NCBI GenBank assembly: GCA_030550775.1
Contig: JAUQOS010000012.1
Span: 1-36,286, forward strand
Origin: Armatimonadota bacterium
GTDB lineage: Bacteria; Armatimonadota; Fimbriimonadia; Fimbriimonadales; GBS-DC
Direction: 5' to 3'
Length of the DNA stretch: 36,286 nucleotides
Below, one piece after another: positions 1 to 36,286 of this stretch. Both the position numbers and the translations under genes were made by a program. Each line of letters starts with the position of its first letter. Within the stretch, counting starts at the first letter, position 1. The notes under the pieces are model-generated. The model saw only the letters and a program-made list of their open reading frames with translations, was not told the DNA's origin and made no database searches.

Positions 1-873
1 GCGGCGTCGGCGACGCAGGGCAAGCACGCCTACAACGCCGCTGCCCAGTGCTAACAGGCTCGCAGGCTCAGGCACGACCTCAAAGTTGTAAGTGGTGAAC
101 CGGTTATTGAAACCAAAGGTAATGTTGTCAACAGCCCCTGCGAACTCACCAACCCAACCCGAGCCGATGCCCGCGCTCACAGATACCACGAGCCAGTCGC
201 CAATCAGCTGCTTCCACTCGGAAACGGGCTTGAGCACATCGTTGATGTTCACATTCGGGTCGCCAAAGCCCAGCGTGCGCCCTGCCCAGAGTTTGTAATC
301 ACTTCCGATGATATCCTCGCTAACCCACTGGTCGGTGGGTACAGGATTTGTGCCCTGATTGTAGGCTCGCTCAAAAGTCAGGTAGCCAAAGCGTGGATTG
401 TTAATATCGGGGGCTACCACATACACACGAATCACTGGGTGAAACCACGGATTGACCGTGGAGCTGCCGGCGCGGTACCAGTCATAGCTTAGGTGGGTAA
501 GTTGACCGAAGGTTCCCAGAATGGAAGCTGGATTGTTCGGGTCAGCCTGGAAGTTCCCGAAGGCATCTGCGACTGGCGCTCCGAAATGCTCTATGTCGGC
601 TTTACCGGCGCCACTGGAGCTGCTCAAGTAAACCGAACCGTTGCCGTTACGCGGATAGTTGTTGCGAATACCCACCGAGGCACCGCCGCGCGTGTTATTG
701 TAGCGCCAGTTCGGGTGCCCGAAATTGGAGCCACGGCTGAAGTTATCGGGGTTCGTATAGAGGTCTCCCGGAACAGCGTTGCGCGAGTACACCGTAGCTG
801 TGTTTTGGGCAAACAAGGACGCAGTCAGCGCCAAAAGTCCCAGTGTAGCAACTATTCCGACTGTTGCGCGCAT
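1..873 (-). CDS. PEP-CTERM sorting domain protein (3' end cut by window)
   Basis: Reading from the ATG at 873 gives an open frame to the window edge (291 codons, no stop seen), so only the last residues are missing. The N-terminus (MRATVGIVATLGLLALTASLFAQ) is a Sec signal peptide with an AxA-like cleavage site at FAQ. The body is rich in N, G, S, W and Y with no enzyme motif I recognise. The C-terminus has the tripartite PEP-CTERM signal: VPEP, a hydrophobic helix, then a run of arginines. In this family the signal is recognised by an exosortase at the membrane, so an exported, surface or matrix role is likely. A GAGGTGG Shine-Dalgarno precedes the ATG by a few bases. It sits directly downstream of a second PEP-CTERM gene. 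The cargo function is unknown. Confidence 0.85.
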   Translation of the reverse strand, partial: MRATVGIVATLGLLALTASLFAQNTATVYSRNAVPGDLYTNPDNFSRGSNFGHPNWRYNNTRGGASVGIRNNYPRNGNGSVYLSSSSGAGKADIEHFGAPVADAFGNFQADPNNPASILGTFGQLTHLSYDWYRAGSSTVNPWFHPVIRVYVVAPDINNPRFGYLTFERAYNQGTNPVPTDQWVSEDIIGSDYKLWAGRTLGFGDPNVNINDVLKPVSEWKQLIGDWLVVSVSAGIGSGWVGEFAGAVDNITFGFNNRFTTYNFEVVPEPASLLALGSGVVGVLALRRRRR

Positions 874-1030
874 GCTTCCACCTCGCTATTGTTCGTATTG
901 ACAGCACCTGAGACTGTCGCATATATAGACTCTCGAAACACGCATTTCCGGACTTGCAAGCAGATGCAATTTGTGGTAAAATCAGTATCTTGGTAGGCGG
1001 TTTCTGGCGGCTCATCTGCTCGACCGATGC

Positions 1031-1059
1031 GATGCGCCTCCGCCCGCTGGGGGCGCATC
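1031..1059. other. Stable hairpin between the two PEP-CTERM genes
   Basis: GATGCGCCTCC (1031-1041) pairs with GGGGGCGCATC (1049-1059), an 11-bp stem with one T.G pair and a 7-nt loop. It lies about 30 bp after the end of the second PEP-CTERM gene on the minus strand. No T-run follows, so it could be a weak terminator or an mRNA 3' end stabiliser. Nothing else was recognised in the 216-bp gap. Confidence 0.5.
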
Positions 1060-1089
1060 GGAAACGGAGGTGCAACAGGTGCGATGCTC

Positions 1090-1770
1090 TCAGCGCGCAC
1101 GGCGACGACGCAAGCCAACTAAGCTTGCGAGCCCTGCACCTAACGCGAGCATACTCGCTGGCTCAGGCACATACGGCACCAGAATCAGGTCTTGGAATTG
1201 ACCGCTGCCCGCACGCAGGTAGAAATAGGGACCCGTATTGTTGCCAATCTGGCTGAGGAAGTTCTGTGCCGCTGCAATCGCGCCTGAAGTAGTATTTGTG
1301 AGGCTTACTCTGAAGTTTCCCTCAAAAAGATTGTCGTTTGCGGGGTTGTTGTAGCTGTCGTATACCAGCTCCCACAGCGCCAATTGGAAGCCAACCGCTT
1401 GGGCGGCATCGTTCCAGTTAATCGTGTCGTACAGCACAGCAAGCGCACCTGCGCGCCCGCGAGCAAGCCACACTTCGTAGGCGTAGGTGCTTCCAAAGTT
1501 AATGGTGTTTGCCAAGTCCACGCACGCGACATAGCCCGTGCCTTGCTGTGGTGGGTTGATTGCGAATAAGCCCGCACCTGCTACACCACTGAAGGGAGGC
1601 GAGCTGACATTCGCCTGTCCATTAGCCGAGCCCCAGCCCGTAATAGTAATCGTGGCAGTGCCGACAAACTGCTGTCGGTCATTAAGGAACATATTCTGCG
1701 CAAACGCAGCACAGCCGCAGACGACCCCGAGCGCAACAGTCCAAAGTAGTTTAGTGTATCGCATTGTCAT
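1090..1770 (-). CDS. PEP-CTERM sorting domain protein
   Basis: A 226-residue exported protein. Residues 1-25 form a signal peptide (basic start, hydrophobic core, AFAQ cleavage region). The C-terminus has VPEPASMLALGAGLASLVGL followed by RRRRAR, the classic PEP-CTERM motif, transmembrane helix and basic tail used for exosortase processing. The central part (cysteine-poor, rich in G, N, F and Y) shows no catalytic motif. The start is ambiguous: AGGAGG lies 4 nt before the ATG at 1770 and 10 nt before an in-frame ATG at 1764, and the second spacing is more usual. It shares C-terminal style with the adjacent gene downstream on the same strand, but the bodies look unrelated. The role is unknown, probably structural or matrix. 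Confidence 0.85.
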   Translation of the reverse strand: MTMRYTKLLWTVALGVVCGCAAFAQNMFLNDRQQFVGTATITITGWGSANGQANVSSPPFSGVAGAGLFAINPPQQGTGYVACVDLANTINFGSTYAYEVWLARGRAGALAVLYDTINWNDAAQAVGFQLALWELVYDSYNNPANDNLFEGNFRVSLTNTTSGAIAAAQNFLSQIGNNTGPYFYLRAGSGQFQDLILVPYVPEPASMLALGAGLASLVGLRRRRAR

Positions 1771-1892
1771 TATACCTCCTGACGGTATTTTTTCCAGGAC
1801 GTTTTCCTGGTTTCGCTTTTATAAGACTCAATCGGCACGCGCAAGCGGACATAGGTTTCGCTTGTATGCAGCCCGAGTTGCTCCCTACATGA

Positions 1893-1969
1893 GATTTCTC
1901 GCCTTCGGCTCGGAATGACAAGTTTACTTTCGTAAAAGCAGATCTGCCCTTCCGAGCGCAGCAGGAATC
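1893..1969. repeat. Dispersed repeat, CTCGCCTTCGGCTCGGAATG type, inverted pair
   Basis: One arm at 1893-1922 carries the core CTCGCCTTCGGCTCGGAATG. A degraded inverse arm lies at 1949-1969 (CTTCCGAGCGCAGCAGGAATC). The two arms can fold into a long imperfect hairpin. Related copies occur at about 3365, 3683, 3751, 7811 and 26518, always between genes. Confidence 0.8.
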
Positions 1970-2002
1970 GCATCCCCCGAGACAGATAGGTAGCAACTTG
2001 AG

Positions 2003-2461
2003 TTATTCTGATCCCCTTACTACTTTGCTCTGCTGTGTGCGCAAGAACCACGCCGCCAGCGCAATCCCAACACCGTCAATTAGCACATCCATCACCGTGC
2101 CTGTGCGTCCGGGTACGAACGATTGGTGAATCTCGTCTACGATGGCGCGGAGTAGGCTCACGATGACGGCAATCCGCAGCGCAGGGGCGTGCTCGTGCCC
2201 GAAGCTAACGCGCAACGCCCAATAGCCCACCAGCGTCAGCAACAGGTAGCCCGTGCCGTGCCCCGTTTTGCGGAATAAGAAGTTCAACAGCGCCAGTTGC
2301 GTCTCTGTAAGCTGCGCAGCAAAGTGTGGCGCCACCCAAGACAAAAACGCGCGCAGCCACTCTGCTGAGTGCTCAGAGCTACCGGCGCGCGAAGAAAAGT
2401 AAAAAATCACTAACAACATTCCGATCCACAGTATAGCGGGCAGATGGCGCACGAGCCGCAT
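2003..2461 (-). CDS. VanZ-like family membrane protein
   Basis: A 152-residue integral membrane protein. It starts at the ATG at 2461, whose A is also the last base of the TAA stop of the upstream permease gene (TAATG junction, translational coupling). Longer upstream starts are possible but would lie inside the permease gene. About four hydrophobic helices are visible. The VanZ-family signature DEIHQSFVPGRTGTVMDVLI lies near residues 109-128, after a GHGTGYLLLT helix. VanZ was named for low-level teicoplanin resistance, but the biochemical role of most members is unknown. Coupling to a metal ABC permease is probably only positional. Confidence 0.8.
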   Translation of the reverse strand: MRLVRHLPAILWIGMLLVIFYFSSRAGSSEHSAEWLRAFLSWVAPHFAAQLTETQLALLNFLFRKTGHGTGYLLLTLVGYWALRVSFGHEHAPALRIAVIVSLLRAIVDEIHQSFVPGRTGTVMDVLIDGVGIALAAWFLRTQQSKVVRGSE

Positions 2462-3273
2462 TACTGAGCCACTCCCTGCGCCGGTCGCACTAAAGCAACC
2501 GCGACAAACAGCATAACCGCTACAAGCGCGGCGGCAGCCCCAGGCGGTATCGGCTGCCACAAGGCGAGGCTGAAGCCAGCGACCAAACTCACCATGCCGA
2601 GCAGCGCGCTGAGCCACAACATACTGCGCAAGCTGTGCGCCAGCACACGCGCGGTAGCAGCAGGCAACACCAGCAACGCGCTAATCGGCAGGATGCCCAC
2701 CCCACGCACCCCCACCGCTATCGCCAGCGACAACCCCACCAGAAACAGCGTCTCCACCGCGCGTACGGGCACGCCCTGCGCCAACGCCAACTCCCGATGG
2801 AAACCGATACGCACCAACGGGCGTGCCAGCACCAGAAGCATCGCCACCAACAAGCAGTCAATCCCAAACAGCCGCCACAAATCGCCTTGCTCAATCGCCA
2901 GCACATCGCCAAAGAGCAATGCCCCCAGCGCGAGGGGCGTTTCGGCAAGACTAGCAATCGCAATCCCCAACGCAGAGATTCCCGTAATGGCGACCACCAG
3001 CAGCGTTTCAGTGGGTAGCTGCGTGCGAGCACGGAACCACGCCACCAACAGTGCAAAAATCGGCGCGGTTAGTAGCAGCGCATCACCCACTTGCAGCCCT
3101 AGAAGCCCCGCCACCGCAGCCCCCGTAAACGCAGAGTGCGACACAGCGTCGCTGAAATAGCTAATCCGCTGCCCCACGACGAACACGCCCAGCACAGGAT
3201 ACACCGCTGCCAGTAACGCCATCGCCACCAGCGCGTTGCGCACAAACTCGAACTCCAGCCACTCCAGTAGCAT
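2461..3273 (-). CDS. Metal ABC transporter permease (ZnuB/MntB, ABC-3 family)
   Basis: A 270-residue, highly hydrophobic protein with about eight transmembrane helices. The conserved ABC-3 permease features are present: DAVSHSAFTGAAVAGLLGL near residue 38 and GILPISALLVLPAATA in the C-terminal half. The family imports Zn, Mn or Fe with an ATPase (ZnuC-like) and a substrate-binding lipoprotein (ZnuA-like). Neither partner is in the window, so this gene is an orphan here. An in-frame extension to 3462 exists, but it runs through a copy of the dispersed repeat and is therefore unlikely. The ATG at 3273 lies 8 nt after a GGTATGCT promoter-like box, which supports a leaderless start there. Metal specificity cannot be read from the sequence. 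Confidence 0.85.
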   Translation of the reverse strand: MLLEWLEFEFVRNALVAMALLAAVYPVLGVFVVGQRISYFSDAVSHSAFTGAAVAGLLGLQVGDALLLTAPIFALLVAWFRARTQLPTETLLVVAITGISALGIAIASLAETPLALGALLFGDVLAIEQGDLWRLFGIDCLLVAMLLVLARPLVRIGFHRELALAQGVPVRAVETLFLVGLSLAIAVGVRGVGILPISALLVLPAATARVLAHSLRSMLWLSALLGMVSLVAGFSLALWQPIPPGAAAALVAVMLFVAVALVRPAQGVAQ

Positions 3274-3281
3274 CAGGCAAA

Positions 3282-3289
3282 AGCATACC
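3282..3289 (-). promoter_or_regulatory. GGTATGCT box before the metal permease
   Basis: On the minus strand GGTATGCT is followed by 8 nt and the permease ATG. No Shine-Dalgarno lies between. It fits the GGTAnnnT pattern seen before several other genes here; the TATGCT hexamer matches the -10 consensus at four of six positions. Confidence 0.45.
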
Positions 3290-3364
3290 TCACGATAGGC
3301 GCAGAATACACACCCCGCCCCCGACACGCCGTATTCGCGCCCTCGAACCCAAGTTGCTCTGTAA

Positions 3365-3447
3365 GATTCCTCGCCTTCGGCTCGGAACGACAAGTATTGG
3401 TAGGAGCAAAGTCGTTTGTCCCTCCGAGCAAAGCGACTGACGAGGGT
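3365..3447. repeat. Dispersed repeat, inverted pair
   Basis: The forward arm at 3365-3393 (GATTCCTCGCCTTCGGCTCG, then GAACGACAAG) faces a degenerate inverse arm at 3411-3447 (CCCTCCGAGCAAAGCGACTG). It is the same family as the copy at 1893. Confidence 0.75.
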
Positions 3448-3504
3448 ACAGGGCTGCCTCAACCGCCAAAACCGTTGCCTGATTTCCCCGAACCCCCTCC
3501 GTTA

Positions 3505-3571
3505 GGTTCCCCCTACCAGTAGGGAGAACCAGGCAATTCCTTCTCGGTTCCCCTCGCGTGCGGGGGGAACC
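3505..3571. repeat. Two tandem GGTTC...GAACC hairpins
   Basis: 3505-3530 folds as GGTTCcCCCTA/TAGGGaGAACC with a CCAG loop (one mismatch). 3546-3571 folds as GGTTCCCC/GGGGAACC. The flanks read CCCCCTCC on the left and GGAGGGGG on the right, so the whole block (about 3493-3583) is itself an inverted repeat, a REP/BIME-like architecture. Confidence 0.65.
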
Positions 3572-3682
3572 TGCAGGAGGGGGGCAGAGTTGGAAAATCT
3601 ACTGCAAGAAACGCGCGGTGGAATCCAAGCGATGTACCCTTGTCAGGAGCGCAGCGACGGGGCTCAATCGCACTCTGCCAGA

Positions 3683-3829
3683 GATTCCTCGCCTGCGGCT
3701 CGGAATGACAGTGTAGGTTCCCTGCGCTCTTCGGCTTAGAAGGACAGTGGAGGTTCTTCACCTTCGGCTCGGAATGACAGACACATTTTGCGCAAAAGCC
3801 CTGTCATTCTCAGCGCAGAGAGTAATCTC
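3683..3829. repeat. Cluster of dispersed repeat copies
   Basis: Forward arms lie at 3683-3711 and 3751-3780, with a decayed arm at 3724-3748. An inverse arm lies at 3801-3829 (CTGTCATTCTCAGCGCAGAG). The copies are the same type as at 1893, 7811 and 26518. Confidence 0.75.
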
Positions 3830-3887
3830 GCCCGACCGAAACGGGCAAGCAGCAACTTGGGTTACTTAAAGACCCCAAACACACATG

Positions 3888-3911
3888 GGGGGCAGGTTTC
3901 GACCTGCCCCC
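3888..3911 (-). terminator. Hairpin, possible terminator of the isomerase-like gene
   Basis: GGGGGCAGGT (3888-3897) and ACCTGCCCCC (3902-3911) form a perfect 10-bp stem with a 4-nt loop, about 80 bp after the stop of the minus-strand gene at 3990. On the minus strand the hairpin is followed by CATGTGTGTTTGG, moderately T-rich rather than a clean T-run. Confidence 0.5.
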
Positions 3912-3989
3912 GCTGGCTCTCGCAGCTCTGACACCCTCCGAACGCTGTAGACGAGATCCTGTAAGGCTGGTCGGCGAGGACGCTGCCAA

Positions 3990-5030
3990 CTACGATTTGC
4001 GTTCAAATGCAGTGTCAAAGGCAATCGCGGAAGGCTCGAAGTCCAGCTGGCGCACGAACGCGCATGCCTCCCGTGCCCCGTGTTCGCGATCCATGCCGCT
4101 ATCTTCCCACTCAACCGAGAGCGGTCCGCGATAGCCAATTTCGTTCAGCGCACGGATAATCTCCTCGAAGTTGATGGAGCCGCGCCCGGGCGAGCGGAAG
4201 TCCCAGTAGCGACGCGGATCACCGAAGTTCAAGTGCCCACCGAATACCCCCGACAGGCGCGGCGTCGGCGACCACCATACATCCTTTACATGCATATGAA
4301 AGATGCGGTCGCGGAAGCGGCGGATGAACTCCACATAGTCTACGCCTTGATACCCCAGATGGCTGGGGTCGTAGTTGAAGCCGAAGCGTCGGTGCCCGTT
4401 GACGGCCTGAATAGCACGTTCGGCAGTCACGATGTCATAGGCGATCTCCGTGGGGTGCACCTCCAACGCGAAGTAGACATCCTCCTGCTCGAACACCTCC
4501 AAAATCGGCAGCCAGCGGTTAGCGAAATCGGCGAAGCCGCGCTCCACCAAATCGGGTGGGTTGGGCGGAAACGAGTAAAGATACTGCCAGATACTGCTAC
4601 CTGTGAAGCCGTTGACCACCACACGCGTGAGTTGTTGTTTGACTTCTTCGGGCGCAGCGTTAAAGAACTTGCGGGCTGCACGAGCGGTATTCTTCATCTC
4701 TTCCGCTGCGCGTTGACGCACGCCTTCAGGATTCCCATCGCCCCACACGCGCGAAGGCAAAATCGCCTTGTGCCGCTCATCAATCGGGTCGCACACCGCC
4801 TGCCCCACCAAGTGGTTGCTGATGGCAAAGCATTTCAGCCCATAGCGGGTGAGGATTTCCCAGCGGGATTCACAATATCCCTCCTCAGTGAGAGCACGCT
4901 CCACATCGAAATGATCGCCCCAGCAGGCAAGCTCCAAACCGTCGTAGCCAAACTCTTTGGCTTTTTGCGCCATTACCTCAAGGGGCAAATCCGCCCACTG
5001 TCCCGTAAACAAAGTTACAGGTCGCGCCAT
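3990..5030 (-). CDS. Sugar phosphate isomerase/epimerase-like TIM barrel protein
   Basis: 346 residues, resembling the xylose isomerase-like AP endonuclease 2 superfamily (COG1082 type). Visible landmarks are [15 protein letters not shown] near residue 28, [12 protein letters not shown] near 194, [15 protein letters not shown] near 222, FHMHVKDVW near 248 and [13 protein letters not shown] near 303. Their E, D and H residues are where this family binds a divalent metal. Members isomerise, epimerise or oxidise sugars and inositols; the substrate cannot be inferred. The start at 5030 is chosen because GGAGG sits 8 nt upstream and [12 protein letters not shown] begins the first barrel strand. 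The gene is divergent from the GT2 gene with 77 bp between. A long open frame on the opposite strand is a compositional shadow. Confidence 0.85.
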
Positions 5031-5092
5031 CGTTGGTACCTCCCGTGTACAGGTTCGCGTCTGCTGCCGAAGTTCCTGCCCCACTGCTGCGG

Positions 5093-5100
5093 GGTATCCT
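5093..5100 (+). promoter_or_regulatory. GGTATCCT box before the GT2 gene
   Basis: GGTATCCT ends 7 nt before the ATG at 5108. No Shine-Dalgarno fits in between. It is a candidate -10 element for a leaderless mRNA and agrees with GGTAnnnT boxes elsewhere in the window. TATCCT is a weak -10 match. Confidence 0.4.
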
Positions 5101-5107
5101 TCTGCCA

Positions 5108-5995
5108 ATGGCAGAAATAACCCTCACCATTCAGATTGTCAACTGGAACGCGCGGGAGCCATTGCGTGCCGCCCTGCGCTCCATTTTGGCGCATCCTCCT
5201 CACTTCCCCTACGAAATCATCGTGGTGGATAACGCCTCCAGCGACGGTAGCGTACAGATGCTGGAGAAAGAGTTTCCTGAGATTAAACTTATAGTTAGCG
5301 AGCAAAACTTGGGATTTTCGCGCGGGCATAACTTGGCTGCTCGTGCAGCACGCGGAAAGTATCAGTTTATTCTCAATCCTGATACAGAAGTGATGCCGAA
5401 CGCGCTCGACCTGCTTGTTGAATTTGCAGAAAAACACCCAGAAGTTGCAATTATTGGTCCCAAGATTCTAAACCCAGACGGCAGCCTTCAATACTCGTGT
5501 CGGCGGTTCCCAAACCCAACGGCAGCGCTGTTTCGCAACACCCCCCTCGGCAAACTCTTTCCCAACAACCGCTACACCCGTGAATATCTGATGACCGACT
5601 GGGATCATAGCTCCATTCGCGAGGTGGACTGGGTGTCGGGAGCTGCCCTGTTCATTCAGCGTGAAGTGTTTGAGCGGTTAGGGGGCTTCGACGAGCAGTT
5701 TTTCATGTACTGCGAGGATATGGATTTATGTTATCGCGCATGGCAGGCGGGGTATAAAGTCGTTTATTATCCAGAGCCAGTAATCATCCACGCTATTGGG
5801 CGCAGTACTGACTTGGTGGCAAATAAAATGATTATTACTTTCCATCGCAGCATGTATCTGTTCTATAAAAAGCACTACACACATAAGATCTTTCCGCCGT
5901 TGCGCCCACTGGTGCCAATCGGCTTGGCGCTGCGGGCGTCAATATTCTTGCTCAAGAACTATAAGGACTCACTGGTGCGCCGTCTGCGTCGCTGA
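5108..5995 (+). CDS. GT2 family glycosyltransferase (rhamnosyltransferase-like)
   Basis: 295 residues with the GT-A fold of family 2. VDNASSDGS near residue 36 is the nucleotide-binding loop, NPDTE near residue 92 is the DxD-type metal site, and [25 protein letters not shown] with [13 protein letters not shown] (about 175-215) is the acceptor and catalytic-base region typical of the WbbL/rhamnosyltransferase branch. A hydrophobic C-terminal stretch suggests peripheral membrane attachment. It probably adds a sugar from an NDP-sugar to a cell-surface glycan. The start at 5108 is preferred to 5033 because the shorter form begins directly with the first beta strand (LTIQIVNWN). No other glycan genes adjoin it, and its 3' end abuts a decayed Uma2 gene on the other strand. 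Confidence 0.87.
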
Positions 5996-6291
5996 CGGCT
6001 CTAAGTGCTGTTTCACTAACTTCTACAACGAGTGCCGCGCGTGGGCGATGGTGCGTCTCAAAGTCATGCTTAGTGCCTCTGACCACCGCTAAACCGAGCA
6101 GGGGTTCATCAGGGCATCGGCATAGAGGCTGATTGTATTCGCGTAGGGCGTGTCCCTCAGCAGCTCCTTGTACAACTACTCACCCTTGTTGAGTTCTGTG
6201 CGTCCTCAGGGTGTAACAGCCCAGCGGCTTCCATACGATACAAGTCTGTACGAGTGAACCGCCGTAGCCTTGTAGGTATTGAGATTGGCAT
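5993..6291 (-). pseudogene. Decayed Uma2 (DUF820)-family gene
   Basis: The minus strand from an ATG at 6291 reads PTRLRRFTRTDLYRMEAAGL then LHPED, which matches the N-terminus of Uma2-family putative endonucleases (PD-(D/E)XK fold). That frame ends in TGA near 6160. The next frame carries AVVRGTKHDF and then PRAALVVEVSETAL, matching the conserved Uma2 core in which the VVEVS glutamate is catalytic. The middle third is absent, the frame shifts and the C-terminus is lost where it meets the glycosyltransferase gene. Uma2 genes are abundant, expand and decay quickly in cyanobacteria and Armatimonadota. The assignment is from memory of the family motifs. Confidence 0.6.
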
Positions 6292-6309
6292 GGGGCGACG
6301 CAAGTATAC

Positions 6310-6339
6310 TTAAAAAATGAGGCTCGCACAGCGAGCCTC
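6310..6339 (-). terminator. Rho-independent terminator
   Basis: On the minus strand GAGGCTCGC-TGT-GCGAGCCTC is a perfect 9-bp stem with a 3-nt loop (6339-6319), followed by ATTTTTTAAG. This is the cleanest intrinsic terminator in the window. It ends the transcript of the glycine-rich gene and/or of the structured element at 6340-6414. Confidence 0.85.
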
Positions 6340-6414
6340 TGGCAGAGATGCTCTTGTGGGTTAGAGAGCAGGACGACCCTTGCTCATGTGGATTAGACGG
6401 AGCACCTCTGCCAG
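6339..6414 (-). ncRNA. Twin-hairpin structured element, possible small RNA or 3' UTR motif
   Basis: An outer inverted repeat CTGGCAGAG (6339-6347) / CTCTGCCAG (6406-6414) encloses two similar units. On the plus strand these are TGCTC-TTGTGGGTTAGA-GAGCA (6349-6370) and TGCTC-ATGTGGATTAGACG-GAGCA (6381-6404). Each can fold alone (TGCTC/GAGCA), or the outer TGCTC can pair with the far GAGCA to extend the outer stem to about 14 bp. The loops share TGTGGRTTAGA. An intrinsic terminator follows immediately on the minus strand. It lacks a T-loop sequence, so it is not a tRNA. I do not recognise it as a known riboswitch. Confidence 0.4.
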
Positions 6415-6428
6415 TGTTCTGTGCGTTT

Positions 6429-6761
6429 TCAGTAATCTTCAGGCATTTCGCCCCGGCGTCCGAAGCCACCGCCGCCTCTACCACCCGGTGGTGCGCTTGG
6501 AGCAGCAGCGGCAGGGGCAGGTCCGCCAGGCGGCGCGCCGAAACCGCCCATCATTGGGGTACCGAAGCCGCCACCTCCTGCAGGCGCAGCTGCCGCCGAC
6601 AGCGGATCTTCAATCTTGCGTGCCAAACCGTCTAAGTCGGGCACCTGAGGCGCAGGCAGTGGCTGGGGCATCATATTGTTGCTCAGCACCACCAGCACAA
6701 TCAGCAATACCACGCCCAGTGCAATCACGCCAATCCCAATCGGGTCTACGCCTTTGCGCAT
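6429..6761 (-). CDS. Small membrane-anchored Gly/Ala/Pro-rich protein
   Basis: 110 residues, not recognised as a known family. A short basic start (MRKGVDP) is followed by one hydrophobic helix (about residues 8-28), a proline-rich linker, a short DLDGLARKIEDP segment, and a low-complexity tail of GGGGFG, APPGG and AAAA blocks ending in an acidic MPEDY. The ATG at 6761 is supported by GGAGG 7 nt upstream. The predicted topology is a single-pass anchor with a flexible tail. It is divergent from the ChaN-like gene and followed by the twin-hairpin element and a strong terminator. Low-complexity tails weaken homology searches, but the codon pattern, RBS and terminator all favour a real gene. Confidence 0.65.
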   Translation of the reverse strand: MRKGVDPIGIGVIALGVVLLIVLVVLSNNMMPQPLPAPQVPDLDGLARKIEDPLSAAAAPAGGGGFGTPMMGGFGAPPGGPAPAAAAPSAPPGGRGGGGFGRRGEMPEDY

Positions 6762-6787
6762 TGGTTTGCCTCCGTATCGTCGCCCCA

Positions 6788-6795
6788 ATTCTACC
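6788..6795 (-). promoter_or_regulatory. GGTAGAAT box before the glycine-rich gene
   Basis: GGTAGAAT on the minus strand lies 26 nt before the ATG at 6761, leaving room for a short leader with the GGAGG site. It matches the GGTAnnnT pattern. No -35 element was identified. Confidence 0.4.
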
Positions 6796-6846
6796 CCGAG
6801 TCTCTTTTTCCTGCAGGAGCATCAACCGACGCGGCGAACTCTGCTG

Positions 6847-7728
6847 ATGATGCTCAAACAAGCGGAATCGGTATACACGCTGCCCATCGGCGACCCGAAA
6901 CGCCAGTACCTACTTACAGTGCGCCCAGGCGAGATTGTAGATACGCACCGTCGCCGTAGCGTGAGTTTGCAGGAGATGGTGCGCCTACTAGAACCCGCCA
7001 CCTTCATTTTAATCGGTGAGCAGCATGACCTTGCGCAGCATCATCAGTTTCAGGCGCAGGTAGTCGAAGCGTTGGTTCAAGTGGGACGCAGCGTGATTGT
7101 CGGGATGGAAATGTTTGATCGCACAAAACAGTATGTGCTAAACTTGTGGACGCTAAATCGTCTGAGCGAGGCGGAGTTTATCCAACAGAGTGAGTGGCAA
7201 ACCCAGTGGGGGTTCGATTTCGCGCTGTATCGCCCGATTTTTGAGGTGGTCTACCGCTATCGGCTGCGATTGGTAGGGCTGAATGTGCCGCGGGCGTTGG
7301 TGCACCAGACCGCGCGGCAGGGCTGGCAAAGCGTGCCTGAGCCAGAGCGGTTGGGCATTCCAGAGCCCGATCTGAGCGTGGAAGACCATCGCAAGTTGTT
7401 TTATGCGCTGCTGGGGGCAGGACACCCATCGGGGCAAGCCACCAACGATAACTTTTACGCGGCACAAGTGGTGTGGGACACAGGTATGGCGGACACTGCC
7501 CTGCGCTACTTGGAACGCACCGTGCCCTCGCCGCGACTAGCATTTGTGATCATCGCGGGCAACGGGCACGTGATGTATGATGTGGGCATCTCCTTGCGGT
7601 TGCGTATGCGCAGTCCATTATCCACTCGCGTGATTGTGCCCCTACCGCCCAGCGGTCAACCCGTGCAAGTGCGTGCTGCGCTGGGTGATTTTGTGTGGTT
7701 ACCCCCGCTAATAAGCGAGCGTTCGTAA
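6847..7728 (+). CDS. ChaN-like lipoprotein-domain protein (Tiki/ChaN superfamily)
   Basis: About 293 residues from the ATG at 6847 (a second ATG follows at 6850). FILIGEQHDLAQHHQFQAQ near residue 54 and VGMEMFDRTKQYVLNLW near residue 83 match the conserved ChaN motifs (GE-HD-HH and GxEMF). A second histidine motif, IIAGNGHVMYDVG, lies near residue 235. ChaN proteins bind haem or resemble Tiki metalloproteases; the conserved E and H residues are the metal or haem site. No signal peptide is visible with this start, whereas family members are often lipoproteins. No clear Shine-Dalgarno precedes the start. Upstream frame to 6676 overlaps the divergent gene and has no family similarity. Confidence 0.75.
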   Translation: MMLKQAESVYTLPIGDPKRQYLLTVRPGEIVDTHRRRSVSLQEMVRLLEPATFILIGEQHDLAQHHQFQAQVVEALVQVGRSVIVGMEMFDRTKQYVLNLWTLNRLSEAEFIQQSEWQTQWGFDFALYRPIFEVVYRYRLRLVGLNVPRALVHQTARQGWQSVPEPERLGIPEPDLSVEDHRKLFYALLGAGHPSGQATNDNFYAAQVVWDTGMADTALRYLERTVPSPRLAFVIIAGNGHVMYDVGISLRLRMRSPLSTRVIVPLPPSGQPVQVRAALGDFVWLPPLISERS

Positions 7729-7810
7729 GCGTGGGGTTGTACGAGGTGGCTTCAGCGATCTATTGCTTGACTGCCTCTCAGTGTGTAGGAAGCAATTCGG
7801 ATGATTTCGG

Positions 7811-7870
7811 GTTCTCCGCCTTCAGCTCGGAATGACAAGGATTTGCCTTGTCATTCCGAGTGAAGTGAAA
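7811..7870. repeat. Dispersed repeat with perfect hairpin, possible bidirectional terminator
   Basis: CTCGGAATGACAAGG (7826-7840) and CCTTGTCATTCCGAG (7846-7860) form a perfect 15-bp stem with a 5-nt loop. It is the best-preserved copy of the dispersed repeat family and lies exactly between the convergent ChaN-like gene (ends 7728) and ftsZ (ends 7887). Confidence 0.8.
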
Positions 7871-7886
7871 AGCTGCGCCTTTGTTG

Positions 7887-9098
7887 CTACTGCCCGCGGC
7901 GGCGCAGGAACGCAGGCACTTCGAGGTCTTCGCGCGAGGGGCGTGTATCGGCAGATGTGGGTCGCTCGGACGGGAAGTTGCGTGGCGGCTCAGGCGTTGC
8001 GGCGCGTGACGGCGGTGTGGTGCCCGTGCGCCAGCCCGTCTGCCCCAACTCCAGCGGATGCCCCGCAGGGCGCGACTCTATTTGCGCAGCCGCCTGCGGC
8101 GCCCGCACTGGCTCCTCAGGAAAGCCCGTTGCCAACACCGTCACTTGCACCACATCTACCATGCCGGGCTTGATGACATGCCCGAAGATGATGTTTGCCT
8201 CATCGGGGTCAGTCATCTCATATAGCAGGTTCATCGCCTCTTGCACTTCGAAAATGCCGATGTCCTCGCCTGTGGTGATGTTGACCAGCAGGCGGCGTGC
8301 GCCGTAGATGGAAGTCTCCAGCAGCTTGCTGGTGGATGCTTCCTGCACGGCTTGGACGAGACGGTTCTCGCCGGTGCCTTTGCCGATGCCCATCAACGCA
8401 GTGCCTGCGCCTTGAAAGATGGTGCGCACATCGGCAAAGTCCACATTGATCTCGCCCGGATAGTTGATAATGTCGGAGATGCCTTGCACCCCGCTGCGCA
8501 GTACATCGTCTGCCATGCGGAATGCCTCGGTCATCGTGGTCGTGCGCTCAGACACATTGATGAGGCGGTCGTTATGCACGACAATCATCGCGTCGACATG
8601 TTTGCGCAAAAGCTGCGCGCCTTCTTCGGCGACTTTCCAACGGCGGGGACCTTCGAAGCGGAACGGTTTGGTGACGACGGCGATGGTGAGTGCGCCCAGT
8701 TCTTGGGCGATTTCGGCGATGACGGGGGCAGCGCCCGTGCCGGTTCCGCCGCCCAGCCCAGCGGTGATGAACACGAGGTCTGCACCCTCCAGCACTTTGC
8801 GGATTTCGTGGCGGCTCTCTTCGGCGGCGCTGCGCCCAGTTTCGGGGTTGCCCCCTGCCCCTAAACCGCGCGTGATGCCGATGCCCAACTGCATTTTGAT
8901 AGGCGCCCGCGACTTGTTGAGCACCTGGGCATCGGTGTTCATCGCGATGAACTCCACGCCTTGCACGCCCACCTCAATCATGCGGTTGACGGCGTTCCCG
9001 CCACCGCCGCCGACGCCGACCACTTTGATGACGGCTTGTGCTTCTATCAGCTCGGATGGATGATGCGACTCTCGATGGGTTATGCGATCCTTTGCCAT
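7887..9098 (-). CDS. ftsZ: Cell division GTPase FtsZ
   Basis: 403 residues. FtsZ is the tubulin homologue that polymerises into the Z-ring at mid-cell. The GTP-binding signature GGGTGTG is at residues 116-122 and the T7 synergy loop NVDFAD, which completes the active site of the neighbouring subunit, is at 218-223. A flexible P/T/R-rich linker follows about residue 325, and the C-terminal peptide DLEVPAFLRRR is the docking site for FtsA and SepF, both encoded in this window. AGGAG precedes the ATG by 7 nt, 26 bp after ftsA. It is the last gene of the dcw operon, followed by the hairpin repeat at 7826-7860. All key residues are intact. Confidence 0.98.
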   Translation of the reverse strand: MAKDRITHRESHHPSELIEAQAVIKVVGVGGGGGNAVNRMIEVGVQGVEFIAMNTDAQVLNKSRAPIKMQLGIGITRGLGAGGNPETGRSAAEESRHEIRKVLEGADLVFITAGLGGGTGTGAAPVIAEIAQELGALTIAVVTKPFRFEGPRRWKVAEEGAQLLRKHVDAMIVVHNDRLINVSERTTTMTEAFRMADDVLRSGVQGISDIINYPGEINVDFADVRTIFQGAGTALMGIGKGTGENRLVQAVQEASTSKLLETSIYGARRLLVNITTGEDIGIFEVQEAMNLLYEMTDPDEANIIFGHVIKPGMVDVVQVTVLATGFPEEPVRAPQAAAQIESRPAGHPLELGQTGWRTGTTPPSRAATPEPPRNFPSERPTSADTRPSREDLEVPAFLRRRGQ

Positions 9099-9124
9099 GA
9101 TGGTTCTCCTATTGCAGAGAGTTG

Positions 9125-10357
9125 TTAGGAAGAGTGCTTAAACCAGCGTTTGAACTTTTGAACGATGCGCTGCCATAGTTGGGCTGGCATAGGGGCCGTT
9201 GGTGGGTCGGGTTGAGTAAGCGCGCCGTAGAGGGTTAGCCCAACGGCGGTTGCGAATGCAGGATGTTGCAGCGCGGACGGTAGCTGGATGCTCCCTATCT
9301 GCGGCGCCCCAATCCGCACGGGCAAACCGTCGAACACTTGCCGCCCCAGCTCGGCAGTGCACGGTAGGCTCGAGCCGCCCCCAGTCAACACGATGCCTGC
9401 CGCAAGCTCGTTATACAGCCCCGAGCGCTGCAACTCGTCTCGCGCCAGCTCCAAAATCTCCCGCATTCGCTCCTCAATCACCTCCGAGAAGAGGCGCCGA
9501 GGTACCCGGCGCTCCACCTGTGTGCCCATTTCGCGATAGGATACCCGCTCCTCTTCGGGCACGCGCGCTGCCAGCGCGCTGCCATATTCGCGTTTCAGTC
9601 GCTCGGCTTCCTCAGGATTCGCCAAGCGAAACAGAATGTACACATCGCGCGTGACTTGGTTGCCCCCAATTGGCACCGCACTGGAGAACACTAATCCGTT
9701 CTCCTTGAACGCCGCGACATCGGTCGTGCCACCTCCGATATCAATCAAGGCAGCCCCGACCTCGCGTTCCTCAGGGCTTAGCACCGCCAGCCCCGACGCA
9801 TACGGCTCCAGAACCATCGCCTGCACCTCCAAGCCTGCGCGCTCTACACTGCGTCTAAGATTCTGCAAAAAAGTTATACTTCCTGTAATCAGCGTCGCCT
9901 CTGCCTGCAAATGCGACGCGCTCATCCCAAGGGGATTAATGATACCTGGTTGCCCATCCAGAATGTATTGTCGTATCAGTGTGTGCATCAGCTCGCGATC
10001 AGGGGGTAGGTGCACCTGTTGCAACTGGAGGCGTAGGCGTTCTAAGTCTTCGGCTGTGACCTCACGGTCGGGGCGCGTAATGGTGATTTCCGCCCGCCGC
10101 TGCATAGACTCAATATGCTCGCCTGTGGCACCTACAATCGCACCTGTGATGGTGATTTCGCCCATCGTTTGCGCCTCGTGCACCGCTTGTTGAATGGCGG
10201 CGACTGTCTGCTCCATATCAACCACTTGCCCTTGGCGCAATCCGCGGCACGGCGCGACGCCATAGCCCACAGGCTGCAGCGTTCCATCTGCATGGCGCCG
10301 CACCGCTAAACAACACACTTTTGTTGTGCCAATATCTAATCCCACAATAAGCGTCAT
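9125..10357 (-). CDS. ftsA: Cell division protein FtsA
   Basis: 410 residues, actin-like ATPase that tethers FtsZ to the membrane. Phosphate-binding loops are DIGTTK (8-13) and DIGGGTTD (206-213), with the adenosine motif GIVLTGGGSSLP near 325-336. The C-terminus (LWQRIVQKFKRWFKHSS) is the amphipathic membrane-targeting helix. The subdomain 1C region characteristic of FtsA follows the first phosphate loop. Its ATG overlaps the stop of sbp by 4 nt (ATGA). SepF, encoded at 31133, is a second potential Z-ring anchor in the same organism. Confidence 0.96.
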   Translation of the reverse strand: MTLIVGLDIGTTKVCCLAVRRHADGTLQPVGYGVAPCRGLRQGQVVDMEQTVAAIQQAVHEAQTMGEITITGAIVGATGEHIESMQRRAEITITRPDREVTAEDLERLRLQLQQVHLPPDRELMHTLIRQYILDGQPGIINPLGMSASHLQAEATLITGSITFLQNLRRSVERAGLEVQAMVLEPYASGLAVLSPEEREVGAALIDIGGGTTDVAAFKENGLVFSSAVPIGGNQVTRDVYILFRLANPEEAERLKREYGSALAARVPEEERVSYREMGTQVERRVPRRLFSEVIEERMREILELARDELQRSGLYNELAAGIVLTGGGSSLPCTAELGRQVFDGLPVRIGAPQIGSIQLPSALQHPAFATAVGLTLYGALTQPDPPTAPMPAQLWQRIVQKFKRWFKHSS

Positions 10358-10713
10358 CCTCGTTGCCGCCTCAGCGCAAACTGGTTCAGATAATACCTCC
10401 TGATTAAGGAGAGATTAAGAAACATCCGCCCGCCCAGCGTAACGACCGCTGCTAAAAATAGGTCAACACCGATGCGGTCGCCCAAGTACGCTAGCAGGGC
10501 TGCCAACAGCGCGTTCACAATAAAGCCTGAGATGAACACATCGGCGTGGAAGCGCCCTTCCAGCGAAGCGCGCCAACCACCAAAAGCGGTGTCCAAGCCT
10601 GCTAATGCTGCCAGCGACAAGTAGGCAGCCCATTCCTCGGGCAGCGACACATTCAACACAAGCGTCGCGATGATGACGCCGATTATCAGTCCTAACATGC
10701 CAACCGCAATCAT
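10354..10713 (-). CDS. sbp: Small basic protein Sbp (DUF1290)
   Basis: 119 residues with three to four hydrophobic segments: an N-terminal helix (VGMLGLIIGVIIATLVL) and a C-terminal pair separated by short polar loops including GLDTAFGGWRASLEGRF, which is characteristic of DUF1290. In Bacillus the homologue lies between ylxX and ftsA, the same position as here. Its function is unsettled; it is an integral membrane protein encoded with division genes. The start overlaps the stop of the DUF881 gene by 4 nt and its stop overlaps ftsA by 4 nt, so the three are translationally coupled. Confidence 0.9.
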   Translation of the reverse strand: MIAVGMLGLIIGVIIATLVLNVSLPEEWAAYLSLAALAGLDTAFGGWRASLEGRFHADVFISGFIVNALLAALLAYLGDRIGVDLFLAAVVTLGGRMFLNLSLIRRYYLNQFALRRQRG

Positions 10714-11465
10714 GGCTTCACCTCCTGCGCTGAGACAGGGCGCGCGTACCGAAACTGTGTGGAACCGCTGTAAGCAGGTATGCGCACCTTGTCCAACGCT
10801 TTCAGTTGTACCATCTTGGGATCAACGCTTTTGATGTCGCTGAGGACGCCGCCGGGCATCTCCAGCGCGCCAATCAGCGTTTTGGGGTCGCCAATCGCGT
10901 GAATAACGAACGGCGAAGCCATTTTCACATCGTTGACATACACCACTGGTCCCGTGCAGCGAATGCCCGTAGTGGCGACGATACGCTGTCCGTTGATACT
11001 GATTGCCTCTGCGCCCGCTTGACGCAGCTCATTCACCACGCGCAGCAAATCGTAATCGTGGATGGTGTACAGCTCAGGCAGCAGCTGCTCCAGCGATTCG
11101 CCCGACGGTTTGCGCGCGCTGTCGCGCAGGATAAGCTCAATGCCTGGTCCTTCCACTTCCAGCAGACCGGCAATCATTTTTGCTTCTTGCAAGCTCTGGC
11201 TCAGCAATTCGGCTTGCTTGGCGCCGCTGGCGAAGGCGGTCTCCAGTTCGTTGATGCGTTGGCGCAGTTGGCGAATCTCTTCTTCTAGGGCGGCGTTGGA
11301 TTGTTTTTCCTGCACATAGGCGCGGGCGAGTTCGGGCAAGCGTGCGCTGGGCAGCTCAGCGGTGCGGATGCGGGTCTGCTCCTTGAACGCCAGCCCCAGC
11401 AGCAACCCGATAACCAACCAGATGGAGAAAAACACCAGTTTTTGGTAGAGGCGGTTTTCGCTCAT
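10710..11465 (-). CDS. DUF881 family protein (YlxW/YlxX-like)
   Basis: 251 residues. One transmembrane helix near the N-terminus (about 10-27) is followed by a coiled coil with E/Q/L heptads (about 45-90), then the DUF881 domain. The domain holds GPGIELILRDS, a central DLLRVVNELRQAGAEAISINGQRIVATT segment split by no gap, and SPFVIHAIGDPKTLIGAL. In Bacillus YlxW and YlxX occupy this place between divIB (ftsQ) and sbp; only one copy is present here. The function is unknown. The protein probably faces the outside of the cytoplasmic membrane, as FtsQ and FtsL do. It has 4-nt ATGA overlaps on both sides. Confidence 0.9.
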   Translation of the reverse strand: MSENRLYQKLVFFSIWLVIGLLLGLAFKEQTRIRTAELPSARLPELARAYVQEKQSNAALEEEIRQLRQRINELETAFASGAKQAELLSQSLQEAKMIAGLLEVEGPGIELILRDSARKPSGESLEQLLPELYTIHDYDLLRVVNELRQAGAEAISINGQRIVATTGIRCTGPVVYVNDVKMASPFVIHAIGDPKTLIGALEMPGGVLSDIKSVDPKMVQLKALDKVRIPAYSGSTQFRYARPVSAQEVKP

Positions 11466-12460
11466 AGTGGCTCACCCCCTGAGTGATGGGGTTTGGCAGC
11501 TTCTGCGTGTGGGGTGCTAATATCAATGTATGCCCAGCGGCGCAGCGCGTCGGTGGGCAACTCCAGAATGCGCGATAAGGTCGCCAGCTGCGTGGGCAAG
11601 GCGCGGGCATCGCCGAAGCGCACTTGCAACGGCACGGTTTCGGAACCGCGTTTCACGCTCAGCCACAGGCGAATACCGTGCGTCCGCGAAAGCTGCACAC
11701 GCGGTTGCATAACCTCGCGGTGCGAATGCAGTGCCTGTAGAATCGTAAACGCCTTACGCATCTCGCCTTCCACCAATGCCCCGCGCGTGGGTAGTTGGTA
11801 GCCATCGCTCAGCCGAATCACACCCGCGAAAGGGGATCTGCTAAGGTTCGGGGGTACAAAGGCGAGTCCTGCTGGATCGAGGCATAGGCGTGTGCCTTGA
11901 GCATCTTCAACGGCGATGAAGGGCGTGCGCGGTTGTACATACACTGCCACCTGCCCGACACCTGCAGCACGCCAGTGCGCTGCTTGTACCCAGTCCAGCG
12001 CGAGTAAAGTGCGCTCCAGTTGGCGCGGAGCGTCGGAGAGCGCAAGCGGCGTGCGCCAGTGGGTGCGAATCAGCGATTCCACGGCTCGGTGCGCCTGCGG
12101 CGGCACGCCATACACCTGTACACGCGTGATTTGCGTGCGCGGCGAGAACCAAAGGCTTAGCACGAGTGCGCTCAGCACCGCTGCCCATCCTAGCGGCTCG
12201 GCATTTCGCCACAGCCAGCGTCCCAGTGGCGCCCATCGGCTCGGTTTGCGGACGCGCCGCGCCATCGGCTTGGCAGGCGGCGTGAGGCGGAACTTACCTG
12301 TCGGCTCCTGAATGGGCACAGCGGTACGCTTAGGCGCAGCGGCGGGACGTGAGGGCGTTATGGAAGCTGCCCGCGGCGGTTCTGCCACCGTCAGCGGCGG
12401 CAGAGGCGTCCCCGTGTGAATACGCACACGCACACCACGCTCACGCTTGCGCACTTTCAT
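11462..12460 (-). CDS. ftsQ: Cell division protein FtsQ/DivIB
   Basis: 332 residues. A long basic, proline-rich cytoplasmic region (1-90) is followed by one transmembrane helix (LGWAAVLSALVLSLWFS, about 93-109). A POTRA domain starts with ITRVQVYGVPPQAHRAVESL near 113. The beta domain (LCLDPAGLAFVPP, then VQLSRTHGIRLWLSV and VQVRFGDARALPTQLATLSRIL) follows. FtsQ forms a complex with FtsL (and FtsB) that signals to FtsW-FtsI. The N-terminal extension of about 90 residues is longer than in many homologues. Overlap of 4 nt with murC/ddl upstream and with DUF881 downstream. Confidence 0.92.
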   Translation of the reverse strand: MKVRKRERGVRVRIHTGTPLPPLTVAEPPRAASITPSRPAAAPKRTAVPIQEPTGKFRLTPPAKPMARRVRKPSRWAPLGRWLWRNAEPLGWAAVLSALVLSLWFSPRTQITRVQVYGVPPQAHRAVESLIRTHWRTPLALSDAPRQLERTLLALDWVQAAHWRAAGVGQVAVYVQPRTPFIAVEDAQGTRLCLDPAGLAFVPPNLSRSPFAGVIRLSDGYQLPTRGALVEGEMRKAFTILQALHSHREVMQPRVQLSRTHGIRLWLSVKRGSETVPLQVRFGDARALPTQLATLSRILELPTDALRRWAYIDISTPHAEAAKPHHSGGEPL

Positions 12461-14859
12461 ACGCCCTCCAGTGCGTCGCTGAGGATGCGTTCAATCAGTT
12501 CGCTAAAACTGATGCCCGCTGCCTCTGCGCTACGCGGCAGCAGTGAGGTGGGCGTCAAGCCTGGTATCGTGTTCACCTCCAGCACATACGGGGTTGTGTC
12601 GCGCACAATTATGTCCACGCGGCTCATGCCCGCGCAGCCTAGCGCCAGGTGCGCGGCGACCGCCGTTTCCTGAAGCAAGTGCAGGATTTCTTGAGGCAGG
12701 CGCGCGGGCACAATCTCTTCGGTGGCGCCAGGCACATACTTGGCTTGGAAGTCGTAATAACCGCCTTTGGGCACGATTTCGACAGGGGGCAGCGCCTGCG
12801 GCTCGCGCTTGCCTAGCACGGGCACTGACACCTCGATACCTTGGATTAGCTCCTCCACCAGCGCGGCGGTGTCGTAGGCGAGTGCCTTGTGCAAGGCGCG
12901 GGGCAGCTCGTGCCAGTGAAACACGCGCATTGCACCCAGTGTGGAGCCCCCTTGATTGGGCTTGACCATCAGCGGGAGTTGCAGCCGCCGCTGAATGCGC
13001 AGCAGGGTCATGTCGTCGGCGTCGCAAACCAGCAGCGCCTCGGGCGTGGTCAGCCCCGCCTCGCGAAACAGCGTCTTAGCAGCGAACTTGTTCATCGCCA
13101 GCGCACTCGCAAGCACGCCTGAGCCTGTATAGGGGATGCCCAACAACTCCAGCAAGCCCTGAATCGAGCCGTCCTCGCCGTGTTTGCCGTGCAGCGCGAT
13201 GAACGCCACATCGGGTCGCTCGCGGGTAAGCAGCTCTTCCAGCCCCCAGAAGCCCTCTTTGCCCCTCCGCAGCGATGGGTCAACAGGAATTGCATGGTAT
13301 TTGACAGGATCCAACGCTTGGATCACGCGCATGCCCGACAGCAGCGACACATCGCGTTCGGGCGAGTCGCCCCCCATCAACACCGCCACCGTGAGGCGAC
13401 GCACTTGCCCGCGTGCTTCCAGACGGCGCAGCAGCAGCGGCGCGATTTTATCAATGTCGCCCGCGCCCATCAGCACCACCACATCGTTGGGGCGCAGGTA
13501 AGGCGTCAGCCGCTGCGGGATCTGCTCCTTCACAGGCACATACAGGGTGGGTGGTGTGTCGCGCTCCAGCAAGCCGTCGGCAATCAGTGCGGCACTAACG
13601 CCCGGAATCGGCTGCTCGCGTGCGGGGTAGATATCGGTCACCACTACGAAATCCGCCATTGCAAGGCTGTCAATGAGCCCGTGGAGTTGGTCGCGCGTGC
13701 GGCTATATAGATGGGGCTGATACACCACCACAACCCGCCGATTGGGGAAGCGTTGGCGCAGGGCACTCAGCGCAGCGCGGATTTCGGTGGGGTGGTGCGC
13801 GTAGTCATCCACGAGTGTAATGCTCATCGCCTCCCCAACAATCTCTTGGCGGCGTTTCACGCCTCGAAACTGCGCCAGTGCGCTCACAATCGTGTCAGTG
13901 GGGACGCCTAACAGCAGCGCAATGCAGATTGCCCCTAGCGCATTCTGCACATTCTGCTCGCCCAAGTAGGGGATGCGCACAATCGGCTCCGCGTCGGAAA
14001 GCCAGTGGCTGTTGTGCACACGGAACTCGGTGTAGGTCGGCGTACGCTCGATGATTTCCGCTTCTAAGTCGTTGTGCGCCCCCAGCCCATACAGGATAGG
14101 CGGTCGCTCGTGCCCGCCCATGCCGTGCAGCAGTTTCGCCATTTGGCGCACGCCAGGGCTATCGCCGCAGGCAATCAGATAGCCCTCCGACGGCACGCGC
14201 TTAGCGAAATTCGCAAAACTTTTCAACAACCGATCAAATGTGCCGTGATAATCTAAATGGTCTGCCTCGATATTGGTGATAAGTGCAATGTAGGGATGCA
14301 GGTCAAGGAACGAGTCGTACGCCTCGCAGGCTTCCACCACTGCCCATTCGCTGTTGCCTAGGCGGAGATTGCCCTGCCATGGAGGTGGCATCGGCACATC
14401 GGCGCCGATGAGCACGGTCGGGTCATAACCAGCAGCCTCTAAGATGGTAGCGGTCATCGCGGTGGTGGTTGATTTGCCGTGCGTACCCGCGATAGCGATG
14501 ACTTTGTAGTCGCGCAGCAGCCATGCCAGCAGCTGTGAGCGTCGCCAGATGGGCAGGTCGCGGCGCAACGCTTCGATCACTTCGGGGTTGTCGGGGTGGA
14601 TGGCGTCGGAGACCACCAGCCAGTCGGGTTGCCCCATGCGAGTGGAATCGTGTGGGGTATAGGCGTCAATGCCTAGTGTGCGCAGCGCTTCCAGCGTGGG
14701 TGATTCTACAAGGTCGGAGCCGCTCACGGAAATGCCTTTATGATGCAGCCAGCGCGCCAGAGCCGACATGCCTGCCCCGCCGATGCCCACTAAATGAAAG
14801 CGCGTGGTCGGCTCGGGTTCGCGCTGCGTGGTTAGCCGAATGCCTGTGGGCGAATACAT
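12457..14859 (-). CDS. murC/ddl: Fused UDP-MurNAc-L-alanine ligase / D-Ala-D-Ala ligase (MurC-Ddl)
   Basis: 800 residues, two complete enzymes in one frame. MurC occupies about 20-485: GIGGAGMS (25-32) for nucleotide binding, GTHGKSTTT (125-133) as the P-loop, and DDYAHHP (351-357). It adds L-Ala to UDP-MurNAc. Ddl occupies about 488-800: HGKHGEDG (557-564), the ATP-grasp loop GGST (637-640) and EVNTIPG (761-767). It makes the D-Ala-D-Ala that MurF uses. The linker is only a few residues (RRLEARGQVRR). MurC-Ddl fusions are known in Chlamydiae. The start at 14859 is set by GGAGGAGG 7-8 nt upstream and overlaps murG by 28 bp. No frameshift or internal stop is seen, so the fusion is real in this sequence. 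murB, often found between these two genes, is absent. Confidence 0.96.
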   Translation of the reverse strand: MYSPTGIRLTTQREPEPTTRFHLVGIGGAGMSALARWLHHKGISVSGSDLVESPTLEALRTLGIDAYTPHDSTRMGQPDWLVVSDAIHPDNPEVIEALRRDLPIWRRSQLLAWLLRDYKVIAIAGTHGKSTTTAMTATILEAAGYDPTVLIGADVPMPPPWQGNLRLGNSEWAVVEACEAYDSFLDLHPYIALITNIEADHLDYHGTFDRLLKSFANFAKRVPSEGYLIACGDSPGVRQMAKLLHGMGGHERPPILYGLGAHNDLEAEIIERTPTYTEFRVHNSHWLSDAEPIVRIPYLGEQNVQNALGAICIALLLGVPTDTIVSALAQFRGVKRRQEIVGEAMSITLVDDYAHHPTEIRAALSALRQRFPNRRVVVVYQPHLYSRTRDQLHGLIDSLAMADFVVVTDIYPAREQPIPGVSAALIADGLLERDTPPTLYVPVKEQIPQRLTPYLRPNDVVVLMGAGDIDKIAPLLLRRLEARGQVRRLTVAVLMGGDSPERDVSLLSGMRVIQALDPVKYHAIPVDPSLRRGKEGFWGLEELLTRERPDVAFIALHGKHGEDGSIQGLLELLGIPYTGSGVLASALAMNKFAAKTLFREAGLTTPEALLVCDADDMTLLRIQRRLQLPLMVKPNQGGSTLGAMRVFHWHELPRALHKALAYDTAALVEELIQGIEVSVPVLGKREPQALPPVEIVPKGGYYDFQAKYVPGATEEIVPARLPQEILHLLQETAVAAHLALGCAGMSRVDIIVRDTTPYVLEVNTIPGLTPTSLLPRSAEAAGISFSELIERILSDALEGV

Positions 14860-15944
14860 GCGCCAACCTCCTCCAGCAATTGCACGACACGCTCGGTCGC
14901 GTTGGGGATTGCCCACTGGCGCGCGGCGGTTTGCATGTGCGCGCGCAAGTTGGGGCAGTCGCGCAGGGCAAGCAGCCGCTCCGCCAACACTTGGGGGGAC
15001 AGGTCCGCTTGCTCAATTACTTGCGCTGCGCCTCGTGTCGCCAACGCCTGTGAATTATACCGTTGATGCCCCCCCGCCGCGTGCGGATATGGCACGATAA
15101 TCATCGGCAATCCGTTGAGTGCAAACTCGGTGAGGCTACCTGCCCCGCCCCGCCCCACCACCACATCGGCGGCACGGTAGGCAATGCCCATCTCCTGCGC
15201 GCTAAGGAACGGACGCGGATAGTAGTTGCCATTTAGCCCCAGTCGCTCGGCAGTGGCGCGCACTAAATCAAAATGTTGCTCGCCCGTAAGATGCAACCAC
15301 TGCAGCGCTCCCGACGGCAGATATTGCACCGTGTTGAGCACCGCCTCGTTCAGCGACTGTGCCCCTTGACTGCCACCCACCACCAACACGGTGAACAGCT
15401 CGCGTTTGAGCCCAAAATGTGCGCGCGCCCTGCCCTGCTCCAAGTGCGGTTGGTACACTTCAGGGCGCAATGGCAAGCCCGTACGCACCACCGGCACTCC
15501 GCGAAAGGCGTGAGCTGCCTCCTCGAAGTTGATGCACACCGTGTGGGCGCGTCGCGCCAGCCAGCGATTAGCCTTGCCCGGCAAGGCATCTGGCTCCAGC
15601 AGCACCAGCCCCTGACCTTGTCTCAAGTACGCCATCGCAATGGGTATGGAAGCATAGCCCCCTGTTGTGAACAGCAGCTCTGCACCGAACTCTTGGAGCA
15701 GGCGACGGGCTTCGCGGCTGGCGCGCCAAATCGTGAGCACCACCGACCACGGCGTGCGCTTCGTGGAGCGTAGCCCGCTCATCTCCAGCAGGACATGGGG
15801 CACAGGCAGGGGCACGCGCCCCTCAATGCCGTGCTTAGCACCGAGATACAACACGGCATGCCCGCGTGCTTGGAGTGCCTGCGCTACGGTCAGCGCAGGA
15901 AACAGATGTCCGCCCGTAATACCGCCTGCGATTGCAACGTTCAT
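14832..15944 (-). CDS. murG: UDP-GlcNAc:lipid I GlcNAc transferase MurG
   Basis: 370 residues, GT-B fold (GT28). It transfers GlcNAc to lipid I to give lipid II on the inner face of the cytoplasmic membrane. The N-terminal glycine loop GITGGHLFPA (8-17) is the MurG G-loop 1. The second domain holds VVGGSQGAQSLNEAV near 190 and the sugar nucleotide site GRGGAGSLTEFALNGLPMII near 264, followed by PHAAGGHQRYNS. The gene lies 33 bp after ftsW. A Shine-Dalgarno-like GGAG lies 5-7 nt before the ATG. The 3' end overlaps murC/ddl. Confidence 0.96.
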   Translation of the reverse strand: MNVAIAGGITGGHLFPALTVAQALQARGHAVLYLGAKHGIEGRVPLPVPHVLLEMSGLRSTKRTPWSVVLTIWRASREARRLLQEFGAELLFTTGGYASIPIAMAYLRQGQGLVLLEPDALPGKANRWLARRAHTVCINFEEAAHAFRGVPVVRTGLPLRPEVYQPHLEQGRARAHFGLKRELFTVLVVGGSQGAQSLNEAVLNTVQYLPSGALQWLHLTGEQHFDLVRATAERLGLNGNYYPRPFLSAQEMGIAYRAADVVVGRGGAGSLTEFALNGLPMIIVPYPHAAGGHQRYNSQALATRGAAQVIEQADLSPQVLAERLLALRDCPNLRAHMQTAARQWAIPNATERVVQLLEEVGACIRPQAFG

Positions 15945-15977
15945 GGTCTCTCCGTAGGAGTGGCGAGGACACAGTGG

Positions 15978-17222
15978 CTATAGGGGGTCGCGCATAAGCG
16001 CAACCCCGATGCCGATTGCCGCCATCAGGCTCACCAGGGCGGAGCCGCCCGCGCTTACGAAGGGCAACGGCAAGCCCATCGTGGGCAGCAAACCCGTTGC
16101 CATGCCGATATTCATCAGCGCGCCGATGCCTATCCAGCAGCCCAAACCAAACAGGTAGAGCCTGCCTGCACGCGTGGGGGCACGCGCCCCGCTGTCAAAG
16201 CACGCCCATACTAACAGAGCGAGCATGCCCAACACTGCCAAACTGCCAACAAGCCCCGTCTCTTCGGCGATGGTGGCGAAGATGTAGTCGTTCTCGGCAG
16301 CGGGTAGGTGGCGTTTCTCGCGCCCTTCACCGATGCCCACCCCCCACAGCCCACCACTACCTACTGCTATCTTGGCACGCAGCATCTGGTAGGCTGCGTC
16401 TTGGGCATATGCCTCGGGGTTGAGCATCGCCAAAACGCGCTTGACCACATACGCGCCCGGCTGCTGCTCCAGCGGCTCGTTGCGGGCAACACTGAGCAAC
16501 ACTGGCGTAATCACCAAAGCCCCGCCAATCAGCACGCCACTGAGCACGACCAACATCACATTGCGCCAGCGCATTCCGCCCAGAAACGCTACCACAAAGC
16601 CTATCAAAAACACCAGTCCTGCCGTGTCTTTGTCGGGTTGGCGCACAATCAGCGCGATGCCCAGCAGCCACAACAAGGTGCCCAGCTTGGTGCCCAGCGT
16701 CCAGCGGGGGCGCGTCGCGCCATAGATTGCCACAAACCACAACAGCGTCGCCAGCTTGTAGAACTCGGCGGGTTGGATGGTGAACGAACCGAGCCCAGGC
16801 AGCGACACGCCAATCCAGCGGGTTGCGCCTTGAATGCGCACGGTGTTGGGCAAACGCAGCTCTAACCACAGCAAGCCCACCAGCCCCAGCAGCAGCGCAA
16901 GCCATGCAAGGCTGATCCAGAATCGCCCGCGCTTTAGAGCAGTTATGCCCATCACAACACCGCCGATGCCCAACCATAGCGACTGCATTACCACTGGGCG
17001 CAGCGCTTTCCAAAACGCGCTTGTGGAAGCAGCGGTTTCGCTGCGCAGCAGCTCGGCAATCGCCACGCTGGCTTGGAACACCAGCCCCACCAACGCCAAG
17101 GCAAACGGCAACGCGATTAGCAACGGATGCGGGCGCGCGCGAGCTGCCGATGCGGCGGGCACACGAGCGCGCGGCGGCTCCAGCACCGCTGCCGCCCCAT
17201 AACCATAACTCATCCGACGCAT
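15978..17222 (-). CDS. ftsW: Septal peptidoglycan polymerase FtsW (SEDS family)
   Basis: 414 residues with about ten transmembrane helices. SEDS signature near the C-terminus: GLLPTMGLPLPFVSAGGSAL (residues about 371-390). Another conserved element is VGSGGLWGVGIGEGREKRHLPAAENDYIFATIAEETG near 285-320, the large extracellular loop typical of FtsW and RodA. SEDS proteins are glycosyltransferases that polymerise lipid II, working with the transpeptidase FtsI encoded upstream in the operon. An N-terminal tail of about 30 residues rich in A and R precedes the first helix. The ATG at 17222 is preceded by GGAGG at 7 nt and overlaps the end of murD by 13 bp. FtsW rather than RodA is chosen from its dcw position. 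Confidence 0.93.
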   Translation of the reverse strand: MRRMSYGYGAAAVLEPPRARVPAASAARARPHPLLIALPFALALVGLVFQASVAIAELLRSETAASTSAFWKALRPVVMQSLWLGIGGVVMGITALKRGRFWISLAWLALLLGLVGLLWLELRLPNTVRIQGATRWIGVSLPGLGSFTIQPAEFYKLATLLWFVAIYGATRPRWTLGTKLGTLLWLLGIALIVRQPDKDTAGLVFLIGFVVAFLGGMRWRNVMLVVLSGVLIGGALVITPVLLSVARNEPLEQQPGAYVVKRVLAMLNPEAYAQDAAYQMLRAKIAVGSGGLWGVGIGEGREKRHLPAAENDYIFATIAEETGLVGSLAVLGMLALLVWACFDSGARAPTRAGRLYLFGLGCWIGIGALMNIGMATGLLPTMGLPLPFVSAGGSALVSLMAAIGIGVALMRDPL

Positions 17223-18568
17223 GCGAACGCCTCCCTCACCAGTTGCTTGAAGCGCTCCCCGCGCTCCGCGAAGTTGCGAAACTGGTCAAAACTGGCACAG
17301 CCTGGCGCGAGAATCACTGTCTCCCCTGCTCTCGCAAGCGCACGGGCGCGCTCAACCGCCCGTTCCAGCGTCTCGGTATACTCCCAGTCTGGATAGCCGC
17401 GCTGCTGCAACGCTTCCCCAATTGCACGTCCATCACGCCCAATCAGCAGCACATAACGGGCATAGTGCGCCAGCGATTGCGCCAGCTGCTGGATACTGTT
17501 GTTCTTGTCCACACCCCCTGCGATGACAAGACACGGCTTTGGGGTGGCTCGGAGCGACTGCTCCAGCGCATCGGCGTTGGTGCACATGGAGTTGTTGATG
17601 TAGCGCACACCTGCCCACGCGCCCACCAACTCCATCCGATGCGGCACGCCCCGAAAGGTGGCAAGCGCATCGCGCACTTGGTCTGCCCGCCCCCCTAAAA
17701 TCGCTGCCACCTGAGCCGCCGCAAGCGCGTTCTCCAAGTTATGTTTGCCCTGTAGGGCGGGCATCGGTGTTGCTGAAAGGTCTAAGGTTTTGTCAAAAAG
17801 TTGCACAATCGGTTCATCTGCCGAAAACCAGACGATTTGCGCCCTTCCCTGCCCTGCTCCCCCGTGCTCCAATAGCCAGCGAATGCCCGCATCATCACGG
17901 TTGAGCACCGCCCAATCGTCGGCAGTTTGATTGGCTAAAATCTTGCCTTTCGCTTGCGCATACGCTTCCCAGCTGCCGTGATAATCTAAGTGATCGTGAC
18001 GGATGTTCGTAATCACAGCGATGCGTGGGCGGAAGGTAAGGGTGTGCAGCAGCTGGAACGAACTCACTTCGGCGATCAGCCACTCGTGAGGCTGCGCGCG
18101 CTCCGCTGCCTCGGTGAGCGTGAGGTCGTTTTCGGTGCCAGCGATGTTGCCGCACAGGTATGCCGATAGCCCCATCGTGCGCAGCATGTGGTAAACGAGC
18201 GCGGTTGTGGTCGTCTTGCCGTTGGTGCCCGTAATCGCGACGATGGGCGCGTGGCTGATGCGATATGCCAGTTCGATCTCGCTCCAAACAGGCACGCCTG
18301 CGGTTGTAGCCTGCTCGAACACGGGATGCGTCGGCGGCACCCCAGGACTGACGATGACGATATCGTAGCCGTTCAGCCTCGCAGGGGCTTCGGTTTGGGC
18401 GTAGAGAGGAATGCCTCGTTGGGCAAGCAGTTCGGCGTGGGGCAATGCGCTCTGCGGCTGACGATCGTACGCCTCTACCGCTGCGCCGCGAGCGAGTAGC
18501 GCAACAGCTGCGGCATAGCCGCTCCGCCCTGCTCCAATCACTGCCACACGCTTGCCCGTGAAGTCCAT
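17210..18568 (-). CDS. murD: UDP-MurNAc-L-Ala:D-glutamate ligase MurD
   Basis: 452 residues. MurD adds D-Glu to UDP-MurNAc-L-Ala in the cytoplasm. A Rossmann-type N-domain (VAVIGAGRSGYAAA) precedes the P-loop GTNGKTTTT (114-122), the central-domain motif TNIRHDHLDYHGSWEAYAQAKGKI, and the C-domain substrate site YINNSMCTNADALEQSL. The start is the ATG at 18568, with AGGTGA just upstream; an in-frame TTG six codons earlier is less likely. It lies 21 bp after mraY. The strand, spacing and order match the canonical dcw cluster. Confidence 0.95.
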   Translation of the reverse strand: MDFTGKRVAVIGAGRSGYAAAVALLARGAAVEAYDRQPQSALPHAELLAQRGIPLYAQTEAPARLNGYDIVIVSPGVPPTHPVFEQATTAGVPVWSEIELAYRISHAPIVAITGTNGKTTTTALVYHMLRTMGLSAYLCGNIAGTENDLTLTEAAERAQPHEWLIAEVSSFQLLHTLTFRPRIAVITNIRHDHLDYHGSWEAYAQAKGKILANQTADDWAVLNRDDAGIRWLLEHGGAGQGRAQIVWFSADEPIVQLFDKTLDLSATPMPALQGKHNLENALAAAQVAAILGGRADQVRDALATFRGVPHRMELVGAWAGVRYINNSMCTNADALEQSLRATPKPCLVIAGGVDKNNSIQQLAQSLAHYARYVLLIGRDGRAIGEALQQRGYPDWEYTETLERAVERARALARAGETVILAPGCASFDQFRNFAERGERFKQLVREAFACVG

Positions 18569-18589
18569 AAGCTCACCTGTTTCCAAAGG

Positions 18590-19597
18590 CTATAACAACT
18601 CCATCAAGAGCAGCCCCGCTACGGCAAACAGCGCGCCCAGCAACCAAAACCGCATCACTATCGTCGGCTCTGACCAGCCCAACAACTCAAAGTGATGGTG
18701 GATGGGCGTTGCTTTGAAAATCCGCTTGCCTCCGCGCAGCTTCACCGAACTCAGCTGCACCACCACGCTCAAAATCTCAATCACGAATACGCCGCCAATC
18801 AGCGCATAACTCGCCGCAGTCAGCCATGTCGGCGAGGAAAGCATCATCCGCAGCGTCAGCAGCCCGAAACTCGCGCCCAGAAACATCGAGCCTGTGTCGC
18901 CCATGAACACCTTCGCAGGATGCACATTCCACCACAAATAGCCTACACACGCGCCCAGCAGCATCGGCGCGTACTCCGCACCTGCCATGAAACCTGCGTA
19001 GCTGCACAGCGGCAGGAACGCAATCGCCGTCAGCCCCGCCGCCAAGCCGTCCAAGCCATCCGTTAAGTTGAACGCATTCACCCAGCCGACCACCCACAAC
19101 ACCGCCAGCAGGTAGTAGCCCCAGCCGAACTCCAACGCCAGTGTACCGAAGCCCTCGCCTGTGAATACCCGTAGCGACTCGTCCATCACCGGCGGGGGCA
19201 TCGCCTGCCACAGCATATACACGCTCACCGCCGCCGCCGCCAGTTGCAACGCCAGCTTCGACTTCCACTCCAGCCCGCGCCGTCCCGTGAGACGCTGTAT
19301 CCAGTAGTCGTCCAGCAGTCCAATCGCCGCGAACCACAGCGCGCCCGCGAAAATTACTAGCGTAAGAGTCAGGTTCTCGCCCCTGTGCGCCATGCCCCAC
19401 ACCAACATGCCCGCCAGCACGCCCAGTATCATCAGGAAGCCTCCCATCGTGGGCGTGCCCTCCTTGGGGCGATGGGTTTCGGGCGCGTAGGCGTACACCG
19501 TTTGGCGTGCGTTGATTCGCGCCAGCCAGCCAATCACAGGCTTGCCCAGCAGCCAACTGGTCAGCGCCGCCGCCAGAAACGCTACAAGCGCGTTCAT
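18590..19597 (-). CDS. mraY: Phospho-MurNAc-pentapeptide transferase MraY
   Basis: 335 residues, polytopic membrane enzyme that couples UDP-MurNAc-pentapeptide to undecaprenyl phosphate (lipid I). Diagnostic motifs are KEGTPTMGG (45-53), DDY (96-98) for Mg binding, NLTDGLDGL (177-185) as the nucleophile region, and the HHHFE loop near 302. About ten helices. The start at 19597 forms an ATGA overlap with murF; an upstream frame to 19681 exists but lies within murF and lacks the family sequence. The length agrees with family norms of 320-360. Confidence 0.96.
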   Translation of the reverse strand: MNALVAFLAAALTSWLLGKPVIGWLARINARQTVYAYAPETHRPKEGTPTMGGFLMILGVLAGMLVWGMAHRGENLTLTLVIFAGALWFAAIGLLDDYWIQRLTGRRGLEWKSKLALQLAAAAVSVYMLWQAMPPPVMDESLRVFTGEGFGTLALEFGWGYYLLAVLWVVGWVNAFNLTDGLDGLAAGLTAIAFLPLCSYAGFMAGAEYAPMLLGACVGYLWWNVHPAKVFMGDTGSMFLGASFGLLTLRMMLSSPTWLTAASYALIGGVFVIEILSVVVQLSSVKLRGGKRIFKATPIHHHFELLGWSEPTIVMRFWLLGALFAVAGLLLMELL

Positions 19598-21042
19598 CGC
19601 ATCACCACTTGCTCCAGCCCCAGCGCTCGCGAGCCTTTCAGCAGCACGCAATCGCCAGGTTGCACCGTGCGCATCAGCCACTCGCCCGCTTGCTGAGGCG
19701 TTTCAAAGTGCAGCAGTCGGCTAGCAGGAAAACCGCCCTCCCTGGCAGCAGCTGCCGTCCATAGCACTTCGGTTCCGACCAAGACCAGATAGTCCAGCGG
19801 TTGCCCTGCCAGCCAACGCCCTAAGCTCCAGTGGAGGCGCATGCTGTATGCCCCCAGTTCCTTCATGTCGCCCAAGATAGCGATGCGCCGCCGCGCGGGC
19901 ACTTGCGTGAGCAGCACTTGTAACGCGGCACGCATCGAATCGGGGTTGGCATTGTAGGCATCGTTGATGAGCAGCCAGCCGCCGGGCTGTTTCTGCACCG
20001 CCATGCGCATTTCGGGCAGTTGCAGGTCGCGCAGGGCGTGAGCAGCAGCATAGGGGTCAACGCCCAACAGAGTAGCTGTCAGCAACGCGGCGGTGGCGTT
20101 AACAAGCAGGTGTTCGCCCAAGTAAGGCAACTCCAGCCAAACGCGCGCTTGGAAACTGGGCAGATTCAGCTCCACCTCACCCGCGGTGTGGTTCTCGCCC
20201 AGCTGCACGCGCACCAAGCGGGCGTCGGCGTCGGGATGTCGCCCAAAAGTGTAAACGGTATGGCAACCACAGCGGGCACGGAGCAGCTCGTAGAACTTGT
20301 CGTCGCGCGGCAAAACCGCGATGCCGTTCGGGGGCAACGCCTGCAGCAGTTCCGATTTCGCTTCGGCAATCGCCTCGCGACTGCCCAACTGCTCAATGTG
20401 CGACCAGCCGATTTGGGTGAGAATGCCCACAGTCGGCTCGGCGATTTCCGCGAGGTAGGCAATCTGCCCACGCCCACGCATTGCCATCTCTTGCACCAAA
20501 AAGCGGTGCGACTCGTCCAAGCCAAACAGCGTGAGGGGCACACCGATTTCAGTGTTAAAGTTTCCTGCGTTTTTATGCACAGCGCGCGGGTAGCCCGCCT
20601 CCAACGCCGTGGCGACCATCTCTTTGGTGGTGGTCTTCCCAGTGCTGCCGGTGATACCGATCACGGTGGCGTTGAACTGGCGTCGGTAGTGGCGTGCCAG
20701 TTGCCCTAAGGCGTGCACGGTGTTGGGCACGCGCAGCAGGGGCATCTCCTCTGCGCCCAGCGGCACATACTCCACCAGTGCTGCGACCGCTCCGCGTTCA
20801 AACACCTCTTGCAAATACTGGTGTCCGTCGGTGCGATTGCCGCGTAGTGCGACGAACAGGTCGCCCGGCTCCACAAGGCGGCTGTCGATGCTCACGCCCG
20901 TGATGGAGTGCGCTCTGCCCTGCTCCGCCGTTTCGAACAGTGGCAAGGTTGCGGCGCGTTTGGCATGGGGCTCCAGCGCAATGTTCAGCGGCTTTGCGCC
21001 TGTGGCTTCAATGACCTCCGATAAGTGCATCGCTCGTTTCAT
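19594..21042 (-). CDS. murF: UDP-MurNAc-tripeptide:D-Ala-D-Ala ligase MurF
   Basis: 482 residues. MurF adds the D-Ala-D-Ala dipeptide made by the Ddl half of the fused gene downstream. The N-domain (SIDSRLVEPGDLFVALRG near 51) binds the UDP-MurNAc moiety, GSTGKTTTK (132-140) is the P-loop, followed by NAGNFNTEIGVPLTLF, and INDAYNANPDSMRAAL lies in the C-domain. AGGAG sits 7 nt before the ATG at 21042, which overlaps the murE stop (ATGA). Another in-frame ATG lies four codons downstream. The N-terminal extension of about 25 residues before the conserved domain is a little longer than usual. Confidence 0.96.
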   Translation of the reverse strand: MKRAMHLSEVIEATGAKPLNIALEPHAKRAATLPLFETAEQGRAHSITGVSIDSRLVEPGDLFVALRGNRTDGHQYLQEVFERGAVAALVEYVPLGAEEMPLLRVPNTVHALGQLARHYRRQFNATVIGITGSTGKTTTKEMVATALEAGYPRAVHKNAGNFNTEIGVPLTLFGLDESHRFLVQEMAMRGRGQIAYLAEIAEPTVGILTQIGWSHIEQLGSREAIAEAKSELLQALPPNGIAVLPRDDKFYELLRARCGCHTVYTFGRHPDADARLVRVQLGENHTAGEVELNLPSFQARVWLELPYLGEHLLVNATAALLTATLLGVDPYAAAHALRDLQLPEMRMAVQKQPGGWLLINDAYNANPDSMRAALQVLLTQVPARRRIAILGDMKELGAYSMRLHWSLGRWLAGQPLDYLVLVGTEVLWTAAAAREGGFPASRLLHFETPQQAGEWLMRTVQPGDCVLLKGSRALGLEQVVMR

Positions 21043-22547
21043 CGCTTCGCTCCTGCCACCTCCTGCGCGACTTCAATATCGCTGAAAGGTAGCTTTTCGG
21101 TGCCAATGATCTGGTACGGTTCGTGCCCCTTGCCTGCCAGCAGCACCAGTTCGCCCGATTGTGCCGTGTGCAAGGCGTACTCAATCGCGCGTCGGCGATC
21201 TACCTCTACCAGGGCTACTTTGTAGCGCAGCGATTCGGGGACGCCTGCCAAAATCTGTTCCAAAATCCGCGTGGGGTCTTCGGTACGGGGGTTGTCGGAG
21301 GTCAAAATCACGCGGTCGGCAAGTTCCGCCGCGATTTTGCCCATTAGCGGGCGTTTCGTGGCGTCGCGGTCGCCCCCGCAGCCAAACAGCACGGTCAGGC
21401 GCGTGGGGTTGAGCATACGCCCTGCTTCCAGCACACGCTGCAGTGCGTCGGGCGTGTGGGCAAAGTCCACCACAACCTGGTAGTCGGCATCAATAGGCAC
21501 GCGCTGGAACCGCCCTGCCACCTGAGTGAGTTGCGCCAAACCACGCTGAATCGCTTCCATCGGCAGCTCCAGCGCCAATCCTGTGGCGATTGCTGCCAGC
21601 GCGTTGTAGAGGTTGTAAGGCGCAATCAGCCGCAACTCGAAGGTGGTATCTTCGTATCCAGGCGTGCGCACGGTAAAGCGCAGTCCGTCGGTGCGGAACT
21701 CTACCTCGGTGGCGCGCACCCACGCGCTTTCCGACTGCCCGTAGGTGTACACTGCCCCACGCGCTTTAGCGGCAAATCGTCTGCCCCACGCATCGTCTAC
21801 ATTGATGACCGCCTTGAACGGCTTGCCCCCCTGCTCTGCCAGTTCCGTAAACAGGCGCAACTTGGCTTGGGCGTAGGCCTCCATCGTGCCGTGATAGTCC
21901 AGATGGTCTTGGGTGAGGTTCGTGAATACGCCCACATCAAAGCGCACACCGTCCGCGCGTTTTTGATCCAGCGCGTGCGAAGAAACTTCCATTACGGCTG
22001 CTTGCGCGCCTATGTCTAAGGCGCAGCGCAGCATCGCTTGCAGTTGATATACCTCAGGTGTGGTGAACTCGCCCTCTTCAGCGATCGGGTGGCGTGTGCC
22101 ATTGGGGTATTCAATCCACGCGCCCAAAGTGCCCACAATCAGCGTCGGCTTGCCCGCAGCCGCCAAGATTTTCTGCACCATGTGGGTGGTGGTGGTTTTA
22201 CCGTTAGTGCCCGTCACGCCTGCAACGATAAGGTGGCGGCTGGGATCACCGTAGAAGCGTTGGGCGATGCGCCAGAGAGCATCGCGCGTATCGGGCACAA
22301 CATAGTACACGGCGTCGGGCACTTTCGTGAACGCTCCGTTGTGCTTACCAGCTTGTACTAACACGGCAGCGGCGCCGCGCTGCAAGGCGTCGGTAATAAA
22401 CTGATGCCCGTCGCGCTGACGCCCAACAATCGCCACGAACAGGTCGCCCGGCTGCACGCGGCGCGAGTCAACGCAGATGCCGCGAATTTCGGCATCTCCG
22501 TGTGCCCACACAATTGGCAAGCCCTGAGTGAGTTCACTCAATCGCAT
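21039..22547 (-). CDS. murE: UDP-MurNAc-L-Ala-D-Glu:meso-DAP ligase MurE
   Basis: 502 residues. P-loop GTNGKTTT (113-120), the carbamylated-lysine region YHGTMEAYAQAKLRLF near 218, and DNPRTEDP (418-425). The DNPR motif is diagnostic for meso-diaminopimelate ligases as against lysine ligases, so the third peptide residue in this organism is very probably m-DAP. The N-domain has SRRVQPGDLFVAIVG. The start at 22547 is 6 bp after ftsI, and the stop overlaps murF. Length and motifs are normal for the family. Confidence 0.96.
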   Translation of the reverse strand: MRLSELTQGLPIVWAHGDAEIRGICVDSRRVQPGDLFVAIVGRQRDGHQFITDALQRGAAAVLVQAGKHNGAFTKVPDAVYYVVPDTRDALWRIAQRFYGDPSRHLIVAGVTGTNGKTTTTHMVQKILAAAGKPTLIVGTLGAWIEYPNGTRHPIAEEGEFTTPEVYQLQAMLRCALDIGAQAAVMEVSSHALDQKRADGVRFDVGVFTNLTQDHLDYHGTMEAYAQAKLRLFTELAEQGGKPFKAVINVDDAWGRRFAAKARGAVYTYGQSESAWVRATEVEFRTDGLRFTVRTPGYEDTTFELRLIAPYNLYNALAAIATGLALELPMEAIQRGLAQLTQVAGRFQRVPIDADYQVVVDFAHTPDALQRVLEAGRMLNPTRLTVLFGCGGDRDATKRPLMGKIAAELADRVILTSDNPRTEDPTRILEQILAGVPESLRYKVALVEVDRRRAIEYALHTAQSGELVLLAGKGHEPYQIIGTEKLPFSDIEVAQEVAGAKR

Positions 22548-22553
22548 GGCTCG

Positions 22554-24422
22554 TCACCCCAACGGGCGGCTGAAGCTGCGCGGCACGATGCTTTTGTGTC
22601 GTGACGACGGAATGCGCCAGTACCACATCAAAAACTGCGCCAGCTGTCGGAACGCGGGGGCAGCCACCTCGCCGCCGTAGTAGCCGCGTTGCGGCTCATC
22701 TGCCATCACCAAAATCACGGCGCGTGGCGCGTCGGCGGGCACGATGCCCACAAATGATGCCACATACTTGCCTGGCGCATAACCCCGCCCGTTCGGTAAA
22801 GCTTTCTGCGCCGTGCCCGTTTTTCCCGCTACCAGATAGCCCTTCAGTTGGGCGGCTTTGCCTGTGCCTGCCTCCACTGCACGCACCAGCCCGCGCATCA
22901 CCAAGCGGGCATCGGCAGGCTGTACTATCTGCTGAGGTTCGGGGCGTGCAAGGGCAGGTTCCAGGGCTATCCGCGGCGCAACCCATCGCCCCTCATTTGC
23001 CAACGCACCATATGCCGCTGCCAGCGCCAATGGCGACACCAACAGCCCCTGCCCGAAGGCAAGGTTTGCTGCACGCACCTCCCTGCCCCACCGTACCTTG
23101 TCAGGTGGAGTCGTGCGTCCCACTGCCTCGTAGGCAAAGCCCGCCCGCGTTGGCTCAAATAAGTGAAACCGTTGCAGTGCGCGATACACGCCCTCCAGCC
23201 CCACGCGCTGCCCTATCTGCGCCATCGCCACATTGCATGAGTGGCACAGAGTATCTTCCAGCGTCTGCATGCCGTGCCCGCGGCCGCGCCCTTCCACCAC
23301 GCAGCGAATGCGCTTGCTTGCCACCTTGTATGCACCAGCGCAGAAAAACTGCATGCCTGCGCTCAAACGCCCCTCACTCAGCAGCGCAGCGACCACTAAC
23401 GGTTTGACGGTTGAGCCCGGCTCGTACAAAAACTCCACCGCGCGGTTGCGCAGTGGCTCCATCGCGCGTTCGCGCTCAGTGGGGCTGTTCGTGCGCGGCA
23501 CGCGCAAGCCTTCGCGCGTCGCCAGATTAAAGGTCGGGCGGTTGGCAATCGCCAAAATATCGCCCGACTGCGGCTCCAGCACCAACATAAGCGCACCCAT
23601 GGGCTGATGTTTACGCCAGAGCTGCTCCAGAGCGTCTTCAGCAGCTTGTTGGATAGCTGCGTCTAGTGTGAGGCGCACGGGTTCCCCATCGACGGGCACC
23701 ACGCGCCGCTGGACGGTTTCTGGAATCAGCACACCCCCAGGCGCCAGCTCGCCCTCTTCAATGCCGTTTTTGCCCGCTAAACGCGTATCGTAGGCGCGCT
23801 CAATGCCGCTTACAGCCCTCAGGAAGTTGCCCTCTGCCCCGCTCTCTACGGGTTGCGTTAGCCCGATGACCTGCGGGGCAAGCGTTGGCTGAAGGTAAGT
23901 GCGGATGGGCACCAACTCACGCGTGAGCACGGGCTGCTCGTCGCGCCTGTAGGGCTTGAACGCTTGGCGCAGGGCGTGGCGCAACTGGTCGTATCGTTCC
24001 AGCGGGGCGCGCTGGGCAAGGCGCAGGTAGCGTCGCCCCTCCCCGCGCGCTTGCAGGAGACGGTCCCGCCAGAACTCCTCGCTTTCGCCTAAGTGCGCAG
24101 CGAGCACGCGTGCCGCACGGGGTACATCGCGCACGCTCATCGGGTCGATAGCGATGTGGCAGCACAGGTCGCTTGTCGCTAGTGGCTTGTGATGGCGATC
24201 AAGGATCGCGCCCCGCTTTGCCAACAGTGTGCGCCTATGCCGGCGTCGGCGCTCGCCCTCCGCACGCAGTTGATCGTGCTGAATCACCTGCAGCTGGACC
24301 AAGCGTGCAGCCAGCGCAGCTCCGCCGAATGCCAACGCGGCGCCGAGCCACTGCGCCCGACGCAGCTCGTCCGTTTTCAAGCGCACAGTTGTGTGGCGCA
24401 CGGTTGCACGCCGCGTTGCCAT
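22554..24422 (-). CDS. ftsI: Septal peptidoglycan transpeptidase FtsI (PBP3, class B)
   Basis: 622 residues. A basic cytoplasmic tail and one transmembrane helix (about 24-44) are followed by the class B dimerisation domain (about 50-230) and the transpeptidase domain. The serine nucleophile is in STVK (337-340), with SCN (395-397) and KTG (534-536), the three penicillin-binding motifs. It cross-links septal glycan made by FtsW. Four cysteines (361, 374, 393, 396) flank the active site, and one of them is within the SxN motif, which is somewhat unusual for an exported domain. GGAGG lies 7 nt before the ATG. It is 12 bp after ftsL. Confidence 0.95.
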   Translation of the reverse strand: MATRRATVRHTTVRLKTDELRRAQWLGAALAFGGAALAARLVQLQVIQHDQLRAEGERRRRHRRTLLAKRGAILDRHHKPLATSDLCCHIAIDPMSVRDVPRAARVLAAHLGESEEFWRDRLLQARGEGRRYLRLAQRAPLERYDQLRHALRQAFKPYRRDEQPVLTRELVPIRTYLQPTLAPQVIGLTQPVESGAEGNFLRAVSGIERAYDTRLAGKNGIEEGELAPGGVLIPETVQRRVVPVDGEPVRLTLDAAIQQAAEDALEQLWRKHQPMGALMLVLEPQSGDILAIANRPTFNLATREGLRVPRTNSPTERERAMEPLRNRAVEFLYEPGSTVKPLVVAALLSEGRLSAGMQFFCAGAYKVASKRIRCVVEGRGRGHGMQTLEDTLCHSCNVAMAQIGQRVGLEGVYRALQRFHLFEPTRAGFAYEAVGRTTPPDKVRWGREVRAANLAFGQGLLVSPLALAAAYGALANEGRWVAPRIALEPALARPEPQQIVQPADARLVMRGLVRAVEAGTGKAAQLKGYLVAGKTGTAQKALPNGRGYAPGKYVASFVGIVPADAPRAVILVMADEPQRGYYGGEVAAPAFRQLAQFLMWYWRIPSSRHKSIVPRSFSRPLG

Positions 24423-24434
24423 TTGGATCCCTCC

Positions 24435-24845
24435 CTATTCGCGCAAGTGCAGCGCGAGTGGCTGGGTAGGTAGCGTGGGCGCCTCGAAGCCGACAATTGT
24501 CAACTCGGGCTGGGTATCTACACGCACCATCCCTGCCTGCTCCGCCCAGCGGCGCACCGCCACCTCATCGGTGTACACTGCCAGTTGCCCTCTGAGTTTC
24601 TCTATATTGAGGCGTACGCGGTCTATTTCGCGGCGCAAGCTCTCGCGGCGGGCAGTTTCCCAGTTGAGCATCGCTGTTGCGCTAAGGTGAGTAGCAAGCA
24701 CCGCACCTATAATAACGAGGGGCAACAGCGGGCGTTGTGGGCGTGGCTTCGGGCGCGCTGAGCGAGGCCTCGCTCGAGGCACGGTGTTCGGTTTTGGCAC
24801 ACTTGCCGCCGTTTGCACTGCCTTCGGTTTCGCTGTGGCTGGCAT
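24435..24845 (-). CDS. ftsL: FtsL-like cell division protein
   Basis: 136 residues. Topology is a basic, proline- and alanine-rich cytoplasmic tail (1-52), one transmembrane helix (LLPLVIIGAVLATHLSATAML, about 54-74), then a leucine-zipper-like coiled coil (RRESLRREIDRVRLNIEKLRGQL) and a short C-terminal region. Sequence conservation of FtsL is low, so the call rests on topology, size and its fixed position between rsmH and ftsI. FtsL binds FtsQ and activates FtsW-FtsI. The ATG at 24845 has GGAGG 6 nt upstream and lies 13 bp after rsmH; a longer frame to 24902 would overlap rsmH. Confidence 0.85.
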   Translation of the reverse strand: MPATAKPKAVQTAASVPKPNTVPRARPRSARPKPRPQRPLLPLVIIGAVLATHLSATAMLNWETARRESLRREIDRVRLNIEKLRGQLAVYTDEVAVRRWAEQAGMVRVDTQPELTIVGFEAPTLPTQPLALHLRE

Positions 24846-24858
24846 CTGCTTCCTCCCG

Positions 24859-25794
24859 TTATGCCACGCGCCGTGCAGCGCGCAGTTTAGCGCTGCGGGC
24901 ACGCGGATTCTCTTGCACCTCCGCTTCGCTCGGCTCCAACGGCTTGGGGGTCAAAATCTCCAGCACAGGCGTAGAAACACTGCTCGGCTCTCCCCCACCA
25001 ACACCTGCCAACGCACGCGCGCGCTGGCTCAGGTTGCGAAACGCGTGCTTTACGGCGCGGTCTTCCAGCGAGTGGTATGCCAACACCGCAATCACGCCCC
25101 CCACCTTCAGGCAGCCTGCCATTGCCTCCAGCGCGGGTTGCAGCTCATCCAGTTCGCGATTGACCGCGATCCGTATCGCTTGGAAGGTGCGCGTGGCGGG
25201 GTGAATGCGCTTCTCTTGATACTTTTTCGGCACCGCTTCCAAAACGGCAGCCGCAAGGTCGCCCGTGGTGTTCATCCGCCCTTGATCGCGACGGCGGATA
25301 ATCGCGCGGGCAATCGGCTTCGCCCAACGCTCGTTGCCATACTCGCGCAAAATGCGCACCAGCTCGTTCATCTTTATCCGCTGCAGCAGGTGGTAGGCAG
25401 TGGTGGGCTGTTCCCTATCCATGCGCATGTCCAACGGTGCATCATAGCGAAATGCCATCCCACGTTCCGGGTCATCCAACTGCGCGCTGCTGACACCCAT
25501 ATCCACCAAAATCGCATCCACCGCTTGAATTTGCAATCCGCGCAGTATTTCAGGTAAATTGCGATAGTCCGCGTGGACATAGTAGACGATGCACGGCACA
25601 TCCGCGAGGTTTTGGCGCGCAAGGTCGAGCATGGAGGCGTCGCGGTCAATCGCCACAAGGGTGCCCGTTGTGCCGATTCGCTCCGCTAGGGCACGCGCGT
25701 GCCCGCCCGTGCCCACCGTGGCGTCCACCACCACGCCGCCCACAGGTGGGTTCAGCAACTCCATCACCTCGCGCACCATCACCGGCTTGTGCAT
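24859..25794 (-). CDS. rsmH: 16S rRNA (cytosine-1402 N4)-methyltransferase RsmH
   Basis: 311 residues (also called MraW). It methylates C1402 of 16S rRNA in the decoding centre. The opening MHKPVMVREVMELL and the SAM-binding loop DATVGTGGH (24-32) are diagnostic. Other conserved parts are DAILVDMGVSSAQLDDPERGMAF near 110 and LAYHSLEDRAVKHAF near 255. The ATG at 25794 begins one base after the mraZ stop; an in-frame TTG four codons earlier is less likely. Second gene of the dcw operon, its usual place. Confidence 0.96.
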   Translation of the reverse strand: MHKPVMVREVMELLNPPVGGVVVDATVGTGGHARALAERIGTTGTLVAIDRDASMLDLARQNLADVPCIVYYVHADYRNLPEILRGLQIQAVDAILVDMGVSSAQLDDPERGMAFRYDAPLDMRMDREQPTTAYHLLQRIKMNELVRILREYGNERWAKPIARAIIRRRDQGRMNTTGDLAAAVLEAVPKKYQEKRIHPATRTFQAIRIAVNRELDELQPALEAMAGCLKVGGVIAVLAYHSLEDRAVKHAFRNLSQRARALAGVGGGEPSSVSTPVLEILTPKPLEPSEAEVQENPRARSAKLRAARRVA

Positions 25795-25795
25795 C

Positions 25796-26239
25796 TTAGA
25801 TTCCAATCTCCGTTGCGTATTGCATCAACTCGGCGCTGTTGCTCAACGCTTCATCCATCAACCGCTCAAAGCGTGTTTTCGCCCAGATTTCCACGCGGTT
25901 CGCACAGCCCATAATCACCACTTCCGAGTTCGGCTCAATCCCCGCCCACTCGCGCAAGTCCTGCGGAATAGCCACACGCCCTTGGCTGTCGGGCGTCACT
26001 TCCGATGCCGCGCTGTACAAAAAGCGTTGCAACGCCATCTTCTTACGGTCAAAGGTCGCGCCGTTCTCGAACTTCTCGCCCAGTTGCTGCCATCGCTCGG
26101 TGGTAAACACAAACACGCACCCATCAAAGCCGCGCGTCATGATGAACCGCTCGCCCAGGCTTGCCCGAAAGCGCAGCGGAATAATCACGCGCCCCTTGTC
26201 GTCTACGGCATTTGTGCTACCACCTTGAAACAGCGCCAT
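25796..26239 (-). CDS. mraZ: Transcriptional regulator MraZ
   Basis: 147 residues with two AbrB-like swapped-hairpin modules. Their signatures are NAVDDKGRVIIPLRFRASLG (about 10-29) and TPDSQGRVAIPQDLREWAG (about 81-99), each with the DxKGR/DxQGR turn. In E. coli and Mycoplasma MraZ assembles into a ring and binds short direct repeats in the promoter of its own dcw operon. Four direct repeats with an 11-bp period occupy the leader just upstream of this gene (26252-26289), so autoregulation is likely. It is the first gene of the operon, behind a near-consensus promoter. Confidence 0.96.
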   Translation of the reverse strand: MALFQGGSTNAVDDKGRVIIPLRFRASLGERFIMTRGFDGCVFVFTTERWQQLGEKFENGATFDRKKMALQRFLYSAASEVTPDSQGRVAIPQDLREWAGIEPNSEVVIMGCANRVEIWAKTRFERLMDEALSNSAELMQYATEIGI

Positions 26240-26251
26240 CGGTGCAAATCA

Positions 26252-26289
26252 CCACCAAGTCTCCACTGGGCTACCACTGAGTCTCCACT
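26252..26289 (-). promoter_or_regulatory. Putative MraZ operator: four direct repeats, 11-bp period
   Basis: On the minus strand the units are AGTGGAGACTC, AGTGGTAGCCC, AGTGGAGACTT and GGTGGTGATTT. The GTGG cores begin every 11 bp exactly (plus-strand CCACY at 26252, 26263, 26274 and 26285). The array lies between the -10 box and the mraZ ATG, where binding would block transcription. Known MraZ boxes are also short G-rich direct repeats at about one helical turn. Confidence 0.7.
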
Positions 26290-26296
26290 GGGCTAT

Positions 26297-26325
26297 ATTT
26301 TAGCATATGAGATAGCGTTTGTCAA
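26297..26325 (-). promoter_or_regulatory. Promoter of the dcw operon
   Basis: On the minus strand TTGACA (26325-26320), a 17-bp spacer and TAAAAT (26302-26297) give a near-perfect sigma-70 type promoter. The predicted start is near 26290, about 50 nt before the mraZ ATG. This is the only consensus -35/-10 pair I found in the window that faces a gene. Confidence 0.85.
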
Positions 26326-26581
26326 GGGCTTTGCCCCCACTTAGCCCAAGAATTGGGGCAATTGGGGGCGAATTTGCCCATATGTGGGGGTTGACGATAC
26401 AGGCTGGTGGTGTCTGGGTGGTGGCGCGTGGTGGTGTTCGCTCATATAAGAGGCTCCGCGACCGTGCGACAGCTTGCCCTCAGCGCAGGTAGTCTAGCCT
26501 AACTTGCGCTGACACGCGACTCGTCGCCTTCGGCTTGGAATGACAAAGTTCACTGGGGCAAAAATGGCTTGTTTTGCGCTC
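26326..26581. other. Intergenic region between lptF/G and the dcw promoter
   Basis: No gene was seen. It holds a GTGG-rich stretch on the plus strand (26406-26434), a hairpin at 26481-26511 (CAGCGCA/TGCGCTG plus three inner pairs), which may end lptF/G transcription although no T-run follows, and a degraded dispersed repeat at 26518-26547. Confidence 0.6.
26518..26547. repeat. Dispersed repeat, single forward arm
   Basis: GACTCGTCGCCTTCGGCTTG followed by GAATGACAAA matches the core seen at 1893, 3365, 3751 and 7811 with a few substitutions. No clear inverse arm was found. Confidence 0.65.
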
Positions 26582-27694
26582 TCACGCGGCGCGCTCGCGC
26601 TTGCGAATCAGCCATATCGCTAGCGCAGCCCCAATCAGATTCGGCAAGCTGCTGGCAAGCAGCGGATCAATCACCCCGCGCCCCAGAATCACCAAGTAGC
26701 GCGCCATCACCCAATACACAAAGATGATCGCGATGCTGAGCGCAAAGCCTGTTGCAGGGCTGGAACGCTGCGGGCGCACCCCCAACGGCGCACCCAACAG
26801 CGCGAAAATCACGCTCGCCAGCGGCACATTAATCTTGTTATACAGCTCCACCGTGAGCTGGCGCACTTGAGCGCTGTCCACCCCCTCGCGCCGAAAATAC
26901 TCAATCTGCTCGCGCAGCTGGCGGAAGGAACGCTCATCCACATTGGTCAAAATCGCCTCAATCTGCACCGGTGTGCGGCGGATCGCGACATTCAGCGTTG
27001 GCTCGGAACGAAACACCGCAAACGAACCGTACTGTCCCCCTGCCGTGCGCCACCACCCGTTATACAGCGTCCACTCAGCGGCACCGTCCCAACGGGCGCG
27101 CTCGGCATACAGCACCACCTCTGGCTCCCGACGCGCCCCCGTGCCATACTTGAGCAAAGTGACTTGAAACAGTTGCTGGGTTTGCGGATCGCGCCCCCCA
27201 GCGACAATCACATACGAATCGAGCCGTCCTTGGCTGTATTGCGGAAAGCCGAACGCCTGTTGTTCGGTTAGGCGCAGCTGCTCCAAAATCGTTGCGCGGA
27301 TGCGTGCGGCGCGTTCAGTCGCCCACGGTACCAGCGTCTCGTTGAAGGCAATCGCCGAAAGACTCACCAGCAAACCCAACCCAAATACAGGCACCATCAT
27401 CCGTCGCAGACTCACACCTGCCGCCCGCGCGGCAGTAATTTCCCAATCCGACGAGAGTCTGCCAAATCCCAGTAGTGTCGCCAGCAGCATCCCCATCGGC
27501 AGCGTGCGCACCGCAATCTGGGGCAGATAGAGTAAGGCAAGTTCAATCACCAGTGGCAGGGGCGCGCCTTTTACGGCATACTCCGTAATCATAAACACAT
27601 AGCCCCCCGCAAACACGAGCGCCGTGAACAGCCCCACGCCAAACAGCAACGGCGGAATCAACTCGCGCAAAATCCACCGGTCCAACAGCCGCAT
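26582..27694 (-). CDS. LptF/LptG family LPS export permease
   Basis: 370 residues. The opening MRLLDRWILRELIPPLLFGV matches the typical LptF/LptG start. Three N-terminal helices are followed by a periplasmic beta-jellyroll domain (about 125-265) and three C-terminal helices (SVIFALLGAPLGV, LSIAIIFVYWVMARYL, LIGAALAIWLIRKR). With LptB these permeases extract LPS from the inner membrane, so an outer membrane is implied. Usually two paralogues lie side by side; only one is present here, so F or G cannot be decided. I prefer the ATG at 27694 over 27700 because it lies 8 nt after a TACACT box and begins the conserved sequence. The gene is divergent from the M24 peptidase with only about 40 bp between. 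Confidence 0.88.
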   Translation of the reverse strand: MRLLDRWILRELIPPLLFGVGLFTALVFAGGYVFMITEYAVKGAPLPLVIELALLYLPQIAVRTLPMGMLLATLLGFGRLSSDWEITAARAAGVSLRRMMVPVFGLGLLVSLSAIAFNETLVPWATERAARIRATILEQLRLTEQQAFGFPQYSQGRLDSYVIVAGGRDPQTQQLFQVTLLKYGTGARREPEVVLYAERARWDGAAEWTLYNGWWRTAGGQYGSFAVFRSEPTLNVAIRRTPVQIEAILTNVDERSFRQLREQIEYFRREGVDSAQVRQLTVELYNKINVPLASVIFALLGAPLGVRPQRSSPATGFALSIAIIFVYWVMARYLVILGRGVIDPLLASSLPNLIGAALAIWLIRKRERAA

Positions 27695-27702
27695 CGGCAT
27701 AG

Positions 27703-27710
27703 AGTGTACC
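27703..27710 (-). promoter_or_regulatory. GGTACACT box before lptF/G (left arm of palindrome)
   Basis: Read on the minus strand, GGTACACT ends 8 nt before the ATG at 27694. It is one arm of a perfect 8-bp inverted repeat whose other arm (27721-27728) faces the divergent gene. No Shine-Dalgarno is present. Confidence 0.45.
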
Positions 27711-27720
27711 TGCCCTGCGA

Positions 27721-27728
27721 GGTACACT
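27721..27728 (+). promoter_or_regulatory. GGTACACT box before the M24 peptidase (right arm of palindrome)
   Basis: GGTACACT ends 6 nt before the ATG at 27735. With the mirror copy at 27703-27710 and a 10-bp centre it forms AGTGTACC-N10-GGTACACT. It could act as a symmetric divergent leaderless promoter or as an operator. Confidence 0.45.
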
Positions 27729-27734
27729 ATCGGC

Positions 27735-29045
27735 ATGCAAAATGCAGCGTTGCGATGGTGGTTGGGGCTGTGGTTGCTGAGCAGCTGCTGGTTGGCGGTT
27801 GCCGAAGCGCCCACCTTGTGGGGCATCCCGCTCAGCGAATATGCTCAACGACGCGCCAAACTGCGCCAACTGCTTGAAAGCGACCAGATTGCCATCATCG
27901 CCAGCGAGAGCACGCCTCCCACACGCCTCAAATTCCGTCAAGAGAGCAACTTTATGTACCTCACCGGGCTGGAAGCCATCAACGGCGTGTTGGTGGTGCT
28001 GCCCGAAGGCAGCCCGTTGAGCGAGGATGTGGTGCTGTTTTTGCCACGTCAGTCGCGAGTGTCGCGCCTGTTTGAAGGCGCGCTGCCCGAACCGAACGCG
28101 CGAACCCGCCGCGAGTCGGGCATTGAAGATATCCGCGAGCGCGGCGAGCTGCGCGAGTTCCTCAGCGAGGCGTTGAAAGCGCATCCGCGCGTGCTTGTGA
28201 ACCGCCTTGCACGCACCGCACTCGGCGACCTCATCCGCGAGGCGAACCCGGAGGCGCAAATCGCCAGCGTGGAACGCCTTATGGCACGCCTGCGTGTAAT
28301 CAAATCGCCCGCAGAAATCGCCCTTATGCGCAAAGCCGTCGAGGCGAGCATTGCCGGGCACCGTGCCCTTGCCCAACGGCTTGCCCCTGGCGTGCACGAG
28401 TACGAACTCGAAGGCGCTGCGCAAGATGCCTTCCGCCGCCACGGCTCCGAACGCGAGGGCTACCCGATGATCATCGCCTCTGGACCCAACGCCTGCATCC
28501 TCCACTACAACGCTAACAAGCGACGCGTGCAAGCGGGTGACCTTGTGCTGGTTGACATCGGCGCGGAGTATTCCTACTACACCGCCGATATCACGCGCAC
28601 CTACCCCGCCTCTGGCAAATTCACGCCGCGCCAACGCGAACTCTACCAAGCCGTGTTAGACGCCCTCAAGTACGCCGAAAAAGAAGCGAAACCGGGCATC
28701 ACGCTGGCGCAGCTCCATCAAAAAGTCGTCGCGTTTTTCCGCAACCATCCACTGCGCGCCCGCGATGAAAACGGCGAACTCAAAACTCTTGACCACTTCT
28801 TCGTGCACGCCCTCTCGCACATGCTCGGCATGGATGTGCACGACCTAGACCCGAACCTACCCCTTGCGCCCGGAATGGTGTTTACGATTGAACCAGGGCT
28901 GTACATCCCCGCAGAGGGCATTGGCATTCGGATTGAGGATGATTACCTGGTGACGGAAACAGGTGTGGAGAACCTCAGCCGCGCCCTGCCCCGCGAGCCA
29001 GATGCAATTGAACGCATGGTGGGCGCGAGCAAACGCCGCCGCTGA
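27735..29045 (+). CDS. Secreted M24 family peptidase (aminopeptidase P-like)
   Basis: 436 residues. The N-terminus is a signal peptide (ALRWWLGLWLLSSCWLAVAEA); LSSC at residue 18 could be a lipobox, otherwise cleavage after AEA is likely. An AMP_N-type domain (about 30-165) precedes the pita-bread metallopeptidase domain. The five metal ligands are present: D274, D285, H362, E386 and E401, within VDIGAEYSYYTADITRTYP, HALSHMLGMDVHD, FTIEPGLY and IRIEDDY. Aminopeptidase P removes an N-terminal residue before proline; export is less common than a cytoplasmic location. The start at 27735 is chosen because it gives the signal peptide. A long frame on the opposite strand is a compositional shadow. 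Confidence 0.9.
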   Translation: MQNAALRWWLGLWLLSSCWLAVAEAPTLWGIPLSEYAQRRAKLRQLLESDQIAIIASESTPPTRLKFRQESNFMYLTGLEAINGVLVVLPEGSPLSEDVVLFLPRQSRVSRLFEGALPEPNARTRRESGIEDIRERGELREFLSEALKAHPRVLVNRLARTALGDLIREANPEAQIASVERLMARLRVIKSPAEIALMRKAVEASIAGHRALAQRLAPGVHEYELEGAAQDAFRRHGSEREGYPMIIASGPNACILHYNANKRRVQAGDLVLVDIGAEYSYYTADITRTYPASGKFTPRQRELYQAVLDALKYAEKEAKPGITLAQLHQKVVAFFRNHPLRARDENGELKTLDHFFVHALSHMLGMDVHDLDPNLPLAPGMVFTIEPGLYIPAEGIGIRIEDDYLVTETGVENLSRALPREPDAIERMVGASKRRR

Positions 29046-29047
29046 AC

Positions 29048-29055
29048 GGTATAAT
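29048..29055 (+). promoter_or_regulatory. GGTATAAT box before nuoE
   Basis: A perfect TATAAT preceded by GG ends 7 nt before the ATG at 29063. There is no Shine-Dalgarno and no convincing -35. It lies 3 bp after the stop of the M24 gene and suggests separate, leaderless transcription of nuoE. Confidence 0.6.
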
Positions 29056-29062
29056 TCACGCT

Positions 29063-29695
29063 ATGCAGGAGCAGCCGATTATTCGGATTACCGAGCGTCC
29101 GAAGCCCCCTCGCCCCGAGGAGCTGAACCTGCGCTTCTCGGAACGCGCCATCAAAGAGCTGGAAACCATCATCGCCCACTACCCCGACCGCAAGTCGGCG
29201 ATGCTGCCTGCCCTCTGGATTGCCCAACGCGAATATGGGGGACACCTCACTGCCGACGCCATCGCTGAGGTCGCTTACCGACTGGGGCGCTCCTACGCCG
29301 AAGTGGAAGGCGTGGCAACCTTCTACACGATGTACAACAAGACCCCCGTCGGTAAATATATGCTGGAAGTATGCACCAACCTCACCTGTATGCTGTGTGG
29401 AGCGTACCGCATTCTGGAGTACCTTGAGCAGAAACTGGGCATCAAACTCGGTGAGACCACGCCCGACGGCCTGTTCACCCTTACGGAGGTAGAGTGCCTC
29501 AACAATTGCGGCGATGCCCCTGTGATGCAGGTCGGCGATGTCTACTACCGCCGCCTCACCCCCGAAAAAATTGACGAGATCATTGAGTACCTGCGCACGC
29601 ACGAGGAGCATACCGTTGTGCAACTGGCAGACGCCGAAGTGCAACTCCACCTGAGCGCGCAGGAGCGCCAACAGATTGAGCAATCGGCGGGCTAA
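29063..29695 (+). CDS. nuoE: NADH-quinone oxidoreductase subunit E-like (24-kDa 2Fe-2S protein)
   Basis: 210 residues with a helical N-domain and a thioredoxin-like C-domain. The four 2Fe-2S ligands are in CTNLTC (C104, C109) and CLNNC (C145, C149), followed by GDAPVMQV as in complex I subunit E. In complex I it sits beside the FMN subunit NuoF and carries the N1a cluster. nuoF is not next to it here; the following genes are unrelated. It could instead serve an NAD-reducing hydrogenase or formate dehydrogenase diaphorase. About 35 residues follow the core domain (QLADAEVQLHLSAQERQQ), longer than the minimal form. Confidence 0.9.
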   Translation: MQEQPIIRITERPKPPRPEELNLRFSERAIKELETIIAHYPDRKSAMLPALWIAQREYGGHLTADAIAEVAYRLGRSYAEVEGVATFYTMYNKTPVGKYMLEVCTNLTCMLCGAYRILEYLEQKLGIKLGETTPDGLFTLTEVECLNNCGDAPVMQVGDVYYRRLTPEKIDEIIEYLRTHEEHTVVQLADAEVQLHLSAQERQQIEQSAG

Positions 29696-29697
29696 TA

Positions 29698-30183
29698 ATG
29701 CGCGAGGCGGGCTTTGACATCCAGCGTGTGATTGAACTCATCGCCGAACGCAAAATCGAAGAGGCGATGGAAGAGGGCAAGTTCGACGACCTGCCCGGCA
29801 AAGGCAAGCCACTGCCGTTAGATGAGGAGTGGTTCGCCCCACCTGAAATGCGCCCTGCCATTCGGCTGCTCAAAAGCGCAGGCGTGCTGCCCGATTGGCT
29901 GGAGCGCGCCCGCGAAATCGAACGCCTACGCGAGGATGTCGCGCGCCTGTGGCGTATCGCCGAGCGCGAATACCCCCGCGCCCGACTGCTCAGCGCAGAA
30001 CGCTTCCACGAGTGGCGCGACCACAGCTGGAACGGCATCCAAGCCGTGATGCAGCGTGTCAACAGTCTCATTCTCACCTACAACTGCATCGCGCCTGCCA
30101 ACGCCTGCCCGCAAATACCGTTTCGCATTGAGGTGGAGCGCACCCGCTTCTACGCGCAGTTCGTGCTAACCGACGATGAGTAA
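29698..30183 (+). CDS. DUF1992 (DnaJ homologue C28-like) domain protein
   Basis: 161 residues. The family motif AERKIEEAMEEGKFDDLPGK then GKPLPLD lies at 16-42, followed by a helical remainder (WLERAREIERLREDVARLW). DUF1992 occurs alone in many bacteria and fused to a J domain in eukaryotic DNAJC28. The biochemical role is unknown. The ATG lies 2 nt after the nuoE stop, and the stop region overlaps the next gene by 8 nt, so the three form a unit. No membrane segment or signal peptide. Confidence 0.88.
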   Translation: MREAGFDIQRVIELIAERKIEEAMEEGKFDDLPGKGKPLPLDEEWFAPPEMRPAIRLLKSAGVLPDWLERAREIERLREDVARLWRIAEREYPRARLLSAERFHEWRDHSWNGIQAVMQRVNSLILTYNCIAPANACPQIPFRIEVERTRFYAQFVLTDDE

Positions 30184-30970
30184 GCCACAATCGCTTGCCC
30201 AAACGCCCGCCACGACGTCCGCGGAACCCACCACCGCCGTAGTGCTAGCAGGTGGCACGCTAGACCCCGAATGGAAGGCACGCACAGGGGCGCGCACCCG
30301 CGCCGAAGTGGTAGTCGGCGACGCCCCAATGTATCACCATGTGCTGCGCGCCCTGCGCGGCGTGGAGGCAATCCAAACCATCTTGTTAGTGGGCGAGGTG
30401 CCCACGGGCGAGGGCTACACCGTGCTGCCCCCACACCCCACCCTGTTGGAAAATGTGCGCCTCGGGCTGGAACATAGCCCCACCGAGTCGGTGCTGTTTG
30501 CCACCGTGGACTTGCCGTTCCTAACGGCAGAGAGCGTGCGCTTCTTTCTGGAGGCGAGTTGGCAATCGGGCGCGGCGTTGACCTACGCCGTGGTGCCCGC
30601 TGACCTGTGCCGTCAGCGGTTCCCGCATCTGAAGCGCACCACCGTGCGCCTGCGCGAGGGCGAGCTGACAGGAGGCAACCTGTTTTGGGCACGACGCGCC
30701 GTTGCCCTACGCGAACTGCACCGATTGGAGGCGTTGTACCGCGCCCGCAAGCAACCCGCGCGACTGGCATTGCAAATCGGTGTTGGCTTGCTGCTGCGGT
30801 TCGCGTTGGCACAACTCATCTGCCCGCGCTGGCTGAGTGTAGCCGATGTAGAGCAGCGGGTGGCACGCATTATTGGTGTGCCCGTGAAAGCCATCATCAC
30901 TCCCTACCCCGAAGTGGGCACCGACATTGATAGGCTGGAGCATTGGTTAGCCCTTCAGGGCAGCCAGTAA
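30176..30970 (+). CDS. MobA-like nucleotidyltransferase family protein
   Basis: 264 residues. The N-terminal Rossmann-type domain begins TAVVLAGGTLDPEW near 20, the position of the nucleotide loop of MobA-like NTP transferases, though the usual LAGGxSxRMG is modified. VLFATVDLPFLT near 106 provides the conserved metal-binding aspartate of the family. A C-terminal helical domain (RLALQIGVGLLLRFALAQLICPRWLSVADVEQRV) follows. The substrate is unknown; candidates are molybdopterin-like or sugar-phosphate cytidylyl or guanylyl transfer. It starts 8 nt inside the end of the DUF1992 gene. Confidence 0.75.
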   Translation: MSKPQSLAQTPATTSAEPTTAVVLAGGTLDPEWKARTGARTRAEVVVGDAPMYHHVLRALRGVEAIQTILLVGEVPTGEGYTVLPPHPTLLENVRLGLEHSPTESVLFATVDLPFLTAESVRFFLEASWQSGAALTYAVVPADLCRQRFPHLKRTTVRLREGELTGGNLFWARRAVALRELHRLEALYRARKQPARLALQIGVGLLLRFALAQLICPRWLSVADVEQRVARIIGVPVKAIITPYPEVGTDIDRLEHWLALQGSQ

Positions 30971-31090
30971 GTTCTGTGTGGCTTCCTCACCGAGATCCCG
31001 CGCCTTTTGCACGATAGAGCACACCAAGGTGCACACTCGCGCCTTTACAAAAGCGGGCTTATGCGCCCGCGCGGGTAGGGCGTGCACCAC
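30947..31090 (-). CDS. Possible small protein downstream of sepF
   Basis: In the same frame as sepF, immediately after its TGA, 61 further codons stay open to a TAA at 30947. From a GTG at 31090 they give about 47 residues (VVHALPARAHKPAFVKARVC, then TLVCSIVQKARDLGEEATQN and LLAALKG). Codon use is G-rich at first positions, like real genes here. A GAGG lies about 11 nt upstream. It overlaps the 3' end of the convergent nucleotidyltransferase gene by 24 bp. It could be a small gene, a lost SepF extension, or chance; such an open run is not rare at this base composition. Confidence 0.3.
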   Translation of the reverse strand: MVHALPARAHKPAFVKARVCTLVCSIVQKARDLGEEATQNLLAALKG

Positions 31091-31132
31091 TTTCTCCGTT
31101 TCCTCGCCCGCTACCTGCAGAGTTAGCCGCGT

Positions 31133-31543
31133 TCAGTCGCGCTCGGTACGGGCGGTGTTGGGCGCGTCAATAATCGCCTGCGGCGGCGCGTACACGAACA
31201 CATGCTCGCTTACGCGCTCCACACTGCCCTCAATCGCGTACACCACGCCATTGAGGAAGTCAATCACGCGCTCGCGCACCCCCTGCGGCGTGGAGGCGAG
31301 GTTGATAATCTGCTGAACGCCCTCTTTTAGCCCGTCGGCTGCCACGCGTGCGTCTTCCAAGCTGTGAATCTCTTTACGGATGCTGATATGGTAAGCGTGG
31401 AACTGGCGATAGCGTGCCTGGGACGACGGTAATACCTCGCTTTCCTCTTCTGCGCGTCCAAAGCCCGCCCAAGTGCGCAAGCGTGTCCACAAACTTGGGC
31501 GCTCCTCATAGCGCTCCTCCATCTCTTCGTAGTAGCGGCTCAT
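31133..31543 (-). CDS. sepF: Cell division protein SepF
   Basis: 136 residues. A short N-terminal helix (SRYYEEMEERY) is followed by an acidic linker and the DUF552 core (about 50-130): AYHISIRKEIHSLEDARVAADGLKEG, then QQIINLASTPQGVRERVIDFLNGVVYAIEGSVERVSEHVFVYAP. SepF polymerises into rings that bind the FtsZ C-terminal peptide and the membrane. The N-terminal membrane-binding helix seems more charged than in Bacillus. GGAGG lies 7 nt before the ATG. It follows yggS, the same pairing as in Firmicutes, Actinobacteria and Cyanobacteria. The genome also encodes FtsA, so two Z-ring anchors coexist. Confidence 0.93.
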   Translation of the reverse strand: MSRYYEEMEERYEERPSLWTRLRTWAGFGRAEEESEVLPSSQARYRQFHAYHISIRKEIHSLEDARVAADGLKEGVQQIINLASTPQGVRERVIDFLNGVVYAIEGSVERVSEHVFVYAPPQAIIDAPNTARTERD

Positions 31544-31611
31544 CGGTCAACCTCCGTGTATGCCTTAGGGCATCGGCGTACCTGCCGACGCGACGGCGCG
31601 TGGTGTCGGGG

Positions 31612-32286
31612 CTAATGGCGTGCCCCAAAGAGCGCGGTGCCGATACGCAGCATCGTGCTGCCCTCCTCAATAGCGATCTCAAAGTCGTGGCTCATGCCCA
31701 TTGAGAGCCACTGGCGATTGGGCGTAGGCAGCTGCTCATACAGTCGCCGCAGCAACTGGAACGCCCCTCGAATCGTGCGCTCATCGTCGGTGAAGGGCGC
31801 GACCCCCATCAGCCCTTGCAACTCCACATTCGGCATCGTGAGAGTTTGCTCAATCAGGCGAGGGGCATCAGCGAAACTAACCCCAGCGCGCCCTTCCACC
31901 TCCGCAAGGCGCACCTCAATCAGCACCGGCTGACGCACACCGCGCTTACTTGCCACGCGCTGCACCTCTTCCAATAAGGATACCCTATCTACCACTTGTA
32001 TCAAGGCAAATCGCCCCACTACATATTTGACCTTATTGGTTTGGAGATGCCCGATGAAGTGCCACTGTATATCGTGGGGAAGCACCTCGAGTTTGGTGCG
32101 CGCCTCTTGCCAGTAGTTTTCACCGAAATCACGCAAGCCGAGCGCATAGGCTTCGGCTATGCGCTCAACAGAGATACCTTTGCTTACAGCCACCACGCGG
32201 ATTTCCGCAGGCGTGCGCCCTGCCCGAGCGCACGCGTCGGCAATCCGCTCCTGTAACGCTGCCCATCGCTCAGACAGGGATGGCAT
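31612..32286 (-). CDS. YggS/PROSC family PLP homeostasis protein
   Basis: 224 residues. The PLP-binding lysine is K36 in RVVAVSKGIS; HFIGHLQTNKVKYVV near 75 and MGMSHDFEIAIEEGSTMLRIGTALFG at the C-terminus complete the alanine-racemase-like barrel. YggS proteins have no known racemase activity and regulate free pyridoxal phosphate and amino acid balance. The start at 32286 overlaps the end of phoU by 17 bp. An alternative start to 32445 would run entirely within phoU. It lies 68 bp upstream of sepF. Confidence 0.93.
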   Translation of the reverse strand: MPSLSERWAALQERIADACARAGRTPAEIRVVAVSKGISVERIAEAYALGLRDFGENYWQEARTKLEVLPHDIQWHFIGHLQTNKVKYVVGRFALIQVVDRVSLLEEVQRVASKRGVRQPVLIEVRLAEVEGRAGVSFADAPRLIEQTLTMPNVELQGLMGVAPFTDDERTIRGAFQLLRRLYEQLPTPNRQWLSMGMSHDFEIAIEEGSTMLRIGTALFGARH

Positions 32287-33028
32287 CGGTATCGGTACCG
32301 CCGTTGCGCTGTTCGGCGGCGTGTTGCGCAGCTTCGGCAAACGCCTCTTCCAACGAGCCGCTCTTGTGCTTTTTCGCCAGCTGCTCCAGCCGCCCCGTCT
32401 CCATAAACCACACGCGCTCGGCGATGTTGGTGGCGTGGTCAGCAATCCGCTCTAAATAGTGCGCAACCAGCAATAGCCACGAGGCAGCTGTGACTTGGTC
32501 AGGATGCTGGCGCATAATTTCCTGCAACTGCACCCGAATGCGCCGATAAAGGGCGTCTACCTCGTCGTCCTGCTGACACACACGGATGACCTGCTGCAAA
32601 TCGCGCTTGACATAGGCTTCAATGCTTTCCAGCAGCATGCGACGGGCAGCGTTCGCCAAGCGCGGAATGTCTACCAGTTGCTCTACAGGCGGTTCGTCGC
32701 GGATTTTGCGTGCCGCCTTAGCGATATCCACCGCGTAGTCACCGATGCGCTCGATGTCGGTAATCATTTTCATGATCGTGCCGATGGTGCGCAGGTCTCT
32801 GCCCATCGGCTGCTGCAACGCAATCAAGCGCAAACACATCGATTCTATTTCAATGTCAATCTGATCCACCTCATCGTCGCGACGCAGCACCTGCTCGGCG
32901 CGCGCCATATCGTTGCGCCACAAAGCCTCCACAGCCTCAGCGACCATTCCTTCCACGATGCTTGCCATCGCAAGCACCTTCGTTTCTAACTCCTGCAATT
33001 CCGCATCAAATGCTTGGCGCGTCGTCAT
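32270..33028 (-). CDS. phoU: Phosphate uptake regulator PhoU
   Basis: 252 residues, all-helical with two PhoU repeats: ALWRNDMARAEQVLRRDDEVDQIDIEIE near 45 and KRDLQQVIRVCQQDDEVDALYRRI near 140. Metal-binding signatures are DIERIGDYAVDIA and YLERIADHATNIAERVWF. PhoU links the PstSCAB transporter to the PhoR kinase; neither is in the window. The ATG at 33028 follows a GGTATAAT box by 6 nt with no Shine-Dalgarno. A C-terminal tail (EQLAKKHKSGSLEEAFAEAA) extends beyond the second repeat. Confidence 0.93.
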   Translation of the reverse strand: MTTRQAFDAELQELETKVLAMASIVEGMVAEAVEALWRNDMARAEQVLRRDDEVDQIDIEIESMCLRLIALQQPMGRDLRTIGTIMKMITDIERIGDYAVDIAKAARKIRDEPPVEQLVDIPRLANAARRMLLESIEAYVKRDLQQVIRVCQQDDEVDALYRRIRVQLQEIMRQHPDQVTAASWLLLVAHYLERIADHATNIAERVWFMETGRLEQLAKKHKSGSLEEAFAEAAQHAAEQRNGGTDTDAIPV

Positions 33029-33034
33029 GCTTTG

Positions 33035-33042
33035 ATTATACC
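33035..33042 (-). promoter_or_regulatory. GGTATAAT box before phoU
   Basis: On the minus strand a perfect TATAAT preceded by GG ends 6 nt before the ATG at 33028. No -35 match and no ribosome binding site. Strong candidate for a leaderless phoU-yggS-sepF transcript. Confidence 0.6.
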
Positions 33043-33079
33043 TGACATGCGAACTTTTTGGAAAGCACATCCACAAATC

Positions 33080-33106
33080 TTGTAGGGGGCGTTGCCACCC
33101 CCACAA
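33080..33106. repeat. Hairpin TTGTaGGGGG/CCCCCACAA
   Basis: TTGT-A-GGGGG (33080-33089) pairs with CCCCC-ACAA (33098-33106), with one bulged A. It sits in the divergent phoU-dnaA region and may be a short dispersed element. Confidence 0.5.
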
Positions 33107-33305
33107 CAGGTTGAATTGAAGGCATTTTGGCAAGTTTTTTCGCTAAAATGCACAAAAATGCGCGATTGAAGCACCCAATTGTCTCTCATAGCACCTGCAT
33201 GGCTTTAGACGGGCTTTTGATAATCGCAAGGCTTGCAGGAAACGCCCCGTGCCATGCTAATATATTAGCCCGCCCCCCTGATGGCGAGAGCAGGGACGCA
33301 CAACC

Positions 33306-34697
33306 ATGCGCAGGGAGGAAATTGACCAACTACGGTTCGGAGAGGATGCGGAGGCGGCACGGTTGCGTCGGGCGTGGCGCAATGTGGTGCAAGCGATGCT
33401 CACGCGCGTAGCCCCTTCCAGCCGCCGCTATCTAGAAGCGATTACGCTCGTGAGCATAGAGGCGGATTGCGTGCGCTTGCGCCTGGACAACGCCTTCGGA
33501 CGCGATTGGATACGCCAGCGCTATCTGCGCGACATTCAAACACTGCTGAGCCAGCAACTGGGCACACCAGTCACTGTGCAGTTGGTGGGCGAAGATTCTG
33601 CGCCGCCCGCCGAGCTCGCTCCGCTGCCCGTAGCGCCTCCTGCACCAGTGGAAACTGTTCAGCCACCACTACCCGCACCACGCTTCAACCCGCAGTTCAC
33701 CTTCGAAACCTTTGTGGTGGGCAAAAGCAATCGCTTGGCGCACGCGGCTGCCTTTGCGGTCGCCAGCGGCACGAACCCACGCTACAATCCACTTTTTATC
33801 TACAGCCCACCTGGCTTGGGCAAGACCCACCTCCTACACGCTATCGGACACGCCGCCCTGCAGCGAATGCCCAACGCCCGCATCCTTTACATCAGTGGCG
33901 AAGAGTTCGTCAACAGCTATGTGCAAGCTGTGCGCCAACAGAAAGCCGACGAATTCCGTGAACGCTACCGCCACGTGCACTACTGGCTGGTAGATGATGT
34001 GCAGTTCGTTGCAGGCAAGGAACGCACTCAGGAAGAGTTCTTTCATATTTTCAACATGCTCCACAGCGCGGGCAAGCAGTTGGTGATGACCAGCGATAAG
34101 GCGCCGCGCGAGCTGGTGGGCGTGGAAGAGCGACTCCGCTCGCGCTTTGAGATGGGGCTGTGCGCAGATATCGCCCCGCCCGATTTTGAGACCCGTGTAG
34201 CGATTTTGCTCGCCAAGGCCGAGCGCGATGGCGTGGTTTTGCCGATGGAAGTTGCCGAGCTAATCGCCGACAAAATCCAATCGAATGTGCGTGTGTTGGA
34301 GGGCATCCTCACCCGCTTGATTGCCCAAAGCTCCATCACTGGCGAGCCGATTAGCCTTGCGTTAGCCGCTGAGGTATTGCGTGCCTACTTAGTGGACGCC
34401 GAACCGCGCACGCCGTCGCTGGAGCAGATAGTGCGCTTGGTGTGCGACGAGTTGGGCGTGCCCCACGAGGAGGTGGTAGGCAGCAGTCGCCGCAGCGAGG
34501 TGGTGCAGGCACGCCAAATCGCGGTGTTCATCGCGCGCGAGGCAACGGGCGAGGCATGGACGCGTATCGCAGAAGCCTTGAAACGGCACGACCACACCAC
34601 CGTCATCCACGCCTATCGGCAGGTGCAGCAGCGGCTGCGGCGCGACCCGCTTTTGCGCGAGCGTCTGTTGCGCTTGCATCAGCGCGTGCGCCGCTAA
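33306..34697 (+). CDS. dnaA: Chromosomal replication initiator DnaA
   Basis: 463 residues. Domain I (about 17-95) is short and followed by a proline-rich linker (98-124). AAA+ domain III has Walker A PPGLGKTH (168-175), Walker B VDDVQF (229-234), GKERTQEEFFH and RLRSRFEMGL (sensor/arginine region). Domain IV carries SRRSEVVQARQIAVFIAREA and the DNA-binding DHTTV (429-433). It opens oriC and binds DnaA boxes. Two substitutions stand out: SPPGLGKT instead of the near-universal GGVGLGKT, and KRHDHTTV instead of GGRDHTTV. dnaN does not follow. It may be the sole initiator of an unusual lineage or a second DnaA. Confidence 0.92.
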   Translation: MRREEIDQLRFGEDAEAARLRRAWRNVVQAMLTRVAPSSRRYLEAITLVSIEADCVRLRLDNAFGRDWIRQRYLRDIQTLLSQQLGTPVTVQLVGEDSAPPAELAPLPVAPPAPVETVQPPLPAPRFNPQFTFETFVVGKSNRLAHAAAFAVASGTNPRYNPLFIYSPPGLGKTHLLHAIGHAALQRMPNARILYISGEEFVNSYVQAVRQQKADEFRERYRHVHYWLVDDVQFVAGKERTQEEFFHIFNMLHSAGKQLVMTSDKAPRELVGVEERLRSRFEMGLCADIAPPDFETRVAILLAKAERDGVVLPMEVAELIADKIQSNVRVLEGILTRLIAQSSITGEPISLALAAEVLRAYLVDAEPRTPSLEQIVRLVCDELGVPHEEVVGSSRRSEVVQARQIAVFIAREATGEAWTRIAEALKRHDHTTVIHAYRQVQQRLRRDPLLRERLLRLHQRVRR

Positions 34698-34721
34698 CAG
34701 CACCGCCACGCCTGCACCGTG

Positions 34722-34739
34722 CCTGCGCGCAGGTATAAT
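34722..34739 (+). promoter_or_regulatory. Palindrome plus GGTATAAT box before the DUF1611 gene
   Basis: CCTGCGCGCAGG (34722-34733) is a perfect 12-bp palindrome whose last GG is also the GG of GGTATAAT (34732-34739). The ATG at 34753 is 13 nt further on, without a Shine-Dalgarno, so the predicted leader is only a few nt. The palindrome could be an operator. Confidence 0.5.
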
Positions 34740-34752
34740 CCCCCGCACTGCG

Positions 34753-35799
34753 ATGCTGACCCCTGAAAACCGATTGGCGATTTTGATGCACGGCGGGATA
34801 CGCGGGCAGTTCGGCAAAACAGGGCTGGGGCTGCTGCGCTACAGCCGCAATCCAATCGTCGCGGTGATTGACCGCGAATGCGCTGGCGAGTCGCTGCCTG
34901 AGCTTACTGGCATTCCCCGCGCAGTACCGATTGTGGCATCGGTGCAAGAAGCGTTGGCGTATCAGCCTGACACGCTGGTGATCGGAATCGCCCCCTCGGG
35001 CGGGCAACTGCCTCCCGAACAGTGGCAAGAGGTGCGCGTGGCGGTCATGGCGGGGCTGAACCTCGTCAACGGCTTACACACGCGCATGGCAGATCACCCT
35101 GACCTGCAACCGCTGCTACACGGCTGCCAGTGGATTTGGGATGTGCGCCAAGAGCCGCCGAACCTCAGCATCGGCACGGGCAAAGCACGCCACCTGCCAT
35201 GCACGCGCGTGCTTACCGTCGGCACCGACATGGCGGTGGGCAAGATGACCGTCAGCTTGGAAATGCATCGCGCCTGCCTCGCCATCGGAATGCGCTCTCG
35301 CTTCCTGGCTACAGGGCAAACAGGGATTATGATTGAAGGCACGGGCATCCCGCTGGATGCCGTGCGTGTGGACTACGCCTCGGGCGCGGTGGAGCAGTTC
35401 GTCTGCGAGTTGGCGCAAGACGCTGACATCATCCACATCGAAGGGCAAGGCGCGCTGACGAACCCCGCCTCCACTGCTACCCTGCCTCTGCTGCGAGGCG
35501 CGCAGCCCACCCATCTCATCTTGGTGCATCGCGCGGGGCAAACCCACATCCGCACCTTCCCCGATGTGCCGATTGCGCCCCTACCCGAAGTGATTCGCAT
35601 CTACGAGCAGGTGGCGGCGATGGGTGGCGCGTTCTATCCCTCCAAAGTGGTAGCCATCGCGCTCAACACGGCTCACCTCAGCGAGGATGAAGCACACGCA
35701 GCCATCGCCCAAGCAGAAGACGAAACAGGATTGCCCTGCACCGACCCAGTTCGGTTCGGCGCAGGGCGTCTATTACAAGCGATAAAGGACGAAGGGTAG
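34753..35799 (+). CDS. DUF1611 family protein (DgcN-like, putative D-glutamate N-acetyltransferase)
   Basis: 348 residues. The N-terminal Rossmann-like half contains LVIGIAPSGGQLP near 75; the C-terminal P-loop half contains VGTDMAVGKMTVSLEM near 156-171 and HIEGQGALTNPA near 232. DUF1611 proteins include DgcN, described as a D-glutamate N-acetyltransferase of D-glutamate catabolism, often paired with the epimerase-like DgcA. No dgcA is beside it in this window, so the role is inferred from the family only. It follows dnaA by 55 bp with its own promoter-like box. Its stop faces thioredoxin tail to tail at 16 bp. Confidence 0.8.
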   Translation: MLTPENRLAILMHGGIRGQFGKTGLGLLRYSRNPIVAVIDRECAGESLPELTGIPRAVPIVASVQEALAYQPDTLVIGIAPSGGQLPPEQWQEVRVAVMAGLNLVNGLHTRMADHPDLQPLLHGCQWIWDVRQEPPNLSIGTGKARHLPCTRVLTVGTDMAVGKMTVSLEMHRACLAIGMRSRFLATGQTGIMIEGTGIPLDAVRVDYASGAVEQFVCELAQDADIIHIEGQGALTNPASTATLPLLRGAQPTHLILVHRAGQTHIRTFPDVPIAPLPEVIRIYEQVAAMGGAFYPSKVVAIALNTAHLSEDEAHAAIAQAEDETGLPCTDPVRFGAGRLLQAIKDEG

Positions 35800-35815
35800 G
35801 AGTGTCGGTAAGCCA

Positions 35816-36133
35816 CTATAGGTGGCGTGCGATGCGCTGCTCAATCGCGCCCTTAGGCATCGCACCCACAATCTGCTCCACCACACGCCCATTCTTGAAT
35901 AACAGCAGCGTGGGGATGCTCATAATTCCGTACTGTGCTGCCAAGTGCGGGTCTTGGTCCACGTCCACCTTGAAAACCTTCATCTTATCGGCATATTGGT
36001 GCGCCAGCTCCTCTACGACTGGCTCGATCAAGCGGCACGGTCCGCACCAGACCGCCCAGAAGTCCACCAACACAGGTAGAGGCGAGTTCAACACCTCCTC
36101 CTGCCACTCGCGATGCGTGATGACTTTTGCCAT
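35816..36133 (-). CDS. trxA: Thioredoxin
   Basis: 105 residues, the standard length. The redox centre WCGPC spans residues 29-33 and the cis-proline motif is SIPT near 72-75; FWAVWCGPCR and KVDVDQDP are family landmarks. It reduces protein disulfides in the cytoplasm and accepts electrons from thioredoxin reductase. AAGGAGG is placed 6-7 nt before the ATG. No signal peptide. It is monocistronic in appearance and convergent with the DUF1611 gene. Confidence 0.97.
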   Translation of the reverse strand: MAKVITHREWQEEVLNSPLPVLVDFWAVWCGPCRLIEPVVEELAHQYADKMKVFKVDVDQDPHLAAQYGIMSIPTLLLFKNGRVVEQIVGAMPKGAIEQRIARHL

Positions 36134-36160
36134 ACGAAACCTCCTTCAGTCTCGGCGTTC

Positions 36161-36168
36161 AGTATACC
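36161..36168 (-). promoter_or_regulatory. GGTATACT box before trxA
   Basis: On the minus strand GGTATACT lies 27 nt before the trxA ATG, leaving a leader that contains the AAGGAGG site. No good -35 was seen, though the upstream stretch is T-rich. Confidence 0.5.
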
Positions 36169-36212
36169 CTGCGTTTCCAAAGAAAAGGTTAAGCTCTGTC
36201 GCTAACTAGGCT

Positions 36213-36257
36213 GCGTTCCTCGCCTTCTGAGAAGAGTGAAGGGGCAAGCCCCAACCA
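36213..36257. repeat. Degraded dispersed repeat and GGGGC/GCCCC hairpin
   Basis: GCGTTCCTCGCCTTCTGAGA at 36213 resembles the start of the dispersed repeat. It is followed by GGGGCAAGCCCC (about 36241-36252), a short hairpin. The window ends before the context can be judged. Confidence 0.35.
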
Positions 36258-36286
36258 CTTACGCGGAAAGCGAAGCGCCCCCTGCA

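Follow-up and report, generated by a model that had tools for sequence, protein, structure and literature searches.

The mraZ gene at the head of the dcw cluster in a Fimbriimonadales bacterium (Armatimonadota) is preceded by four GTGG cores, repeated at a constant step of 11 bp directly past the promoter, and this four-box array is almost certainly an operator of MraZ itself, as predicted from sequence comparison. The 11-bp period is fixed in most of the source family, unlike the 10-bp period of the other phyla that we sampled. The best overall explanation, which we hold with considerable confidence, is a predicted binding of MraZ to the array that would repress its own operon; we infer the binding, the repression and the mechanism alike. 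MraZ is a widespread bacterial regulator whose operator has so far been described with a 10-bp step. The features discussed below lie in the window, the whole 36,286-nt stretch of DNA that was analysed:

26320..26325, minus strand: -35 hexamer TTGACA, invariant in 12 related leaders
26297..26302, minus strand: -10 hexamer TAAAAT, an extended -10 through a TG that lies one base upstream; TAAAAT or TATAAT in 12 of 12 related leaders
26285..26288, minus strand: GTGG core of predicted MraZ box 1, 8 nt past the -10
26274..26277, minus strand: GTGG core of predicted MraZ box 2
26263..26266, minus strand: GTGG core of predicted MraZ box 3
26252..26255, minus strand: GTGG core of predicted MraZ box 4, with its flanks GGTGGTGAT
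25796..26239, minus strand: mraZ, MraZ transcriptional regulator of 147 aa, first dcw gene (Pfam MraZ)
24859..25806, minus strand: rsmH (mraW), 16S rRNA methyltransferase, second gene (Pfam Methyltransf_5, 342.5 bits)
15978..24902, minus strand: remainder of the dcw cluster within the range tested (Pfam matches)
24435-24902, minus strand: 155-aa ORF that follows rsmH and precedes the transpeptidase gene, at the FtsL position

On the minus strand the leader is ordered TTGACA-17-TAAAAT-8-GTGG-N7-GTGG-N7-GTGG-N7-GTGG-12-ATG, with the cores starting at 26288, 26277, 26266 and 26255; read 5′ to 3′, the -10 and its 8 nt are followed by the boxes AGTGGAGACTC AGTGGTAGCCC AGTGGAGACTT GGTGGTGATTT and then by the mraZ ATG at 26239. 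The first-pass annotation had described four GTGG at exactly 11 bp behind a near-consensus promoter, and both parts of this description stand. TTGACA, 17 nt and TAAAAT with its extended -10 match the consensus at 11 of 12 positions (1 such promoter found against 0.1 expected), and the coordinates confirm the 11-bp step. When the 150-nt mraZ leader was put through 20,000 dinucleotide-preserving shuffles and any constant period from 8 to 14 was accepted, four shuffles held at least three GTGG at one fixed period and none held four. Within the leader, no 4-mer but GTGG, at 11, forms four copies with a constant period, and elsewhere in the 36-kb window fourfold 4-mer arrays of this type occur only at 16857 and 9821, both within long ORFs. 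Boxes 1 and 3 are near-identical across 11 bp, as might be expected if the array had arisen by chance or by a recent tandem duplication without function, but the shuffles (0 of 20,000) and the retention of the array in diverged genera, where spacers have changed and cores have not, leave that origin practically negligible. Upstream of the -35, positions 26326-26390 form a conserved stretch with TTGGGCNAAGTGGGGGC and repeated AATTGCCCC units, inside which an additional GTGG precedes box 1 by 52 bp, or about five helical turns; MraZ might make a further contact here, or an activator might bind.

As the first-pass annotation expected of an operator, the repeats are retained upstream of mraZ in close relatives. 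In a sample of 14 deduplicated mraZ leaders from the source family, promoter and 11-11-11 array are kept in 12, in which the GTGG cores are identical at 48 of 48 places, the spacers between them show a mean pairwise identity of 72%, and the pooled box reads RGTGGWRRYYN. In one of the two remaining leaders, from one genus (L020), boxes 1, 2 and 4 are present and box 3 is degenerate, and in the other, from another genus of the family (L051), no boxes were found before mraZ. The -10 stands 8 nt from box 1 in 12 of 12 leaders and the distance from box 1 to the start codon takes values of 41, 49, 55, 64 or 72 nt, which argues that the array is locked to the promoter and not to translation. This bears directly on an action at the RNA level, where the transcribed GTGG would exert translational control as a two-layer G-quadruplex or an extended ribosome-binding site. 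The array does lie in the presumed 5′ UTR, and box 4 with its flanks (GGTGGTGAT) resembles an extended Shine-Dalgarno sequence; nevertheless, the promoter distance is fixed (8 nt, 12 of 12) and the start-codon distance is not (41-72 nt), one GG per 11 nt would give a quadruplex long loops, and in bacteria whose MraZ binding is established the homologous arrays serve as operators in the DNA, so that we regard an RNA element as very improbable. Box 4 as a Shine-Dalgarno sequence was ruled out on its own account, its position varying among related leaders.

The array occurs once per genome. The window belongs to a 2.4-Mb draft genome whose closest named relatives are metagenome assemblies of Fimbriimonadales; GTGG-N7-GTGG-N7-GTGG is found there in the mraZ leader (two overlapping matches) and in one other place, and a search of eight family genomes with the box consensus, allowing at most 2 mismatches, returned nothing beyond the mraZ array above control level. 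The array might serve another regulator, or be a vestige that MraZ no longer reads, as every experimentally shown MraZ site that we found has a step of 10 bp, unlike the window, and as the array is missing from leader L051. Against such a reading, which we consider very improbable, the 48 cores are strictly conserved in a set whose MraZ proteins share as little as about 64% identity, the array accompanies mraZ and was not seen elsewhere in the genome above control level, and the MraZ of Mycoplasma gallisepticum binds an 11-bp-spaced site. DnaA boxes are a further source of similar patterns, since TGTGGATAA units at 11-bp steps likewise yield GTGG repeats, and GTGGATAACCTGTGGATAAC-type arrays were indeed found in several relatives (genomes G007, G004, G016, G115 and G170). 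However, the boxes of the window match only 4-6 of the 9 positions of a DnaA box each, by which the array was rejected as a DnaA box cluster of TTATNCACA units, and G007, G004 and G016 each have an mraZ array apart from the DnaA-type one; we give DnaA next to no weight.

Armatimonadota, Chloroflexota and Bacillota all have members with GTGG arrays ahead of mraZ, and what distinguishes these arrays is their spacing. We counted how far apart GTGG pairs lie within the 200 nt upstream of mraZ in samples of these three phyla and in E. coli, leaving out a second draw of Bacillota that mostly duplicated the first; shuffled leaders give an expectation of about 0.1-0.6 pairs per distance in each group. 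The source family has 37 pairs at 11 bp and 0 at 10 bp, and the other Armatimonadota 59 and 29, respectively. At 11 and 10 bp the counts are 0 and 49 in Chloroflexota, 3 and 72 in the Bacillota sample, 2 and 91 in Paenibacillaceae, and 0 and 2 in E. coli, which brings Chloroflexota and Bacillota combined to 212 pairs at 10 bp versus 5 at 11 bp. The same comparison overturns one part of the first-pass annotation, where the GTGG core was seen as different from known boxes: the E. coli K-12 array is GTGGgaaattGTGGggcaaaGTGGg, so that TGGGN boxes contain GTGG, and the boxes of Paenibacillaceae (Bacillota) and Chloroflexota carry it too.

Within Armatimonadota, pure 11-bp arrays are found in the source family, in family f8, in one genus of family f17 and in leader L212, and that f17 genus has the longest array seen, in which seven (G/A)TGG boxes follow one another in 11-bp steps (L117, L118, L179). 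Other members of f17 and f26 carry mixed arrays such as 10-11 or 10-11-10. A three-state spacing label placed on the MraZ tree needs nine changes, on a tree with many unresolved forks; together with the mixed and pure arrays, this makes the 11-bp step a lineage trait within a phylum whose spacing has moved repeatedly. In 46 leaders from other families of the same order, mraZ is kept and the array is almost absent, thus MraZ does not need the array everywhere.

Some of these relatives have other elements of note. Leaders of families f3 and f5 without GTGG arrays (L005, L015, L055-L057, L064 and others) have in common, in the last 150 nt or so ahead of mraZ, GGGCGGGGTGCTC and after it a hairpin with a covarying stem (a two-sided change somewhere in 6 of 12 predicted pairs) and a loop that is often GCANGGATGC; we take this hairpin to be similar to the CsrA-type ANGGA one. 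No Rfam family matched this leader hairpin; it is possibly a leader RNA that replaces the MraZ operator. Relatives within f17 (L345:1420-1610, L346 and L348) have a second array, made up of six GTGG boxes in steps of 11-10-11-10-11. It comes after a gene with a helix-hairpin-helix domain and a TTGACA motif and is followed by a GC-rich terminator-like hairpin, and more GTGG repeats at about 10 bp lie on the opposite strand about 100 bp off. As no protein gene is evident between the second array and the hairpin, the array may control a short RNA. Near a non-dcw gene of genome G361 (L344, about 2200-2300, minus strand) there are seven perfect tandem copies of GTGGAGACCCA, a unit almost identical to the box unit of the window.

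The protein that would read the array is an MraZ encoded in a standard dcw cluster. The window MraZ scores 99.9 bits against PF02381 (cut-off 23) with two half-domains, and its AlphaFold model (pLDDT 92.7) matches 1n0e, 9qlg, 9r4j and 9sz7 in Foldseek with E-values of 1e-12 to 1e-8 and TM-scores of 0.71-0.85; these are MraZ structures of M. pneumoniae and M. genitalium, including the promoter-DNA complexes 9r4j and 9sz7. Invariant in our MraZ alignment (A3) are D-x-K-x-R in the first half (D13, K15, R17) and D-x-Q-x-R in the second (D84, Q86, R88), which we take to be the DNA-binding face. As judged from gene order and Pfam content, 15978-26239 on the minus strand is a standard dcw cluster: mraZ comes first and rsmH next, and 15978..24902 holds the 155-aa ORF (24435-24902, no Pfam match), a transpeptidase in the FtsI position, three Mur ligases in the MurE, MurF and MurD positions, MraY and FtsW. 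Upstream of the cluster lies a gene for an LptF/LptG-type permease (Pfam).

One feature of the protein may vary along with the spacing. The distance from the second motif, D-x-Q-x-R, to E-I-W amounts to 31 residues in Bacillota, in E. coli, in most Chloroflexota and in the f17 members with mixed spacing; the source family and the pure-11 f17 genus have 33 and f8 has 38, the extra residues sitting in a C-terminal loop of the second half-domain between helix 93-99 and strand 106-111. All 24 of the 24 pure-11 operators go with an MraZ of at least 33 residues at this distance (two or more extra), and among the other operators 67 of 77 have no loop insertion and 10 have one, where large Chloroflexota values may be measurement artefacts. 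The insertion also occurs with pure 10-bp arrays in two Armatimonadota (L094, L203) and with four mixed ones. The association counts about three changes on the tree, a case in which an independent-pairs test cannot reach significance, hence a link between the loop insertion and purely 11-bp operators, with about three independent origins, is only suggestive. That the MraZ ring was re-geared to the 11-bp step in some Armatimonadota, with insertions of at least 2 residues and pure-11 operators co-evolving several times independently, is conceivable but rather doubtful, and the insertion as the cause of the 11-bp step was set aside in view of the few origins and of the L094 and L203 counterexamples.

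As for how the array would work, the MraZ ring would present a series of DNA-binding half-domains to successive boxes along the DNA. The array spans approximately +1 to +38 of the transcript, directly past the -10, so that MraZ, once bound, should hinder the opening of the promoter or the escape from it and thereby repress its own operon; the array is positioned as in E. coli and Burkholderia cenocepacia, which makes repression by blocking the promoter the simplest reading. Repression rather than activation would be carried over by analogy from E. coli and M. genitalium. The proposal of the first-pass annotation, an MraZ operator with altered spacing, is in this way well borne out at the level of prediction by the strict 11 bp in relatives, the fixed promoter distance, the uniqueness in the genome and the match to arrays of E. 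coli, Bacillota and Chloroflexota. With a helical turn of about 10.5 bp, consecutive boxes would drift around the DNA one way at a 10-bp step and the other way at an 11-bp step. A strict 11-bp lineage beside relatives that have 10-bp, 11-bp and mixed arrays makes it directly testable how a ring engages boxes laid out in a line.

Our literature search found no work on MraZ operators of Armatimonadota, and no open paper on the structures of 9sz7, a cryo-EM entry released in 2026 that has MraZ on a four-box promoter. Among the described systems, E. coli MraZ is a proven repressor of its own operon, acting through repeats that it binds ahead of the first gene (Eraso 2014, as cited in PMC8475190 and PMC7761207), whereas in M. 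gallisepticum overexpression of MraZ was reported with raised FtsZ (PMC8475190). The E. coli Pmra likewise has GTGG(G) direct repeats just past the -10 and before mraZ, at 7 nt compared with 8 nt in the window, but it has three boxes at 10 bp and the window four at 11 bp. The Mycoplasma site (AAAGTGKN3)3 and the 9sz7 promoter, which has four boxes, likewise carry direct repeats with a GTG core at the dcw promoter, and they differ by a 10-bp period and an A-rich flank from the RGTGGWRRYYN box of the window family. The dcw operator of B. cenocepacia has four repeats downstream of the -10 that overlap the transcription start, and its MraZ binds the four-repeat fragment in gel shift (PMC7761207), but 7-nt repeats and 3-nt spacers give 10 bp. 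An 11-bp period with a GTG core is found in the HsdC site of M. gallisepticum, (GTGTTAN5)2, although this belongs to the controller protein of a restriction system and has two repeats only. M. gallisepticum MraZ binds this site in vitro with comparable strength, and in vivo no MraZ effect was seen at it (PMC5282649). The in vitro binding shows that the MraZ fold can accommodate an 11-bp step, and the different ring fit suggested in the first-pass annotation, though it may hold, would not be strictly required. Measured against the experimentally described sites, the window has the GTG(G)-core direct repeats between the mraZ promoter and mraZ but departs from the 10-bp period (11 bp here and in 12 of 14 family leaders), and is therefore counted as a variant of the MraZ operator; as an 11-bp site is accepted in vitro, the 10-bp period may not be truly defining. 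The TGGGN of E. coli and the AAAGTG of Mycoplasma can then be understood as views of one common GTG(G) core.
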